Origin: Lachnospiraceae bacterium
GTDB taxonomy: Bacteria; Bacillota; Clostridia; Lachnospirales; Lachnospiraceae
Length of the DNA stretch: 64,000 nucleotides
Assembly (NCBI GenBank): GCA_022797535.1
Contig: JAAWKU010000020.1
Coordinates: 1-64,000, forward strand
Reading direction: 5' to 3'
The notes below the pieces were generated by a model that had not been told where the DNA came from, ran no database searches, and saw nothing but the letters and a program-made list of their open reading frames with translations. Every line of letters begins with the position of its first letter. The first letter of the stretch is position 1. The position numbers and the translations under genes were made by a program. Below, piece after piece: positions 1 through 64,000 of the stretch.

Positions 1-1581
1 GCCGATATCCTCTCTGGCCAGCATGGGAATCCTGGTCAGATCCTCCTGGCTGTCCTCCTGTTCCTGATAAGCTGTCAGGGCCTGCTGTGCGGCCATGATC
101 TCCGCAAGCTGTTCCCGGCTCATGCCGGCCTTACGCTCCGCCAGCTTCGCTCTGAGTGCTTCCTCCTGCTCCTGAGCCATGCCCTTTTTGGGCTTTAAAA
201 CCACCACGGACTTGTGGGGATTATCAATGAGATAGGTCTGCACCAGTCCCTCAAAATAACCCTCTCCAGCCCTTTCCCGCATCCTGGCATAGGTGTCGTT
301 GGCCTCCACATGGATAAAGGGTTTATCATCGGCATAGAGCCAACTGTCCAGCACCTGCAATCCATACATCAGCCCCTTGGGATAGCTGCCGAAGTCCGCC
401 TCCCGATACCGAAACTCAAAATGATTGATGCCCGCCAAAAGGGCTTTGAGGTCAAAGCCTTCTTTGGCAATCCGCCTCAGTTCCCTGTCCACCAGTTCCA
501 CAAACTCCTGCTCTTTTGTCACGTCTGTGTCGCTGGCCACAATGGAAAAGAAAGGCTGCCGGATGCCGTCGTCAAACTCGCTGTAGACATCCTTGCCCAT
601 GGAGTGATCCAACAGGACCTGTTTCAGGGGCGCGCCCGGCGCGCTGCAAAGCGCATAGTCCAGAATCTGAAAGGCTACGTACAACTCCCTGTCCAGGCAG
701 TCCCCGGCAGTCATATTGTAACTCAGATAGCCGCATTCCTCCTCTTTGGCCTCATCGCTGACAGGATACTCCCGCACCACTCTGCGCAGCGCCGGAAAAG
801 GCTCCTGCTCCCGGATGGAACTGTCAATCTCCAGTCTCTCAAAAGCGGACAGATACTTTTCGTCCAGAAACATAAGTTTCTCCGCCATGTCCATATCGCC
901 GTACAGATAGATATAAGAATTGGACGGATGATAATACTGCCGATGGAACTCCAGGAATTCCTCATAGGAAAGTTCCGGGATCACCTGGGGATCGCCCCCG
1001 GAAACCCTGCCGTAAGTGGTGTCCGGGTACAGAGATTTCATCTTCTCTCGAAACAGCAGGCCCTCCGGGGAGGAGAAGGCTCCCTTCATCTCATTATACA
1101 CCACCCCGTTGATGGTCAGTTCCCCCTCCTGGCCGTCCAATTCATAATGCCAGCCCTCCTGACGGAAAATCTTGTCCGTGTCATAGATTCTGGGGTAGAA
1201 TACAGCATCCAGATATACATGCATCAAATTCTGGAAATCCTTGTCATTGCAGCTGGCTACTGGATAAATGGTTTTGTCCGGATAGGTCATGGCATTCAGA
1301 AAGGTATTCAATGAGCCTTTAACCAATTCCACAAAAGGATCCTTCACAGGGAACTCCCTGGAGCCGCACAGCACGGAATGTTCCAGGATGTGGGCCACGC
1401 CGGTGGAATCCTCCGGCGGCGTGCGGAAGCCGATGTAGAACACTTTATTGTCATCGTCGTTCTCCAACAGTGCCACCCTGGCTCCGGTTTTTTTGTGCCG
1501 CAGCAGATAACTCATGGAATTTAAGTCCCTGATTTCCCGCTTCTCTATTATCTCGTAGCCTGTTACCTCTTCAATACGCAT
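1..1581 (-). CDS. M16C family peptidase, presequence-protease-like (3' end outside window)
   Basis: The first 527 residues are visible and the reading frame runs off the left edge. An inverted zinc site HILEH lies at residues 64-68, with the expected downstream glutamate in NEMKG near residue 164. Together these define the M16 metallopeptidase family, and the sequence around them fits the M16C presequence protease/Cym1 branch, which degrades short unstructured peptides inside a closed clamshell chamber. No signal peptide is seen, so it should be cytoplasmic. The ATG at 1581 is preceded by AGGAGG at a good distance. Family members are usually about 970 residues, so roughly half is present. Function beyond oligopeptide degradation is inferred from the family. 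Confidence 0.9.
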   Translation of the reverse strand, partial: MRIEEVTGYEIIEKREIRDLNSMSYLLRHKKTGARVALLENDDDNKVFYIGFRTPPEDSTGVAHILEHSVLCGSREFPVKDPFVELVKGSLNTFLNAMTYPDKTIYPVASCNDKDFQNLMHVYLDAVFYPRIYDTDKIFRQEGWHYELDGQEGELTINGVVYNEMKGAFSSPEGLLFREKMKSLYPDTTYGRVSGGDPQVIPELSYEEFLEFHRQYYHPSNSYIYLYGDMDMAEKLMFLDEKYLSAFERLEIDSSIREQEPFPALRRVVREYPVSDEAKEEECGYLSYNMTAGDCLDRELYVAFQILDYALCSAPGAPLKQVLLDHSMGKDVYSEFDDGIRQPFFSIVASDTDVTKEQEFVELVDRELRRIAKEGFDLKALLAGINHFEFRYREADFGSYPKGLMYGLQVLDSWLYADDKPFIHVEANDTYARMRERAGEGYFEGLVQTYLIDNPHKSVVVLKPKKGMAQEQEEALRAKLAERKAGMSREQLAEIMAAQQALTAYQEQEDSQEDLTRIPMLAREDIG

Positions 1582-1635
1582 TGTTTTGCCTCCTGTAGAA
1601 AATTATTATAACTTAAGTTCCGCATAGTCCCTTAG

Positions 1636-2073
1636 TCACACCGTAAAAACCATCATTGCCAGCTTATTAATTATGATCTCCTGCACCATAATCCCCTGAG
1701 CCTGCTTCCGGGACGGGGATATGGCCGCAAACTCTTCCAGACCCATTACCTGGGTCTCATATACCCTTTTTTTCTTTCCCCTGGAAAAAAAGCCCTTTTT
1801 CTCCACCAGTCTGACGCACTTTACCCTGGCCTTCAACTGCCGATAGGTGCGGTATGCGAAGCTGTCCGCATGCATATGGTAAAATTCGCTTTCCAGGGTG
1901 GTTTCGGGATCTGTCTGAGGCAGGATATAGCGCTCCACAATAGCCCGGATTTTAAACGGCACCTCCTCGTTCCCCAACAGTTCCCCGTAAGTGTACCTGG
2001 CTCCCAGATACAAATTCCCCGTATCCCCCATCACATATTTGTAGTCCTCGTAACTTTGCTTCTGTGATAACAT
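1636..2073 (-). CDS. Conserved hypothetical protein, 145 aa
   Basis: I do not recognise a characterised domain; it may belong to a Lachnospiraceae DUF family. The protein is soluble, mixed in charge, with a central basic stretch (EKKGFFSRGKKKRVYE) and a hydrophobic C-terminus (NKLAMMVFTV). Its ATG overlaps the TGA stop of the upstream sigma-like gene by one base (TGATG), a classic translational-coupling arrangement, so the two proteins are likely made together and may act together. It is expressed from the promoter of the upstream gene. No function is assigned. Confidence 0.75.
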   Translation of the reverse strand: MLSQKQSYEDYKYVMGDTGNLYLGARYTYGELLGNEEVPFKIRAIVERYILPQTDPETTLESEFYHMHADSFAYRTYRQLKARVKCVRLVEKKGFFSRGKKKRVYETQVMGLEEFAAISPSRKQAQGIMVQEIIINKLAMMVFTV

Positions 2074-2810
2074 CAGGCTTCCTCCAGATATTCGATCTGA
2101 TGACCGGAAAGGCGTATGGCGTCCCGGATGACTTTTTCAGAAAGTTTTGTCTCCCGGGCCAGTTCCTCCACTGTCACCTTACGGCGCAGTACCTCCGACA
2201 GGGAGCGTGCCGCCTCCAGCACTCTGTTGATCCGCTCCGTCATTTTACGGTCCGTCTTTTCTGTCGCCTGCTGCTCCTGTATCAGATCCTCCATGGCATC
2301 CATCATCATCCTGCCCAGCATTCCCTGGGCCTCGCCGGCATGTTCCAGCGCCCCCAGCATGGACACCCCCATGGCCAATGCCAGGTTGCCCTCCCCGATC
2401 AGATCTTCCAGGGCCACGCCCTGGCCGGTGTACAGCCTGGCCACCTCCACCACCTCCGGCAGATAGAGGGTTGCCAGCCGGCTCTGGGCGTCCGGATCCC
2501 CCGCCATGGCGGAGAGCGTAACGGCCTCCCGCTCTCCCTCGCCGACCCCAGGCTGACCCGCCAACTCGTCCAGATAATTTTGCAGATAATTTTTTTCCTC
2601 CCGGGTAAGGTAATCATCCGGGTCCACCGGCCCGCCTATGCCGATCCTGTGCTTTACCAGATAGTCATAGACCATCTGTAACTGTTCTTCGGAGAGGCCC
2701 AGCGGCGCAAACGCTTCCTGTACCTCCTCCTCGCTGATCCAGCCTCCCTGATCCGCAGCCTGGTTTTTCACCTGCTCCAGTGTCTGGGCAAACAATGCTT
2801 CCTGGTTCAT
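2073..2810 (-). CDS. Sigma-70-like protein without region 4
   Basis: This 245-residue protein resembles RNA polymerase sigma factors. DLIGEGNLALAMGVSMLG (about residues 136-153) mimics the region 2 core-binding helix, and RKVTVEELARETKLSEKVI (about 211-229) matches the region 3 helix-turn-helix style sequence. The protein then stops, so region 4, the -35-recognising domain, is missing. The N-terminal 90 residues are acidic and helical with no clear match. The ATG at 2810 has a CGGAG site. It is coupled by a one-base overlap to the next gene. It could be a degenerate sigma factor, an anti-sigma-type decoy or a core-binding regulator; which one cannot be decided from sequence. Confidence 0.7.
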   Translation of the reverse strand: MNQEALFAQTLEQVKNQAADQGGWISEEEVQEAFAPLGLSEEQLQMVYDYLVKHRIGIGGPVDPDDYLTREEKNYLQNYLDELAGQPGVGEGEREAVTLSAMAGDPDAQSRLATLYLPEVVEVARLYTGQGVALEDLIGEGNLALAMGVSMLGALEHAGEAQGMLGRMMMDAMEDLIQEQQATEKTDRKMTERINRVLEAARSLSEVLRRKVTVEELARETKLSEKVIRDAIRLSGHQIEYLEEA

Positions 2811-2824
2811 CCCGACTCCGATCC

Positions 2825-2872
2825 GCCCGCTTCCGGCGGGCCTGTGGGAAATCCTCTGCCCGCCAGGCGGGC
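2825..2872 (-). other. Two GC-rich hairpins in the leader of the sigma-like gene
   Basis: Two perfect inverted repeats lie at 2825-2841 (GCCCGC/GCGGGC, 5-nt loop) and 2858-2872 (7-bp arms, minimal loop), between the end of the rhomboid-like gene and the ATG at 2810. There is no run of T after either on the minus strand, so a standard intrinsic terminator is not supported. They may be a weak terminator or a structured 5' leader. Confidence 0.45.
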
Positions 2873-2935
2873 GCTGTATTTCCCCATACTATAATAGACA
2901 TAATTTCCGCGGTATGGTTACAGTCCTTTTGACAT

Positions 2936-3814
2936 TTACCGCCGCTTCACATGTTCATGGGTAAATATATGATGCTGGCAGTATTCGTAGCTGCCTTCGC
3001 ATTTGGAGCAGAATCGGAATTCCAGTGTGGGATCGTCCGCATCCGTCCGCCCGCAGATGGCGCATTTGTGGCCGCTCATCTTCATATTCTTTTTCACTTC
3101 GTGCCGGAATTCCTGTCGCCTTTTGATCTCCTTGGGCGACATATTGATATGGCTCCTGCTGGTAAGCCAGAAAATCACGAAATTCAGCAGGGAAGCCACA
3201 ATGGCCGTCCTGTAGAAGATGCCCGCCAGGGGACTTCCCACATTCTGGAACAAATCAAACACCAGCATGGCTCCGTAGATGATTCCCAGCCATTTCATCT
3301 TCACGGGAATCACGAACATCAGCATCACCTGTACATCCGGGAAAGTGGCGGCAAAAGCCAGCAGTATGGACATGTTGATATAATAGGTACTGAACAGGGC
3401 GCTGTAGAATTCACAGACTGTTGCAGCGCTTCCGGGAATCGCCATGGCTTCTCCCTGAAACACATAGCAGAGCCCCAGGGCCACAAAACTTCCCAGCACC
3501 GTGAAAAGCATGCCGGAGAACAGATATACATTGTACCGATAAGCCCCCCAGGTGCGTTCCAGAGTAGTCCCCACAGAGTAATAAAAGAACAGCATGATCA
3601 CTGTGAAAATATTAAAGGAGGAAGGCGGCACAATGATCCAGGTCACTATCCTCCAGATCTCGCCGTGCAGGATCCTGTAGGGATTCAGGGTGAGGAAATT
3701 CAGAAAGCCTCCGCCCATCAACTGTATGATATATCCCACCGCATAGCACATGATCAACATCAGGGATATATTTTTTATCGCGTATTTACCAAATTTTTTT
3801 TCAAAATTGCTCAT
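2936..3814 (-). CDS. Rhomboid-like membrane protein with C-terminal zinc-ribbon-like tail
   Basis: A polytopic membrane protein of 292 residues. The stretch HGEIWRIVTWIIVPP matches the loop after the first helix of rhomboid-superfamily proteins. About six hydrophobic helices follow, but I see no GxSG catalytic serine motif and no obvious catalytic histidine, so it is probably an inactive rhomboid-like (Derlin-type) protein. After the last helix is a basic cytoplasmic tail with CAICGRT and later FCSKC, a CxxC-CxxC pair that could bind zinc, ending in a His-rich segment. The start at 3814 was chosen because GGAGG sits 5 nt before that ATG; an upstream in-frame ATG at 3841 lacks a site. The partner is unknown. 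Confidence 0.8.
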   Translation of the reverse strand: MSNFEKKFGKYAIKNISLMLIMCYAVGYIIQLMGGGFLNFLTLNPYRILHGEIWRIVTWIIVPPSSFNIFTVIMLFFYYSVGTTLERTWGAYRYNVYLFSGMLFTVLGSFVALGLCYVFQGEAMAIPGSAATVCEFYSALFSTYYINMSILLAFAATFPDVQVMLMFVIPVKMKWLGIIYGAMLVFDLFQNVGSPLAGIFYRTAIVASLLNFVIFWLTSRSHINMSPKEIKRRQEFRHEVKKNMKMSGHKCAICGRTDADDPTLEFRFCSKCEGSYEYCQHHIFTHEHVKRR

Positions 3815-3880
3815 GGGAACCTCCGGGGCATAAGCCCGCATGCTATAAATTATGCCGCGTTTGCGCGTATTTCATCACAG

Positions 3881-3910
3881 ATTCCGCATCAGACAGACTA
3901 CATGCGGAAT
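3881..3910. other. Perfect inverted repeat in divergent intergenic region
   Basis: ATTCCGCAT and ATGCGGAAT form 9-bp arms around a 12-nt loop, upstream of the rhomboid-like gene. A second perfect hairpin, ATTCCC/GGGAAT at 3985-4002, is followed by TTTTT on the plus strand. No plus-strand gene ends here, so operator or leader structures are more likely than terminators. The rest of 3842-4095 is AT-rich without a gene. Confidence 0.4.
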
Positions 3911-4095
3911 ATTTAACTCATTGTAGCATTCGCTTTGAAAAAAGTAAACTGATTAATAGCAATTTAATAATCATTTTACATATTATTCCCTTATGAGGGA
4001 ATTTTTAGGTGCGTTTCAAACTGGAAAATGCCAAAAACAATACGTCTTTACAAAAAATTAACACAAATTTAACAGGTTCCGCGGCCTGCAATCCG

Positions 4096-4124
4096 TTGCA
4101 TTTTTAATTTTTCTGTCGTATAAT
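4096..4124 (+). promoter_or_regulatory. Sigma-A promoter of the activase fusion gene
   Basis: TTGCAT (4096-4101), a 17-bp spacer and TATAAT (4119-4124) match the housekeeping promoter. The predicted start of transcription is near 4131, giving a leader of about 85 nt before the ATG at 4215. Confidence 0.75.
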
Positions 4125-4132
4125 GTCGGGGA

Positions 4133-4150
4133 ATGCTTAAAATTAAGCAT
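4133..4150. promoter_or_regulatory. Palindrome at the predicted transcription start (candidate operator)
   Basis: ATGCTTAA-AA-TTAAGCAT is a perfect 8-bp inverted repeat with a 2-base centre, placed immediately after the -10 box. This is the usual place for a repressor site; as RNA it would be a weak AT-rich hairpin. No regulator gene is adjacent. Confidence 0.5.
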
Positions 4151-4214
4151 CCATTCATAAATTTAATTAGGAACACGCAATACATTAAATTGATCCAGAA
4201 AGGATGTTTTATCA

Positions 4215-7200
4215 ATGAATAAAACCTGTATAAACTGCGATTCCGCAGGCGGAACCTGTGACGCGCCTGTGATAGAAGAAGCTCTGCGTCTCCCCGAATA
4301 CACTCTGGGCATTGACATAGGCTCCACCACGGTAAAGATCGCCCTGTTAGATAAAGAACACAAAATTCTCTTTTCCGATTATGAACGTCACTTTGCCAAC
4401 ATCCGGGAAACGCTGTCCGCCCTGCTGCAAAAGGCCTATGACAGGCTGGGCAACGCCCTGCTGCATCCCATGATCACCGGCTCCGGAGGACTGACCCTGG
4501 CCAACCATCTGGGGGTGCCTTTCACCCAGGAAGTCATCGCCGTAGCCACCGCCCTGAAGGAACTGGCTCCCAGGACCGATGTGGCCATCGAACTGGGCGG
4601 CGAGGACGCCAAGATCATCTATTTTGAAGGCGGCAACGTGGAACAGCGCATGAACGGTATCTGCGCCGGTGGTACAGGCTCTTTTATCGACCAGATGGCC
4701 TCCCTGATCCAGACGGACGCGGCGGGCCTGAACGAGTATGCCAAAAAGTATCAGTCCCTTTATACCATAGCCGCCCGCTGCGGCGTATTTGCCAAAACAG
4801 ATATCCAGCCCCTGATCAACGAGGGAGCCACCAAGGAGGATCTGGCGGCCTCCATCTTTCAGGCTGTGGTCAACCAGACCATCTCCGGCCTGGCCTGCGG
4901 CAAGCCCATCCGTGGACATGTGGCCTTTCTGGGCGGTCCCCTGCACTTTTTGTCGGAACTGAAAAAAGCCTTTATCCGAACGCTGAAGCTGGACGAAGAA
5001 CATATCATGGACACGGACAACTCCCATCTCTTTGCCGCCATAGGTTCAGCCATGAACGCCAAGGCAGATGTCAGTTATTCCATGGAAGAAATGGTGGAAA
5101 AGCTATCCGGAGAGATCCGGATGGAGTTCGAGGTGGAACGCATGGATCCCCTCTTCACCGGTCAGGAGGAATATGATGCCTTTAAGGCCCGCCATGCCCG
5201 GCATAAGGTAGGTGCCGGAGATCTGGCCTCCTATCATGGCAACGCCTATCTGGGCATTGACGCTGGCTCCACCACCACCAAAATCGCCCTGGTGGGGGAG
5301 GATGGTTCCCTGCTGTACTCCTTTTACAGCAACAATGATGGCAGCCCGCTGAAAACGGCCATCCGTTCCCTGAAAGAGATTTATGAGCAGCTGCCGGAAG
5401 ATGTGCAGATCGTCCGTTCCTGCTCCACCGGCTATGGCGAGGCCCTGATGAAAGCCGCTTTCCTGCTGGATGACGGAGAGGTGGAAACCGTGGCCCACTA
5501 CTACGCCGCCGCCTTTTTCAACCCCTCGGTGGACTGTATCCTGGATATCGGCGGCCAGGACATGAAATGCATCAAGATCAAGAACCAGACTGTGGACAGC
5601 GTGCAGCTCAACGAGGCTTGCTCCTCGGGCTGCGGTTCTTTTATAGAAACTTTTGCCAAATCCCTGAATTACAGTGTCCAGGACTTCGCCCAGGCCGCCC
5701 TGTTCGCCCAACATCCCATCGACCTGGGCACCCGCTGTACCGTTTTTATGAACTCCAAGGTAAAACAGGCCCAGAAAGAAGGAGCCAGCGTGGCGGATAT
5801 TTCTGCCGGACTGGCCTACTCCGTGATTAAAAATGCATTGTTTAAGGTAATCAAAGTATCCGACGCCTCGGAACTGGGCAAAGAAATCGTGGTTCAGGGC
5901 GGCACTTTTTACAATGACGCCGTACTGCGCAGCTTTGAAAAAATAGCGGGTTGTGAGGCCATCCGCCCTGATATCGCAGGCATTATGGGAGCCTTCGGCG
6001 CCGCCCTGATTGCCCGGGAGCGTTATTCACAATGCCGCGGAGTTGATTATGCCTCACACCAAGACGAAAATTGTGGGGAAAATTGCGGTGTCTGCAAAAA
6101 CACCCATGAAGGTTGCGGCGATAATCATGACAACAGCCCAGACTACCAGACTTCCATGCTCACCTACGAGCAGATCTGCAATCTGCAATTTGACACCAGC
6201 ATGGCCAAGTGCAAGGGCTGTACCAACAACTGCCGCCTGACCATCAACAAATTCTCCGGCGGCAGGCAATTCATCTCCGGCAACCGCTGCGAACGGGGCA
6301 TCGGCGGTCAGAAAAACGCCCACAATGTGCCCAATCTCTTTGAGTACAAGTTAAAGCGCCTGTTTAACTATGAATCCCTGCCCGCCGACGAAGCCCCCAG
6401 GGGCGTTGTGGGCATTCCCAGGGTGCTGAACATGTATGAGAACTATCCCTTCTGGCACGTATTTTTCACCAGCCTGGGATACAGGGTAGTACTCTCCCCC
6501 ATATCCACCCGCCAGATATATGAACTGGGCATCGAATCCATCCCCAGCGAGTCCGAGTGCTACCCGGCCAAGCTGGCGCACGGTCATGTGAACTGGCTTA
6601 TCAAACAGGGGGTAAAGTTTATCTTCTACCCGGCCCTCTTTTATGAGAGAAATGAGTTCGGAGAGGCCAACAACCACTACAACTGCCCCATTGTGACCTC
6701 CTACTCGGAGAATATCAAAAACAATGTAGAAGAATTAAAAACAGAGAATATCACTTTCCGTAATCCTTTTATGGCCTTTACCAGTCAGGAGACCATCACC
6801 GATGCTCTGCTCAGGGAGTTCACCGAGCTTCCCGTTCAGGAAGTACGGGAAGCTGTGGCGAAAGCATGGGAAGAACTGGCAGCCGCCCGCCTGGATATGC
6901 AGAAAAAAGGCGAAGAAACGTTGCAGTATTTAAAACAGACCGGAAAACGGGGAATAGTGCTGGCAGGCCGTCCCTACCACATTGATCCGGAGATCAACCA
7001 TGGTATCCCGGAACTGATCACTTCCTATGACATGGCGGTGCTGACGGAGGACTCCATCTCCCATCTGGCAGACCCGGAACGGCCCCTGATCGTCTCTGAC
7101 CAGTGGATGTACCATTCCCGGCTGTATGCCGCCGCCAGCTATGTGAAACTGGTGGAGAATCTGGATCTGATCCAGCTCAACTCCTTCGGCTGCGGCCTGG

Positions 7201-8627
7201 ACGCTGTGACTACGGACCAGGTGAATGATATTCTGTCCGGATCAGGCAAGATCTACACCTGCCTGAAAATCGACGAGGTAAACAACCTGGGCGCTGCCAG
7301 AATCAGGATTCGTTCCCTCCTCTCCGCCATCCGTGTGCGGGAGCAGAAGGCGGAACAGCGCGCCATCCACTCCAGCGCCATCAAGAAAGTACAGTTTACC
7401 GAGGAGATGCGCAGGGATTACACCATTCTCTGTCCCCAGATGTCGCCCATCCATTTTGATATCTTCGAGAAGGCTTTTGCCGCCTGCGGCTACCATTTTG
7501 AAGTGCTGACCAACGATAACAAGCACTCCGTGGACGTGGGATTGAAATATGTGAACAATGACGCCTGTTATCCATCTTTGTTGGTGGTGGGACAGATTAT
7601 GGAAGCCCTGCTTTCCGGCAAGTATGACTTAAACAAAACAGCCGTTATTATGACCCAGACCGGGGGAGGCTGCCGGGCCACCAACTATATCGGCTTCATC
7701 CGCCGGGCGCTGGAAAAGGCCGGTATGGCCCAGGTACCGGTAATCTCCCTGAATCTGGGCAGCATAGAGACCAACCCCGGCTTCCACCTGAACCTGGATC
7801 TGCTTGTACGGGCGGCGCTTGCTGCCCAGATCGGCGACATCTTCATGCGCTGTGTCTACCGGATGCGCCCTTATGAGGAGGTTCCCGGCAGTGTGGAGGC
7901 CCTGCATCAGAAATGGCTGAAAACGGCCCAGGACTATGTGTCCTCCAAACATATTAATCTTGCAAAATTCCCTGGCATGTGCAGAAAGATGATCCAGGAG
8001 TTTGATGCCATCCCCCTCCGGGATATCCAAAAGCCCCGGGTGGGTATCGTGGGCGAAATCCTGGTGAAATTCTCCCCCGCGGGCAACAACCACCTGGTGG
8101 AACTGCTGGAGGCCGAGGGAGCGGAAGCCGTGGTACCCGACCTGATGGACTTTATGCTGTACTGCTTCTACAACCAGATATACAAAGCGGAGCATCTGGG
8201 CACCAGCAAAAAAGCCGCAAGGCTCTCCTCCCTGGGAATCTGGGCCATCGAGCATGTGCTGCGGGGCGCGGCGTCCAGGGCTTTCGCCAAAAGCAGGCAT
8301 TTTGACCCTCCTACACCGATCCGAAAGATCGTGGAATACGCCAAGCCCATTGTATCCATCGGCAATCAGACGGGCGAGGGATGGTTCCTCACTGGAGAGA
8401 TGGTGGAACTCATTCACGAAAATGTGCCCAACATCGTCTGTACCCAGCCCTTTGGCTGCCTGCCAAACCATGTGGTGGGTAAGGGTGTGATAAAGGCGCT
8501 GCGGAAAGCCTACCCGGCCTCCAACATCGTGGCCATAGACTACGACCCCGGCGCCAGCGAGGTAAACCAGCTAAACCGTATCAAGCTGATGCTGTCCACC
8601 GCGAACAGGAATTTAAAGCAATCATAA
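4215..8627 (+). CDS. 2-hydroxyacyl-CoA dehydratase activase/dehydratase-like fusion protein, 1470 aa
   Basis: Two tandem BadF/BadG-type ATPase modules open the protein. The first begins at [15 protein letters not shown] (about residue 31) with [16 protein letters not shown] near 150; the second at [17 protein letters not shown] (about 345) with [16 protein letters not shown] near 470. The conserved cysteines there are those that hold the [4Fe-4S] cluster in HgdC activators. A cysteine-rich linker follows (about 620-640), then CKGCTNNC near 672, a DUF2229-like activase-associated domain and a C-terminal region resembling the dehydratase subunits. Activators deliver ATP-driven electrons to dehydratases that dehydrate 2-hydroxyacyl-CoA. 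The large fused form is widespread in Clostridia, but its substrate is unknown. It is a lone gene with its own promoter and terminator. Confidence 0.88.
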
Positions 8628-8676
8628 CTCCTGTGGACAGATTTGCTCATGAGTCCGCAACGATATTTTAGGCATA

Positions 8677-8725
8677 AAAACAGAAGGGCTGTTGCAAGCA
8701 TTTTGCAATGGCCCTCCCTGTTTTT
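8677..8725 (+). terminator. Intrinsic terminator after the activase fusion gene
   Basis: AAACAG-AGGGC-TTGCAA pairs with TTGCAA-GCCCT-CTGTTT around a short loop and ends in TTTTT, about 50 bases after the stop codon. Confidence 0.8.
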
Positions 8726-8896
8726 GACTGCCTTTGATTGCTTTTGATTGCCTTTGACTGCTTTTGACTGCCTTTGATTGCTTTTGATTGTCTTTGACTG
8801 CTTTTGATTGTCTTTAACTGCTTTTGACTGTCTTTAACTGCTTTTGACTGCCTTTAATTGCCTTTGACTTCCTTTGATTGCTTTTAACTGCCTTTT
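8726..8896. repeat. Decamer tandem repeat, about 17 units
   Basis: The unit is YYTTTGAYTG (variants TTTTGATTG, CTTTAACTG), repeated in strict 10-bp register with no spacers. It starts directly after the terminator of the upstream gene. The T-tracts recur every helical turn, which predicts intrinsic DNA curvature. It encodes nothing obvious. The following 8897-9025 shows no gene or recognisable element. Confidence 0.9.
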
Positions 8897-9025
8897 ATAC
8901 GCCAGGAATATTAACAAAGCAACGCTGCTGGTATCCCAATCTGCGTCTGTTTACTCAATGGAGCTGCAGAATCTCTTTGAGTATTTTGATTCACACACGC
9001 ATGAAAGGCGCTGCTGTGAATTGTC

Positions 9026-9517
9026 CTAAAACTCTGGCATTCTTATAAATACCACTTTCTCACCATCTGCTATTCCGCCATAAAGATCCTTTGTTTTACT
9101 CCCCACATTTATATAATGCTCTACTACGTATTTGGCGGTAAACGGCATTTCCAAAGTCAACAATTCTTCATGGGTAAACCATTGGGAGAGCCCTTCATTG
9201 GACGCAAGAGGCAACTTTACATCCTCCCTTAACTCCGCGAAAAAATAGTAGTTTTGTCTGATTTCCCCTTTTGTTCTCCGAAGTGTGACATACCGCAAGA
9301 CCATGCTTTTCACCGCATCCTCCTTCAGCCCCAGCTCTTCTTCCATTTCCCGCAGCGCACAGGCCCTTGCATCATTTAGCTCAAACTCCTCAAAATGCCC
9401 TCCGGCCGATCCCACCCAGAGGTTATTTACTACTCTGCTGCCCTGTCTGTAGAGCAACAGCATTCTGCCTGCACATGTGATATATACGGCTGTCATATTT
9501 CTCAATTTTCCATCCAT
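9026..9517 (-). CDS. Nudix hydrolase
   Basis: A 163-residue Nudix protein. The Nudix box is seen from GGHFEEFE to REMEEELGL (about residues 39-65), with the REMEEE metal-binding core intact. It hydrolyses a nucleoside diphosphate linked to another group; the substrate cannot be told from sequence. The ATG at 9517 has GAGGGAG upstream. The gene is flanked on both sides by tandem-repeat arrays (8726-8896 and 9540-9650) and has no operon partner, so it may be a mobile or recently rearranged island. Confidence in the family is high, in any specific substrate nil. Confidence 0.9.
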   Translation of the reverse strand: MDGKLRNMTAVYITCAGRMLLLYRQGSRVVNNLWVGSAGGHFEEFELNDARACALREMEEELGLKEDAVKSMVLRYVTLRRTKGEIRQNYYFFAELREDVKLPLASNEGLSQWFTHEELLTLEMPFTAKYVVEHYINVGSKTKDLYGGIADGEKVVFIRMPEF

Positions 9518-9539
9518 GAAACGGGTCTCCCTCTTTAAA

Positions 9540-9650
9540 CATTTCTGATTTTCTTACCCTGAATTTTTTCTGATTTTTTACCCTAAAAATTTCTGATTTT
9601 TTTACCCCGATCATTTCTGATTTTCTTATCCCGATCATTTCCCCCGATCA
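9540..9650. repeat. About 24-bp tandem repeat upstream of the Nudix gene
   Basis: Four to five imperfect copies of a unit like ATTTCTGATTTTYTTACCC followed by a variable end (CGATC or TAAAA). Read on the minus strand it yields an open frame with a repeated K-S-E-M type peptide (9638 downwards) that overlaps the Nudix start out of frame. I treat this as a by-product of a codon-multiple repeat, not as a gene, but a leader peptide is possible. Confidence 0.75.
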
Positions 9651-9685
9651 TCCACAGGGTAGCTGATCTTCAGATTCCACACACC

Positions 9686-9719
9686 AAAAGAGCTATTGCA
9701 GAATGTTTCGCAACAGCTC
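9686..9719 (-). terminator. Intrinsic terminator after purC
   Basis: On the minus strand GAGCTGTTGC pairs with GCAATAGCTC around a 10-nt loop, followed by TTTT. It lies about 25 bases beyond the purC stop. Confidence 0.75.
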
Positions 9720-9741
9720 CTTCGGCATAGCTATCATATTT

Positions 9742-10614
9742 TTACTGCTGCAGCGGCTTTCCTGTGAGCAGCTCATACCCCTGTAGATACTTCTCAATGG
9801 TCTTATCCACAATCTCCTGGGGCAGTTCCCAGTCATGCTCATGGCTCTTCAGCCAGTCCCTGGCAAACTGCTTGTCGAAGGAGGGCTGGGCATGCCCCGG
9901 CTCATACCCCTCCGCAGGCCAGAAGCGGGAAGAATCCGGGGTCAGCATCTCATCCCCTAACACAATGTTGCCTTCCTCGTCCAGGCCAAATTCAAACTTG
10001 GTATCCGCAATAATAATCCCTCTGGTCAGCGCGTATTCCGCGCACTTCTTATATAGGGCAATGGTGTAGTCACGCAGCTTTTCCCCATACTCCCTGCCCT
10101 TGCCGGGGAAACGCTTCTCCAGATATTCCACGCTCTGCTCATAAGAAATATTTTCATCGTGGTCTCCGATCTCCGCCTTGGTGGAAGGAGTATAGATGGG
10201 CTCTGGCAGCTTATCCGACTCCTTCAATCCTTCCGGCAGCCTGATGCCGCACACCGTGCCGTCCTTCTGATAGCTGGCCCAACCGCTGCCGGTAATATAT
10301 CCCCGCACAATACACTCCACGGGAAGCATCTCCAGCTTACGGCACATCATACTGTTGCCGTCAAAACGTTCCTGCTGAAAGAACTCCGGCATATCCTTTA
10401 CATCTACGGAGATCATGTGGTTAGGCAGAATATCGCTGGTCATGTCAAACCAGAACCTGGACATCTGGGTCAGCACCGCCCCTTTTTTCGTCACCTGATT
10501 CTTGAGGATCACGTCAAAACAGCTGATCCTGTCTGTGGCCACCATGATCAGAGTATCCCCGTTGTCATAGATCTCCCGTACCTTTCCTTCCTTTATCGGC
10601 TTTAATTCCTGCAT
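9742..10614 (-). CDS. purC: Phosphoribosylaminoimidazole-succinocarboxamide synthase (SAICAR synthase)
   Basis: A 290-residue cytoplasmic enzyme that joins CAIR with aspartate using ATP in purine synthesis. The opening KEGKVREIYD, the ATP-site region ATDRISCFDV, IVRGYITGSGW (about 100) and the IIADTKFEFG motif are all typical. The start was set at the ATG at 10614, which has AGGAGG six bases upstream and gives the family length; an in-frame extension to 10851 is open but has no supporting site. No other pur gene is adjacent, so the gene stands alone here, with its own promoter at 10760-10788 and terminator at 9686-9719. Confidence 0.96.
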   Translation of the reverse strand: MQELKPIKEGKVREIYDNGDTLIMVATDRISCFDVILKNQVTKKGAVLTQMSRFWFDMTSDILPNHMISVDVKDMPEFFQQERFDGNSMMCRKLEMLPVECIVRGYITGSGWASYQKDGTVCGIRLPEGLKESDKLPEPIYTPSTKAEIGDHDENISYEQSVEYLEKRFPGKGREYGEKLRDYTIALYKKCAEYALTRGIIIADTKFEFGLDEEGNIVLGDEMLTPDSSRFWPAEGYEPGHAQPSFDKQFARDWLKSHEHDWELPQEIVDKTIEKYLQGYELLTGKPLQQ

Positions 10615-10759
10615 CCTTCTCCTCCTATTCTGCGTTCCGCATTTCCCTACTGGCACAACTTCTTCCAGAGCAACATCCGGCCACACGTGTTCGTATTTTT
10701 CTCTGTGCGTCGTCCGGGAACATGCTGTGTCTGAGTTCCGCGTTTTCCCTTCCGACACT

Positions 10760-10788
10760 ATATTAACATTCCTGTTCCCGTTCTGCAA
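10760..10788 (-). promoter_or_regulatory. Candidate purC promoter
   Basis: On the minus strand TTGCAG (10788-10783), a 17-bp spacer and TAATAT (10765-10760). It would give a leader of about 140 nt before purC. The leader has a CGAAC-containing segment near 10693 but no clear PurR box pair or purine riboswitch. Confidence 0.45.
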
Positions 10789-10810
10789 TAACGTCATAGG
10801 CACTGTACAT

Positions 10811-10837
10811 ACAAAAATACAACTCCCGGTTGTATTT
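10811..10837 (-). terminator. Intrinsic terminator after the epimerase gene
   Basis: A perfect 9-bp inverted repeat AAATACAAC/GTTGTATTT with a 5-nt loop; on the minus strand the second arm runs into TTTTTG. It separates the epimerase gene from purC. Confidence 0.8.
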
Positions 10838-10887
10838 CCGGACAGGAACATTAAATCCTTTAAAAAATTCGTCTTTAATCTGCAAAT

Positions 10888-11790
10888 CTATTCCGTAAAA
10901 ACATTCCGAAAAGCTCTGAAAGTCTTACCCATGCCCTCTTCAAAGGAAGTATACTCCATCCCCAGTTCCCGGATGCTTCTGGAATTGTCATACAGTTCCG
11001 TCTCCGTTTCCCTGACTGCAAAAGGAAGGGGAATTCCCTGCTGCTGCGCCTGATCCGCTGTCACAGGCACTTCCTGAATCGAAAGATCGCTGACTTTCAA
11101 AAGCATGTCCATCAGGCTGTCATAGGATTCAGGCTCTTTACGACAGATATTGTAGGCTTTCCCGTAAGTCCGGGCATTCAACAGGCACCTTTGAATCGCC
11201 TCCGCCGCGTCCTTCACATACACCAGTTGAAACTGACCGTCCGCATCCGTGATTCTGGGCAAAATATGCTGACGCACCATCATCTGAATATAAGCGGACT
11301 CCCGGGGCGCATAATTGTAGGGGCCATAGAGAATCCCCGGCCGCAGAACTGTCCAGACCACCCCGTGGGCCTGGCATACCTGCCGCAATTCTTTCTCCAG
11401 CGCCACCTTCCCCGCAATGTAATCCCCGGCTTCGCCCGGCAGCCTCCTTTCCTCGAAGGGCGTGTCCTCCGTTTTATAGCCGCCGGTTCCCCTGCGATAC
11501 ACGTCCACGGTGCTGATCTGGATGTATTGACATGGCCTTACGGGCATATGATCCAGCACAGTGCAGATATCCCCTTCTACATAGGAGCAGAAATCCACCA
11601 CCACGTCATACCTTTCTGTCATATTCCGCCACAGCGCCGGGTCTCTGCGGTCTCCCCTGATTTGCGCCGCCCCCATGTCCGCCATGGAATATGTCCCCCG
11701 GTTTACCACAGTAATTTCATGTCCTGCCGCCGCCAGCATTACAAACACCCTGCCATAAAAATAGCTGCCGCCAATCACCAGAATTTTCAT
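10888..11790 (-). CDS. NAD-dependent epimerase/dehydratase family protein
   Basis: A 300-residue extended short-chain dehydrogenase. The N-terminal Rossmann signature is seen in KILVIGGSYFYGR (residues 2-14), and an active-site YxxxK appears as YIAGK (about residue 123). VLRPGILYGPYNY is the usual substrate-side motif. Such enzymes modify nucleotide sugars or related compounds with bound NAD(P). It is read as a single gene with its own terminator; a 24-bp near-palindrome lies just upstream. The substrate is unknown; nothing around it points to a polysaccharide cluster. Confidence 0.87.
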   Translation of the reverse strand: MKILVIGGSYFYGRVFVMLAAAGHEITVVNRGTYSMADMGAAQIRGDRRDPALWRNMTERYDVVVDFCSYVEGDICTVLDHMPVRPCQYIQISTVDVYRRGTGGYKTEDTPFEERRLPGEAGDYIAGKVALEKELRQVCQAHGVVWTVLRPGILYGPYNYAPRESAYIQMMVRQHILPRITDADGQFQLVYVKDAAEAIQRCLLNARTYGKAYNICRKEPESYDSLMDMLLKVSDLSIQEVPVTADQAQQQGIPLPFAVRETETELYDNSRSIRELGMEYTSFEEGMGKTFRAFRNVFTE

Positions 11791-11822
11791 ATCTCAAATA
11801 TTCCTCTTTCCTGTTATCCACA

Positions 11823-11846
11823 ATTATCAGATGATCTTCCGATAAT
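11823..11846. promoter_or_regulatory. Near-palindrome upstream of the epimerase gene
   Basis: ATTATC-N-GA-N-GATC-N-TC-N-GATAAT is symmetric except at four mirrored positions. It lies about 30 bases before the epimerase ATG and could be a repressor site. No clear promoter boxes were found around it. Confidence 0.3.
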
Positions 11847-11898
11847 ACGATTTTACAAAAATCATACAGCAGGCACGCCCCTTTTGAGCATACCTTGT

Positions 11899-12312
11899 TT
11901 ACTTCATATACAGCCCCACCACTTTCATCTCCGCGTCATATCCCACTTGGAACGTCACATTCTGCTTTTCATATTGGGCCTTCACCATGACAACGGCATA
12001 GTCCTCCTCCTCGATCTTCTGGCCATTAACCACAGTATTGCCATACTGCACAAAAGCCCCACCGTTTCCGTAGGTTTCGGCGCAGGCTGACTCGATCTCC
12101 TCCACAGGCAGCACCTGCTGCAAATCCTCTCGAAAGGTCTCATACACCGCCTCATACTCCCCCGCGTTCAGCCAGTCAACAATCTGTATGGTCCGTGTCT
12201 CCAACTCTTCCTGCTGGAAAACCTCTGCCAGAGGTACCGTAGTGTTACCGCAGCCTGTCATCAATACCACCAGCATAATCACCAAAATGCATCCTATAAT
12301 ACTTCTTTTCAT
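11899..12312 (-). CDS. Small lipoprotein, DUF3887-like
   Basis: A 137-residue secreted lipoprotein. The signal sequence ends in the lipobox MTGC (Cys about residue 21), so the mature protein should be anchored outside the membrane. The body, with DWLNAGEYEAVYETF and a beta-rich end, resembles DUF3887-type domains, which are small cystatin/NTF2-like folds of unknown role. The ATG at 12312 uses an AAAGGAAG site that is itself the last copy of the neighbouring 21-bp repeat array. It probably shares a transcript with the cysteine-rich gene upstream. Confidence 0.8.
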   Translation of the reverse strand: MKRSIIGCILVIMLVVLMTGCGNTTVPLAEVFQQEELETRTIQIVDWLNAGEYEAVYETFREDLQQVLPVEEIESACAETYGNGGAFVQYGNTVVNGQKIEEEDYAVVMVKAQYEKQNVTFQVGYDAEMKVVGLYMK

Positions 12313-12317
12313 TCTAT

Positions 12318-12480
12318 TACTTCTTCCTTTCGCTCTCTTACTTTTCTTTTCACTCTCTTACTTTTCTTTTCGCTCTCTTACTTCTTCTTTTCGCTCCCTT
12401 ACTTCTTCCTTTCGCTCCCTTACTTCTTCCTTTCGCTCCCTTACTTCTTCCTTTCGCTCCCTTACCTCTTCCTTTCGCCC
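12318..12480. repeat. 21-bp tandem repeat carrying a stop codon and SD-like motif
   Basis: About seven to eight copies; on the minus strand the unit is GGGAGCGAAAGGAAGAAGTAA with minor variants. The array begins inside the last codons of the cysteine-rich gene (GERKR then TAA) and repeats that same 7-codon end, stop included, down to the ribosome binding site of the lipoprotein at 12312. Each unit contains AAAGGAAG. Confidence 0.9.
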
Positions 12481-13055
12481 GTAATTCCGCCTGCTCCCTG
12501 CCTTTTAACCCTCTGATAACGCATATAATCCTCTTCACAACGATCAAACACGCCCTCTTCCTTCAGACGGTCATGCCACCTGTCCCAGATTTCCCGCAAC
12601 TGCCGCTGATACGGTCTCCAGTCCGCTTCCATCTGCTCCTGCGTATAGTGCTGCCGGCAGTGTCTGTCCTGCCGGCCCTCCAGACAACGGCCGCCCTTTG
12701 GCCTCCGCTCATAAGGCAGGCTGCAGCCCCGGTCTGTAAGCGCCACGCATTCCCCCATGGCGTCTACGCCGATAAAGGTAAAACATTTGTGCCGCATACG
12801 GATATAATAACACAGGCCCTCCTGCCCTGTAAAGGAGTCAACTGCGCAATCACTTTCCAGAAGCCATGCCTCCAGTTTTCCCATATCTACTGTTCCCGGA
12901 TTCTTCGTGTCCTCTTCTCTCCCCGGCTCCATCCCGGCCCGCCATATCTCCAGCTCCCGCAGCATATCCTCCGGGGCCAGGCTGCATCCATTGGCCTTGC
13001 AGCATGCTCCACCGCAGGCCGCGCAAAGTTCCGTGCTCTCATATCCTTTATCCAC
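12462..13055 (-). CDS. Cysteine-rich putative metal/Fe-S binding protein
   Basis: A 197-residue soluble protein. CAACGGACCKANGC at residues 11-24 plus later cysteines (CAVDS, GLCYY, HKCFTF, RGCSLPYERRP, GRCLEG, RHC) resemble the cysteine clusters of YkgJ/CxxCxxCC-type proteins, which probably bind zinc or an Fe-S cluster. The start is GTG with GGGAG upstream. The C-terminus is the first unit of the 21-bp repeat. It likely forms a two-gene unit with the lipoprotein. No reaction can be assigned. Confidence 0.75.
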   Translation of the reverse strand: MDKGYESTELCAACGGACCKANGCSLAPEDMLRELEIWRAGMEPGREEDTKNPGTVDMGKLEAWLLESDCAVDSFTGQEGLCYYIRMRHKCFTFIGVDAMGECVALTDRGCSLPYERRPKGGRCLEGRQDRHCRQHYTQEQMEADWRPYQRQLREIWDRWHDRLKEEGVFDRCEEDYMRYQRVKRQGAGGITGERKR

Positions 13056-13299
13056 TATCAGAAACTCCCTTTCTTTTGCCCTGTACTGTGCTTAGATTCT
13101 CCTCATAAAAATTCAATATTTGCATGCTTACTTTTTGTTCCCCAATAAAAGTGAAAACGAGACTGCCTCTCGCCTGTATTATTTGGGGCATGATAAATCA
13201 TGCGTTCTTGATCCCATATGGCTTCTATTTGTCTTGAAATGATTATACAGCATTCTCCTCCGAAAAGAAATATAAATCTATCTGTCAGATGTACTGACT

Positions 13300-14430
13300 T
13301 TAAAGATCCAGCGAAAACCACCCCGGGCTGTTCTGTTTTGCCACTCCCTTCAGGCACAGTCGCATCAGAATGGTCAGCAGGTTCTTGGAAAAGCTGTGAA
13401 AGCCCCTCTCCGTCAGCTTAACCTGCAGTTGTTCCCGAATTCTCTCCAGGGGCTGAGGGTACAGGTCCAGAGCCTCCAGCACCACCGCCTCCTCCGGTGT
13501 GATGGGGGGCAGCGCAGGGCCCCCGGCCGGCCTTGTCTGCCGGGCTGCACAGCAGGCCAGTTTCTCTGGAAAGGACTGACGCAGTCCCTCCATAAAGTCT
13601 CTGGGAGACAGAAATACCAGAGCGCCTTCTCTGACCAGCTTGTTGCAGCCGTCGCTGAGCCTGTCCGTGATCCTCCCCGGAACCGCATAAACCTCTCTCC
13701 CCTGTTCCAACGCCATATCCACCGTGATCAATGTGCCGCTCTTCTGCCGGGCTTCCACCACCACCAGCACGTCCGCAAGACCGCTGACAATCCGGTTACG
13801 GGGTGGAAAGAGCTGGGGCTTGGGAGCCGTACCCGGCGGATAAATAGAAAGGATTCCTCCCTGTGCCAGCATTCGGTCATATATAGGCTGATTTCCTTTA
13901 GGATAGCAGATATCCACTCCGTTGCCCAGGACGGCAAAGGATTCCCCGCCCGCCTCCAGCGCCGCCAGTTGGCTGATCCCATCTATACCCCTGGCCATAC
14001 CGCTGATTACCTGCACACCTGCAATCCCCAGTTCCCTGCCCAGTTCCGTGGCTATAAAACGCCCGTAATCCGAACATTCCCTGGCTCCCACCACGGCTAC
14101 CGCCAGTTTCCGGGACTGGGGCATCCGTCCTCTGTAGTAAATGCCAAAGGGATGGTCGGGAATGTTCCGCAGCCGCTCCGGGTATGCCGCTTCCGCTGTG
14201 CAGACAAAGGAAATCTGTTTCTCCAACAGTTCCTCAAACTCCCTGTCCACATCCCATTTGGTCCTTCCCTGTAACAGCTTTTCCGCCTTCCCCTTCTCCA
14301 ATACCATGGCCAGATGTTTCTCCTGGGCTCCATATACCGCCGCGCCTGTACCAAAAGCCTCCAACAGCCGCTCCCTGCACGCCGTCCCAAGTCCGTTTAC
14401 ATTGGCCAGCCAATATAGATATTTGTCCAT
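13300..14430 (-). CDS. dprA: DNA-processing protein DprA
   Basis: A 376-residue cytoplasmic protein that binds incoming single-stranded DNA and loads RecA during transformation. An N-terminal helical HhH-like segment (about 1-70) is followed by the Rossmann-like core: VVGARECSDYG, ISGMARGID, VLGNGVDICYPKGN, FPPRNRIVSGLAD and SGTLITVDMALEQGREVYAVPG are all standard DprA blocks. A winged-helix-like C-terminus follows. The ATG at 14430 is intact. It sits 60 bases downstream of comM/yifB, a common Firmicutes pair. No other competence genes are in the window. Confidence 0.95.
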   Translation of the reverse strand: MDKYLYWLANVNGLGTACRERLLEAFGTGAAVYGAQEKHLAMVLEKGKAEKLLQGRTKWDVDREFEELLEKQISFVCTAEAAYPERLRNIPDHPFGIYYRGRMPQSRKLAVAVVGARECSDYGRFIATELGRELGIAGVQVISGMARGIDGISQLAALEAGGESFAVLGNGVDICYPKGNQPIYDRMLAQGGILSIYPPGTAPKPQLFPPRNRIVSGLADVLVVVEARQKSGTLITVDMALEQGREVYAVPGRITDRLSDGCNKLVREGALVFLSPRDFMEGLRQSFPEKLACCAARQTRPAGGPALPPITPEEAVVLEALDLYPQPLERIREQLQVKLTERGFHSFSKNLLTILMRLCLKGVAKQNSPGWFSLDL

Positions 14431-14490
14431 ATCTTCTCTTTCCGTGTCTCCTGTCTATGTAAATTCATATATCTATGTCCGCAATCATGT

Positions 14491-16065
14491 TTAGCCCCCG
14501 GAATTCCCGCTTCCCGGCTTCTTCCACGCCCCAAGAGTAAGCCGATAGGCCAGCGCCTCCCCAAGATGTTCCTCCCGTATCCGCTCTGAATGTCCCAGAT
14601 CCGCTATGGTCCTGGCTACTTTCAGAATCCTGTGATAAGTCCTGGCACTGAGTTCCAACCGCCTGTATGCAAGTTCCATCAGCTTTTTCTCCTGCCTGCC
14701 AAGTTCACAATACCGCTCCAGATCTGCCGCCTCCATGTCTCCGTTAAAGGAATACTTTTTCCCGCGGAAACGCTCTTCCTGCATGGCCCTGGCCTCCACC
14801 ACCCTCTGGCGGATCCGGGCGCTGCACTCCCCCTGTCTGATGGATTGCAGCTTCTCCAGCTCGATCCGGCTGGTCTCCACATACATGTCCATGCGGTCCA
14901 GCAGTGGCCCGGAAAGCCGGCCCCAATACTTTGCCAGATCTCCCTCGCTGCACCGGCATCTATTTTTGTCAGGAAAATACCCGCACCTGCAGGGATTCAT
15001 GGCACATACCAGCATAAAGTCCGCAGGATAGACACAGTTGCCCTGAGCGCGGGCAATATTGACCTGCCGGTCCTCCAGAGGCTGCCGCAGGCATTCCAGG
15101 ATTGTTCTGGGGAATTCTGTGAGTTCATCGAGAAACAAGACACCCCTGTGAGCCAGAGAAATGGCTCCGGGACGGGCACGGACACCGCCGCCAATCAGAG
15201 CGGCTGCGGAAATCGTATGATGCGGGCTTTGGAATGGACGCCGCAGAATCAGTGGATTCTCCGGATCCAGCATCCCCGACACGCTGTAGATAGTGGTCAC
15301 TTCAATACTTTCCTGCCAGGTCATGGGCGGCAGGATTCCTGCCATGGCCCGGGCAATCATACTCTTGCCACCCCCGGGCGGTCCGGACATCAGCAGGTTG
15401 TGGAATCCCGCCGCCGCGATCTCCGCTGCCCTTCTGGCAACCTCCTGGCCCTTGATCTCCGAAAAGTCACTGCCTGGTCCATGCCCCTCCTGCCCCAGAA
15501 GTTCCCGGGTAGTGCAGGGCTGTGAAGGCAGCAGCTCCTCCTGTCTGTCGGTGTCCGTCTCCTGCAGAAACGCCGTCAACTGGCAGATACTGCGGACACC
15601 TCTGACCCGTGTGCCCGGTATCACTCCGCCTTCCATCCGATTGTCCCAGGGGATGATGCAGGTGCCTATCCCCCGCAGGGCTGCCTCCCTCACAATGGGC
15701 AATATACCACTGACGGGCCTGATCTCCCCGTCCAGCCCCAGTTCCCCCACAAACAGGATATCCCTGGTGGCCTCCTCTTTAAAATAGCCCAGGGTCTGCA
15801 GGATGCCTATGGCGATCGGCACATCAAAGCCTGTGCCGTCTTTCTTCAGGTTTGCAGGGGCAAGGTTGATGGTGATCTTTTTGGGAGGAATGTCAAAATC
15901 CGCGTTTTTCAACGCCACCTGCACCCGCTCTCTGGCCTCCCGCACCTCACTGCCCAGAGAGCCCACCATGGAAAAACCCGGCAGTCCTGTGGATATATCC
16001 ACCTCCACATGCACCAGGCTGGCCTCAATGCCAAAGAGAGCCCCCGTCAATATAGAACTGTACAT
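14491..16065 (-). CDS. comM: YifB/ComM family Mg-chelatase-like AAA+ ATPase
   Basis: A 524-residue protein with an N-terminal ChlI-like domain (MYSSILTGALFGIEA), an AAA+ core with Walker A GPPGGGKSM and Walker B VLFLDELTEF, a cysteine segment MNPCRCGYFPDKNRCRC and a C-terminal Mg-chelatase region. In proteobacteria ComM is a helicase that extends branch migration of incoming DNA in transformation; a similar role here is inferred. The ATG at 16065 was chosen because AAAGGAG lies just upstream and the family begins at this point; the open frame reaches back to 16251 without support. It is likely cotranscribed with dprA. Confidence 0.93.
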   Translation of the reverse strand: MYSSILTGALFGIEASLVHVEVDISTGLPGFSMVGSLGSEVREARERVQVALKNADFDIPPKKITINLAPANLKKDGTGFDVPIAIGILQTLGYFKEEATRDILFVGELGLDGEIRPVSGILPIVREAALRGIGTCIIPWDNRMEGGVIPGTRVRGVRSICQLTAFLQETDTDRQEELLPSQPCTTRELLGQEGHGPGSDFSEIKGQEVARRAAEIAAAGFHNLLMSGPPGGGKSMIARAMAGILPPMTWQESIEVTTIYSVSGMLDPENPLILRRPFQSPHHTISAAALIGGGVRARPGAISLAHRGVLFLDELTEFPRTILECLRQPLEDRQVNIARAQGNCVYPADFMLVCAMNPCRCGYFPDKNRCRCSEGDLAKYWGRLSGPLLDRMDMYVETSRIELEKLQSIRQGECSARIRQRVVEARAMQEERFRGKKYSFNGDMEAADLERYCELGRQEKKLMELAYRRLELSARTYHRILKVARTIADLGHSERIREEHLGEALAYRLTLGAWKKPGSGNSGG

Positions 16066-16222
16066 AAAATCTCCTTTCCTGCGTTTTTCATTCCTGCCTG
16101 AATAATGGGGAATAAAGGAAAATAAAAACATGCCTGATGTTTCATCAAAGAATTTGAATAGAAATATGCTTTTCAAATACTGTAGCAGAGATGACAAATT
16201 TTTGCAATCCCTTTTTGTTGAG

Positions 16223-16251
16223 TTTATACTAATTTTATATTTTGTCTGCAA
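16223..16251 (-). promoter_or_regulatory. Candidate promoter for comM-dprA
   Basis: On the minus strand TTGCAG (16251-16246), a 17-bp spacer and TATAAA (16228-16223) in an AT-rich region. Leader about 150 nt. Confidence 0.45.
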
Positions 16252-16334
16252 AAATATTATATAACTTTTACAACAAATGACATAACATGTAGGTTAAACA
16301 CACAACCAGCTCCCATGTCATGTCAGTGCCGCCG

Positions 16335-16383
16335 TCAAAAAATACCTCCAAAGTAGATAATTTATTCTTTCTACTTTAGAGGT
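16335..16383 (-). terminator. Intrinsic terminator after the first chemoreceptor gene
   Basis: ACCTC-AAAGTAGA pairs with TCTACTTT-GAGGT; on the minus strand the hairpin is followed by TATTTTTT. The region 16252-16334 shows no gene. Confidence 0.8.
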
Positions 16384-16456
16384 ATTCTATCAAATAGAGG
16401 TATCCTATCAAAGTTCACGAACGGGATTACAATTTTTCACTGTTCAAAGGCCTATG

Positions 16457-18334
16457 CTACTGCTCCACAAGTTCCAGCAGCTTGCCTGTTATATCCGCCA
16501 TATTGGAGGACGCCTGCTTTGTGTTCTGAGAAATCTGTACATTTTCCTCCACCACGCCCGTGATTCGACCGATCTGGCTGACCGCGCCCGCCACAATATC
16601 CACATTCTGCCTCACCATCTCCGTGATAGCCAGCACATCCCGATTGGATTTCTCCACATCCCGGGCCACCACGCCAAAAGCATTCACGGTCTGGTCAGTG
16701 ATCTTCTTTCCGCTCTCCACGGCCTGGATGGAATTGGTGATCAGTTCGTTGGTCTCCCTGGCAGCCTGGGCGCTCCTGGCGGCCAGTTCTCCCACCTGGG
16801 CCGCCACTACAGCAAAGCCCTTACCCAACTCTCCGGCCCTGGCCGCCTCGATGGAAGCATTCAGGGACAACATATTGGTCTGCTGGGCGATGGAGTTTAT
16901 CTCGCCGATAATCTTCTCAATGGCGGCGGACATTTCGCTGATCCGCAGCATGGAGTCGCTGAGCAGCCGCATCTGCTCCTGCGTCTGGGCAATCCGCTCA
17001 GAGGTGTGGCCAGTTTCCTCCGAGATGTCCATGGCAGCTTCCACGCTGCCGCTCAGTTCCCTGGTCAGCCGGTCCATGATCTCTTTCAGATCCTCCACTG
17101 CCTTTTCCTGCTCCTCTGTGCCCTGGGTAATATGTTCCGCATTCTCCAGGTTTTCCCCGGACACGGAATCCAGCTCCTCGCAGGCGCTCTTCACATTGCG
17201 GATCAGCATCTGGGTGTTTTCCATATCCTTTTTCTGCTGCTCCAGCAACTCCTCATTTTCCTGCATGTTCCGGCTGATATTCTCCACCATCTTGTTGATG
17301 CTGTCAGAAAGCATCACAAACTCCGGATTTCCGTCCTCATGGACAACAAGGCTGAAATCCCCCTCCGCAATCTTTTTCATGGAATTGGTGATGCGATTGA
17401 TGCCCTGAACAATCTTGCCGTCCACCATAAGATTGATCAGCACCAGCAGGATTCCGAAAATCAGCAGCATGCTCAGAGATACCACCAGGGTCTGGCTGCT
17501 CCGCTGGGCATAGTACTCGCTGACAGGCAGAAAAGTACCGATGATCCTGCCCTCATACTCTTCCGCCACATAATATCCGCTGACACCGTCTATCCTGGCT
17601 CTTCCCCGGCCCACCGTTTTCGCCGGAAAGCCCGCGTCAGGGGCGGAGGTTCCGATCAGCGCCGCATTGGGATGAGCCAGAATCAGGCCGCTGGCAACGT
17701 CGATGGCATACACATAGCCCCTGTCGCCAAAGTCCACATCCCTGAGCACCACATCCAGAGCAGTGCTCGCAAGCATTTCCTCCAGGACCTCGGGCCTAAC
17801 GCCCACCTGCACCAGCCCTTTATCATCCCTGCGGGCCACACCAATGTACTGCATGACCACGCCCTCCGCCACATTCACCTGGGGCTCCTGGGCAATCTCG
17901 ATGGAGGGATCGTCCACGATGACCATGAAAGCATTGGACTGCTCCCCGCTCTTCATATCAAAACCTATATAGGCGTCAATGGTGCTGCCGGTAATGATCC
18001 CGTCCTCGTCGATGATATGTAACTCATTCACCTGCAGTCTGTCCTTGATCTCATTGAGCCTGGCGGCGTTATCCGCAAGGGTTTTGTCTGTGGCAAGCAT
18101 ATCTGCGAAAGCCCTGGTCTTGGCCAGATTGTCCTGACTGAGATTGTCGGTAAGCCGCTGAATATTCTCCTGATTGCTGATCAGCTTTTCCCGCACATCC
18201 TGCAGCTTATCCCGGCTGGAAGCCGTGTTGTTTCTCTGGGTAATCACGGTCTGTAATGCAAAGACAGAAGTGATGGTGACAAGAAGCGCAGCCAACATGT
18301 AGGCAAAAAGTCGTTGTGTAAAAATTTTTTTCAT
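16457..18334 (-). CDS. Methyl-accepting chemotaxis protein with Cache-like sensor
   Basis: A 625-residue chemoreceptor. A first membrane helix (about residues 10-30) is followed by an extracellular region to about 278 that looks like a double Cache domain ([17 protein letters not shown], then a [13 protein letters not shown] strand). A second helix (about 283-305) leads to HAMP ([18 protein letters not shown]) and then the cytoplasmic signalling coiled coil. Its conserved tip is [27 protein letters not shown] in full, adjacent to [14 protein letters not shown]. It senses an external small molecule and passes the signal to CheW/CheA, which are not encoded nearby. A terminator follows; no clear sigma-D promoter was found. 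Confidence 0.94.
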
Positions 18335-18490
18335 AACAGTGCTTTCCCTTCTAAATTTTCAGTCTCGCATATCCCCTCTCAGCGCACTTCCCAGGCATAT
18401 GCCAATATTTATTCATGCTGCAAACACTTACTGTAAGTTTATATGAAAAAGAAAAGAAACGCAATGGGAAATTTCGATTTCAGACAAGTA

Positions 18491-19327
18491 CTACAGCAAA
18501 AAAATCCGATCCAGCGTCCCAGCCCGGGCTGTCTCATGGACCCGCACCGCCAGATTGCCTGCGCTGCCATACAGGTAGTCCAGAAGATCCCCATCTTCCG
18601 GATAAAACTGCCGCGCCAGCTCCCCGATCACACGCTTTACCTCCTCTTCCACCCGGGAAACGGAATCCGCTGAAAACCGCCTGCACAGCCTCCCGTACTC
18701 TTCCAGGCTGAAGCCGTTCTCCTGAAGGGGCTTTTGTAAAAACAAATGGCCCAGGAAATTCCCCAGCAGGATTTCACAGATGTTGTCGTACATCAGGGGA
18801 TACTGTGGATCATGCCTCTCCAGCACCGCCCGCGTATAGGCCCTGTCAAACCTGCCCAGGAACCGCTGCTCCGCTGATATGGCGCGAAGAAAGTGCCATA
18901 CTGCATCCGCTCCCCTGTAGGGACTCAGATCCACCAACACCGGATAATCCAGTGTGAGCAGGGTATCCTGAGGACAGAATTTCGCATCATACCACTTTAG
19001 GAATTCGGGGATCCCCTTCCGCACCGTGTCCTCCAGGCACTTTACTCCATATGCCTCAAAGGAGGGAGACAATTCGTTGAACAAATCCCTGATCCGTCCC
19101 ATTCTCTCCAGCACCAGTTCCGCGCCTATGGCATATTGTTCCTGCAGGGAAATATCTCTGCGTGAAACCACGTCTGAAGCGTGGTTCTCATACGCCTCCA
19201 GACAGTAGATCACAGCCTCCATCAGCATCTGCGCCTTTTCATAACTTATGGACGTATTCTCAAAACCGGCATATTTCCTAGCCAGCTTTGACACAATGAG
19301 CATCAATTCTTCTACTCTGTATTCCAT
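18491..19327 (-). CDS. Conserved hypothetical protein (DUF6179-like)
   Basis: A 278-residue soluble, mostly helical protein. It resembles, from memory, the DUF6179 family of Firmicutes, of unknown role; the match was not tested. Notable segments are SYEKAQMLMEAVIYCLEAY near residue 28 and a C-terminal LAVRVHETARAGTLDRIFLL. The known family is longer as I recall it, so this may be a shortened version. It lies 28 bases downstream of the stop of a truncated gene remnant (19355-19516), suggesting that an original two-gene unit lost its first member. Confidence 0.7.
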   Translation of the reverse strand: MEYRVEELMLIVSKLARKYAGFENTSISYEKAQMLMEAVIYCLEAYENHASDVVSRRDISLQEQYAIGAELVLERMGRIRDLFNELSPSFEAYGVKCLEDTVRKGIPEFLKWYDAKFCPQDTLLTLDYPVLVDLSPYRGADAVWHFLRAISAEQRFLGRFDRAYTRAVLERHDPQYPLMYDNICEILLGNFLGHLFLQKPLQENGFSLEEYGRLCRRFSADSVSRVEEEVKRVIGELARQFYPEDGDLLDYLYGSAGNLAVRVHETARAGTLDRIFLL

Positions 19328-19354
19328 ACAATCCCCCTTCCCCCATTCACCGTC

Positions 19355-19516
19355 TCAATCGTTCACCTGTGACAGCGCCAGCAGATACAGTTCCCTATCC
19401 CATCTCTGAACAATGTCAAACCGGGCGAACTCCCCTCTGCCCTGGGTTTCGGAATGTCCCCCATAGCCCGCCCGGATGGCCTGGGCAAAGAGATCCAGAT
19501 TTGTGGTAATATTATA
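19355..19516 (-). pseudogene. C-terminal remnant of a lost gene
   Basis: An open frame of about 52 codons ends at TGA 19357-19355 and reads like real protein (NLDLFAQAIRAGYGG, then GEFARFDIVQRWDRELYLLA), but it has no start codon or ribosome binding site. Its 5' boundary abuts the terminator of the serine hydrolase gene at 19521. The simplest reading is a gene whose front was deleted. The family is not identified. Confidence 0.6.
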
Positions 19517-19520
19517 TCAG

Positions 19521-19567
19521 AAAAAACCGCAGGAACTGAGTTTTAGAATCAGTCCCTGCGGTTTTTT
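19521..19567 (-). terminator. Strong intrinsic terminator after the serine hydrolase gene
   Basis: AAAAAACCGCAGG-ACTGA pairs with TCAGT-CCTGCGGTTTTTT. It has T-runs on both strands and could work in both directions. Confidence 0.9.
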
Positions 19568-19580
19568 CTATCAGGCAGCA

Positions 19581-20600
19581 TTAATACAAACTCTTCCGGA
19601 TCCGGCGCATCTCCTCCCACACATTGTCTCCGTAGTTGCTGACCAGCACAGTCATTGTCTTTTTACGGGGATGATATTCCGTGAGAAAACTCACTCCCGG
19701 GTCACAGCCCTGGAAATAGGGGATGTCAAATCCTCCGCCGTCTATGATCCATACGCCATAACCGTAAGCTCCCTCCTCCGAATCCGTCCCCTGGCCGCTC
19801 TGTCTGCGGAGCATTCGGGAAACCATATCAGGAGAAAGCAGTTTCTCGCCGATAAGTCCCTGCCAGAAGCGCAAAATGTCCGGCACCGTGACAAAAGCAC
19901 CCCCTGCGCCTGTGCCCTTTGCGTCCACACTGTAAATATTGGTTCGATACCCACCCGTACCAGCGTCATAAATATAGTTGGCCGCACAGCCCCCGGGCAG
20001 CCGGTCCAGTTCGTAATAGCCGGTATCTCCCATGCCGCAGGGCTCAAACACATTCTGCCGCAGGCATACATCGAACTCCATGCCGGTGATTTTCTCCAGT
20101 ATCATAGCCAGCAGCACATAACCGGTATTATTGTACTGAAACCGCTCTCCTCTTGGATACATCATCTCCTTGTGAATAAACAGGGGAAGCAGATCGGCGT
20201 TATGTCGGATTCTGTAATTGGGAAAATCCCTCCACAGTTCCTCATATTCCTCCATGATACTCTCGTCAAAATAATCCGGCACCCCCGATGTGTGCGTGAG
20301 CAACTGTTCTACCGTCACCAGAGGATCCATACGGTGCAGGTCCATATCCAACAAATCCCCCAGCGTATCCCCAAAACGCAGCCTTCCCTGTTCGATCAGC
20401 TGCAGTATTCCCACAGCCACAAACACCTTCCCGGCGGAAGCGCTGGCAAACCTGGTGTGCAATGTGTTGGGGACCCGGTTCGCCAGATCCGCATAGCCCG
20501 TCACCCTTTCAAAAAGGGTCTCTCCCTCCCTGACTACCACTTCTGCCCCTCTGAATTCCTGTTGTAATACATTTTCCAAATGCAACCTGTTTCCGTCCAT
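19581..20600 (-). CDS. Serine hydrolase, class C beta-lactamase-like
   Basis: A 339-residue protein of the penicillin-binding-protein/beta-lactamase fold (Pfam beta-lactamase family). The catalytic SxxK is seen as SAGK in FASASAGKVFV (about residue 55), and YxN as YNN in FQYNNTGYVL (about 170). VEQLLTHTSGVPDY is typical of the esterase/peptidase-like branch. No signal peptide is present, so it is probably a cytoplasmic esterase or peptidase and not an antibiotic-resistance enzyme. The ATG at 20600 has GGGAGG upstream. It is monocistronic with a strong terminator; a 26-bp repeat array lies before it. Confidence 0.87.
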   Translation of the reverse strand: MDGNRLHLENVLQQEFRGAEVVVREGETLFERVTGYADLANRVPNTLHTRFASASAGKVFVAVGILQLIEQGRLRFGDTLGDLLDMDLHRMDPLVTVEQLLTHTSGVPDYFDESIMEEYEELWRDFPNYRIRHNADLLPLFIHKEMMYPRGERFQYNNTGYVLLAMILEKITGMEFDVCLRQNVFEPCGMGDTGYYELDRLPGGCAANYIYDAGTGGYRTNIYSVDAKGTGAGGAFVTVPDILRFWQGLIGEKLLSPDMVSRMLRRQSGQGTDSEEGAYGYGVWIIDGGGFDIPYFQGCDPGVSFLTEYHPRKKTMTVLVSNYGDNVWEEMRRIRKSLY

Positions 20601-20642
20601 TTTTATTCTTCTACCTCCCTAAATTCTGTGTTATTGTGTTTT

Positions 20643-20733
20643 CCATATCCGGTCTGCCAAGTATTCGTCTATATTTGGTCTATCTTGCATTCCTCCGTAT
20701 CCGGTTTGCCATGTATTCCTCCATATCCGGCCG
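20643..20733. repeat. 26-bp tandem repeat with SD-ATG motif
   Basis: About 3.4 units of CCRTATCCGGTYTGCCAWGT plus six more bases, in exact 26-bp spacing between the GNAT gene and the serine hydrolase gene. On the minus strand one unit contains GGAGG five bases before ATG and opens a 10-codon mini-ORF; other units have lost the motif. Confidence 0.85.
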
Positions 20734-20752
20734 TAAATTCCGGGATTCAGGC

Positions 20753-21625
20753 TTAATTCCTGTCCCAAAACGTCCACCCCACACAGGGTTCGAACCCGAT
20801 TTTCTCATAAAAGAGATTTCCCCCTCCTGTCATATGGGTAGCCCCCAGAGGCTTCAACCGGCGCTGCAGTTCTGACAACGCGGCGCTGGCCAGCCCCCGG
20901 CCCCGATACTCCGGAACCGTACACAGAGGTTCCATGTAAGCCAGGTGATTTTCCGGCGTCCACCACATGCCCGCAAAGCACACATATTGTTGCTGCTCAT
21001 TTTCGATTGCCACCGCATGGTGTGGCGTGGCATGAGGCGCGGCCATAATTCTCCGCGTACTCTCCTCCTCCCCGTCCCAGGGCCCCTCTTCCTGCTCATG
21101 GTCAAATCCCTTCCAGCAGCACTCCGCAATCTTTCCGGGCTCCAGCCTCTCCGGCTCCACAAAATGAAATCCCTCCGGCAGAAGAAAATCCAGAGAGTTT
21201 TCAAAGTCAAACACCCTTTCATTATAGCCTCCGCTGTTGTGATAGCCAGCCTTTGCCGCAGCGTCCATAATAGCCCTTTGCCCCTCAAAAAGCACCAGAC
21301 GCTGCTTACCCTCTATCTTGGGCATATCACTGCCCGCATAAGCCACCATTTCCTTTGCCAGTTCGTCATATCCCGGCCGCAGACTGAAATAGATATCGTT
21401 CACGGGATTCTCGTAAAAGACCAGGGCCACGATTCTACCTGCGTCCTCCCATATGCGGTATCTATAGGTAAGCGAAGTATCCATCCAACTGCTGGACAGA
21501 GCATACTCCAGAAACGGAGCCGGGACACCGTTACGCCAGTCCCGTTCATACACCTCTATCATAAACTGCCTTACATCCATAAAATCCCTTAAAATCCTGA
21601 AATTCCTGAATTTTATACTTTTCAT
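20753..21625 (-). CDS. GNAT family N-acetyltransferase
   Basis: A 290-residue protein with two GNAT-like halves. The C-terminal half holds the acetyl-CoA pyrophosphate loop, seen as CTVPEYRGRGLASAAL (about residues 234-249), and ends with NLFYEKIGFEP, typical of the last beta strands. The N-terminal half (SSWMDTSLTYRYRIWEDAG) looks like a degenerate second fold, as in mycothiol-synthase-like proteins. The acceptor substrate is unknown. The ATG at 21625 is preceded by GGAGGAAAG. No operon partner is evident. Confidence 0.87.
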   Translation of the reverse strand: MKSIKFRNFRILRDFMDVRQFMIEVYERDWRNGVPAPFLEYALSSSWMDTSLTYRYRIWEDAGRIVALVFYENPVNDIYFSLRPGYDELAKEMVAYAGSDMPKIEGKQRLVLFEGQRAIMDAAAKAGYHNSGGYNERVFDFENSLDFLLPEGFHFVEPERLEPGKIAECCWKGFDHEQEEGPWDGEEESTRRIMAAPHATPHHAVAIENEQQQYVCFAGMWWTPENHLAYMEPLCTVPEYRGRGLASAALSELQRRLKPLGATHMTGGGNLFYEKIGFEPCVGWTFWDRN

Positions 21626-21802
21626 TCTCTTTCCTCCATTCCCGAAGCGCCGTCATTTTGCCTTCCCTGGGGAATACCCTTTTTCCAGTTTTAAAGTGTA
21701 GCACGCAAAATCCGATTGGTCAACCCCGGTTCTCTTTTTCGCCCCATTCCCGGCTGTCCCTCCACACAGGCGCAGGCCCAGACCCAGACCCTGCGCCGGT
21801 TC

Positions 21803-21831
21803 TTGACTCTTCCGGCCCCGTATGGTATGCT
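21803..21831 (+). promoter_or_regulatory. Promoter of the FMN-binding protein gene
   Basis: TTGACT (21803-21808), a 17-bp spacer and TATGCT (21826-21831), about 75 bases before the ATG at 21909. Confidence 0.6.
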
Positions 21832-21840
21832 TATTTCAGT

Positions 21841-21868
21841 GACTGCCGGGGATTCCGCTCCGGCAGTC
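21841..21868. promoter_or_regulatory. Inverted repeat in the leader, candidate operator or hairpin
   Basis: GACTGCCGG and CCGGCAGTC form perfect 9-bp arms with a 10-nt loop, starting within a few bases of the predicted transcription start. No T-run follows, so a terminator is unlikely. Confidence 0.5.
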
Positions 21869-21908
21869 CATATACTTAAAAAATGGTCACTGTAAGGGAG
21901 GCATCCAA

Positions 21909-22391
21909 ATGTTCAGAAAAATGCGCAGAAACAAGCAGCAACTCAGCGAGAGGGAAAGCATCAAGATTCTGGAAAGCGCAACTGCAGGCATATTGGCTCT
22001 GTCCGGGGATGGGGACTATCCCTATGCGGTTCCCATCAGCTACGTATACAGTGGTTCCAAACTCTATTTTCACAGCGCTGTAAGCGGGCACAAGATAGAC
22101 GCCATACGGAAATCCGACAAGGCTTCTTTCTGCGTCATCTCCCAGGACCACATTGTGCCGGAGGAATACACCACCTACTACAAAAGTGTGGTCGCTTTCG
22201 GTCGGATCCGAGTGCTGACAGAGGAAACGGAAAAAAGAGCAGCCATAGAACTCCTGGCTGAAAAATACCATCCCGCCGGCACTCCCAAAGAACGCAGCGC
22301 CACCATCAGCGAAGCCTGGCCACGCCTGGCCCTGTTGGAGCTTCGCATAGAGCATATGACAGGCAAGGCCGCCAGAGAACTCATGAATTGA
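21909..22391 (+). CDS. Pyridoxamine 5'-phosphate oxidase family (FMN-binding, NimA-like) protein
   Basis: A 160-residue split-barrel flavoprotein. The arrangement LALSGDGDYPYAVPISYVY followed by LYFHSAVSGHKIDAIRK (about 28-69) is that of the NimA/pyridoxamine-oxidase-related family; the GHK segment contacts FMN phosphate. Members reduce nitro groups or have unknown redox roles. The gene is one of only two convincing plus-strand genes, with GGGAGG before ATG, its own promoter and a leader palindrome. Calling it a nitroimidazole-resistance protein would be over-reading. Confidence 0.85.
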   Translation: MFRKMRRNKQQLSERESIKILESATAGILALSGDGDYPYAVPISYVYSGSKLYFHSAVSGHKIDAIRKSDKASFCVISQDHIVPEEYTTYYKSVVAFGRIRVLTEETEKRAAIELLAEKYHPAGTPKERSATISEAWPRLALLELRIEHMTGKAARELMN

Positions 22392-22413
22392 CCCCGGCTT
22401 TCCTGCCCGTTCC

Positions 22414-22512
22414 TCACGAATGATCTTTCCGATTCCACAGCATGGCAAACCCCAGCAGCGCCAATCCCGTCACGCCAAATTCAGAAAGATCAGCATCACG
22501 CAGATCCTGCCC
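22414..22512 (-). pseudogene. Possible short gene remnant
   Basis: A frame of about 32 codons between TAA and TGA contains DADLSEFGVTGLALLGFAML, a plausible membrane-helix tail followed by a charged end, but it has no start codon. The gap 22392-22614 otherwise shows nothing. This could be chance. Confidence 0.25.
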
Positions 22513-22614
22513 CTTTAATTAAGGCATTGACTTGAAAATCCAATAGGGCAGGGTATATAGAAATAGGTGCCCTGCACGTGACCACCCTGAATAATAACTC
22601 AGGCAGCCTGATCT

Positions 22615-24582
22615 TTAGATCTGCAGATAAACCCAGGCTTTCGTATCCCGAAAATATTCCTTCTCTATGACAACATAATCCATCCATATATCCTCCTGCG
22701 ACTTTATCCCCATTTTAATGCCTTCCTGCACAATCTGAAAAGATATGATTTCCTCCCTATCCTCCAGATAGTTTTTCAGTGTATCCGCTCTTTCCCAGCC
22801 CCTTTCGATTGCCCTCTCACGCCGCGTCTTCTCCTCCGCTGTCAGATAACCGTGAATCAACGCGTCGGCAGACCAGTCTGCAAAAATCTGCATAAACTCT
22901 TCCTTCTGCAAAAGCCCTGTCACCGTCACATATTCTCCGCTCTGTTTATCCACCATGATGGGCATCTGTATATTCCTCCCGCCGCAGGATAACTGTACCT
23001 GTCCGCTGACCAGACGCCTGTTATAAAAAACAGGGGCCGCGTACATAAGGACATCCATCTGCTGTTCCGGATCAGAGTAATGCTGTTTGAAAGCCCGGAG
23101 CAGTTCGTACTCTCTCTCCCAGATCAGGCTGTTGATATGGTGTTCCTCCAGCAGATTTTCGCAAGCATACTGAAAGCTGCTGCTATAATATCTCAGGTGC
23201 GTTCCATCCTGCATAAAAACATCATCTACACTCTCCCAGCTTCCTTCGCAATAATGCAATCTGCGTCCTCCATCTCCAAAATAGGACAACATGCCCATCT
23301 TCCCATAATTTTCAACACTGCCGATCAGGAGAGAATCGTCGTAGGCATCCCTGTAATAGGAGGACAATATATAAAACATCTTTTTCTCCTGATCATACTG
23401 AAATCTGAGCAGTGCATTCGTAAAAGGCGAACGCCCCACAAAGTACTCCAACTGCAACACCTCCTCATCCACAAATCCCACTTCCACCAGAGTAAGCGCG
23501 GTGTCCCAGTACTCAATACTGTTTGACAATCTGATCTGCTCATAGCCTCCGTCCTCCAAAGACAACAAAAGCCAGAAAGAAGCTGCGTAGTACGTGGAGG
23601 AATGTTCATAGGGGCTAAAGCCCTCATACCTTGTTTCCTCCTCGTAATCATCCGGATACAATACTGCGACATAGTCCATTCTGCCATCATGGTTCAGGTC
23701 GCTGACTCCAATCATGTTCCATGAATTTTTCCCGTACAACAGGCTGTATCCCTTCGGCTTGTACTTTTCCACAACCTCCAGCGACGCCTCGTTGACCGAT
23801 AGCTGGCAGGGAATGCGCCTTGTCTGTTCCCGCAGAAAATCCGCAATGCAGCTTTCCTTTTCCACCGTCACATCAACAAACATCCCATCTTTCCGATCAA
23901 TACGGTACAACTTATCCCCGGTGTGCCAGAATTCCTGTATTTCACCGTCCACCTTCCCTGCCAGACAAGCCTCCGCCTCCTGTCTGCGCAGCTCTTTTTC
24001 CTCCTCCGTATCCGTCTTTCCATCATCATAGATATAATCCACCCTGCTATAGCGCAGCACATCCTCATTGACAATGTAATCCGGCAGATCCTTTTCACAG
24101 GCGCTATCCGTCTGATAGGTGAACCACAGACCGCCATCCGGCAGCGTGCGGCATTGGTATTTCTGTTTTTCCTCCAGATCCCCGTCTGCTATCGCTATCT
24201 GAAATACATGCATCCCATCCTCATCATATCCCGCCTGCAGCACGCCGGCATATGCCTCGGAAAATATGTAGATGGCGCCTATCGTCTCCTGATAAACCGT
24301 ATCGCCGGAGTCTCTCCCCCTGTTCCCCGCCAGCATATCATCCAGCGTTTCTATGGAAGCGGTATACAATTCCTTCTGTTTCGCCCTGAGTTCCTCCTTC
24401 GGATCAGCTTCTGCCAACTCCAGCTCTCCCCCATTGCCTGCTACTGCCGTCTCCCCTGCTTCCGTGGCAGCTTCTCTCCCTTCCTCCAATGTATTCTCAT
24501 CTGAGCCGTCCGTTTTCCCGCAGGCTTTAAGCGATATCGAACAAAACACAAGCACTGTTAAAAAGAGCAGTATTTTTTTCAT
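22615..24582 (-). CDS. Large lipoprotein of unknown function
   Basis: A 655-residue exported lipoprotein. From the ATG at 24582 the signal peptide KKILLFLTVLVFCSISLKAC ends in lipobox LKAC, followed by an acidic low-complexity linker. An EF-hand/FG-GAP-like segment SDLNHDGRMDYVAVLY lies in the middle, suggesting a calcium-binding beta-propeller-like fragment. The rest is not recognised. An upstream in-frame start at 24639 is open, but the lipoprotein signal and an AAAGGA site support 24582. It appears monocistronic. Role at the cell surface is inferred only from the signal. Confidence 0.8.
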   Translation of the reverse strand: MKKILLFLTVLVFCSISLKACGKTDGSDENTLEEGREAATEAGETAVAGNGGELELAEADPKEELRAKQKELYTASIETLDDMLAGNRGRDSGDTVYQETIGAIYIFSEAYAGVLQAGYDEDGMHVFQIAIADGDLEEKQKYQCRTLPDGGLWFTYQTDSACEKDLPDYIVNEDVLRYSRVDYIYDDGKTDTEEEKELRRQEAEACLAGKVDGEIQEFWHTGDKLYRIDRKDGMFVDVTVEKESCIADFLREQTRRIPCQLSVNEASLEVVEKYKPKGYSLLYGKNSWNMIGVSDLNHDGRMDYVAVLYPDDYEEETRYEGFSPYEHSSTYYAASFWLLLSLEDGGYEQIRLSNSIEYWDTALTLVEVGFVDEEVLQLEYFVGRSPFTNALLRFQYDQEKKMFYILSSYYRDAYDDSLLIGSVENYGKMGMLSYFGDGGRRLHYCEGSWESVDDVFMQDGTHLRYYSSSFQYACENLLEEHHINSLIWEREYELLRAFKQHYSDPEQQMDVLMYAAPVFYNRRLVSGQVQLSCGGRNIQMPIMVDKQSGEYVTVTGLLQKEEFMQIFADWSADALIHGYLTAEEKTRRERAIERGWERADTLKNYLEDREEIISFQIVQEGIKMGIKSQEDIWMDYVVIEKEYFRDTKAWVYLQI

Positions 24583-24715
24583 TCTTATGGATTCCTTTCG
24601 CCGGATACAGGTATGTTTTTCTATAAGGCCTATCGACAAATTCCTGAGTTTTCTACACAGTTATCATAGGAATTTCTTTTCGCATTTTTCTAACAGGAAT
24701 TGACAAAACGGGCGC

Positions 24716-24752
24716 AAAAAAACAGGAAACCTTTTCATGATTTCCTGTTTTC
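24716..24752 (-). terminator. Intrinsic terminator after the second chemoreceptor gene
   Basis: AAACAGGAAA and TTTCCTGTTT pair around a short loop, with seven T on the minus strand side. The bases 24753-24856 hold no gene. Confidence 0.8.
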
Positions 24753-24856
24753 ACATTGCCACTGACAGCGGCGGTTACTCGGTTGTCATTCCCCGGAAGC
24801 AAACTTGTAACCCATGCCCGGAACGGTTTTTTATGCAGGCGGGCTGGCGGCGGCTC

Positions 24857-26569
24857 CTACTTGTCTGCCGGCAGCTTGAACTTGGCAATCAGCGAATCCA
24901 GTGTGGACGCCTGGGCAGACAGTTCCTGACTGGTTGCGGAAGATTCCTCCGCCAGCGCCGCGTTGGTTTGGATTACATCCGATATCTGGTTGACGCCGAT
25001 CTCCGCCTCCTTCATAGTGGCGGCCTGGTTCTCAGAGATAACGCTCACATCCCTGGAAGAGTCGGCCACTGTCCGGATGCCTTCCACCACCGTCTGAATG
25101 GATTCCACGGCGCGTCCCGCCACTTTGTTGCCGTTTTCCACTTCCTGCATGGTGCCCTCGATCAGGGCCCTGGTGTCCACCGCCGACTTGCTGCTCTGCT
25201 CCGCAAGCTGCCTGATCTGATCCGCCACCACGGAGAAGCCTCTGCCTGCCTCCCCTGCTCTTGCTGCCTCGATGGAAGCATTCAGGGAAAGTAGATTGGT
25301 CTGGGAAGCGATACTCTCAATCTCGGAAATAATGTTGCCGATCTTCTTGGAGGCCTCGCTGATGCGATTCATGGCTTCCACCATCTCCCGCATGTCAGCG
25401 CTGCTCTCATCAGCCACATCGGCATACTTCTGAGACTGCTGATACGCCTCCCGGGCAGAAACTGCCGCCGTCTGCGCAGCATCCGCAATGGTGGTGATGG
25501 TAGCCTGCAGCTCTTCCACGGCGCCTGCCTGCTCCGTGGCTCCCTCCGCCAGGCTTACCGCCGTCTCCGCCAAATTGCCGGAACCCTCGGTCACCTGCAC
25601 GGAGGACTCCTCTATAAACCGCAGAGTCTCGATCATACGATATTTCAACTGCTTTAAGGAACCATATAACTGCTTGAAATCGCCTATGTACCTGGAGCCG
25701 TCTTTGGAACTCACGGTAAAGTCAGAGTTGGCCATCTCACCCAGAATATGTTCGATGTCAGATATAATAAAGTCAAGGGACTCTGCCATCTCCTTGGCAG
25801 ACCTGATCATCTCCGCCACCTCATCCTCGGAATCCGTCTCGGGGAACGGGCTGTACAGATCCCCCTTGGCGAAACTCTCCAGACGATTGCCCAGCTTAAC
25901 CAGAGGTTCGGAAATCCCCACCGCAATGTTCCTCCCCAGCCGCAGGGAAAAGGTGATGGCCAGGATAATTGTCACCACAATAGCCGCCACCAACAGCACG
26001 CAGACCACCGTCATGGTAGTAGAAATGACGTTTCCCCGGTCAACCTTCACGTCCATAATAGAGGTCAGCTGGTTATTGATGTCATCAAACAGAGGCATCA
26101 ATTCCGTCATGGCCCTGGTCTGCGCCAGTTTGGATTGTTCGATATCCGAAACAGCGCCCAGTTCCAGTATCTCTTTCTCCAGCGCCCAATATTCAGTCAG
26201 CTTTTCGGAGATATCCCTGTAAATACCCTTGTTCTCTTTGGAGACCATGAATTCCTCCAAATCCGCGAAACTCTGGGTGAACATCTCCACATACTTATCA
26301 TGTGCATTGTGCATGCTGCCCACGTCTTCCAGATCGTCATACCCGATACATCCCCGCAGCGCAGACCTGGTCTCCGAAAAATACGTCATGGTCTTGCCCA
26401 CATCCCCCTGGGCAAAGCCGTAATTTTTCAGCGCCCCGGCATAGATTACGGCCACTATGATCAGCACCGCCAGTACCACCACCGAAACCGCCGCCGGGAT
26501 GGCTGACGCAACCAAAAATGAGTGCGTCAACCGTTCTTTAATACGATACCTATTCAGTTTTTTTGACAT
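24857..26569 (-). CDS. Methyl-accepting chemotaxis protein with four-helix-bundle sensor
   Basis: A 570-residue chemoreceptor. Helix 1 (about 22-44) and helix 2 (about 188-210) bracket a helical outside domain of about 145 residues, the 4HB_MCP type. HAMP follows (VKLGNRLESFAKGDLYSPF), then a signalling domain with the conserved tip [20 protein letters not shown] and VVADQIRQLAEQSSKS. It differs from the receptor at 16457 in sensor type, so it detects something else. It has its own promoter (26661-26689) and terminator. No che genes are near. Confidence 0.93.
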   Translation of the reverse strand: MSKKLNRYRIKERLTHSFLVASAIPAAVSVVVLAVLIIVAVIYAGALKNYGFAQGDVGKTMTYFSETRSALRGCIGYDDLEDVGSMHNAHDKYVEMFTQSFADLEEFMVSKENKGIYRDISEKLTEYWALEKEILELGAVSDIEQSKLAQTRAMTELMPLFDDINNQLTSIMDVKVDRGNVISTTMTVVCVLLVAAIVVTIILAITFSLRLGRNIAVGISEPLVKLGNRLESFAKGDLYSPFPETDSEDEVAEMIRSAKEMAESLDFIISDIEHILGEMANSDFTVSSKDGSRYIGDFKQLYGSLKQLKYRMIETLRFIEESSVQVTEGSGNLAETAVSLAEGATEQAGAVEELQATITTIADAAQTAAVSAREAYQQSQKYADVADESSADMREMVEAMNRISEASKKIGNIISEIESIASQTNLLSLNASIEAARAGEAGRGFSVVADQIRQLAEQSSKSAVDTRALIEGTMQEVENGNKVAGRAVESIQTVVEGIRTVADSSRDVSVISENQAATMKEAEIGVNQISDVIQTNAALAEESSATSQELSAQASTLDSLIAKFKLPADK

Positions 26570-26660
26570 TTCCCTTCCTCCTTATACCCTTTCTCTAGCC
26601 CTCATATGAGACATATGACGGCAACCAGCCCTCTTTAACGAATCTATCTGATCAGTTAAT

Positions 26661-26689
26661 AGTATAGCATGAAAAAATATCTTTGTAAA
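26661..26689 (-). promoter_or_regulatory. Promoter of the second chemoreceptor gene
   Basis: On the minus strand TTTACA (26689-26684), 17-bp spacer, TATACT (26666-26661). It lies directly after the stop of the FAD/Rieske gene. A housekeeping promoter fits better than a sigma-D motif. Confidence 0.6.
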
Positions 26690-26701
26690 TGTACTCCAGT
26701 T

Positions 26702-28024
26702 CTATTTTTGTAAAGCCTGCTCCTTTTTCCTCAATCCCCTTTTTGCCGGGTTGTCGATGAGGGCTCCCTCCCTTTCAAAACGGGAACCATGACAGGGACA
26801 GTCCCAGCTGTGCTCCTGTGGATTCCATTTCAGGGCACAGCCCATATGGGGACAGCGCTTCATGGTGGGAGTCAGGAGATTGGTCACAGCTTCCAGCCCG
26901 TTTATCAGAAGCTGCGGTCTCAACATACTGCGGCTGGGGGAAAATGCCGCAGCCCAGTCGTTGGCCTTCCCCTGGACCAGGTCGCAGAGCAGCAACGCCG
27001 CCGCCATGGAGGTGGTCATGCCCCATTTCTGGAAGCCGGTGGCCACCAGCAAATCAGACATACCGGCTGCATACCGGCCGATATAGGGCATCTTGTCCAG
27101 GCTCATGCAGTCCTGCGCCGACCATCGGTACTTTTCCCTGGCGTCCGGGTAAGCCTCCGCCGCAAATGCCTCCAGCTCCCGCCATCCCCCGCCCTTTTTA
27201 CCCGTGCGGTGCCCGCCGCCACCCAGCAAAAGCAGTTCTCCATAATTGCGGAAGGACAGTCCGTCCCGGGCCTCGTCCACATACATACCTCCCACGTCCG
27301 CCGCCTGCTCCAGCGCCAGCACATAGGAACGGCGCTGATACAGTTTTAAAAAATAGCTTCCGTGCCGGTTAATAAAGGGAAAATGGGTGGCTACAATAAA
27401 CCGGTCCGCCCGGATCTTTCCCCGGGCGGTGAACGCTGTGTGGCCCTCTATATTCTCAACAAAAGTATGCTCATAGATGGGGAGCCCCTCCTGGATCCCG
27501 GCGATAAATTCCAGCGGATGGAACTGGGCCTGTCGTGGAAAGGCCACCGCCCCCTTCACAGGCAGAGGCAGGGGCAGCCGCTGCGCAAACTCCGCCGGAA
27601 AGCCCAGGGAGTTCACCGCCCGGACCTCCCGTTCCAACATCCCCTGATCCCTCAGAGAATACACATATGCGGTTTTTTCCTCAAACCCACAGGAAATGCT
27701 CCCGCAGAGCCGCCTGTACTCCTCCACCCCTCTCTCGTTGGCCTCCAGGTAGATCCCGGCCCGCTCTCTCCCCAGAGAACGGATCAGGCCATCGTACACC
27801 AGCCCGTGCTGGGAGGTGATCTTGGCGGTGGTATTTTTCGTCATCCCGCTAGCAATCTCCTCTCCTTCCACCAGCAGACAGTCTACCCCCGCCTTTTTTA
27901 AAAAATAAGTACACAGGATACCGCAAAGTCCCCCGCCGATGACCAGCACATCCGTGCTGGCGTCTCCCTGCAGCGCCTCATGCTTCTTTAAAGACACCGT
28001 GTCGGTCCAAACAGATTTTCCCAT
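26702..28024 (-). CDS. FAD-dependent oxidoreductase with C-terminal Rieske [2Fe-2S] domain
   Basis: A 440-residue fused protein. The N-terminus is a DAO-type FAD domain with VLVIGGGLCGILCTYFLKKA (about 26-45). The C-terminus is a Rieske domain with CPHMGC (about 390) and CPCHGSRF (about 409), the Cys-His and Cys-His ligand pairs for the cluster. The family, similar to Bacillus YhfW, is thought to pass electrons between flavin and the Fe-S centre; the substrate is unknown. It follows pilT by 88 bases, with an inverted-repeat structure that pairs its own ribosome binding site (28029-28070). No signal peptide. Confidence 0.92.
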   Translation of the reverse strand: MGKSVWTDTVSLKKHEALQGDASTDVLVIGGGLCGILCTYFLKKAGVDCLLVEGEEIASGMTKNTTAKITSQHGLVYDGLIRSLGRERAGIYLEANERGVEEYRRLCGSISCGFEEKTAYVYSLRDQGMLEREVRAVNSLGFPAEFAQRLPLPLPVKGAVAFPRQAQFHPLEFIAGIQEGLPIYEHTFVENIEGHTAFTARGKIRADRFIVATHFPFINRHGSYFLKLYQRRSYVLALEQAADVGGMYVDEARDGLSFRNYGELLLLGGGGHRTGKKGGGWRELEAFAAEAYPDAREKYRWSAQDCMSLDKMPYIGRYAAGMSDLLVATGFQKWGMTTSMAAALLLCDLVQGKANDWAAAFSPSRSMLRPQLLINGLEAVTNLLTPTMKRCPHMGCALKWNPQEHSWDCPCHGSRFEREGALIDNPAKRGLRKKEQALQK

Positions 28025-28028
28025 AAAA

Positions 28029-28070
28029 AATCCCCCGTTCTATAGAATAAACTATAGTCTATGGAGGATT
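28029..28070 (-). promoter_or_regulatory. Hairpin overlapping the ribosome binding site of the FAD/Rieske gene
   Basis: On the minus strand AATCCTCC pairs with GGGGGATT, and an inner CTATAG pairs with CTATAG. The right arm contains the GGGGGA binding site, separated by six T from the ATG at 28024. It can be read as a pilT terminator (arm followed by TTTTTT), as a structure that hides the binding site, or as DNA operator symmetry (CTATAG-N6-CTATAG). Confidence 0.55.
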
Positions 28071-28112
28071 CCTTTTTTTATCCAGATCAGCAGGGAACTT
28101 TCCCGGATGGTT

Positions 28113-29165
28113 CTATATTTTATTTTCCATGGCGTCCGGGTCCTGGGCGAACTGGATGGCCAGTTCCCGGTCAATTCTGCCCTCATAGTAAAGCTGGGAG
28201 ATGGCCTCGTCCATAGTGATCATGCCCATCTTGCGGTTGGTCTGCATAACGGAAGCCAGTTGGTGGGACTTACCCTCCCGGATCAGATTGCGCACCGCAT
28301 GGTTGGCATGCATGACCTCAAAAGCCGCCACCCGTCCCCTGCCGTCCGCCGTGGGAATCAGCTGCTGGGAAATCACCGCCTCCAGCACATTGGCAAGCTG
28401 CACCCGGATTTGCTGCTGCTGATGAGGCGGAAAAACATCGATCACCCGGTCCACCGTGCTGGCAGCGCCGATGGTATGTAGGGTAGACAGAACCAGATGG
28501 CCTGTCTCCGCCGCCGTGATGGCCACACTGATCGTCTCAAAATCACGCATCTCTCCCACCAGGATCACATCGGGATCCTCGCGCAGGGCTGCGCGCAGGG
28601 CATTGGCGTAACTCTCGGAGTCCAGACCGATCTCCCTCTGGTTGACCATGGACATCTTGTGCTGATGCAGATACTCGATGGGATCCTCCAGCGTGATCAC
28701 ATGGGCGTCCCTGTTGTTGTTGATCTTATCAATAATAGCCGCCAGAGTGGTGGACTTACCGCTGCCGGTGGGGCCCGTCACCAGGATCAAACCTCTCTTT
28801 CTCTGGTACAGGTCCACTACGGACACGGGCACTCCCAGTTCCTCGGGAGCAGGCACCTTGGTGCCCACCAGACGAAAAGCCATGGCCACAGACCCTCTCT
28901 GTTTATAGGCGTTGACCCTGTAGCGCCCCACATTGGGGATGGAGAAGGACATATCATATTCACCCCTCTCCTCAAAGCGGTCTCTCTGGGTTTCCGTCAT
29001 GATAGACAGCAACACATCCAGCGTATCCGCCGGCAGCATCCTGGGATAATTCATGGTAATAAGATTGCCGTTTACCCGCATTTTGGGAGGTATCCCCACC
29101 GTCAGATGCACATCCGACGCCCCCGCCTCCTTAGCCGCTGACAGGATTTCTTCAATAGTAGGCAT
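28113..29165 (-). CDS. pilT: Type IV pilus retraction ATPase PilT
   Basis: A 350-residue hexameric ATPase that powers pilus retraction. PAS-like N-terminal domain, then Walker A GPTGSGKSTTLAA (about 131), the Asp box with ITLEDPIEYLH, Walker B DPDVILVGEMRD and the His box GHLVLSTLHT are all intact. DEAISQLYYEGRID in the C-terminal region is typical. The ATG at 29165 is preferred (GAGGAAAA before it, family start MPTIEEILSAA). No pilB, pilC, pilM or pilin gene is adjacent, so it is an orphan here and must work with a T4P encoded elsewhere or have another role. Confidence 0.95.
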   Translation of the reverse strand: MPTIEEILSAAKEAGASDVHLTVGIPPKMRVNGNLITMNYPRMLPADTLDVLLSIMTETQRDRFEERGEYDMSFSIPNVGRYRVNAYKQRGSVAMAFRLVGTKVPAPEELGVPVSVVDLYQRKRGLILVTGPTGSGKSTTLAAIIDKINNNRDAHVITLEDPIEYLHQHKMSMVNQREIGLDSESYANALRAALREDPDVILVGEMRDFETISVAITAAETGHLVLSTLHTIGAASTVDRVIDVFPPHQQQQIRVQLANVLEAVISQQLIPTADGRGRVAAFEVMHANHAVRNLIREGKSHQLASVMQTNRKMGMITMDEAISQLYYEGRIDRELAIQFAQDPDAMENKI

Positions 29166-29323
29166 ATATTTTCCTCTTTCCAATGATTTAGATTCCGCAA
29201 TCCACTCTGGCAGTATCATGCCTCAGAACATATCGGCCGCCCCGGCATCCATCAATCCTGCACCTGTACAGGGCCCTGTTCGACGAGTTCCTCCCATAAA
29301 CGAAAGCGATTGCCAACAAAATT

Positions 29324-29352
29324 ATTGTACACGAAAAAATGCAATATGGCAA
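29324..29352 (-). promoter_or_regulatory. Promoter of pilT
   Basis: On the minus strand TTGCCA (29352-29347), 17-bp spacer, TACAAT (29329-29324). The leader of about 150 nt includes a perfect 12-bp palindrome ACAGGGCCCTGT (29268-29279). I could not fit it to a c-di-GMP riboswitch. Confidence 0.55.
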
Positions 29353-29389
29353 GCATCTATTCGTATGGAAACCTTTCCTGGAAATATTT

Positions 29390-29440
29390 CTTAGAAGCCT
29401 TTATTAGAAACCTTTATTAGGGAAACCTTTACTTAGAAAC
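29390..29440. repeat. Short direct repeats after the polytopic membrane protein gene
   Basis: Four imperfect copies of TTAGAAACCTTTA with spacings of about 13-16 bases end exactly at the stop codon of the gene at 29442. Confidence 0.65.
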
Positions 29441-29441
29441 C

Positions 29442-31103
29442 TTACTGCCCGGCAGGGCGGAAGCCATCCTCCAAACCATCCCCCCGCAGTTCGATCCGGG
29501 GCTGGGTAGGAGCGGCCGGAAAACAGGCATAGCCCGTCCGATCCCCCATGGCAGGACGATAAAATGTGATACCGCCCAGCTCATAGGTTGTCAGTTCATA
29601 ACTGCCATAATCCTGCTGCCAGACATAGGCGTCAATCAGATAATTACCGCGGATATAGTCGCCCATCATCACCAGCTTGTAACATCCATACAGGCAGACA
29701 AGGGCGTAGAGCGCCTGCTGCCTGCGCAGAGGCTGCAGGATCACCCCTGCCATCAGCAAGTCCACCAGCAGCACATAGGCATAACCGTACCGCAGGATCG
29801 GGGCGCTATACTGCCAGAACCCATAGGAGCTGATCACCGTAGCCAGCACCAGCAGAATATCCAGGTTCTCTTTTTTCTTTTTTAACAAACTGAGTATGGC
29901 ATACCCCAAAAACAGCGGGATACAGGCCATATCCCCCAGGATCAGCAGCTTCTCCATGCCAGACAAAGCGCCGAACCAACCCGGAAACCACTCCCGCATG
30001 GGCATGTCCACCAGAGCCGCGTTATTCAGCGCCCGCCCCCAGGTCTTGATCTGCGCAGCGTCCAGCGCAATGGGGCCGGCCGGCATTTTCCAATCCACGG
30101 AAAAAAGGTCCAGCGCCGGGAAGGGATACAGAAGCCAGCCGGATATCACCACCGTCCGGGCCATCCAGGGCAGACACACCAGCAGTCCCAGTCCCAGATA
30201 CAACAGAATCTCCCCCCGGCGTTTATCCCGGAGCAGCGATACGGCAGGTTTAAATACCAGCAGCAGGATCAGGCCCGCAGTCAGTTTCAGCGTCAGGGCA
30301 TAGACGCCCGCCACGCACAGAAGCGCGTAAGGAACCACCTCTTCTCCCCGGGCCCGGCCGTTCCGTTCCAGACACAGGAGCCACTTGATTACGATGAAGA
30401 AAAGGGTACACATAATCAGATAATCGGAACTGGGCGCCGTCACCTCATCCCAGATGGTGGCCAGGTAATAGACGGCGCCGATCATGGCATAATCAGCCAG
30501 CCGCAGCTTTTTCTCCCTCCAGGTCCGGCCCAGTTCCAGAGCCGTACCGCTGAGAAGCAGGGCAAAGAAGCCGCTGGCAGTATGCAGGGAGCGGCCCAGC
30601 AGCCATTTCATGCTGTACAGAGCGTTCACGGCAAAGGCAGCGCTGTTGTAAGCGAATCTCTCATGCAGATTGCCAAGTCCCGGCACCACGCCGTATTCCT
30701 CGATCCAGCGGATACTCTGGGCATGGTAAAGATCCGAGTCGTAGGCCATATAGCCTCTGGAAGAGAAATAAGCCCACAGCAGGAAAAGAACGGGCAGCAG
30801 CACCTTTTTCACAACGGGAGTCTCCCGCCACCAGTCCTTCAATCTCCGTGAAATCTGCCTTCTCAGCAGTAAAAGCACCCCAAGGCAAACCGCCGCAAGT
30901 ATCCCGTTGGCAACGGCGCCCACTTTATAAAAAAGACTGAAAACCTCCGCATACTCGGTCACCGCTACCAGCCCCGCCATCAGGATGCTGTCCAGCCCCC
31001 GCATCCGATAACGCAGTTTTTTCTCCACCAGATACTCTATGCCGGATCCGATGCAAAATGTGGTCAATATGATATAAATCCAGTTCAGTCCTACGCTCAG
31101 CAT
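29442..31103 (-). CDS. Polytopic membrane protein, LIC_10190-like
   Basis: A 553-residue integral membrane protein with roughly a dozen hydrophobic helices. The outside loop YDSDLYHAQSIRWIEEYG followed by GNLHERFAYNS (about 120-150) resembles the LIC_10190 family and, more loosely, GT-C glycosyltransferases, which have acidic residues in the first large loop. A transferase using a lipid-linked sugar is possible but not shown. It lies 136 bases downstream of the 1.7-kilo-residue surface protein and may share its transcript; modification of that protein or of pilins is an inference. Confidence 0.75.
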   Translation of the reverse strand: MLSVGLNWIYIILTTFCIGSGIEYLVEKKLRYRMRGLDSILMAGLVAVTEYAEVFSLFYKVGAVANGILAAVCLGVLLLLRRQISRRLKDWWRETPVVKKVLLPVLFLLWAYFSSRGYMAYDSDLYHAQSIRWIEEYGVVPGLGNLHERFAYNSAAFAVNALYSMKWLLGRSLHTASGFFALLLSGTALELGRTWREKKLRLADYAMIGAVYYLATIWDEVTAPSSDYLIMCTLFFIVIKWLLCLERNGRARGEEVVPYALLCVAGVYALTLKLTAGLILLLVFKPAVSLLRDKRRGEILLYLGLGLLVCLPWMARTVVISGWLLYPFPALDLFSVDWKMPAGPIALDAAQIKTWGRALNNAALVDMPMREWFPGWFGALSGMEKLLILGDMACIPLFLGYAILSLLKKKKENLDILLVLATVISSYGFWQYSAPILRYGYAYVLLVDLLMAGVILQPLRRQQALYALVCLYGCYKLVMMGDYIRGNYLIDAYVWQQDYGSYELTTYELGGITFYRPAMGDRTGYACFPAAPTQPRIELRGDGLEDGFRPAGQ

Positions 31104-31239
31104 GTGTTTTCCCCTCCTGGCTGAAGAATCCTGTACGCCGGGAATCCAGCACCCGGGAGTTCAAAGAGATGTACAAAAGGGTTCTCAAATATTTGCTATT
31201 ATATACCATGCGGAGCGTGAATGCAACTTGCAGGCCATA

Positions 31240-34200
31240 CTATTTTCTCTTTACTTTTCTTCCTTTTCTTCGGATCCTCAGGGCAAAAGTTCCCCCGGAA
31301 ATCATACAGGTACCCGCGATACTGCCAATGAACAAAGGTCTGTTATAAAACCAGCGGATAAAGGCATTGGAAGAAATCAGAAAGCGGATGGGCTGCGTTT
31401 GGGTCACATTTCCGGCAGCGTCCCTGGCCAGAATATACACCGTCTGGGTATTTCCCATTTCCCTGATCTCGTATTCCACTCTGCCGTAACTCTCCGCCAG
31501 CTGTCCCTCGTCATAGCTGGCCGCCAGCGCTCCGTTTAAATAGATTTCCACCCCTTCCAGGTATATATTGTCCACTGCGTCTACACTCAGGATTCTGCCT
31601 GTTTCCGCATAGGAGCCTCCGTCCTCGATACCCCCTGTCACCACGCTGGGAGATGTCTTATCCACAACAAATTCAATATTCATCTCTTTCAGACGGTTGG
31701 TGGTATCATTGGTAGCCTGATCGACAGACTGGAGCGTTACCACATATACGCCCTCAGAATCAAAATTGCTGCCCGGGATCTCATAGTGGTACTCCTTCCA
31801 CGCAAATGTGTCCCCGCTCTCCCGAATCAAATAATCCTCATTCTGCCTGAGCACTCTCACATTGCCGTCACAGCTGTAACTGATCTCCTGGTGCTCCAGC
31901 GTGTCCACATTGATCTCCGTCACGGTCAGTCCCGGTCCCTGGTTGACATAATACTGTTCTATAACGCTCTGGGTATCCTCACCGAAAACATATACGGAGC
32001 CAAACCGGTTGACCGAGAACCAAATGCTCTCCGCTGTAATGTTTCCCGCCTTATCCGTAACAGACGCCTCCAGTGTATATAAATCATCCATTTCCGGAAC
32101 ATGCGCAAAGTCCGCAAGTTCGATGGTCTGTCCTTCTGGAGTTGGGGTACTGGAATACTCTGTTTCCACAGGCCCATGATTGACCCCCGTAACATATATC
32201 TCCAGTTCCTGGGCGTCAAAATTTTTGTCGGAGCAGGTGATCACGGGAGCAACGATACCATTGTTGGCGGACTGGTCTTGTATGCCGCTGATCTCCAGCC
32301 TGGGAGCCGTCAAATCAATTACAAACCGGTCGCCGGCATAAGCCTCCGCCGCATTGCCCGCCAGATCCACACAACTAATGTCAAAAGAGTAATCTCCGTC
32401 CACGTCAAAGGGAATCTCGCACACATACAGATCCGTGCCATTGTTCCGCCATGAAGAGGGGTTTTTTACCACCCCGTCCGGGGAATTGACTGACAGCTGC
32501 ACACCGGCGCTGTTAAAATTATGTTCCCTCACCGTAATGACTGCGTTTCTGGCCTCCTTATAATAAAAGCCATTTTGGGATTCCATGTTGTCGTAACTCA
32601 CCTGTATCACCGGCAGCGTCTGATCCACGGTAAAAGTCTCTTCCGGCAGTGCCCCGGATTCATTGCCGGCTCTGTCTGCGCACCGAAAGGTAAAGCTGTA
32701 ATCTCCATCGGCATGAAACGCCACGGGACAGGACCAGCTGCAGGCCTTCACATGCACCGTTCCGTTACAGCCATTGGCCGCCGTGTGAGACCAGTTGCCC
32801 ATCACAGGCTGTTCCCCTGTGCCTGTAACCATATATTCGGCCGTATTTTCCTCAAAGTTCTGATCCATCACCGTAACCGTGGCCACCCGGTCCTCATTAT
32901 AATACCCATTCTCTGTGATGGCATTATAGATAATATCAACTGCCGGCGCCGTCTTATCCAGAACAAAATCCCCGTTTTGGCTCCAGGCCGATGGATTGTA
33001 TTCCATACCAAACTCCCGATTATCGGACGCATCCATGGCGCGAAATACAATGTCTACCAGATTGGGATCAAAATTTGCTTCCGTGACACTGATCACCGCT
33101 GTCACATCACCCTTGACGCAATTTCCCCCGTATACCTGATCCGAAATATTCTGCCCGTTGCTGTAATAGGCAATATCCAGCACCGGCGGTGTGGTATCCA
33201 GCACCAAAATCGGACTCTTGTAGGTTCCGTCCACCAAAAGGCTGTCCTCCTCCCCTTGAAAAATCATGGCGTTTCCGGAACGGTCCGCATAGGACAGGGT
33301 AAACTGATATTTCCCTTCTCCGTCATTCATGGCAAAGTCACTTCTGTAGCGATAACCGCCCATATCCTGAAATCCGCTCATGGCTATGGTTCTGGTCGCT
33401 TCCTCCGCTCTCAATTTACTGAGCACTTCCTCCGGGTAAAAATTATTTTCCGTAATGAATACGGCCAGTTCCACTTCCCTGGTGTTGTAATAAATGGTGT
33501 TTGCATCCCTGTTATAGCCGCTGCTGCCGCCGGGAATCACATGAGACAATTCCGGCGCTTTATCGTCCAGAATATAGTCCACCGTCAGTCCGTCCGCATC
33601 CCCGTATTCCCGGATCAAAGTGGTGTTTCCGGCAACATCCGTGACCTCCACGGACTCTATGGCAAGGATTTTCTGTCCGTTTTTCACACTGAAACGAAGA
33701 CTTACCTCATCCATGGGAATCACCCTGCCATCCACCGTGACCATGGAAGAAGTCTTGATCCCGTTCTCTGTGTTTCCGTTTTCATAGGTAAACACACCTG
33801 TGCTCTCCTTGGAAGCCGCCAGGGAGCGGTCCGTGTAGCGATATACTACCTGGACCTGCTTAACCCCCGACGCGGCCTGGGAAACTGCGTCATCCGCCGC
33901 GAAATCCGCAACATATACGGTCAGATCCATCAGACTGTTATTAAACAATTTGCCGGACAATTTTCCATACTGATACTGTTCCTCCGGCGCCTGAACCTTC
34001 TGATCCTGAGCATTGTAAAAAATATCCCGATCCCCTCTGTATTTCACATAGGCCATGGAGCTGGGAGGCGTGTTATCCACCAGCATATGTACCGTGTTTT
34101 GCCCTTCTCCCCTGGTGGACAACCGATTATGCCATTGATCTTCGATCTCAAAATAATAATACTGATTCTGGTCCTGCGCAGATGCAAAGCGATCATCCCG

Positions 34201-36462
34201 GGTAACCACCCGGTAATGATAGTACCCCTCCTCATCCCGGCCTGAAATTTTCTTGCAGTCTTCTGTCAGGTCCCAACTGATCTCCGTTCCGTCCGCCAAC
34301 ACAGATATCATACGAATGCTTTTCAAGTCGGAATAGTCCTTTAAATGAAACGAATACTGCAGAGGATTCTTCTGCTCTCTGTACCAGGTCTCCCTCTGGG
34401 GCAAGCAGACAAGATCACTCATCACCGGGGGAGCCTGATCAATCACAACTTTTAGAGACTGGTTCCCACCCAGTCCATAGCTTTGCCTGTTGCCGGATTT
34501 ATCCGTAATCTCAAAAAAGAGAGGTTTATAATTGTATTTGCTGGTAGAAATTGAAAACGCAAAACGCGAATCCCCGGACTGTTGGTCGATCTGCTTCCTT
34601 TCCCCATTTTCCAGATAATAGAGGCCAACGGAAGCAAGATTCTCCTCTTTAACATCCACTGTAAAACAGATGCCGCTACCGTCCACCAGCACCTGGGGCC
34701 CTGCCACTTCCGCCGCCGGCTGCCCGGCCGCCGCCCAGGATATTTTTTCCACAGCCGGCGGCGTGCAATCCAGAATTGCCGTCAAGCCGGCCGTAGGCGC
34801 TTCCGGGGCATTACCAAGTTCGTCTTCCAGATACAACTGCAGGTCTCTGTAAGTGGTATTCTCCCTGTCCAGCCGATAGGTAAAACTATACCCGGTATAC
34901 GCTCCGCTCTCCCGCTTCTGTTCCCCCGAAAGCGTGGTTTCCCTGCCGTTCTCATCCGTATAGCGCAGTACCGCCGCTCCCATCTCATTGTCCTCGGTGA
35001 CATGGTAAACCAGAGTGATGCCCTTCTTTGCGGCTATGACTGCCTCCCCGGAGGGATCCAGTTCCCTGACAACTCCCGGTTCCTCCTCTTTCTCCCAGGT
35101 AATCCTGTTTACCCGGGGAGCCGTTTGGTCCAGAAGGTACGTGGCGCTTCCCCAGGTGGCCGTATTGCCTGCCATGTCCTCTACCAGCAGACCTACTTCC
35201 GTGTAATGCGCATCCGGTTCAGCCCCTTTCCACTCATAAACATATTCTGTTCCCGGCCCCTTCTGTTCCGGCGCCAGCCCCAATTCCTCCCGGGTAATTT
35301 CCCCGCTTTTATCTTTATAGACAATCTGCACACTGCTTATGCCATGGGCTTCCGATATATCAAAGCGCATGGAGATTCCCTCTCTGTCCTTCAGCGCCGT
35401 CCCCTCTGTCCACTCCGTATAGTTCGTTTCGCCCCTTCTCTTATAGCTGACCCCTGTAACCGCGGGCGGCGTGTTGTCCACCAGAAAACGGATTGTACAA
35501 TTCTCCCGGTTTCCCTCCCCTGCCCCGTCCATATACAGTCTCAGGGACGCGTCCCCGCCGCTGACAGATGAAACCGGGATTTCCACCGGGTCTTTTCCCA
35601 GATCATCGCAGATCTTGTCACCGCCAAGTACAAGTTCATACTTGTCAAAGGGATCTTCCGGCGTCCTTTCATATCCGGGGATCACAATTTTTCCCACATT
35701 GTAATATATTCCCTGCTCAATCCGGTCAATTATGTTCCCGCTTCTGTCCCATATCTGCAGATCCCGGCCGTATTCCGTATAGCCCCGAAATACAAATTCC
35801 GCCGTATCATCCAGTATGGCATCCCTGCTGGTCTCCACGCCGCACCACTGGGCCCTGACCTGAAAAGGCGCTTCTGACGCCCGGACGGCCTGGGGGTTCA
35901 CCGGCTGTCCGCATTGGTTGGTATAATGGAAGCGGGGTTCCGCATCCGGGTATACATCCCGCAAAGGCACATTTTCTTTTCCTCCCACGTGGATTTTGAT
36001 TTCGGCGTTCAGCGTATGCTTTTTGCTCAAAACCACTTTAGCCCCTTCATTTCCGCTCACGGTGGCCATGGCTTCAAAATAATTGTCATCTTCTTTATAA
36101 AGGATCTCCACCTGGGGCGCATCCGCCGTGATATACATGTCGTTCCCTGAGACTGTGGCTGCTTGATAAGCGTCGATGATCTCTCCGTATTGTCCGATCT
36201 GGAATACCTTTCCACCGATCACAATATCATTTCCTGACACCGACTTTTCAAACTCCTGCTGATAATCATTCTGATCCCGGTTATCTCCTTCCACCCTGAT
36301 CAGGTTCAGAAAAATCTTATAAGCAGAGCTCTGCCGGCTGTCCTCTGTATGATTTTTCGTCTCCGCCCGGGCAAAATTCTGAAATGTGCACGTGAAAATA
36401 AGAGCTGCACAGAGAATCAATGCCAGCCTTCGCCCCGTCTCCTTGTTCCATAATCCCTTCAT
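31240..36462 (-). CDS. Giant Ig-like repeat surface protein
   Basis: About 1740 residues. A signal peptide (LALILCAALIFTCTFQNFARA, split here as helix plus ARA site near residue 34) starts an extracellular protein built of about eleven Ig-like/cadherin-like modules, each introduced by a motif like VDNTPP, LDQTAP, VDKTSP. The end has one membrane helix (PLFIGSIAGTCMISGGTFAL) and a basic tail RIRRKGRKVKRK, so it is anchored by its C-terminus without an LPXTG site. The ATG at 36462, 10 bases after the previous gene's stop, is chosen; a TTG at 36480 is also in frame. Adhesin or pilus-partner roles are inferred from its place at the end of the Tad cluster. Confidence 0.85.
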   Translation of the reverse strand: MKGLWNKETGRRLALILCAALIFTCTFQNFARAETKNHTEDSRQSSAYKIFLNLIRVEGDNRDQNDYQQEFEKSVSGNDIVIGGKVFQIGQYGEIIDAYQAATVSGNDMYITADAPQVEILYKEDDNYFEAMATVSGNEGAKVVLSKKHTLNAEIKIHVGGKENVPLRDVYPDAEPRFHYTNQCGQPVNPQAVRASEAPFQVRAQWCGVETSRDAILDDTAEFVFRGYTEYGRDLQIWDRSGNIIDRIEQGIYYNVGKIVIPGYERTPEDPFDKYELVLGGDKICDDLGKDPVEIPVSSVSGGDASLRLYMDGAGEGNRENCTIRFLVDNTPPAVTGVSYKRRGETNYTEWTEGTALKDREGISMRFDISEAHGISSVQIVYKDKSGEITREELGLAPEQKGPGTEYVYEWKGAEPDAHYTEVGLLVEDMAGNTATWGSATYLLDQTAPRVNRITWEKEEEPGVVRELDPSGEAVIAAKKGITLVYHVTEDNEMGAAVLRYTDENGRETTLSGEQKRESGAYTGYSFTYRLDRENTTYRDLQLYLEDELGNAPEAPTAGLTAILDCTPPAVEKISWAAAGQPAAEVAGPQVLVDGSGICFTVDVKEENLASVGLYYLENGERKQIDQQSGDSRFAFSISTSKYNYKPLFFEITDKSGNRQSYGLGGNQSLKVVIDQAPPVMSDLVCLPQRETWYREQKNPLQYSFHLKDYSDLKSIRMISVLADGTEISWDLTEDCKKISGRDEEGYYHYRVVTRDDRFASAQDQNQYYYFEIEDQWHNRLSTRGEGQNTVHMLVDNTPPSSMAYVKYRGDRDIFYNAQDQKVQAPEEQYQYGKLSGKLFNNSLMDLTVYVADFAADDAVSQAASGVKQVQVVYRYTDRSLAASKESTGVFTYENGNTENGIKTSSMVTVDGRVIPMDEVSLRFSVKNGQKILAIESVEVTDVAGNTTLIREYGDADGLTVDYILDDKAPELSHVIPGGSSGYNRDANTIYYNTREVELAVFITENNFYPEEVLSKLRAEEATRTIAMSGFQDMGGYRYRSDFAMNDGEGKYQFTLSYADRSGNAMIFQGEEDSLLVDGTYKSPILVLDTTPPVLDIAYYSNGQNISDQVYGGNCVKGDVTAVISVTEANFDPNLVDIVFRAMDASDNREFGMEYNPSAWSQNGDFVLDKTAPAVDIIYNAITENGYYNEDRVATVTVMDQNFEENTAEYMVTGTGEQPVMGNWSHTAANGCNGTVHVKACSWSCPVAFHADGDYSFTFRCADRAGNESGALPEETFTVDQTLPVIQVSYDNMESQNGFYYKEARNAVITVREHNFNSAGVQLSVNSPDGVVKNPSSWRNNGTDLYVCEIPFDVDGDYSFDISCVDLAGNAAEAYAGDRFVIDLTAPRLEISGIQDQSANNGIVAPVITCSDKNFDAQELEIYVTGVNHGPVETEYSSTPTPEGQTIELADFAHVPEMDDLYTLEASVTDKAGNITAESIWFSVNRFGSVYVFGEDTQSVIEQYYVNQGPGLTVTEINVDTLEHQEISYSCDGNVRVLRQNEDYLIRESGDTFAWKEYHYEIPGSNFDSEGVYVVTLQSVDQATNDTTNRLKEMNIEFVVDKTSPSVVTGGIEDGGSYAETGRILSVDAVDNIYLEGVEIYLNGALAASYDEGQLAESYGRVEYEIREMGNTQTVYILARDAAGNVTQTQPIRFLISSNAFIRWFYNRPLFIGSIAGTCMISGGTFALRIRRKGRKVKRK

Positions 36463-36472
36463 TCGTCTCTCC

Positions 36473-36940
36473 CTATCCAATCCTTTCTTCTGTGTGCAGC
36501 ATCATGATATCACAAAGTATTTCCAATTTAAGCGGCGGTTTCTCCGGCTGCGCGTCGCCTTTGGTTTCTGCGTTGCCGCAATAATCCATTTGAGGAAAGG
36601 CCGTTTCCGTTTCCAACTTTACCGTTGTGGCCGGCATAACGGTATCCAGCCGGGTGGTTGTCTCCACCGGAGGAACAAAAGTCTTTTCCAGCAGCGTGGT
36701 CGCGTTCTCCTCCTGGCGGGAGACCGCGGCAGCATTTGTCTCTTCGATCTCCCGGATAGACTGACGAGCCGTAATACCCAGTTTAAAAGCAATAACATTG
36801 GCGATGCGAAACCGCCAGAACAGAAAGACCGTGAGCAGCAGACTCACGCCTCCCAGAGCCAGACATACCCCGGACACAGACTGAAAAAGAAGCACCTGCC
36901 GCTCTATCTCCGCCGTTGAAGTCAATATCCCGCTACTCAT
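36473..36940 (-). CDS. Small single-pass membrane protein in kinase operon
   Basis: A protein of 155 residues with one membrane helix (VSGVCLALGGVSLLLTVFLF, about 20-40) and a hydrophilic, Thr/Glu-rich tail (VETTTRLDTVMPATTVKLET). The ATG at 36940 overlaps the end of the kinase gene by eight bases, so translation is probably coupled. The threonine-rich tail with TTT and ATT segments could be a substrate of the upstream kinase; this is inference. No family is recognised. Confidence 0.75.
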   Translation of the reverse strand: MSSGILTSTAEIERQVLLFQSVSGVCLALGGVSLLLTVFLFWRFRIANVIAFKLGITARQSIREIEETNAAAVSRQEENATTLLEKTFVPPVETTTRLDTVMPATTVKLETETAFPQMDYCGNAETKGDAQPEKPPLKLEILCDIMMLHTEERIG

Positions 36941-38630
36941 CCCCCTTCTCCTCCTCATATGTAATATCAACCATATACCTGGCCCTGTCTATCATTTCCA
37001 GCAGTTCAGCCTTCAAATCATTAACCCGCTGGGTACCGCCGGCAAATTCGTTCCCAGCAATTCTATGGGAAATATTGTCCAGCTGCGCTGTCATGGATGC
37101 CCGGTCTACCCCTGCTGCCTTGAATTTTTCCACATAGGAGATAATCTGATAGGCCAGTTCCTTGTACATGGTCAGAGCCGTTGTGGTGTTATCCAGCTGC
37201 ACCAGATCACCGGAGGACAGTTCCGTCAGATCCGTCCAATAATCCAGATAACCGATCTGGGCGTCTCCCGCCTTATTCTCCCTGCCGATCCGGGAATAAT
37301 ATGCGGCGATCTTCCCCAGGCGTCTGGCCCTCTCCACCTTAACCTCCTCCAGGACCACGGAATTTGCCGCAATATCCAGCCACTTTGTGGCCTGGGATTT
37401 GCTGCCCTTTTCTTCGTAGTAATAATAGTAGGCCAGCCCCAGGGCATAGGCAAATTCGTCATAGGCGGCCTGATTGGTCTTAAAGACAGCCTCGTTGGTT
37501 CTCCTTCCGTCATTCCCCATCAGAATTTCCCGCAGGATCTCATCCTCCCGGGCGCTCAGAATCCCGTCTTCCAGCAGCACGTCCTCCAGCAGATAAATAT
37601 ATGCATCTGCCTGAGAGGGATTCAGTTCAACAGCCGCCCGGCATTTCTCTATCTTGTCAGTGAATGTCACACTTCCCCGGGCGTCCTGCAGATACACATT
37701 GTAATTGTCCGCCTGGGTCTGGTCCGCCAGAACATGAAAGCCTGTCCCCAGGGCAAAGAGGGTCAGGGACAATGCCGCTGCGGCAGCAAATATTCCCAAT
37801 TTCCTGTTTTGATTTTTTCTGTATTCCCTGTCCAGTTCATAATAGTGCTCCAGTGCATACATCAGTTCCGCGCAGGACTGGTATCTCTCCTCCGGATTAT
37901 CCTGGGTGCATTTGAGCAGAATCTCCTCCAGGCCGGTGGACAGCGTCCCATCGTAATGTCTGATGGGATATCGGGTATAGGGTGGTTTACAGGGATCCTG
38001 TCCTGTGATCAGATGATGAAGAGTAGCTCCCAGACAATAGATGTCCGTTCTGGCGTCGGTCTGCCCCCTGCCCCCGAACTGTTCCGGGGCGGCGTAGCCG
38101 ATGGTCCCCAGACAGGTGGTATCCGCCAGGTTCTGCTCCTTGTACTCCCGGGCGATTCCAAAATCAATCAGCACCAGATTGCCGTCCGGCTTCAGCATCA
38201 CATTGGAGGGCTTCATGTCCCGATAGATAATCGCCGGGGTTTGGGAGTGGAGATATCCCAGCACATTGCACAATTGTTTTGCCCATTTAATCACACTTTC
38301 CTGGGACTGCGCTCCAAACTCCTGTATGGCGTCCGACAGAGGTTTGCCTTCAATGTAGTCCATGACAATGATAAAGGTATCCTCATCCTCTATTACATCT
38401 ACTATGCTGGGGAGATTGTCATGCCTGAGCTTCTTCAGCATATTGGTCTCCACCGTCAGTCCCTGCTTTACCTCCTCAAAATCCAGCCTGCCATCCTTGC
38501 GGACTTCTTTGATCGCCCAGGTTTTGTTTGCCTTCTCATTGATGGCCATGTACACAACGCTCATACCGCCACGACCGATCACATTCAGTATCTTATATTT
38601 GCCGTCAACCAGCGTTCCGATTTCCAACAT
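36933..38630 (-). CDS. Transmembrane Ser/Thr protein kinase with TPR-like extracellular part
   Basis: A 565-residue Hanks-type kinase. Glycine loop IGRGGMSVVY (about 18-27), ATP lysine in WAIKEV, catalytic loop YRDMKPSNVML (Tyr in place of the usual His of HRD, Asp kept), DFG as LIDFGIA, and APEQF are present. A basic stretch and a membrane helix (about 287-307) follow, then about 255 helical residues resembling TPR-like repeats, not PASTA. It follows the PP2C gene by 15 bases and belongs to the FHA-PP2C-kinase set at the end of the Tad cluster, suggesting control of pilus activity by threonine phosphorylation. Confidence 0.93.
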   Translation of the reverse strand: MLEIGTLVDGKYKILNVIGRGGMSVVYMAINEKANKTWAIKEVRKDGRLDFEEVKQGLTVETNMLKKLRHDNLPSIVDVIEDEDTFIIVMDYIEGKPLSDAIQEFGAQSQESVIKWAKQLCNVLGYLHSQTPAIIYRDMKPSNVMLKPDGNLVLIDFGIAREYKEQNLADTTCLGTIGYAAPEQFGGRGQTDARTDIYCLGATLHHLITGQDPCKPPYTRYPIRHYDGTLSTGLEEILLKCTQDNPEERYQSCAELMYALEHYYELDREYRKNQNRKLGIFAAAAALSLTLFALGTGFHVLADQTQADNYNVYLQDARGSVTFTDKIEKCRAAVELNPSQADAYIYLLEDVLLEDGILSAREDEILREILMGNDGRRTNEAVFKTNQAAYDEFAYALGLAYYYYYEEKGSKSQATKWLDIAANSVVLEEVKVERARRLGKIAAYYSRIGRENKAGDAQIGYLDYWTDLTELSSGDLVQLDNTTTALTMYKELAYQIISYVEKFKAAGVDRASMTAQLDNISHRIAGNEFAGGTQRVNDLKAELLEMIDRARYMVDITYEEEKGDE

Positions 38631-38645
38631 GCTGACATCCTCCGG

Positions 38646-39413
38646 TCAATATGTTCTGATGGTAATTACCGAGATATTGTCCCGCTCCTGACGCTGTTTG
38701 TTCAATTCTATCAACGCCAGTTCATTCTCCTTCATGCTTTCCGCACTGACCATCCGGGAGGGCTGAAGGTACGCATAAATCTCCTCCGGCGACACCTCAT
38801 GGCGAAAGCCATCGCTGCACAGCATATAGACCACATTCTGTCCAGGGGTGCCGAAAAAAAAGTCCGGACAGACCTCCTCCGAGGCTCCCACGCACTGCAG
38901 CAGCACACTGCGTCTCGGATCCGTCTCCGCTTCCTGCCAGGTCAGCTTTCCCTGCTGCACCTCCATGGCCACCACCGTCTGATCCCGGGTCAGCAGCCGC
39001 GCCGCGCAGCCCAGTTCATAGACGCGGCTATCCCCCACATTGACAATATAATACCGCTTTTCCGTCACCAGCAAAACGGCCACCGTAGTTCCCAGATTCA
39101 CTCCGCATCCAGCCCCATAGCTTCTCAACTGCCGGTTCTGCCCGGCGATGATATTGGTCCACTCCCGCCGGATCTCCGCATCCGTAATCCCTCTGGCGCA
39201 TAAAGCAGGAAGAACCTCCAGCACCCATTGGTGGAAAGCCTTCACAACACTGGCGCTGGCCACCTCCCCCCTGTCCAGTCCTCCCATACCATCACAGAGA
39301 ACCGCAAAGGCCATCTGCTCTCCGGCACAGGAAAGAATCTTAACATTCAGACTGTCCTGATTGGTACTCTTCACCCTGCCGATATCCGTACTTGCAGAAA
39401 CAATAAATTTCAT
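38646..39413 (-). CDS. PP2C-family Ser/Thr protein phosphatase
   Basis: About 255 residues. STNQDS near the start, VLCDGMGGLDRGEVAS (about 40), VNVGDSRVY (about 126), LCSDGF (about 201) and ERDNISVITI at the end are the metal-binding and structural motifs of PP2C enzymes. It is soluble and should remove phosphate from Ser/Thr placed by the kinase just downstream. The start may be GTG 39419 or ATG 39413; GAGG upstream fits both. A gap of about 180 bases to the FHA gene contains two diverged direct repeats around TTTGAC and GTGCACTG/ATGCACTG (39478-39575). Confidence 0.93.
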   Translation of the reverse strand: MKFIVSASTDIGRVKSTNQDSLNVKILSCAGEQMAFAVLCDGMGGLDRGEVASASVVKAFHQWVLEVLPALCARGITDAEIRREWTNIIAGQNRQLRSYGAGCGVNLGTTVAVLLVTEKRYYIVNVGDSRVYELGCAARLLTRDQTVVAMEVQQGKLTWQEAETDPRRSVLLQCVGASEEVCPDFFFGTPGQNVVYMLCSDGFRHEVSPEEIYAYLQPSRMVSAESMKENELALIELNKQRQERDNISVITIRTY

Positions 39414-39591
39414 TTCCACCTTTCCTCTTCCTGCATATTTCAGGCCAGTGTGCTGTCACATGTACTTCTCACAAGTTATTTGACGAAATCTAAACTTGCC
39501 GGTGCACTGGTTCCAGCAGCTGACCGATCAACTTATCCCAGGGAAGTCGTTTGACAAAATATATACCGATGCACTGTCCTGGGGCATTGTG

Positions 39592-41310
39592 TCAATATGC
39601 TCTGAATTCAAACTCTTCATCTGCCAATCTTACCCGCATGCCATGGGTAATCTCACACTCCCGGTTGCTCTCTATCTGCTGGTTGTCCACAAAAGTATGG
39701 TTGGTAGAATTGGTATCCATCACATAAAATCTGCCGTCCCGCATCAAAAAATTGGCATGGCTGCGGCTGACAGCGGAATTGTCGCTGACGAAATAATCTA
39801 CATAGCTCTTCTCCTTCCCCACTCGGAAAACAGGCTTTGTCAGCGGAATATGCTCATCTGTCCTGATTCGGATCAGGTATGGCTGTACCATCGGTGCCGG
39901 ATTCGCCCCCAGCACAGTGGTCTCTCCCATAGCCGCTCCCCCGCCCAGTACGGTGGTTTCACCAAAATGAACCTGCATCGGCTGATTGTTCTGCGAAGGA
40001 ATGGTCGCCTGGGGCATAACGGCCTGGGACTGCGCCGTTGCCGGCGGAGTCTGGGCAAACGTCTGCTGGGGTCCGGGCTGGGTCTGGGGGACAGCCCGCG
40101 GAATTGTCTGCTGTGCCCCAGGTATGGCCACATTGGCCATGGGCTTTGCCTTCTTTCCGGATTTTCCGCCCGCTTTTTTATCCCCTTTGATGTCTGTCTT
40201 TTTCTCGGGCTTCGGCTCCTTGGGCGCTTTGCCGCCAAACAGACTGAATCCTTTTTTCTCCTTTCCCTGAGGCGCCGCCGGGGATGGCTGTGGCATTTGA
40301 GGTACCGGCGCAGAAGGTCCGCCCGGCAGAACGCCCTGGTTCATAACGGCGTTTTGCGTCGGTATCCCACTCTGGTTCACAGCGGCATTCTGCGCCGGTA
40401 CTCCGCCCTGGTTCACAGCGCCGTTTTGCGCCGGTAGTCCTCCCTGGCTCATAACGGCGTTCTGCGCCGATACTCCTCCCTGGCTCATAGCGGCGTTCTG
40501 CGTTGGTACTCCCTGGCTCATAACGGCGTTCTGCGTCGGTACTCCTCCCTGGCTCATAGCGGCGTTCTGCGTCGGTACCACACTCTGGGAAGGGGATGCG
40601 CCCCGGGGAAAAGCAGCATTCTGTACGGAGACAGCGCTCTGGGTGGTGACGGTATTCTGCCCGGATACATTATTTTGCGCCGGTTCGGCAAACTGCGTCG
40701 GAGCCTGCCGCTCTGCGGGAACCACTGCCTCATCCGGCCTTTGCGCAGGATTCTCCGCGCCTGCCTCCAATCCTTCCAGCAATAGCTGAAAATCCTCCAG
40801 CAGAAAACCTGCCGGATTGTTCAGTCTGTTGATAATCTTCCCCACATAGTCTGTGTTTTCCGTAGCATCAAACTGGGCGGAAAACATAATGCTTTTAAAC
40901 AGCATCCCCACATCCGGCGTGTCATGTACCAGCTCCATCACAGGCACACAAACCATGGATACCTCCAGAGTACTGACATTGACAAAGATCTTGTCCGCGT
41001 CATAGAGAAAGCTGCTTCTGTCCAGCATATAATCGTCCGCATTCCGCAGAGCGTTACAGATCCCCAGAAACACACCTGTCAGTCTGTGGCGGTTGACGGC
41101 GCCCTCCAGCAGTTGCTTTAGGGAAACCTTAGCCGTGATATTGAATTTTACATACCTGGTGGTATCCAGTTGTGTGTATAACGCATGAGCCACTCCGGGA
41201 ATCCTATTGTTAGTGATCATTCCCAGCGTCATGGTATCCACCTCTGCCTCAGGGGGCAATTCCGCCACCAGATAGATACTGCTCCCCTGATTTTCAAACC
41301 CATAGTTCAT
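39592..41310 (-). CDS. FHA-domain protein with DUF6382-like N-terminus and repeat linker
   Basis: A 572-residue cytoplasmic protein. The first about 190 residues resemble DUF6382. A low-complexity linker follows with QNAAMSQGGVPT-type repeats and a basic KEPKPEKKTDIKGDKK patch. Then comes a tandem GETTVLGG / GETTVLGA (about 445-465) and a C-terminal FHA domain (FRVGKEKSYVDY, SRSHANF, DTNSTNHTFVD). FHA binds phosphothreonine. The ETTVLG pair just before it resembles the phospho-accepting ETT site of GarA/OdhI, so the neighbouring kinase may phosphorylate it and fold the FHA onto it. The link to the Tad machine is by context. Confidence 0.88.
   Translation of the reverse strand: MNYGFENQGSSIYLVAELPPEAEVDTMTLGMITNNRIPGVAHALYTQLDTTRYVKFNITAKVSLKQLLEGAVNRHRLTGVFLGICNALRNADDYMLDRSSFLYDADKIFVNVSTLEVSMVCVPVMELVHDTPDVGMLFKSIMFSAQFDATENTDYVGKIINRLNNPAGFLLEDFQLLLEGLEAGAENPAQRPDEAVVPAERQAPTQFAEPAQNNVSGQNTVTTQSAVSVQNAAFPRGASPSQSVVPTQNAAMSQGGVPTQNAVMSQGVPTQNAAMSQGGVSAQNAVMSQGGLPAQNGAVNQGGVPAQNAAVNQSGIPTQNAVMNQGVLPGGPSAPVPQMPQPSPAAPQGKEKKGFSLFGGKAPKEPKPEKKTDIKGDKKAGGKSGKKAKPMANVAIPGAQQTIPRAVPQTQPGPQQTFAQTPPATAQSQAVMPQATIPSQNNQPMQVHFGETTVLGGGAAMGETTVLGANPAPMVQPYLIRIRTDEHIPLTKPVFRVGKEKSYVDYFVSDNSAVSRSHANFLMRDGRFYVMDTNSTNHTFVDNQQIESNRECEITHGMRVRLADEEFEFRAY
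40325..40620. repeat. In-frame repeats in the linker of the FHA protein
   Basis: About nine imperfect units of 33-36 bp encode peptides such as QNAAMSQGGVPT and QNAVMNQGG. All keep the reading frame. Copy number may vary between strains, altering linker length. Confidence 0.8.
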
Positions 41311-41355
41311 ATCCTACCTCCCATTTCCGTTCCGTATATATGCGTGCGCTTTTTC

Positions 41356-42648
41356 TTATATATATGGCAAAAGTTTTATGTAGCTCCAGGTATCCTTCTC
41401 CTTGACAGCCGTCACGCCGTTGCTGGAAAATGGCAGACAATCCTCAAACTGGTATTCCATTCTGATCACATTGCTGGTGTTAATATACCCCCACAAGCCT
41501 CCCTGGCAAACCGCGCCCAGACCGATATTAAAGGATTTGGCCGCCTCGTACTGGGGTTCAATCACCATATTGCCCTGAGCGTCCACAAATCCCCACAACC
41601 CGTTCACGCACACCGCCGCCGGATCACTTCCGGCAAAGGGACAGGCATTGTCAAAGCCCGTCTCTGTAATGCGCAGGCCGTCCCCGTTGACCATGTAATA
41701 TTTACCGTCCTTTTGTACGAAGATCACGCCATTGTTGATACAGGTATTAAATTCATCCCGGAGCACATCATCAAACAGATAGTCCGTGATCATCTCCATA
41801 TCCGCATTGATCAGGGCCCATTTCCCGTCCTTCTTTACCGCCGCCACTCTGTTTTTAAAGTTCGTGGCATCCTCAAAGCGAATCTCCTGGGGCACTGTCA
41901 GGCTGCTGGTCATATAGTCATACCTTCCCTCCAGGGAAAACAGAATCCAGCCGTTGCTCACAAAACTGAGAAAATCCACCGGCAAGTCCGTTCTGGCCAC
42001 TTTGTATCCGGCATCGTTAATCATATACCACTCGTCCTCGTGATAAACCGCCGCATTTTTGCCCATAAAGAAGGAGGCGTCCTCATAGGTCGGCATCATT
42101 GTGTAATTGCCGTTTTGATTGATATAGCCATACAACTCTCCCATCCGCACCCGGGCAGTCTCTCCCAGGAATGGAGTTACCTCGCTGTACCCGCTGCCAA
42201 TGACACGATACATGACACTGCATTCCAGGTAGTACTCCCGGACCCGGTCCGTGGCTATGCCCTTCTCCCTGGCCTCCAGCGCCGTATCCAGTACCATCCG
42301 GTACATCTGCTGGTCGTAATAGTACTCACACAGCGCCTCATAGGCCGCACTCGATTCCGGAAAATAATCCACATAGGCTTTCACCGCCGCCATATAGGGA
42401 TCCGTCCCCAGATCTTTTGCCTGCTTCAGATATTCCTGATAGACGCCCTCATCGCTGGCGTCCAAATGGATTGCCCTGAGATAGTTCTGTACAGCCACAT
42501 AGGGAATTTCTCTGTCCGCATTCTGCCGGGCTACCGCCAGATACCCCGCATATTCTTCCTGATCCGCCGCCTGACCCTTCAGCATCATTACCGTCACCGT
42601 AATTCCTGCCAGCACCAATGCGATTACTGCAATGATCTTGACCTTCAT
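41356..42648 (-). CDS. WG-repeat protein with N-terminal membrane anchor
   Basis: A 430-residue protein with an N-terminal hydrophobic helix (IIAVIALVLAGITVTVMML) and no lipobox, so it is probably anchored and faces outside. A helical TPR-like region (about 30-160) is followed by about five WG-type repeats (GELYGYINQNG, DGKWALINADM, NGLWGFVDAQG, GGLWGYINTSN). These form beta structures of unknown role. It is 15 bases downstream of the prepilin peptidase gene and within the Tad cluster, where it could serve as a TadD-like assembly factor. Confidence 0.85.
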   Translation of the reverse strand: MKVKIIAVIALVLAGITVTVMMLKGQAADQEEYAGYLAVARQNADREIPYVAVQNYLRAIHLDASDEGVYQEYLKQAKDLGTDPYMAAVKAYVDYFPESSAAYEALCEYYYDQQMYRMVLDTALEAREKGIATDRVREYYLECSVMYRVIGSGYSEVTPFLGETARVRMGELYGYINQNGNYTMMPTYEDASFFMGKNAAVYHEDEWYMINDAGYKVARTDLPVDFLSFVSNGWILFSLEGRYDYMTSSLTVPQEIRFEDATNFKNRVAAVKKDGKWALINADMEMITDYLFDDVLRDEFNTCINNGVIFVQKDGKYYMVNGDGLRITETGFDNACPFAGSDPAAVCVNGLWGFVDAQGNMVIEPQYEAAKSFNIGLGAVCQGGLWGYINTSNVIRMEYQFEDCLPFSSNGVTAVKEKDTWSYIKLLPYI

Positions 42649-42663
42649 CCCGCTCTGTACCTC

Positions 42664-43329
42664 CTACATCCCTAAAAAAATACACAATGTAAATCCTATC
42701 AAAACAAATGGCGCCATGGGAATCGTGGATTTCCGTTCCACCCTTTTCATCGCCAGCAGTGTTATGGACACGATAGCCATCACCAGCAGGGATATCAGCA
42801 AAATGGAATATGTATTGTTCAGGCCATAGATCAACCCGATCACCAGAAACATTTTGGCGTCTCCCATTCCCAGCGCCGTTTTGGCAATCAGGGCTATAAC
42901 GATCAGCAGACCGCCCCAGATCCCACCGCCCAGCGCAGAAAAGGCCAAAGCCACGCGAATATCCGTATGAAGCAGAAATACTTCAATTCCTATTTCCAGC
43001 AGCCACAGGACCATCCCGGCCAGGATCAGGTGATTGGGGATGATCTTCTCCCGGTAATCCACCCATGCCATGGCCGCAAGCAGGAACATTACCCCAATGT
43101 TGAGATAGCACTGCACCGCTGTGTACTCGTTGCGATACCGCCCGTATGCGCCTGTGACCAATGCCGTCACCAGGATAATCAGCGTGAAAACCAACTCCCG
43201 TTTCCGCAGATCTACTTTAAAAAATGTTTTTATCCTTTTTCCTTCCTTTGGGAGAAAGGTGATGTAAGCATAGGTCAGATAGCCGCCCAGCAGGGCCAGC
43301 AGTATGCCCAGCAAATTAATCCATATCAT
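42664..43329 (-). CDS. Prepilin peptidase, A24 family (TadV/CpaA-like)
   Basis: A 221-residue membrane aspartic protease with about six to seven helices. The two catalytic aspartates appear in WVDYREKIIPN (about residue 89) and GMGDAKM (about 154), the GxGD signature. It cleaves the leader of Flp and TadE-type prepilins; it lacks the N-methylation domain of full PilD. The ATG overlaps the end of the upstream gene by 14 bases. Its clients in this cluster should be the Flp pilin at 54386 and the two TadE-like proteins. Confidence 0.92.
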   Translation of the reverse strand: MIWINLLGILLALLGGYLTYAYITFLPKEGKRIKTFFKVDLRKRELVFTLIILVTALVTGAYGRYRNEYTAVQCYLNIGVMFLLAAMAWVDYREKIIPNHLILAGMVLWLLEIGIEVFLLHTDIRVALAFSALGGGIWGGLLIVIALIAKTALGMGDAKMFLVIGLIYGLNNTYSILLISLLVMAIVSITLLAMKRVERKSTIPMAPFVLIGFTLCIFLGM

Positions 43330-44293
43330 CGTTTGCGTCCTCGTCGTTTATTTTTCTGTGTTCTACATGAAGTAGTTTACCTTTCGGTGAGTGCGTATAA
43401 GTTCTCTCCACACTTGCCTGGGACTTCCGAACATTTTTTCCATTGCCGGTGAAATAAAAGCGTGTTACGTTGTTTCCCTTTTCATCTTTGGGAAGTATCT
43501 CCAGCACAGGATCCGTCACTTTCTTCTTCCTTCCATGTAGGGAATGTGCTACTTCATCTATGCCCACACTTCTCCTGAAGTCCCACTGCCGCTTTCGGTT
43601 GGCTGGATTCTCATAATCCCACATATTCTTATAAAGCATTATGCGGATTACATCATTTTCCAGTTCCACATTCTCATGGCAGTTAGTAAATGCCTGCAGC
43701 TTCTGTTTGGAAATGTATTGGTAAAAGTCCCGGCCAAACCACATACAGTGGTAGGAGCCAAACCAGATTCCTGCCTCCACATGTGAATGTCCCGCATTAA
43801 ATTCAATATCAATTATTTCTTCTTTGGGCCTGTTGGGATGCTGGGTTGTCTTTTTTCCTTTTATACTTCCTTCAAAATGGCAATACCAGGAAATACTGTC
43901 CAGATTTTCCAGAAAGTTATCCATCGTAGAACATTTAAACGCAAATACTCCCTGCCCACTGCACATAGTATCTTCTATCATTCTCTCAATACGGGGGTTT
44001 TCCTCCTTAGTGTCTAAGCCGAATATAACCCGGCCATCCTCCTCTTTTACATAGGTAGAAAAATGTTCTTCCTTTGTCTTTATATACAGATCCATTTCTG
44101 CTTTTTCGACCACACTTTCTATCTCTTTCCTGAGTATTTCAGCATTATAGTTCATAAAATTATTGCCGATTGTACTGATGAGCATTTCATTCGGTTCTAT
44201 GATTTTGGCTATCTCCTCCACCCACATCAGCATATACTCTGTAGTGTAATATTCCTGCTTAATAGATAATTTATATAGTACATTGTTCTTCAT
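43316..44293 (-). CDS. Unknown protein in the Tad toxin region
   Basis: A 325-residue soluble protein that I do not recognise. The N-terminus has a helical acidic region; the middle holds aromatic patches (SISWYCHFEGS, AGIWFGSYHCMWFGRDFYQY), and the C-terminus is basic and charged. The start ATG 44293 has GAGGAG upstream. Base composition is more AT-rich than the kinase genes. It lies between the barstar-like gene and the prepilin peptidase gene, overlapping the latter. It might be an orphan immunity protein or a pilus accessory factor; neither is shown. Confidence 0.7.
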   Translation of the reverse strand: MKNNVLYKLSIKQEYYTTEYMLMWVEEIAKIIEPNEMLISTIGNNFMNYNAEILRKEIESVVEKAEMDLYIKTKEEHFSTYVKEEDGRVIFGLDTKEENPRIERMIEDTMCSGQGVFAFKCSTMDNFLENLDSISWYCHFEGSIKGKKTTQHPNRPKEEIIDIEFNAGHSHVEAGIWFGSYHCMWFGRDFYQYISKQKLQAFTNCHENVELENDVIRIMLYKNMWDYENPANRKRQWDFRRSVGIDEVAHSLHGRKKKVTDPVLEILPKDEKGNNVTRFYFTGNGKNVRKSQASVERTYTHSPKGKLLHVEHRKINDEDANDDMD

Positions 44294-44424
44294 TCTCAAA
44301 ACTCCTCTATCTTAATCTCAATTCCTGCTTCCTTTGTATTTTACGACAACATTATCATTAGGACACATTTGCTCAAATTGTTTGATAACCTATTGACAAC
44401 TTGGACAAGGAACTCTTTTCACTA

Positions 44425-44832
44425 CTAAATAACCAGATATACTATAAATGATCTTGGTTTTCCTTCTACTACATGCTCACAAACTTCTGATTCCCACCAA
44501 GGGAATACCAGCTTCTCAAATATATCTACGACAGTTTGCTTTTCGTATTGCTCTTCGCAAAGAAATTCACCGTAGTTTTTTATTACAATTGCTATGTTTT
44601 CTTCTCGAATCCATGTGAGATCACAGATCCAATCCGCATACCCATCATACCCTTCTGATAGAATTGGAAACTGGAATTTGGTCGAAACCTCCGTTAAATA
44701 ATCTGAGAGGACTTTACAATTCTCCCCTTCAATTTCCACACAAAAAATATTTGGATCGTTTCTTAAATTCAACAATATTTTATCAGCATTTTTCTGGCCA
44801 ATGCAAATTATTCTATTTTTCTTTTTTATCAC
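44425..44832 (-). CDS. Barstar-like immunity protein
   Basis: A 135-residue acidic cytoplasmic protein. FPILSEGYDGYADWICDLTW (about 55-74) matches the barstar segment that covers the barnase active site, where the pattern is roughly G-x-D-x-x-x-D-C-L-x-D-L; the following IAIVIKNYGEFL fits the next strand. Barstar blocks a barnase-type ribonuclease. The neighbour directly upstream (44898-46526) ends in a barnase-like domain, so pairing is strongly supported. The start is probably GTG 44832, with GGAAAGGGG some distance upstream. The gene is AT-rich relative to its surroundings, a sign of separate acquisition. Confidence 0.82.
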   Translation of the reverse strand: MIKKKNRIICIGQKNADKILLNLRNDPNIFCVEIEGENCKVLSDYLTEVSTKFQFPILSEGYDGYADWICDLTWIREENIAIVIKNYGEFLCEEQYEKQTVVDIFEKLVFPWWESEVCEHVVEGKPRSFIVYLVI

Positions 44833-44897
44833 TGTAAATGGTTTGACCCCTTTCCTGATTTTTCAGTTGGTTAAACATTTCTGGATCATTATAGCTC

Positions 44898-46526
44898 TTA
44901 TCTGATCTTCACAAAATCTGGCAAACCATTTAAGCTTGTTCCCTCTCCATAGTGGCTATCTGTATAATATATTGAGCCATCTGATCCTGTAACAAATCTC
45001 TCCCCATCTCTATTATGGCCTGGCTGACGATTATTTACATCCCACTCTTGGTATGTAATTGGGTTGCCATTCGCGTCAATTGTAGGAAGTGCATTATTTT
45101 TATTTAAGTATTGTTTTCCCGCACATGTTCCCGGTGTTTGTCCTGATACGTTCCCCGTCCATCCTGCTTTATCATATTTTTCAAAAATCTGTTGCACATT
45201 TTGAGGTAACGTATCTATTTTAACAGTTGGTATTGCTGGAGTTGGAGTACTGCTGGGAACAGGTGTCGCCGTTGGCGCAGGCGTCGCCGTTGGTGCAGGT
45301 GTCGCCGTTGGTGCAGGTGTCGCCGTTGGTGCAGGTGTCGCCGTTGGCGCAGGCGTCGCCGTTGGTGCAGGTGTCGCCGTTGGTGCAGGTGTCGCCGTTG
45401 GACCAGATGTCATTATCAATAACAGATATGCCGTAACAGCATTTCGCCATTGCTCTTCTGTCCAGTTACTGGTATCATAACTCAGTCGTATATCGTTGAT
45501 AATACTTGGATTGACACTGGCAAGGTACTCCTCCAGACCAGTGTCCTCATCATGCGAGTCGGATTCCTCATCGTCCTCCGATTCTTCTTCATCCTCCCCC
45601 TCTGCCGGTGGCGTTTCTACCGTTTCTCCAGACTGATCTCCGCCGGTGCTTCCCGGACTGACTGCCGGCTGCTTTGCCAGTGCCTGCACATCATCCCCGC
45701 CCAGCCATGCTCTTGCCCTGGTTTCCTTACAGATAACAGCTTCAAAATCCGCCCATTTAAAGAGCTGCATTACCTTCACTTTGTAATACGCAACCAGATG
45801 AATTTCATCTTGATGGTTCTTTTCAAAGATTGTGGAGCGGGTGAAATTCATGCCATCCAGGCCGCCCACCACTCCCAGGCGTTCCAAAGCCGCATTGGCC
45901 TCCGCCTTGTTATCTCCAAAATGTTTCACCATAAGAGATTTGGCCAAAGGCGCCGCGATGACATGGGACTTCAAGGTTTCCAATCCCTGTGAACCCGCCA
46001 CCGCTATAATGCTCTTGAGATATGTCATTGGATTGTCTATCACATCGCCAATCTGAGCCTCCATCTTTTCAATGGAGGCACTCACATTGGCGGCATTGGT
46101 ATCCAGATTCAACAGCGCTGCCTGAACTCCGTCGCTGGTAAGATTTCCTTCCCTGAGACTATTGTTCAAACCGCGAATTTCTGCCTCGCTGGAACTTGCG
46201 GCAGTCCCCAGAGCATTATACAGATCTCCCATTGAAGAGGCCACATTGTTCAGGCTTATGGCATTCTCCTCACCTATTGCCTGGATTTCCTGATCGAACT
46301 TACGAAGCCCGCTGATCTGATAAAAATAGGAATACTGGGTCAGTTCCTTGGTTACCGTATCCATGGCATTGGATACAAGCATCTGCGCTCTGCATATATT
46401 AACAATATTCAATATGGTAAATATCACGAACAGGAAGCCCGTAAAGGATACCACTGCCTCTACCGTGGCGGAGCCCGCCTGACGTTGTCTGATCTTCTGC
46501 AGGATACGGTTTATCATACGCCTCAT
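44898..46526 (-). CDS. TadE-like pseudopilin fused to a barnase-like ribonuclease toxin
   Basis: A 542-residue modular protein. The N-terminus (RQAGSATVEAVVSFTGFLFV) is a TadE-type prepilin segment with a membrane helix. About 300 residues of pseudopilin/helical region and an acidic stretch follow, then about eight PTATPA repeats (about 371-420). The last about 105 residues are a ribonuclease domain: YQEWDVN, GERFVTGSDGS and YYTDSHY align with barnase catalytic Glu, Arg and His, and FVKIR closes it. A barstar gene follows 65 bases on. I infer a pilus- or surface-tethered toxin processed by the prepilin peptidase of the cluster. Export of the toxin domain is not proven. Confidence 0.88.
   Translation of the reverse strand: MRRMINRILQKIRQRQAGSATVEAVVSFTGFLFVIFTILNIVNICRAQMLVSNAMDTVTKELTQYSYFYQISGLRKFDQEIQAIGEENAISLNNVASSMGDLYNALGTAASSSEAEIRGLNNSLREGNLTSDGVQAALLNLDTNAANVSASIEKMEAQIGDVIDNPMTYLKSIIAVAGSQGLETLKSHVIAAPLAKSLMVKHFGDNKAEANAALERLGVVGGLDGMNFTRSTIFEKNHQDEIHLVAYYKVKVMQLFKWADFEAVICKETRARAWLGGDDVQALAKQPAVSPGSTGGDQSGETVETPPAEGEDEEESEDDEESDSHDEDTGLEEYLASVNPSIINDIRLSYDTSNWTEEQWRNAVTAYLLLIMTSGPTATPAPTATPAPTATPAPTATPAPTATPAPTATPAPTATPAPTATPVPSSTPTPAIPTVKIDTLPQNVQQIFEKYDKAGWTGNVSGQTPGTCAGKQYLNKNNALPTIDANGNPITYQEWDVNNRQPGHNRDGERFVTGSDGSIYYTDSHYGEGTSLNGLPDFVKIR
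45256..45410. repeat. 18-bp repeat encoding the PTATPA linker
   Basis: About eight to nine units of GTCGCCGTTGGYGCAGGY on the plus strand, in frame with the toxin gene on the minus strand. The linker separates pseudopilin and nuclease domains. Such arrays change length easily. Confidence 0.92.
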
Positions 46527-46582
46527 CGTTATTCATCCTCATCTGTCAGTATCTGAATTAAACTACGTCTGGAAAATCTTCG

Positions 46583-47338
46583 TTATTCTCTAATCGTAAT
46601 AGACTCTGCCATCTTTCTGGCATAGGCCTCAATAGTCCCTTCCGGCAACGGGTCCAAACTGGGACTGCTTAAGGAGTCATCCAGCACAATCAATGTAAGA
46701 TATGAGTGTTCCACCTGTTTAGTGTCCACACTATATGCCACAAAATCACACTGTCTGTCCTCTTCTTCATAGGTATAGGTATGTATTCCCGTATACTTAT
46801 ACATGGACAAATCATTGATCGTTACAGGCTCAGCCGTCTCAACTACGAAATCAAAATTATCGTAGCGCCGATTACGATCAGACTTCAAATATCGGCAAAT
46901 CTGTGGTTTGGTTGCTTCAAATGTATCCTCCAGAGATTCTACCAGCAGATTTTCATTCAAATCAATTTCTCCATCTACAAGAACAAATCCAGGACTTGTA
47001 ACAAATACATATGCAGGGTCCAGTTGGTATGCCCATCCAAAAGATGTGGGTTTTAAAGAGGGGTACTCAATATTTATTGCTACTCTCCCGGCATATGTTC
47101 TACCCGCAGTGTATATATCATAGCCAAAAAAGTCCTTCACCCCTTTCCAGTAAGGCAAATCCTCATCAACACTTTCTTCTGAGGTTTCGTTGGACTTCTC
47201 CTCCGTCTCCGGCACAGTCTCCGATTCTGAACTGTTCACCGTACTTTCTGTTCCTTCACTCGAGGCCGGTTGTCCGCATGACACCAGTCCCATTAATAAC
47301 GCGGAAATACACCCCATAAGCAAAACTTTTTTCTTCAT
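46583..47338 (-). CDS. Lipoprotein in the Tad cluster
   Basis: A 251-residue exported lipoprotein: signal KKKVLLMGCISALLMGLVSC with lipobox LVSC, then an Ser/Glu-rich linker and a folded domain of about 190 residues that I do not recognise (contains YWKGVKDFFGYDIYTAGRTY). The ATG at 47338 has AAAGGAG upstream; the longer frame to 47404 is not supported. It lies 22 bases after the giant TadG-like gene and before the barnase-toxin gene, so it probably acts at the cell surface with the pilus. AT-rich. Confidence 0.78.
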   Translation of the reverse strand: MKKKVLLMGCISALLMGLVSCGQPASSEGTESTVNSSESETVPETEEKSNETSEESVDEDLPYWKGVKDFFGYDIYTAGRTYAGRVAINIEYPSLKPTSFGWAYQLDPAYVFVTSPGFVLVDGEIDLNENLLVESLEDTFEATKPQICRYLKSDRNRRYDNFDFVVETAEPVTINDLSMYKYTGIHTYTYEEEDRQCDFVAYSVDTKQVEHSYLTLIVLDDSLSSPSLDPLPEGTIEAYARKMAESITIRE

Positions 47339-47360
47339 ACCAATAACTCCTTTCATTAAA

Positions 47361-50300
47361 TTAATATCCAGCAACACCATTGTATGGTATCGTCGCCACT
47401 GCATCTACCTGACTCTTAATGTCTGTTCCCTCTTCGATTAGTAACCTGTTAAAGAAATCCATATTCAAAAACAGCATATCTACTTTGACGCATCCCTCTA
47501 CAGTCAAATAAGTCTTTGCTTCAGCCATAGTGAAATCGCTTTTCCGATTGTGTACAAATAAAAGTTGTCCCTCCTTACCCCCTTCACCATTTGCGTTCTG
47601 CATATTCAGTTGGATCAGATCAGCCGTTCTTTTCAATATTATCTGATCATTGGCACAAACATTTATAAAAAGCATTAACATCAGATAATCCTTGTACCCA
47701 AACTTAATTAAGGATGCTACTTTCGCGGCGTTGGAGACTTTTGTGGTACTTACAGATCCCATATCCGGCTTATCCACATCTTTCAAATATTTATTGGAAA
47801 AGTTATCCATACTGGACGCTACCTTATCCTTAATTGATGTAGTTAATTCCTCACTGGCTTCCGCAATACATTCATTTGCATACTCATTTAATTGATCTGT
47901 AATATCTTCAACCTGTTTTGCCGCTATGGAGTTGACATATTCTTCCAATATATTGACTTCCTCCTGCATCATCTGTATGACATCATATCTTATCTGATTC
48001 ATTTCCCGGCATACGATATCCCCGATATCCACCGATCCTGATGCCCCCGCGTAAGCAGAATTTATCAAGTCATCTATTCTCTGATGTACTCTCCCTAAAA
48101 CTCCGTTATTTCCAATTATGCTGCCTTTGAGCATATCCTGAAGTTCATCCGCAAACGGATTACCTGCATAATTTGCAAATATCCCATTTACTTTAGCATT
48201 CAGTTCATTAAACATGGTATCTACCTTATTTTGCACTTGCGTCTGAGACATGCCTTCCCCATCCAAAGCAACGTAATCCACAAACTGAATACTATTCAAC
48301 ATTTTATCTATTTCACTTTGCAGTTCCGTGTATATACCATCCACTATCTCCTGTCCCTTGTTCTGTGCCGCATTACTGACGGTTTGGGTTAATTGCTCTA
48401 TTGCTCCCTTCAGTTCCTCCGCTGAAGCATCCAGTACTGTGTTCACCCCTTCAGTAACATATGCAACAGCATTGGAAATAGTCGTGTCAACCACATTGGT
48501 TACAACATCTTTCATGAATCCCGCTGCTCCCGATATGCTCATACTCCAGGTATCTTTAGTCTTGACAACTACCACCTTTAATCCCCTGCTCATCATATCC
48601 AGGTCTATGGCGGATTCTGCGGCAGCCAGCGCCAACTGCAGCACTACCTGCACTAACTGGTACGGAACAAATCCCGCCGTCGCCGCCTGTACAGCCAGAC
48701 CCACGGCTCGGGTAGTATTGCGGATCTCACTGTTGGTAAAAGCAAAGATGCTGTTAAAGGCAAAACGTATGGCATAAATGCTTCCCTTAGTATAGGTGAC
48801 ATTTTTAGCCGCTTCTGTATTCCCCCACAGAATGTATTCTACCTCTGCTCCATACAAATAATTATTAGCGCCTGTGATGCTGTAATTGCTGAGTGTTCTC
48901 GCCGTCCCGACATATCTGCTCAGATTCTTATGAGAAGCAATGCCCATCACCTCGGAGTAGTTCTCCAACTCTTCTCCCTTTACAACCATTTCCTGAATCA
49001 TGGTATTATAGGAAAAATTTTCGAAAATATAATCCATGATATAGACATTTTCCAATCCTGTCTCCAGAACCTTTCCCACATTCCCCAGCACAGAACTCAA
49101 ATTCTCATTTTGCTTCCCCAAACTGTTACTTGCATTTACATTACCGTCTTTATCCTCTGTGATAGACATACTGTTCGTACCGCACCCAGTGGGCTTCTGT
49201 GCACGAGAAGGCAAGGAAGCTGGGTTAACAGGCTTCTCTTTAAAGGTATATCCATATGGGTCCGCATTGGAGGCAGGTATTTCTTCTCCCGCTTCCTTAT
49301 CCTCCTTCATCTGAGTCTTTATATCCTGGTATTGCTGCTCCGGGTCTCCTTCCGTGCCATCTGTCACAATTTTCTGCTCCTCAACAGGGAAGTTCTCATT
49401 CAGATACTTTAAAAACTGAATCGGCAATACACCGTCTGTCAAAAAAGTTGCCTTTTGTATCTCCAGCGCGGGAGTGGGCTCTTCCGGATACAGCAGTTCC
49501 AACTGACTCCCCGCATACTCTTCTGTCACAATGTCCGGCAATATGTCTTTTGTGGCTGCCGGTATTGCGCCGAGTATCTGTTCGCTGGTGGCCATGGCGT
49601 CAATTCTTTTAGAACCATACTTATAATGCGAAGCATCTATGATGTATTGGTAAAAATCATTATATTTATCCCCCAGAGTGTGCACATAGGATATCAGTTG
49701 ATCCAAAGAGTCCAGATCATACTGCTTTTCTGTAGCCGCAATATCCGCCTCATTCTGTCTGCTGAATGTGTCAGCGGAATTATTCGTAACATAATCTTGA
49801 TTTACGCTTGACCATTCAATTACTTCCTCCTCATATTTCTTCACAGAGTCTCTAAGTTTATTAAGTCCATCTTCGATATCCCTCAAACTCCCTGTCAGGT
49901 TCTTCATATTCTCCCTGATCTTCAGAGCCTGTGTCTGGATAGCCGTTGCTTCTCTGGTGATTATTTTTCGAGCCGTATCCTGATAGGTCATATACCATTC
50001 CTGGTCTCTCTGGTATGCATTGGAGAATTGCATATACGTGGCTATTACTTCTATATATTTAGCAATATGATTCTCCCGTATACTTTCCAGATGTTTCACT
50101 TCATCTACCAGTATGTTATACTCCTTTTCCAGCTGTTCAAATTCCGCCTGTTTTCCTGCCAGTTCACTTTCCAGTGCGGCAATCTGTCCATCGGAAGGCT
50201 CCGCTGCCTTGGCTCTGTTATAAGCAGCTTCGGCATCACTCTCCTCTGACTCTGCCCTGTTATAAGCCGCCTGAGCCGAATTTACCGCCGCCTCAAGGCG

Positions 50301-51830
50301 GCTAATTTCCTTTTGATCGCTACCAGTATAGGAATTCAATTCATTTTCCGCTTTTTCAAGATCGCTCTGTGCTGCATTCAAATCAGAAACAGCCGCGTCC
50401 CAGGCGGACTTTTTGTTCCCCACTTCTGCCTTTGCGCTTCGGGCGCTCTCCAAAGCGCTTTCAGCCTGATCCACTTCCTGCTGCTTACGGTTCTTCTCCC
50501 TTTCCTTAGCGTCCCTGACTGCCGTCCGTTCCTCGATATGCTGTCCCATTAACGCAATGTAATTGTCCTGATACTTTTTCAGGATGCAGAGCTGCTCCAG
50601 GATCTCAGCCGCTTTACTGTATGTAATAGGCGCCCTCTCGGCATCATTTAATAGAAATGCTTCATAGAGGATAAAGGCATTTATAGCCAGCCCCCAATCA
50701 CTGTAATTCGTGTGATCATAGTTCAAATTGCCCTCTGGAAGAAAGTTGGCATTACAATAGATATGCTGCCAATTCATGTAGGAATTCGGCTGCCCCCCGT
50801 TCATAAGTTTGTCACGCTGGCTTATAACCTGGGTTTCCGCCGTTTCAAAGGTTTCCGCCAGTTCCACCTCCACAGAGATACCCCCCTTATCCGCTTCCAA
50901 AGTATCGTCATGGATAAAGCGCTGATTTGCGGAAAAACTCATCCCGATGAGATATCTGTCCGATATGGTGGGAGGCTTCAGAAGAAATATCAGGGCAAGT
51001 CTGTTGATATTTTCGTAATTCTCAGCCCAATCCTGCCTGTATTTATCCAACTGTTCCGGATACTGACGGATACCCACTATATTGGGATCCGTGCTGCCCT
51101 CCCTGCCCTTTACCGCCTGATCTCCGGTATCAATGGCCTGTACGAGACTGTCATATGATCTTATGGCATCAATAACAGTACGGCATCCCTGAGTAACCGG
51201 CTGCAGGCTCTCCTGTGCTTCCACCTGCGCCTGTACCACCTTGGTCTGATCATTTATTGTGGTAAATGCCTGTACGGAATCCAGAAAGCTGAGGCCAAAA
51301 TTCATTGGCGCCCGGTACTTCATGTAGTCCACAATCTGCTTTCTCAGTATCTCCGGATTGTCCAATCCGCTCGCGTCCACTTTATTTACCGCAAACGACG
51401 CAATCTCCATATCCAGAAAATTACTGACTTCCATATTTCCGGTTCCAGACAACAGATCATTAATCCCTCCCATAAGCTGGGATACATAGTCCCCTGCCTC
51501 CGCCTCTGAAGTCACCCCATAAGACACCAGCGTTTTCTCAAAGTACTCCCGGATCTCAGCATTTAATATTGCGCTGGCCTGATCAGGAGATGTATTCCCT
51601 TCCAAAGCCTGGGACATGGCAAAGAGTCCGTACACATCCTTCAGCACCGTGTCATAATTGGCAAGTGCGGAATTAACTGCCAGGTCCCCGGCACTGGACA
51701 CCATGGAGCGGGCCATATTGATACGGCTTGTATCCACGATCAGTGCGGAGAATACCATGGTAACAAGCAGGATAATAACCATCATCACTGAAACAGATCC
51801 CTCTATCCTTCGTTTGACTTTATATTTCAT
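47361..51830 (-). CDS. Giant TadG-like protein (DUF5702-type)
   Basis: A 1489-residue protein. The N-terminus (SVSVMMVIILLVTMVFSALIV, about 12-32) is a TadG/TadE-like signal-anchor with the usual DTSRINMARSM after it. Residues about 430-590 form a long coiled coil rich in Ala, Glu and Lys (NRKQQEVDQAESALESARSA and on), and another helical amphipathic region lies near 1150-1350. This matches the large DUF5702 proteins of Firmicutes Tad loci. It should sit in the membrane and reach outside, perhaps as the pilus base or tip. AGGAGGTGAGAA before the ATG is strong and contains the stop of the small ORF upstream. Confidence 0.85.
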   Translation of the reverse strand: MKYKVKRRIEGSVSVMMVIILLVTMVFSALIVDTSRINMARSMVSSAGDLAVNSALANYDTVLKDVYGLFAMSQALEGNTSPDQASAILNAEIREYFEKTLVSYGVTSEAEAGDYVSQLMGGINDLLSGTGNMEVSNFLDMEIASFAVNKVDASGLDNPEILRKQIVDYMKYRAPMNFGLSFLDSVQAFTTINDQTKVVQAQVEAQESLQPVTQGCRTVIDAIRSYDSLVQAIDTGDQAVKGREGSTDPNIVGIRQYPEQLDKYRQDWAENYENINRLALIFLLKPPTISDRYLIGMSFSANQRFIHDDTLEADKGGISVEVELAETFETAETQVISQRDKLMNGGQPNSYMNWQHIYCNANFLPEGNLNYDHTNYSDWGLAINAFILYEAFLLNDAERAPITYSKAAEILEQLCILKKYQDNYIALMGQHIEERTAVRDAKEREKNRKQQEVDQAESALESARSAKAEVGNKKSAWDAAVSDLNAAQSDLEKAENELNSYTGSDQKEISRLEAAVNSAQAAYNRAESEESDAEAAYNRAKAAEPSDGQIAALESELAGKQAEFEQLEKEYNILVDEVKHLESIRENHIAKYIEVIATYMQFSNAYQRDQEWYMTYQDTARKIITREATAIQTQALKIRENMKNLTGSLRDIEDGLNKLRDSVKKYEEEVIEWSSVNQDYVTNNSADTFSRQNEADIAATEKQYDLDSLDQLISYVHTLGDKYNDFYQYIIDASHYKYGSKRIDAMATSEQILGAIPAATKDILPDIVTEEYAGSQLELLYPEEPTPALEIQKATFLTDGVLPIQFLKYLNENFPVEEQKIVTDGTEGDPEQQYQDIKTQMKEDKEAGEEIPASNADPYGYTFKEKPVNPASLPSRAQKPTGCGTNSMSITEDKDGNVNASNSLGKQNENLSSVLGNVGKVLETGLENVYIMDYIFENFSYNTMIQEMVVKGEELENYSEVMGIASHKNLSRYVGTARTLSNYSITGANNYLYGAEVEYILWGNTEAAKNVTYTKGSIYAIRFAFNSIFAFTNSEIRNTTRAVGLAVQAATAGFVPYQLVQVVLQLALAAAESAIDLDMMSRGLKVVVVKTKDTWSMSISGAAGFMKDVVTNVVDTTISNAVAYVTEGVNTVLDASAEELKGAIEQLTQTVSNAAQNKGQEIVDGIYTELQSEIDKMLNSIQFVDYVALDGEGMSQTQVQNKVDTMFNELNAKVNGIFANYAGNPFADELQDMLKGSIIGNNGVLGRVHQRIDDLINSAYAGASGSVDIGDIVCREMNQIRYDVIQMMQEEVNILEEYVNSIAAKQVEDITDQLNEYANECIAEASEELTTSIKDKVASSMDNFSNKYLKDVDKPDMGSVSTTKVSNAAKVASLIKFGYKDYLMLMLFINVCANDQIILKRTADLIQLNMQNANGEGGKEGQLLFVHNRKSDFTMAEAKTYLTVEGCVKVDMLFLNMDFFNRLLIEEGTDIKSQVDAVATIPYNGVAGY

Positions 51831-51833
51831 TTC

Positions 51834-51965
51834 TCACCTCCTTTTATGAACTGCTTCACACTTATCCCTGTGGATCTGCTTTCCTGATGGATGAGCTTCA
51901 TCAAGGCCAGTGCTCGCCACATTGATAAAATGCACTTGCCTCATCCCCACATCATACCTGCTCAT
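51834..51965 (-). CDS. Candidate small protein, 43 aa
   Basis: AAGGAGG lies six bases before ATG 51965, opening 43 codons (MSRYDVGMRQVHFINVAST at the start, HKRR at the end) that stop at TGA 51836-51834. That stop is embedded in the AGGAGGTGA binding site of the giant TadG-like gene, so translation would be coupled. The peptide is basic with one Cys and has no membrane helix. Part of the DNA can also fold (TTTATCAA/TTGATGAA arms). No family is known. The rest of the 51966-52213 gap is AT-rich with no other feature. Confidence 0.45.
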   Translation of the reverse strand: MSRYDVGMRQVHFINVASTGLDEAHPSGKQIHRDKCEAVHKRR

Positions 51966-52213
51966 TCACAATCCTCCTTATGTTTTAAATTATTAAAAAT
52001 TATCAAGTATCTATATTTTTATAATGCTGTTTTCATTCTGATTTTTCTCAAAAGCAAAATACCATTCAGCTTTTTCTATTTCATATTTTATAATTTAATC
52101 AATTTACCATGGGCATCCCAAAAACAATTCTTCTTTTCCCCTTAATAATCTTCTTAACATTTCCAAGTCTCTTAGCCTCCCCAAAAGCGTACAAATAAAC
52201 AAACCAGCATTAA

Positions 52214-52648
52214 TCACTCCAATTTCTGATCTATGTACTTTACATTCAAATAAGGCAACATGCTTCTATCCCCTATAATTACTTTATTTCTTCTTTCCAA
52301 AACGGATCTGCACCCATTAAAAAGTACAATACATTGTTCTTGATTTTTAGAAATTAATGTTTCCATAAATTTCATCATCATTTGGTATGTACTCTGGTTC
52401 TCTGAGTAATACAGATCAAACCATATTTCATAATCCAAATCCATATTGTACTCTTCTTTAGTTATATCCATTTTTAACGATTTATCCCTCACCCTTATGA
52501 GGAAATCGCTACAATATGCTACACATTCATGTTCATTGTTTTTTTTGATTTCAATTTCTTTTGCCAATAATTCTAATTGGTGTAAGATAAATTTTTTGAA
52601 TTCAGTAAAGTTGTTGCGATCTTGCATATATAGCACATACAATTCCAT
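52214..52648 (-). CDS. Candidate immunity protein for the CdiA-type toxin
   Basis: A 144-residue soluble protein, acidic and helix-rich, with no signal peptide and no confident family (it faintly resembles SitI/CdiI-type immunity proteins). It is extremely AT-rich compared with the pilus genes. It starts 16 bases after the stop of the toxin-bearing TadE gene, the position in which CDI and other polymorphic toxins keep the cognate immunity gene. The assignment therefore rests on position, size and composition, not on sequence identity. Confidence 0.6.
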   Translation of the reverse strand: MELYVLYMQDRNNFTEFKKFILHQLELLAKEIEIKKNNEHECVAYCSDFLIRVRDKSLKMDITKEEYNMDLDYEIWFDLYYSENQSTYQMMMKFMETLISKNQEQCIVLFNGCRSVLERRNKVIIGDRSMLPYLNVKYIDQKLE

Positions 52649-52664
52649 ATATATCTCCCTTAAT

Positions 52665-54320
52665 TCATTTTGGAAGCCACCTTTCTATATTTCCATCCTT
52701 AATAATAATCAATTCTTTTAACGTTTCTATCTCATATTCCATGAATTGATTATATAAGTCCTCCTCAGACCCAGCATAATCATCCAGGTTTAGTATTATC
52801 CTTTCTGCCTGCCTTGTCGTTTTATCTTCCACATTACTCCAAATATTCCGCACATTCCTACCATCAGGAGAATAACAGTCAAACGCTTTCCCGTCAATTA
52901 AGTAATCTGGATTAGAGCCTGCCTCTATGCCATACCCATTTCCTCCCCTTCTTTCTGGAAGCATTTCTATGTCATAGCCATATTCAGCCAGCAAATCTGC
53001 GCTTTCGTTTTGACGATCAATAGGCCTTCCATCAGGTCCTGGTCTAGAGCGTTCATAATTACCTCTTGGGGTTCCGCCTCTTGGAAGCGTTGGCTCCGTT
53101 AATAACACATTTGTAGTTTGTGGCTCCGGCGTACTGCTGGGCTTCGGCACGGGCGCAGGCGTAGGCGCAATCCAATCCCCCGGCAGACTTCCGTTCAGCA
53201 GATACTCCTGCATGTAAATATACCAGTCATCCTCCGTCCAGGTACTGGTGTCCTCGCCTTCACTGATAGCGTCCACATTAGACTGGCCGAAACGCGCGAT
53301 CATGCTGTCCCGGATTTGCTGGGGCGTTACCTCTTCCTTATCATCATCCTTTTCTTCCCCGCCCGGAATTGCAACGACTCCCAGGCCGCCAGTGGAAGCA
53401 TTCCCCCCGTTTCCCACACCGCCGGTGCCATTGCCCGCCACGATGCCTGCAAAATCCCCTGCGCCGTTATCGCCTTCTGTCCCTGTGCCGCTTTCACCAC
53501 TGCCATTCTCTTCTTCGCTGCCGCTTTCCCCGACGTCTGCAAAATGGTCACCTTCACCGCCTCCACCGGCAGACGCCCCTGCTCCTCCCAAACCTCCGGA
53601 TCCCTTTTCCCCGCTCAGGAACTGAGTGAGCTTGGTTCCCATATCGTTCAGCTTGCCCAGGACCTTCTGAATATTTCCCCCGGTACTTCGGTCAATGGCA
53701 GCGCAGACGTCGATAATCAGGTCCACATTCCGGATGAATTCGTCTGGATCGTTTACTGCTGTGGCCGCCGTCACGGTATAGTTAAACTCCGTAGGCAGAC
53801 CAAAGTTTCCGAAGATCTTGGGCAAAGGGTACCTGGCGGTAATACTGACTTCCACATTCTGATAGATGATCTTGTTGTCTATCTTTACCGCGATATCCCC
53901 TGTCTCAATCTCACGCCAGGGAATCTTGGTATTTTGGATGATGTTGGAAATCTCATTCACCGTGGCGTCCCGGATATCCGCCGTATTCATCACCAGATAG
54001 CGGTAGGGCTTGATATTGTCACCCACTCCGTTGAAGCTGTCCGCGCTCAGTTGGGTCACATTGGTATCCAGCGTGCCCGATTGATGCCCCGACTGCCGCA
54101 GAATCATGGAATAGTTGGGATCGCTTATGCATCTCGCCGCATATATGGTCCCTCTCTTCGCAGCCGCATCCAGCGTGGAATGATCGTGTATGACAAAAGA
54201 CGCCAGGATCATAAAGTAAATCACAATAATGATCAATGGCAGAATTATGACATTTTCAATTAAGGTATTGGCTTTCTCGGATCTCAGTCTCTTATATATT
54301 CTCTGTAACATTATTTTCAT
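52665..54320 (-). CDS. TadE-like pseudopilin fused to a CdiA-type tRNase-like toxin domain
   Basis: About 551 residues. A TadE-type N-terminus (RSEKANTLIENVIILPLIIIV in sequence, helix about 18-40) is followed by about 200 residues of pseudopilin domain with DAAAKRGTIYAARC. A long Gly/Ser/Glu-rich region and a Pro-rich APTPAPVPKPSSTPEP linker come next. The last about 120 residues (RQNESADLLAEYGYD, NPDYLIDGKAFDCYSP, RNIWSNV, RIILNLDD, LKELIIIKDG) match, from memory, the CdiA C-terminal tRNase group. The start is uncertain: ATG 54320 fits the prepilin leader, and GTG 54395 is also open. A candidate immunity gene follows 16 bases on. Confidence 0.85.
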   Translation of the reverse strand: MKIMLQRIYKRLRSEKANTLIENVIILPLIIIVIYFMILASFVIHDHSTLDAAAKRGTIYAARCISDPNYSMILRQSGHQSGTLDTNVTQLSADSFNGVGDNIKPYRYLVMNTADIRDATVNEISNIIQNTKIPWREIETGDIAVKIDNKIIYQNVEVSITARYPLPKIFGNFGLPTEFNYTVTAATAVNDPDEFIRNVDLIIDVCAAIDRSTGGNIQKVLGKLNDMGTKLTQFLSGEKGSGGLGGAGASAGGGGEGDHFADVGESGSEEENGSGESGTGTEGDNGAGDFAGIVAGNGTGGVGNGGNASTGGLGVVAIPGGEEKDDDKEEVTPQQIRDSMIARFGQSNVDAISEGEDTSTWTEDDWYIYMQEYLLNGSLPGDWIAPTPAPVPKPSSTPEPQTTNVLLTEPTLPRGGTPRGNYERSRPGPDGRPIDRQNESADLLAEYGYDIEMLPERRGGNGYGIEAGSNPDYLIDGKAFDCYSPDGRNVRNIWSNVEDKTTRQAERIILNLDDYAGSEEDLYNQFMEYEIETLKELIIIKDGNIERWLPK

Positions 54321-54385
54321 CCACAGGTACTTCTCTTGTGTTACGGCTCCGCCGCGTCTCCGCAGCAGAGCCACAACTGCTTCAA

Positions 54386-54637
54386 CTAGTTCCACTGACT
54401 TGCCACATCCGACTGGGTGGTATTCTCATTGCCGTTCACAATCAGACTGTTCCAGATTCCCTTCACCAACCCGGTCAGCTGATCCTTGAACGCAAATGCC
54501 AGAATCAGCACGATGCCGATAATTACCAGGGTTGCAATCAATTCCGCCCCTCCGGCCTGTTCCTTGAAAACTCGCCTAAACCAGCTGTCCACCTTGAACT
54601 TACAACAAAATGCCGCATTTCTCATCGCTGTAACCAT
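54386..54637 (-). CDS. Flp-type (type IVb) pilin
   Basis: An 83-residue small prepilin. A basic leader of about 30 residues ends near EQAGG, followed by the hydrophobic helix AELIATLVIIGIVLILAFAF, then a short polar tail. This is the layout of Flp1-like pilins in Firmicutes; the classical E-Y pair after the cut site is not clear. It is the likely major fibre subunit, cut by the peptidase at 42664. GGAGGAAGGA precedes the ATG. It lies between TadC and the toxin-bearing TadE gene. Confidence 0.83.
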   Translation of the reverse strand: MVTAMRNAAFCCKFKVDSWFRRVFKEQAGGAELIATLVIIGIVLILAFAFKDQLTGLVKGIWNSLIVNGNENTTQSDVASQWN

Positions 54638-54708
54638 TGTTCCTTCCTCCTTTCGTATTTTCTATATCTATGCGTATCGCAGACATTACCTGCGGTATCA
54701 CCTGAGCA

Positions 54709-55572
54709 CTATGCTCCGATATTGCTGACTATGGGAACCAGAATCATAACAAAGATACCCACCAGGATCATTCCCAGAGGAATCATCAGCTTGTTGGCCG
54801 CTGCTTCTCCCTGGCGCTTTACTATGTGCTTCTTCTCCTCCCAGCACACTGCGGACTCATTCTTCAGGAATTCCACCAATTCCTTATTCCCCTTCTCCAG
54901 ATTCTGTACCAGCATGGAGATAAATTTCTTCACAAAGGGTACGCCGCAACGATTCCCAAACCCAATATAGGCGTCAATCTCGGATTTACCATTCCGCATG
55001 TCCACAGCGGCATTCCGCATCTCCTCGTAAAGAACACTGCTGCCGGTAACTCCGATCTCTTCCCAGGCCTCTCTGGTAATCATCCCGGCGTTAATCAGCA
55101 GCGCCATCTTGGACACCACATCGCAGAAATCCTTGGTGATGGATATCTCCCTCTCCTTGATGATATCCGTGATCTTGGTGTCGGCATAATACCACAGCAC
55201 TCCGGCAGCAAATATGCCAAACAGCATAATGACAGGATAGCCAAACAACGGTCCCAGCAGGGGCGTCAGCACCAGGCACGAAAAGGCATATGTAACCTTC
55301 TCCGCCATATTAACGCAATAATAATACTCTCCGTATTTTTCCCCATATACAATCTTGGCCTGCGCAATGCGTTTCCGGTCAAACTGAGATTGATAAGAAT
55401 AACGCACCATGCCCAGTATCTGGAACCCCACTCCGTACAGACCCTTCAGCATATATTTTCTGCCGTCCAACGGCTCCAGCATCTCTTTATACTGCCTGCT
55501 TCCCCTGAACAGGAGAATGCCCCACAGTATTATGAGTACAAAATACAGAGACAGACATATAATATCAGTCAC
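54709..55572 (-). CDS. TadC-like pilus platform protein
   Basis: A 287-residue membrane protein with a type II secretion F domain (about residues 130-255, with KDFCDVVSKMALLINAGM and a central helix) and helices near both ends. It forms, with TadB, the inner-membrane platform on which the TadA ATPase acts. The start is GTG with GGGAGG upstream. It follows TadB by 12 bases. Confidence 0.88.
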   Translation of the reverse strand: MTDIICLSLYFVLIILWGILLFRGSRQYKEMLEPLDGRKYMLKGLYGVGFQILGMVRYSYQSQFDRKRIAQAKIVYGEKYGEYYYCVNMAEKVTYAFSCLVLTPLLGPLFGYPVIMLFGIFAAGVLWYYADTKITDIIKEREISITKDFCDVVSKMALLINAGMITREAWEEIGVTGSSVLYEEMRNAAVDMRNGKSEIDAYIGFGNRCGVPFVKKFISMLVQNLEKGNKELVEFLKNESAVCWEEKKHIVKRQGEAAANKLMIPLGMILVGIFVMILVPIVSNIGA

Positions 55573-55584
55573 TTCTCGCCCTCC

Positions 55585-56379
55585 CTACAACTTGATATCC
55601 AATATCTTCCGGCTCACAAAATAAGAGGCAGCAAAGATCATCAGGGCAATGGATACAGACAACTGGCCTATAGGCGACTGCAGGTCAATCAAGTCCCCGC
55701 CCATGGATTTCATCAGCAGAATAAAAGCTACCGGCATCACCAACATAATATTCTGTTCGTTTTTCTGACCGGATACCATCGTCTCCAATTCCATCTGGAT
55801 CTCTATCTTGTCCCCCAGAATTACTGTGGTGTTTTTGATGACTTCCTTAATATTGCCGCCCTTTTTATAACAGGTTGCAAACACGTTGGCAAAATTGCGG
55901 ATATCCTCAATTCCGCTGCGCTCCGCGAAATTCATCAAAAGATCCTCAATTTGAATATTGTTATTCAGCCCTGTGCGGATTATCTGCACTTCTTTTACAA
56001 TATCCGCATCCGCCGAAAACTGCACTGCCAGGTCTTCTGCGGCGCCGGCAAAGGCGTCAAACATATTTTTGCCTGCGCCTATAGAAGTGGACAGTGCGTC
56101 TAACAACCCCCGAAACTGCATGGTAAGCCTGGTTTGACGCTTTCTGATTACCTGCCCGGTTCTCATGGGGACAAATATAAATCCACAGACAGCGCCCACA
56201 ATGACAGATACCAGTATCTTTTCGTAAAATATGTACAGCACTGCGCCGCTGGCCGCCATGCCCATGAGAAACCACAGAATCTTCTCTCCAGGGCTGGGAA
56301 AATAAACATTATAATCCGTTGCGTCGCAGGTCAGCCCCGTTTTTACCTCATAAGGTTCCTTTTTTCCAAATAGCTTCAT
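55585..56379 (-). CDS. TadB-like pilus platform protein
   Basis: A 264-residue membrane protein with a type II secretion F domain. Two early helices (about 33-70) are followed by the cytoplasmic part RLTMQFRGLLDALSTSIGAG and VFATCYKKGGNIKEVI, and by C-terminal helices. It pairs with the adjacent TadC-like protein. It is shorter than many TadB proteins (about 300) because the N-terminal extension is reduced. It overlaps nothing and lies 11 bases after TadA. Confidence 0.88.
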   Translation of the reverse strand: MKLFGKKEPYEVKTGLTCDATDYNVYFPSPGEKILWFLMGMAASGAVLYIFYEKILVSVIVGAVCGFIFVPMRTGQVIRKRQTRLTMQFRGLLDALSTSIGAGKNMFDAFAGAAEDLAVQFSADADIVKEVQIIRTGLNNNIQIEDLLMNFAERSGIEDIRNFANVFATCYKKGGNIKEVIKNTTVILGDKIEIQMELETMVSGQKNEQNIMLVMPVAFILLMKSMGGDLIDLQSPIGQLSVSIALMIFAASYFVSRKILDIKL

Positions 56380-56390
56380 CCGTATCTCTC

Positions 56391-57629
56391 CTAGATCTCT
56401 TCCCGTATACCTGTCATAATCAATTTATTCCTGTGGACCATCTGATTGGCTGTCCGCCGCAGAGCTCCGGAAACCTTGTATAAAGTGCTGTTCTCATCCT
56501 CCTCAAACACATACAGAGGATTCAGTTCAATCTGCCCGTTCCGATATCCCACCACCTCCGTGATCTCCATTGTCTTACGGGACTTATCCCTCAGTCGGGA
56601 CAGATGGATAATAATATCTACCGCCGAGGCGATCTGTTGGCGAATCGCCTCCAGCGGCAGGCCGTCCGCTCCCTGAAGCACCATGGTTTCCAGACGACTC
56701 AGCATATCCTGTGTGGAGTTGGCATGCCCGGTGGACAGTGAGCCGTCATGGCCGGTATTCATGGCCTGCAGCATATCCAATGCTTCCCCTCCCCGGACCT
56801 CGCCCACAACAATACGCTCCGGGCGCATACGCAAAGAGGATTTGATCAGATCCCGTATGGTAATCTGTCCTGCGCCAGATGCGTTGGCATTGCGGGTCTC
56901 CAGCCGGACCAGGTTCTCCACTCCCTCAATCTGAAGTTCCGCCGAGTCCTCTATCGTAATCACTCGTTCGTCCTTGGGAATGTAATTGGAAAGCGCATTG
57001 AGGAAGGTGGTCTTGCCGGAACCGGTGCCTCCGCAGATAAATATGTTGTATTTAGCCCTGACCAGCAGCTCCAGCTTATCCGCGATCTCCTGGGTGATGG
57101 AACCATATCGGATCAGTTTCGCAATGGTCATGGGTTCCTTGGAAAACTTTCGAATGGTCAATGTAGGGCCGCACAGTGCAATGGGCGGCAATACCACATT
57201 TACACGAGATCCGTCCGGCAATCTGGTATCGCAGATTGGATTGGCCTGATTGACTTCCCTTCCTGCCAGGCCCACAATCCGCTGTATAATGTCCTCCAGC
57301 CGCCGTTGGCTCTCAAACTGCTTGTCCAGCTTAAACAGATGCCCGCCCTGCTCTATAAAGATATTCTGGGGACCGTTTATCATTACCTCCGTGATGGTGT
57401 CATCACTGATAATCGCATCCAGCAGCCCAAAGCCTCTGATGGAACTGTATACCTGTTCCACGATGGACACCCTCTGTTCTATGGGCACATACTGTCCTCC
57501 CAGATGCTGCTCCGTAACCTGTTCAACCTTTTCTTCCAACTCCTGGTCTGTCAACTGGCTAATGGGAATATTATCTATAATGTAGTCCTTGATATTCGCT
57601 ACCATCTGTTGCTCTGTTTCAAAAGTCAT
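56391..57629 (-). CDS. TadA/CpaF-family pilus assembly ATPase
   Basis: A 412-residue cytoplasmic hexameric ATPase. Walker [16 protein letters not shown], the Asp-box region [11 protein letters not shown] and Walker [20 protein letters not shown] are intact; [11 protein letters not shown] is the His box. It drives assembly (and possibly retraction) of Flp pili and is the energy source for any delivery by this cluster. It lies 11 bases after the TadZ-like gene. Confidence 0.95.
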
Positions 57630-57640
57630 GCATTTTCTCC

Positions 57641-58705
57641 TTAGTACAATTTATCCAGTACTTCCTGCTCCGCCAGCTGTCTCAGCAGCTGTTCCACCGT
57701 ATAACCCTCATAGCGCTTGATGCCTCCGACTTCTCTGACATCCGAAATCGCCGCCTTCTCTGAAGTCCTGCTGCTGAATCGGTTATACAGGATACTGCAT
57801 CGGATCAGGAGTTTCCAGTCATTCTGTTCCTCGAGAATCCTCATGGACGCCATAACCCGCTCCAGCTTCCTGTTGGAGGTCGGAGAACCATCCCCTACCA
57901 TTACGATCTGGGCACATTCCCGCAAAATATCCAGTTCCGATTTTTCAAGAGAAAAATCCATATCTAAAATGATATAGTCATATGCACCACACATCTTAAT
58001 ATTAGCGATCATGTTACGGATTTCCTCAGAATTCAGTTCTGCCATATCCAGTGCCGTGGCTGTGGCAGAATAGAACCATACGCCTGACGGATCCTGCTTC
58101 ACAACGCTCTCCAGCTTTACGGACAGATTCCCCTTCCTGCTCTTGATGGCATATATAATGTCCTGAAAACTGCCCGCTCCCTCCGCCTGGAAGAATACAT
58201 CCGCACTGCCAAACCGTTCCAGATTCAGGTAGAGAACCTTTTTTCCCTTTCTGGCCAGTCTGATTGCGCTTGCAGCTGCAACTGTCGAAGCCCCTGTGCC
58301 GCCGGATGCCGCCAGATAGGCAATTAACCTGCCCCCGTTTCCCTGTTCCATATGAAGTCCGGTAATCTCTGTCACATTCTCCGCGTATATACTCAGGATC
58401 TGCCGGTAAATCAAATCTGCTTTCTGAAATTTATGTATGACCTGCTGCCCTCGAAAAGATTCAATCTCCGCGGAATCAACCAAGTAGGCAAAACCACAGC
58501 GCCCTGGAATCTGCCGGTTGTCAATCTCAAAACTATCGTCTGCCAGAAACACATCTATCCTGCTGGCTGTCAACGCTTCAAAAGCCGCCTGCTCCCGCGT
58601 GAAAGAATACATTTCCAGCTTCTCGGTATACCGGGAATTAAACGCTGAGACCAGACGATTCAAATAGGTCTTATCACTCCCCAGAATTGCCACTTTAATT
58701 TTCAT
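57641..58705 (-). CDS. TadZ/CpaE-like pilus localisation protein
   Basis: A 354-residue protein: an N-terminal receiver-like domain (about 1-115) and a MinD/ParA-type ATPase fold. The P-loop reads SGGTGASTVAAASAIRLA, in which the usual GK(T/S) lysine is replaced by Ala, as in some atypical TadZ proteins. YIILDMDFSL fits the Walker B position. It should place the Tad machine in the cell. It is the first gene of the cluster, directly after the consensus promoter at 58829-58858. Confidence 0.85.
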   Translation of the reverse strand: MKIKVAILGSDKTYLNRLVSAFNSRYTEKLEMYSFTREQAAFEALTASRIDVFLADDSFEIDNRQIPGRCGFAYLVDSAEIESFRGQQVIHKFQKADLIYRQILSIYAENVTEITGLHMEQGNGGRLIAYLAASGGTGASTVAAASAIRLARKGKKVLYLNLERFGSADVFFQAEGAGSFQDIIYAIKSRKGNLSVKLESVVKQDPSGVWFYSATATALDMAELNSEEIRNMIANIKMCGAYDYIILDMDFSLEKSELDILRECAQIVMVGDGSPTSNRKLERVMASMRILEEQNDWKLLIRCSILYNRFSSRTSEKAAISDVREVGGIKRYEGYTVEQLLRQLAEQEVLDKLY

Positions 58706-58828
58706 TTTATCCCCCTGTCCGCCTGTTTCACAGAAACCCCATTAAATCCCTTAATTTCATGATTCTTGTAATTTTAATCAATTAATGCCCGTAATATTTA
58801 AGCATTTGTAATCTAAAATTTCAAAATA

Positions 58829-58858
58829 ATTATACAATACATGCAAATATTGTGTCAA
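58829..58858 (-). promoter_or_regulatory. Consensus sigma-A promoter of the Tad cluster
   Basis: On the minus strand TTGACA (58858-58853), an 18-bp spacer and TATAAT (58834-58829): both hexamers are perfect. Predicted start near 58822, leader about 118 nt. The surrounding 58706-59086 is very AT-rich and has no gene; AT-tracts upstream of the -35 box could act as an UP element. Confidence 0.85.
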
Positions 58859-59086
58859 CATATTTATTTGTATTTGGTTATATATTTTTATATAAATAAT
58901 TATTGAATGATTTTTGATTATATTACAAGTAGAATCAGACCCACTTTTCAGTTTTATTTATTATTTTTCATCAATATAATCCACGCCCTACGAGAATTCT
59001 ATTGTTATGAATAAAAAGCACCACCCGCTATTACGCAGTGGCGCTTCAACATATCCGGGTTGTCCCCCACGACATATCTATCAAAT

Positions 59087-59144
59087 AAAAAGAGGATAGA
59101 ACCGGTCAAGCCTCCCTATGGCTCAACTGACCCTATCCCTTTTG
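59087..59144 (-). terminator. Intrinsic terminator after sigK
   Basis: AAAAGGGATAG and TTGAGCC on one side pair with GGCTTGA and CTATCCTCTTTTT on the other; it isolates sigK from the Tad promoter. Confidence 0.85.
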
Positions 59145-59166
59145 GGGCATTATTCATCTTCCTATC

Positions 59167-59802
59167 CTACCCCTGCTCAAACTTCTCCCGCAGCTTCCCC
59201 AGCGCCTTCTTCTCGATCCGGCTCACATAACTCCGTGAAATTCCCAACCGCTCCCCGATCTCGCACTGGGTCAATTCCCGGTTTCCCCATAGTCCGTACC
59301 GCAGCAACAGGATTTCCCGCTCCCGTTCCGTCAGTTCCTGCTGCATCAGCGTCATAAGCCTTTGCACATTGCCGCGATATTCCAGGGCCTCCACTACATC
59401 CTGCTGCTCCTGTTCGATCACGTCCATCAGGTGAATCTCGTTCCCCTCTTTGTCCTGCCCGATGGGTTCGAAAAGGGATACCTCCCTGGAAGTCTTTTTC
59501 TTGCTGCGCAGCAGCATCAAGAGTTCATTGTCGATACACCTGCAGGCATATGTGGCCAGCCTGCCCTTGCCTGCGTCAAAAGTGTCTATGGCCTTAATCA
59601 GACCGATACAGCCGATAGAAATCATATCTTCCATATCTTCATCCACGTTCTGGTATTTTTTGACTACATGAGCCACCAGGCGCAGATTACGCTCTATGAG
59701 GGTGTCCTTGGCAGCCTGGGCCTGGTCGGCGTCTCCTTCCCTGAGCAGGCGGACATAGTGAGCTTCTTCTCCAGAGGTCAAGGGCTTTTGAAAGGTCTTC
59801 AA
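59167..59802 (-). CDS. sigK: Sporulation sigma factor SigK, without pro-sequence
   Basis: A 211-residue sigma-70 protein: region 2 with RNLRLVAHVVKKY and DMISIGCIGLIKAIDTFD, SLFEPIGQDKEGNEI after region 2, and region 4 with TQCEIGERLGISRSYVSRIE are diagnostic of mother-cell SigK. The start is TTG 59802 with GGAGG upstream. The in-frame upstream stretch is only about ten codons to a stop, so there is no hydrophobic pro-sequence as in Bacillus subtilis, resembling the Clostridioides situation. A residue seems missing in AGKGRLATYACRC compared with KGT(K/R)LATYAARC. It controls late spore coat genes. Confidence 0.92.
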   Translation of the reverse strand: MKTFQKPLTSGEEAHYVRLLREGDADQAQAAKDTLIERNLRLVAHVVKKYQNVDEDMEDMISIGCIGLIKAIDTFDAGKGRLATYACRCIDNELLMLLRSKKKTSREVSLFEPIGQDKEGNEIHLMDVIEQEQQDVVEALEYRGNVQRLMTLMQQELTEREREILLLRYGLWGNRELTQCEIGERLGISRSYVSRIEKKALGKLREKFEQG

Positions 59803-59968
59803 TCGTAGCCTCCACAGGATACTCTTACCTCTAGTCTATGTAATCAGGACATTTTTCGTGCCTTTCCCACTCTCTACTATTTCCGCTCCTGACTCCCTCA
59901 CGCCATGACATGCCATCAGCTAAATTCATCCCTTGTCGCCGCCCCATCCCCAGGCTTTCAAACCATCT

Positions 59969-59997
59969 GAAACGGCACCCCCCACCGCTGCCGTTTC
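59969..59997 (-). terminator. Hairpin after hemW (weak terminator candidate)
   Basis: GAAACGGCA and TGCCGTTTC form a perfect 9-bp stem with an 11-nt loop right after the hemW stop, but no T-run follows on the minus strand. Confidence 0.5.
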
Positions 59998-60006
59998 ATC
60001 CTAAAA

Positions 60007-61233
60007 TCATGTAATCGGCGGCTCCAGAAAATCCGCCATCACCATATTGGCTACATCCAATCCCCGCTCCGTCAGATACAGGTATTTTTCTCCAGTCTTG
60101 TCCTGATAGTCCAGTAACCCTAATGCAATATATCGATCTATAACCTCTCCATACACCTCTTCCAGCCTCCGGTGGAAAAATCTATAAAATGTTCCTGCGC
60201 ATACTCCCTCCGTCAGACGCAGGCCCAGAAACATAAATTCTTCCATCTGCTCCGCCATTGACAACAGGCTGGACGGCTCTCTCTGTCTCAAAGGGGCCTC
60301 CAGATAAGAAGTCAGTTCTCTCCCATTCCGGAATCGGACATTATCCACCAGCGAAGCCGCGCCTATGCCAAAACCCAGATAGTTTTCCCTGGTCCAATAC
60401 CCCACATTATGCCGACACTCGCCCCCCGCCTTTGCATAGTTGGAGATCTCATAGCGCTGATACCCGTACTCCCGTAAAACCCGCTCCGTCAGCCCATATA
60501 GCGCCCGGTCCGTCTCCTCGTCCGGCAGTTTCAGTTCTCCGTCCTCATAGCGCCTGGCAAAATCCGTTCCCTCCTCCAGGATCAGACTGTAGGCGGAAAT
60601 ATGCTCCGGCCCGGGCACAAGCTCCGCCACCCTTCTTAGTGTGGTCTCATAAGAAGCAGGGGTTTGACCCGGCAAGCCGCTCATCAGATCCACATTGATT
60701 CTGGAAAATCCTGCTGCCACCGCCCCCTGGTAGGCATCCAGAAACTGCCTCCAGGTATGAATCCTCCCCAGCTCTTTCAGTTCCTCATCCCAGGATGACT
60801 GCAAGCCCAGACTCAGACGGTTTATTCCCGCCTTATAATACCGTCTCAGAGCATCTCGGTCCGCCGTCCCCGGGTTGACCTCCATGGAAATTTCTGCCTC
60901 CGGCAGAACCCGGTAGCATTGACGCAGGATATCCATTATCTTCTCGATGTGTCCCGACGCAAGCAGACTGGGCGTACCGCCCCCGATAAAGACTGTGGTC
61001 ACCTCAAAACCCGCATACGCCTCCGCCCGGCCCCGCATCTCCCGCTCCAGCGCCCCCACATATTGATCCTGTACTTCCCGCCCCGCCGGAGCGGACAGGA
61101 AATCACAATATCCGCATTTGCGCATGCAGAAAGGAATATGAATATATATTTCCGTATTTTTCACCTCTGCCTCTGTTACGCCATCCCCAACAGACCTCAT
61201 AAACCCTTCATTAATACGGATGCCGTCTGACAT
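60007..61233 (-). CDS. hemW: HemW, radical SAM heme chaperone (coproporphyrinogen oxidase-like)
   Basis: A 408-residue radical SAM protein. CMRKCGYC (C36, C40, C43) is the [4Fe-4S] CxxxCxxC site, VFIGGGTPSLL is the SAM motif and SLGLQSSWDEELKELGRIH plus the C-terminal HemN_C domain complete the family. HemW binds heme and delivers it to target proteins; older annotation calls it HemN. The start ATG 61233 lacks a strong site, so an internal start (Met 12) is possible. In many Firmicutes it directly follows lepA; here two extra genes lie between them. Confidence 0.93.
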   Translation of the reverse strand: MSDGIRINEGFMRSVGDGVTEAEVKNTEIYIHIPFCMRKCGYCDFLSAPAGREVQDQYVGALEREMRGRAEAYAGFEVTTVFIGGGTPSLLASGHIEKIMDILRQCYRVLPEAEISMEVNPGTADRDALRRYYKAGINRLSLGLQSSWDEELKELGRIHTWRQFLDAYQGAVAAGFSRINVDLMSGLPGQTPASYETTLRRVAELVPGPEHISAYSLILEEGTDFARRYEDGELKLPDEETDRALYGLTERVLREYGYQRYEISNYAKAGGECRHNVGYWTRENYLGFGIGAASLVDNVRFRNGRELTSYLEAPLRQREPSSLLSMAEQMEEFMFLGLRLTEGVCAGTFYRFFHRRLEEVYGEVIDRYIALGLLDYQDKTGEKYLYLTERGLDVANMVMADFLEPPIT

Positions 61234-61377
61234 GCCTGTCCGGGGCAGAACGTTGTCAAAAATTTTTATTTACAAATTTACTGTGTTGTATCTAATCAGA
61301 CTGTATGCAAATGATTACAACACCTAAATAGGAAGATGGACATTTTAACTCCTTCATAAGCAGAAAAAGATTCCGGC

Positions 61378-61911
61378 TCATGAACCTTCTTTGATCAACC
61401 CCAATTCTACTGCCATAGAAGGATTCAATACCAGTACATCCGCTTTCCATATCTTTCTATAACGTAACAGCCTTGTCTCAAGTTCCGCCTTAGGACCACC
61501 TAACCAGCTTTCTTCAGCCTCTGCGATCACAAGAACAAACCTGATCTTACTCCCCATATATGTCCGCTTTTTAACAATTTTTTCTCCCACACTGTCACTG
61601 TACCCATTTATCCCCAGCACAGTTGCAGAAAACATATTAATAGAATCGACAAATTTGTCCGCTATTTCACTATAATATTGCTCATACTTTTTCTGTTTAT
61701 CCTCACTGTCGTTCTTGTTGGCCTCATTGGGGCAAGTCTTTTTGGCTTCTACAAACAAAACATTTTCACCCGCTGTCAAATAAATAAATTCTACTGTTTT
61801 GATTCCTTCCCCAGTCTTCCGGTGTATATCCGAATGCTCAATATGAAACAATTGTTCCTTTTCCAGATTATCAAATTTTACACCCGGCTCAATTATGGGT
61901 TCAGCCCTCAT
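61378..61911 (-). CDS. ExK-motif protein, putative nuclease partner of the ATPase
   Basis: A 177-residue soluble protein. VEFIYLTAGENVLFVEAKKT (about 39-58) has a strand-turn-strand shape ending in E-A-K, as in PD-(D/E)xK nucleases, but a clear preceding catalytic Asp is uncertain. Its ATG overlaps the TGA of the ATPase gene (ATGA), so the two are translated together. It has no relation to lepA or hemW function. I infer the effector half of a two-gene ATPase-nuclease defence cassette; other readings are a regulatory subunit with a nuclease-like fold. Confidence 0.65.
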   Translation of the reverse strand: MRAEPIIEPGVKFDNLEKEQLFHIEHSDIHRKTGEGIKTVEFIYLTAGENVLFVEAKKTCPNEANKNDSEDKQKKYEQYYSEIADKFVDSINMFSATVLGINGYSDSVGEKIVKKRTYMGSKIRFVLVIAEAEESWLGGPKAELETRLLRYRKIWKADVLVLNPSMAVELGLIKEGS

Positions 61912-62942
61912 AATTTCACCCCTATCTCATCTCTGTAAATCTGTAAATATGTTTTGGTTATTGGGTTATTCTCCAGCAAAGTAAACTGTTCACTGGTCTC
62001 ACAGCATACGCCTCCCCCTTCGGGCTGAAAATAGAAGGAATAGTATGATACCAAATCCTCCTGTGCCTTTTTGATATCAATATACTTCGCCAAAAAGTAA
62101 TTATGAGTGGATAGGAATATTTGTACACCATTTCTGTATAATTCCAACAACAATTCTGCCACTGTGGACAGATAGGCAGGATTTACATTTGCCTCTGGCT
62201 CATCCCAAAACAGAATGGAGCCTTTTTCCAGAGTACCATTCTTAGCCAGAAGCCACAAAAGGCCCATTTTTTTGATTCCCTCCGCAACAAGACTGAATTC
62301 CTGTTTCGAACTGCCCTTTTTTAAGTAAAATTCATCTTTGTCTCCGTCATAGACCACCTGTCCGTCCGTCATTTTTTCTATTCTTTTTAGCATTGCTGCC
62401 CTGGCTGTAGGATTTTTTCCCATCGTAATATCGATTTTTGCGGAGTTAATTATGTCGATATACGTATCATCAAATCTGACATTATCTACACTTGTTGCGG
62501 CGGCAAGCTTATAACTATGAGAGAGGATTTCTTTAGCGGGAATAAAGATACTGGAATTGTCCTTAAATTCCTTTTCCCACTTTTCCTTCCCTCTCACATC
62601 TGCCGCACTCTTTTTGGTCTTTTTATCAAAGGTAATCTCCAGATGCGCATCTGTCCTTTTATCATCATTCGCCGCATTGACCCTGATCTTTGCAATATGA
62701 TTACCCTTTCGTCTATCCACAAGTCTGGAAATACGAAAGTCATCTGGCATCATGGTACGAACAATTTTCTGTCCGAAATCAGTATCCATGCGGTTAGATC
62801 TGCAAGCTGAATATAATATTTTTAACATGTGCGTCTTTCCTGTAGCATTTTCCCCGATAAAGACATTGATTCCATTGCAGAAATCTATCGCCACTTTTTC
62901 AAACACTGTTATATTTTCAATCTTTACACTTTTAAGTTTCAT
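61908..62942 (-). CDS. ABC-type AAA ATPase (AAA_15/21, OLD-like), putative defence
   Basis: A 344-residue ATPase. Walker A GENATGKTHMLK (about 32-43), a helical insert in the middle, Walker B ILFWDEPEANVNP (about 243-255) and a histidine switch STHNYFLAKYI (about 279) are complete. This SMC/OLD-like form is common in defence systems such as Septu, Gabija-like and PARIS-like pairs. The ATG at 62942 lies 35 bases after lepA with GGGGGA upstream and no separate promoter, so it rides on the lepA transcript. It overlaps the nuclease-like gene by four bases. The system type is not identified. Confidence 0.8.
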   Translation of the reverse strand: MKLKSVKIENITVFEKVAIDFCNGINVFIGENATGKTHMLKILYSACRSNRMDTDFGQKIVRTMMPDDFRISRLVDRRKGNHIAKIRVNAANDDKRTDAHLEITFDKKTKKSAADVRGKEKWEKEFKDNSSIFIPAKEILSHSYKLAAATSVDNVRFDDTYIDIINSAKIDITMGKNPTARAAMLKRIEKMTDGQVVYDGDKDEFYLKKGSSKQEFSLVAEGIKKMGLLWLLAKNGTLEKGSILFWDEPEANVNPAYLSTVAELLLELYRNGVQIFLSTHNYFLAKYIDIKKAQEDLVSYYSFYFQPEGGGVCCETSEQFTLLENNPITKTYLQIYRDEIGVKL

Positions 62943-62977
62943 ACACCGTCCCCCTTAACACTGCCATCCCCATACCG

Positions 62978-64000
62978 TCATTTCCGATCATCCAGCTTCA
63001 GCACGCTCATAAATGCCTTCTGGGGAATCTCCACGCTGCCGATCTGGCGCATACGCTTCTTACCCTCCTTCTGCTTCTCCAGCAGCTTCTTTTTCCGGGT
63101 AATATCGCCGCCATAGCACTTGGCCAGCACATCCTTGCGCATAGCCTTGACTGTCTCCCTGGCGATGATCTTGCCTCCCACCGCCGCCTGGATGGGAATT
63201 TCAAACAGATGCCTGGGAATCTCGTCTTTCAGCTTCTCGCACATCTTCCTGCCCCGCTCGTAAGCAGAATCCGCATGAACGATAAAGGACAGCGCGTCCA
63301 CTTCCTCCCGGTTAATCAGGATGTCCAGCTTCACCAGGCTGGACTGCTCGTACCCTTTCAGATCATAGTCAAAGGAAGCATAGCCCCGGGAGCGGGACTT
63401 CAGCGCGTCAAAAAAGTCATAGATAATTTCGTTCAGAGGCAGTTCATATTTCAGCAGCGCCCTGGTTCCTTCAATATATTCCATGCCCAGATACCGTCCC
63501 CGCCTCTCCTGACAGAGTTCCATAATGGAGCCGATGAATTCGCTGGTCACCATGATTTCCGCATTGACGATGGGTTCCTCCATATATTCGATCTCCGAGG
63601 GATCCGGCAGATTGGAAGGATTGGTCAGTTCGATGACTTCTCCGTTGGTCCGGTGCACTTTATAAATTACCCCCGGCGCAGTGGTCACCAGATCCAGATT
63701 ATATTCCCTCTCCAGCCGCTCCTGAATGATCTCCAGATGTAAAAGTCCCAGGAATCCGCACCGAAACCCAAAACCCAAAGCCACCGATGTCTCCGGCTCA
63801 TAGTTCAAAGACGCGTCATTTAACTGCAGCTTCTCCAAAGCGTCCCGCAAGTCGGGATACTTGGCGCCGTCCGCCGGATACATGCCGCAATACACCATGG
63901 ACTGCACCTTCTTATAGCCGGGCAGCGGCTCCCCGCAGGGATTGCCGTCATCCGTCACCGTATCCCCCACCGCCGTATCCTTCAGGTTCTTAATGGAAGC
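62978..64000 (-). CDS. lepA: Elongation factor 4 (LepA), 3' part
   Basis: The frame enters from the right edge and covers the last about 340 residues. [46 protein letters not shown] and the C-terminal [20 protein letters not shown] are highly conserved LepA blocks. The GTPase domain and domain II lie outside the window. LepA is a ribosome-bound translational GTPase that helps back-translocate or rescue stalled ribosomes. The ATPase/nuclease pair follows within its transcription unit. Confidence 0.97.

Follow-up and report, generated by a model that had tools for sequence, protein, structure and literature searches.

The window, a 64,000-nucleotide stretch of DNA from a gut bacterium of the Lachnospiraceae, contains a Tad operon in which the gene of a DUF6382-FHA protein is followed by those of a PP2C phosphatase and a Ser/Thr kinase. 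Genes located upstream on the same strand encode TadZ, TadA, two T2SF proteins, TadE, a DUF5702 protein, a prepilin peptidase, and a WG-repeat protein. The gene of a single-helix membrane protein adjoins that of the kinase. The order FHA, PP2C, kinase, membrane protein, Ig-repeat protein is conserved. The features of the locus are as follows.

39592–41310, minus strand: DUF6382-linker-FHA protein, TseJ-like, proposed reader; 572 residues; Pfam DUF6382 1.4e-16 and FHA 1.3e-12; models of both domains match folds in the PDB
40756–41310, minus strand: DUF6382 domain, predicted pseudokinase fold; AlphaFold2 pLDDT 96; matches the pseudokinase structures of Rv3910 and EssB
39940–39963, minus strand: distal motif GETTVLGG, residues 450–457, with Thr452 and Leu455; Thr in 43 of 47 homologues
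39904–39927, minus strand: proximal motif GETTVLGA, residues 462–469, with Thr464 and Leu467; Thr in 35 of 47 homologues
39595–39882, minus strand: FHA domain, starting at about residue 477; site positions K499, S515, R516, and N537; AlphaFold2 pLDDT about 98
38646–39419, minus strand: PP2C phosphatase, proposed eraser; Pfam PP2C_2 7.3e-09; NCBIfam Stp1/IreP-type 2.1e-45, below the model cut-off; metal-site motifs
36933–38630, minus strand: transmembrane Ser/Thr kinase, proposed writer; Pfam Pkinase 5.7e-47; catalytic motifs; hydrophobic helix 278–298
38103–38123, minus strand: DTTCLGT of the kinase activation loop, resembling the substrate motif
36473–36970, minus strand: single-helix membrane protein, TseH-like; 165 residues; cytoplasmic tail with TxxL sites; no Pfam or NCBIfam family
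36689–36700, minus strand: TTLL in the tail of the membrane protein, the only complete motif match of this copy
31240–36480, minus strand: large secreted protein with Ig-like repeats, TsdI/TseI-like; its gene closes the cassette; Pfam Big_3_3 5.8e-16; conserved location beside the gene of the membrane protein

The kinase retains the motifs AIK, YRDxKxxN, and DFG, with the catalytic Lys and Asp in place, and the phosphatase retains DGMGG, GDSR, and RDN. An earlier sequence-only reading, which proposed these two proteins as the writer and eraser of a phospho-switch, was correct in placing both enzymes next to the FHA gene and close to Tad genes. It included neither the motif-bearing membrane protein nor the identity of the N-terminal domain of the FHA protein as DUF6382.

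The model of the DUF6382 domain matches the pseudokinase of Rv3910/MviN, its best fold match, and Staphylococcus aureus EssB with a Foldseek probability of 1.00. A search of PDB sequences with the DUF6382 profile gave no significant match, and the solved pseudokinases are therefore not detectable by sequence. The structural similarity suggests that DUF6382 is a pseudokinase; the domain does not appear by name in a 2025 review of bacterial pseudokinases (PMC12599244). The closest solved folds to the model of the FHA domain are those of EmbR, DgcB, OdhI, and GarA. In an alignment of 47 sequences, the phosphopeptide-site residues S515, R516, and N537 are kept in 39, 41, and 47 proteins, respectively. 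However, position 499, that of the canonical FHA arginine, is Lys in 37 of the 47 sequences and Arg in six, which is a caveat for phosphothreonine binding.

Two Tad-type proteins of the window carry toxin domains. A TadE-like protein (52665–54395, minus strand) is fused to a C-terminal CdiA_C domain (Pfam 1.5e-22) and is followed by a 144-residue open reading frame (52214–52648, minus strand), a possible immunity gene; orthologues from other loci are mostly 210–250 residues long and lack the toxin. A second Tad-type membrane protein (44898–46526, minus strand) has a C-terminal ribonuclease domain (PF00545), and its gene is followed by that of a Barstar (44425–44832, minus strand). A TSxWTExxW-like segment precedes the toxin in both proteins. 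The pair suggests that polymorphic toxins may be carried on Tad pilin-like proteins.

The threonine motif ahead of the FHA domain

The 293-residue linker of the DUF6382-FHA protein is of low complexity outside two motifs, GETTVLGG and GETTVLGA, which the sequence-only reading had noticed just ahead of the FHA domain and which translation of the open reading frame confirmed. They are the sole matches to T-x-x-[LIVM] in the linker, and ETTVL did not occur in any of 20,000 linker shuffles. A search of the genome DNA for codons specifying E-T-T-V-[LF] found six sites, compared to seven for the reversed control. The bare pentapeptide is therefore no rarity in this genome, and what is informative is solely where it lies and that it is conserved. 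Elsewhere in the linker, at 40300–40600 on the minus strand, a unit of about 12 residues is repeated imperfectly in tandem (VPTQNAAMSQGG).

Homologues were taken from whole genomes and GTDB contigs; the close homologues from GTDB contigs are mostly named Lachnospiraceae, for example [Lactobacillus] rogosae, placed in Lachnospira; its cultured strain ATCC 27753 (L185) carries the cassette. The sequence-only reading depended on the motif being conserved in orthologues, and it is: the pair is kept as FGETTVLGGGSIGETTVLD, GETTVLNEVTSGETTVLSE, GDTVVMGAEGFSEDTVVIG, and similar sequences, across many genera and with specificity for Thr. In the distal motif, the first Thr is present in 43 of the 47 aligned sequences and Leu or Met at +3 in 42, whereas the second Thr of ETT is found in only 24. 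The conserved unit is therefore [DE]-T-x-[VIL]-[LM], and its first Thr, with Leu at +3, is the probable phospho-acceptor. A hydrophobic residue at +3 from the phosphothreonine is usual in FHA ligands.

The last 60 linker residues of the 26 orthologues that have a local kinase contain 39 matches to T-x-[VILM]-[LMI], compared to a mean of 4.5 and a maximum of 13 in shuffles. By contrast, the version with Ser occurs once (2.9 expected) and the reversed pattern twice (4.4 expected). Chance is rejected as the source of the motif, and the comparisons with shuffles, Ser version, and reversed pattern argue against composition bias. Because the sequences share descent, the shuffle statistics overstate their independence, a bias mitigated by the Ser control and by the many genera represented. 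Within the clade of window-type proteins, the motif is present in 23 of the 26 linkers encoded near a window-type kinase and in three of the 11 that are not (Fisher P = 0.0005, uncorrected for relatedness). A looser motif, T-x-hydrophobic-[LIMF], usually in a single copy, is present in 36 of 39 Tad-associated DUF6382-FHA proteins from the wider family (4.5 expected; Ser version two, 4.9 expected), with no cassette kinase within the same 20 kb. A literature search with the string ETTVL returned nothing relevant, no earlier report of the threonine motif was found in the literature, and a plasmid search gave no match.

Motif arrays in membrane protein tails and the distribution of the cassette

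The juxtamembrane segment is positively charged in the family of the membrane protein, and the C-terminal tail is therefore predicted to be cytoplasmic. The tail encoded in the window is a weak example of its family, with one full motif, TTLL, and two looser TxxL sites. Tails of homologues contain up to ten copies, with five motifs in locus L096 (for example NETTVLTPDSNETTVLSPQSNETTVL), seven in L193 (GETELLNAGES...), and ten in L205 (EEATDVLKS...). Together, 37 tails contain 139 motifs, compared to 13.9 in shuffles, whereas the Ser version is at chance level (13 versus 13.0). Further tails, found by a profile of the membrane protein that takes in the tail region and thus not a fully independent set, contain 52 motifs (6.8 expected) and five Ser versions (6.8 expected). 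In a few homologues, the tail or the linker has no such motif.

The arrays are confined to few kinds of protein. Among 9,156 open reading frames from the fetched loci, 27 contain at least three [DEGNA]T-x-[VIL]-L motifs within 100 residues: 20 belong to the membrane protein family, six are FHA proteins, and one is another single-helix protein. The same scan with Ser and reversed patterns found no arrays. A second single-helix protein, encoded in a kinase-bearing locus (L189:19877-20293), has the same array and does not match the family profile. Members of the membrane protein family end in a conserved C-terminal motif, hIHTxExI (36476–36502, minus strand, in the window), where another component may dock.

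A search starting from the membrane protein found adjoining PP2C and kinase genes in 19 of 20 loci, an FHA gene in about 15, and an EssC-type ATPase in several. Genomes of one genus without an FHA gene at the locus encode FHA proteins elsewhere, several of them with the motif. A second cassette lies on contig C102 of the genome that includes the window, and its linker contains repeated EATGLLDHE units; a paralogue from the same genome (L126:2747-3967) has about ten tandem EATGLLDHE repeats ahead of its FHA domain. An EssC-like ATPase of this genome is also encoded on C102, away from the window. The genome has no WXG100 match, and it is therefore premature to regard C102 as a type VII secretion locus; co-encoded EssC-type ATPase and WXG100 proteins are absent from the window, where the locus is a Tad operon. 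The sequence-only reading proposed a switch for the Tad system, but the cassette is not Tad-specific, because it also occurs beside EssC-type ATPase genes. Tentatively, a portable cassette of kinase, PP2C, Thr-array membrane anchor, Ig-repeat surface protein, and pseudokinase-FHA reader might gate both Tad pili and type VII-like secretion, two unrelated machines of Clostridia; the length of the array would then set a multivalent, possibly clustered recruitment of the reader.

A candidate phosphothreonine circuit and competing explanations

We estimate a probability of about 70% that the genes of the operon suffice for a complete phosphothreonine circuit, in which the roles of writer, eraser, reader, and anchor are assigned as proposed here from sequence. 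The membrane kinase would act on [DE]-T-x-[VIL]-L motifs, which are similar to the activation loop of the kinase itself, and phosphorylate their first Thr both in the cytoplasmic tail of the membrane protein and in the linker immediately preceding the FHA domain. By binding pThr-x-x-Leu on the tail, the FHA domain would draw the predicted pseudokinase, DUF6382, to which it is joined, to the membrane near the Tad machine. The pair of motifs in the linker may act as competing internal ligands, similar to those of GarA and DgcB, or cross-link readers into oligomers, and the PP2C phosphatase would reset the system. That the sites are phosphorylated and bound by the FHA domain, that the reader is recruited to the membrane, and that the circuit controls the assembly or activity of Tad is what we infer for the operon. 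The circuit is supported by the excess of motifs in linkers and tails, the confinement of arrays, the presence of kinase and PP2C in 19 of 20 loci, the conserved FHA site, and the DTxx[LI]GT activation loop. The prevalence of Lys at position 499, the undocked linker of the structural model described below, the weak tail in the window, and the homologues without the motif count against it.

The sequence-only reading proposed a GarA-like switch. In a purely intramolecular form of this mechanism, the phosphorylated linker would fold onto the FHA domain of the same protein and keep other ligands out, and the membrane tail would be unrelated. The tandem motif lies N-terminal to the FHA domain, as do the sites of GarA, OdhI, and DgcB. 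About 25 residues separate Thr452 from the first FHA strand, which is probably sufficient reach, and about 13 separate Thr464 from it; binding in cis would therefore be easier for the distal, better conserved site. AlphaFold2, run on the unphosphorylated protein, left the linker disordered and undocked, and docking in cis was not seen. Self-binding is plausible but incomplete, because the membrane proteins carry arrays of the same motif and several loci keep the FHA domain and the tail array without any linker motif; as the whole story it is unlikely. The loci that have six to ten sites in the tail but none in the linker (L204-L208, L217, and L218), most of which are cut by contig ends, suggest that docking in trans is the more basic function.

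Slightly less probable still is a role of the motif in docking to the kinase or as a pseudosubstrate that engages the active site by mimicking the activation loop, with FHA binding incidental. The motif closely resembles DTTCLGT, and nearly all recovered activation loops of cassette kinases have the form DTxx[LI]GT, as in DTTCLGTxGYAAPEQ; it is plausible that the kinase accepts an activation-loop-like site in other proteins. However, single T-x-x-L motifs persist ahead of the FHA domain in the widespread Tad-associated relatives described above (36 of 39), which have no cassette kinase within the same 20 kb, and Leu at +3 fits FHA ligands. There is little to recommend another FHA protein, either a second small DUF6382-FHA protein or the FHA domain of EssC, as the reader of the tail and linker sites: C102 and other loci do encode additional FHA proteins and EssC-type ATPases, but the only FHA gene of the window operon is that of the DUF6382-FHA protein, in which the site residues are conserved. 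Least probable of all is a linear motif unrelated to phosphorylation, such as a structural repeat or a processing or degradation signal. In its favor, tail repeats can be near-identical (L193 and L205), as repeat expansion would produce; the strict preference for Thr over Ser and the sharing of the motif among the kinase loop, the FHA linker, and a kinase-adjacent protein count against it.

Comparison with known systems

The components of the cassette resemble TseD, F, H, I, and J of the T7SSe and T7SSf systems, which comprise a kinase, a PP2C phosphatase, a single-helix protein with a short cytoplasmic region, a large Ig-like protein, and a DUF6382-FHA protein (Garrett et al. 2024, PMC11217815). 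The correspondence is one of architecture and order, made from the published description rather than from sequences; the protein from the window has the TseJ-type arrangement of N-terminal DUF6382 and C-terminal FHA. By contrast, the cassette described here lies in a Tad operon, in a genome without WXG100 matches. The parts of that survey drawn on here describe neither the Thr motif nor the array, and the survey could only suggest regulation by threonine phosphorylation (PMC11217815). If correct, the circuit would provide a phosphosite code in which writer, eraser, reader, and anchor all have names, valid for the Tad pili of gut Clostridia and for related secretion loci. It would predict residues to mutate, offer a role for the single-helix H protein, and suggest that DUF6382 is a pseudokinase. 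In the threonine phosphorylation pathway of the type VI secretion system of A. tumefaciens, as summarized in the same survey, a membrane kinase phosphorylates a membrane component and thereby favors the binding of this component to an FHA protein (PMC11217815); the secretion machine is unrelated.

The FHA domains of DgcB and OdhI/GarA read a Thr that is phosphorylated in the N-terminal tail of these same proteins (PMC6733907, PMC8546545). GarA and OdhI of Actinobacteria share with the protein studied here an FHA domain and an N-terminal Thr site, which in their case is an ETT phosphorylated by Ser/Thr kinases. The signature ETTS(V/F) is absent from the protein, which instead has ETTVL in tandem with a nearly invariant first Thr and Leu at +3, and its score with the NCBIfam OdhI model is 27 bits, compared to a cut-off of 200. 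It also differs in its fused predicted pseudokinase, its Tad operon, and the matching sites on a membrane partner, and nothing points to a metabolic enzyme as the target. DgcB of Bdellovibrio, an FHA-GGDEF protein, recognizes a Thr near its N terminus once this is phosphorylated, either in cis or in trans; however, its output domain is a diguanylate cyclase, it has a single site, and its kinase has not been identified (PMC6733907). The nearest logic is that of mycobacteria, in which PknB phosphorylates the tail of MviN (Rv3910), which recruits the FHA protein FhaA (PMC12599244). Both arrangements involve phosphorylation of a membrane protein by a kinase, recruitment of an FHA protein, and a pseudokinase; however, the mycobacterial pseudokinase is part of the phosphorylated membrane protein, whereas the one predicted here is part of the FHA reader.
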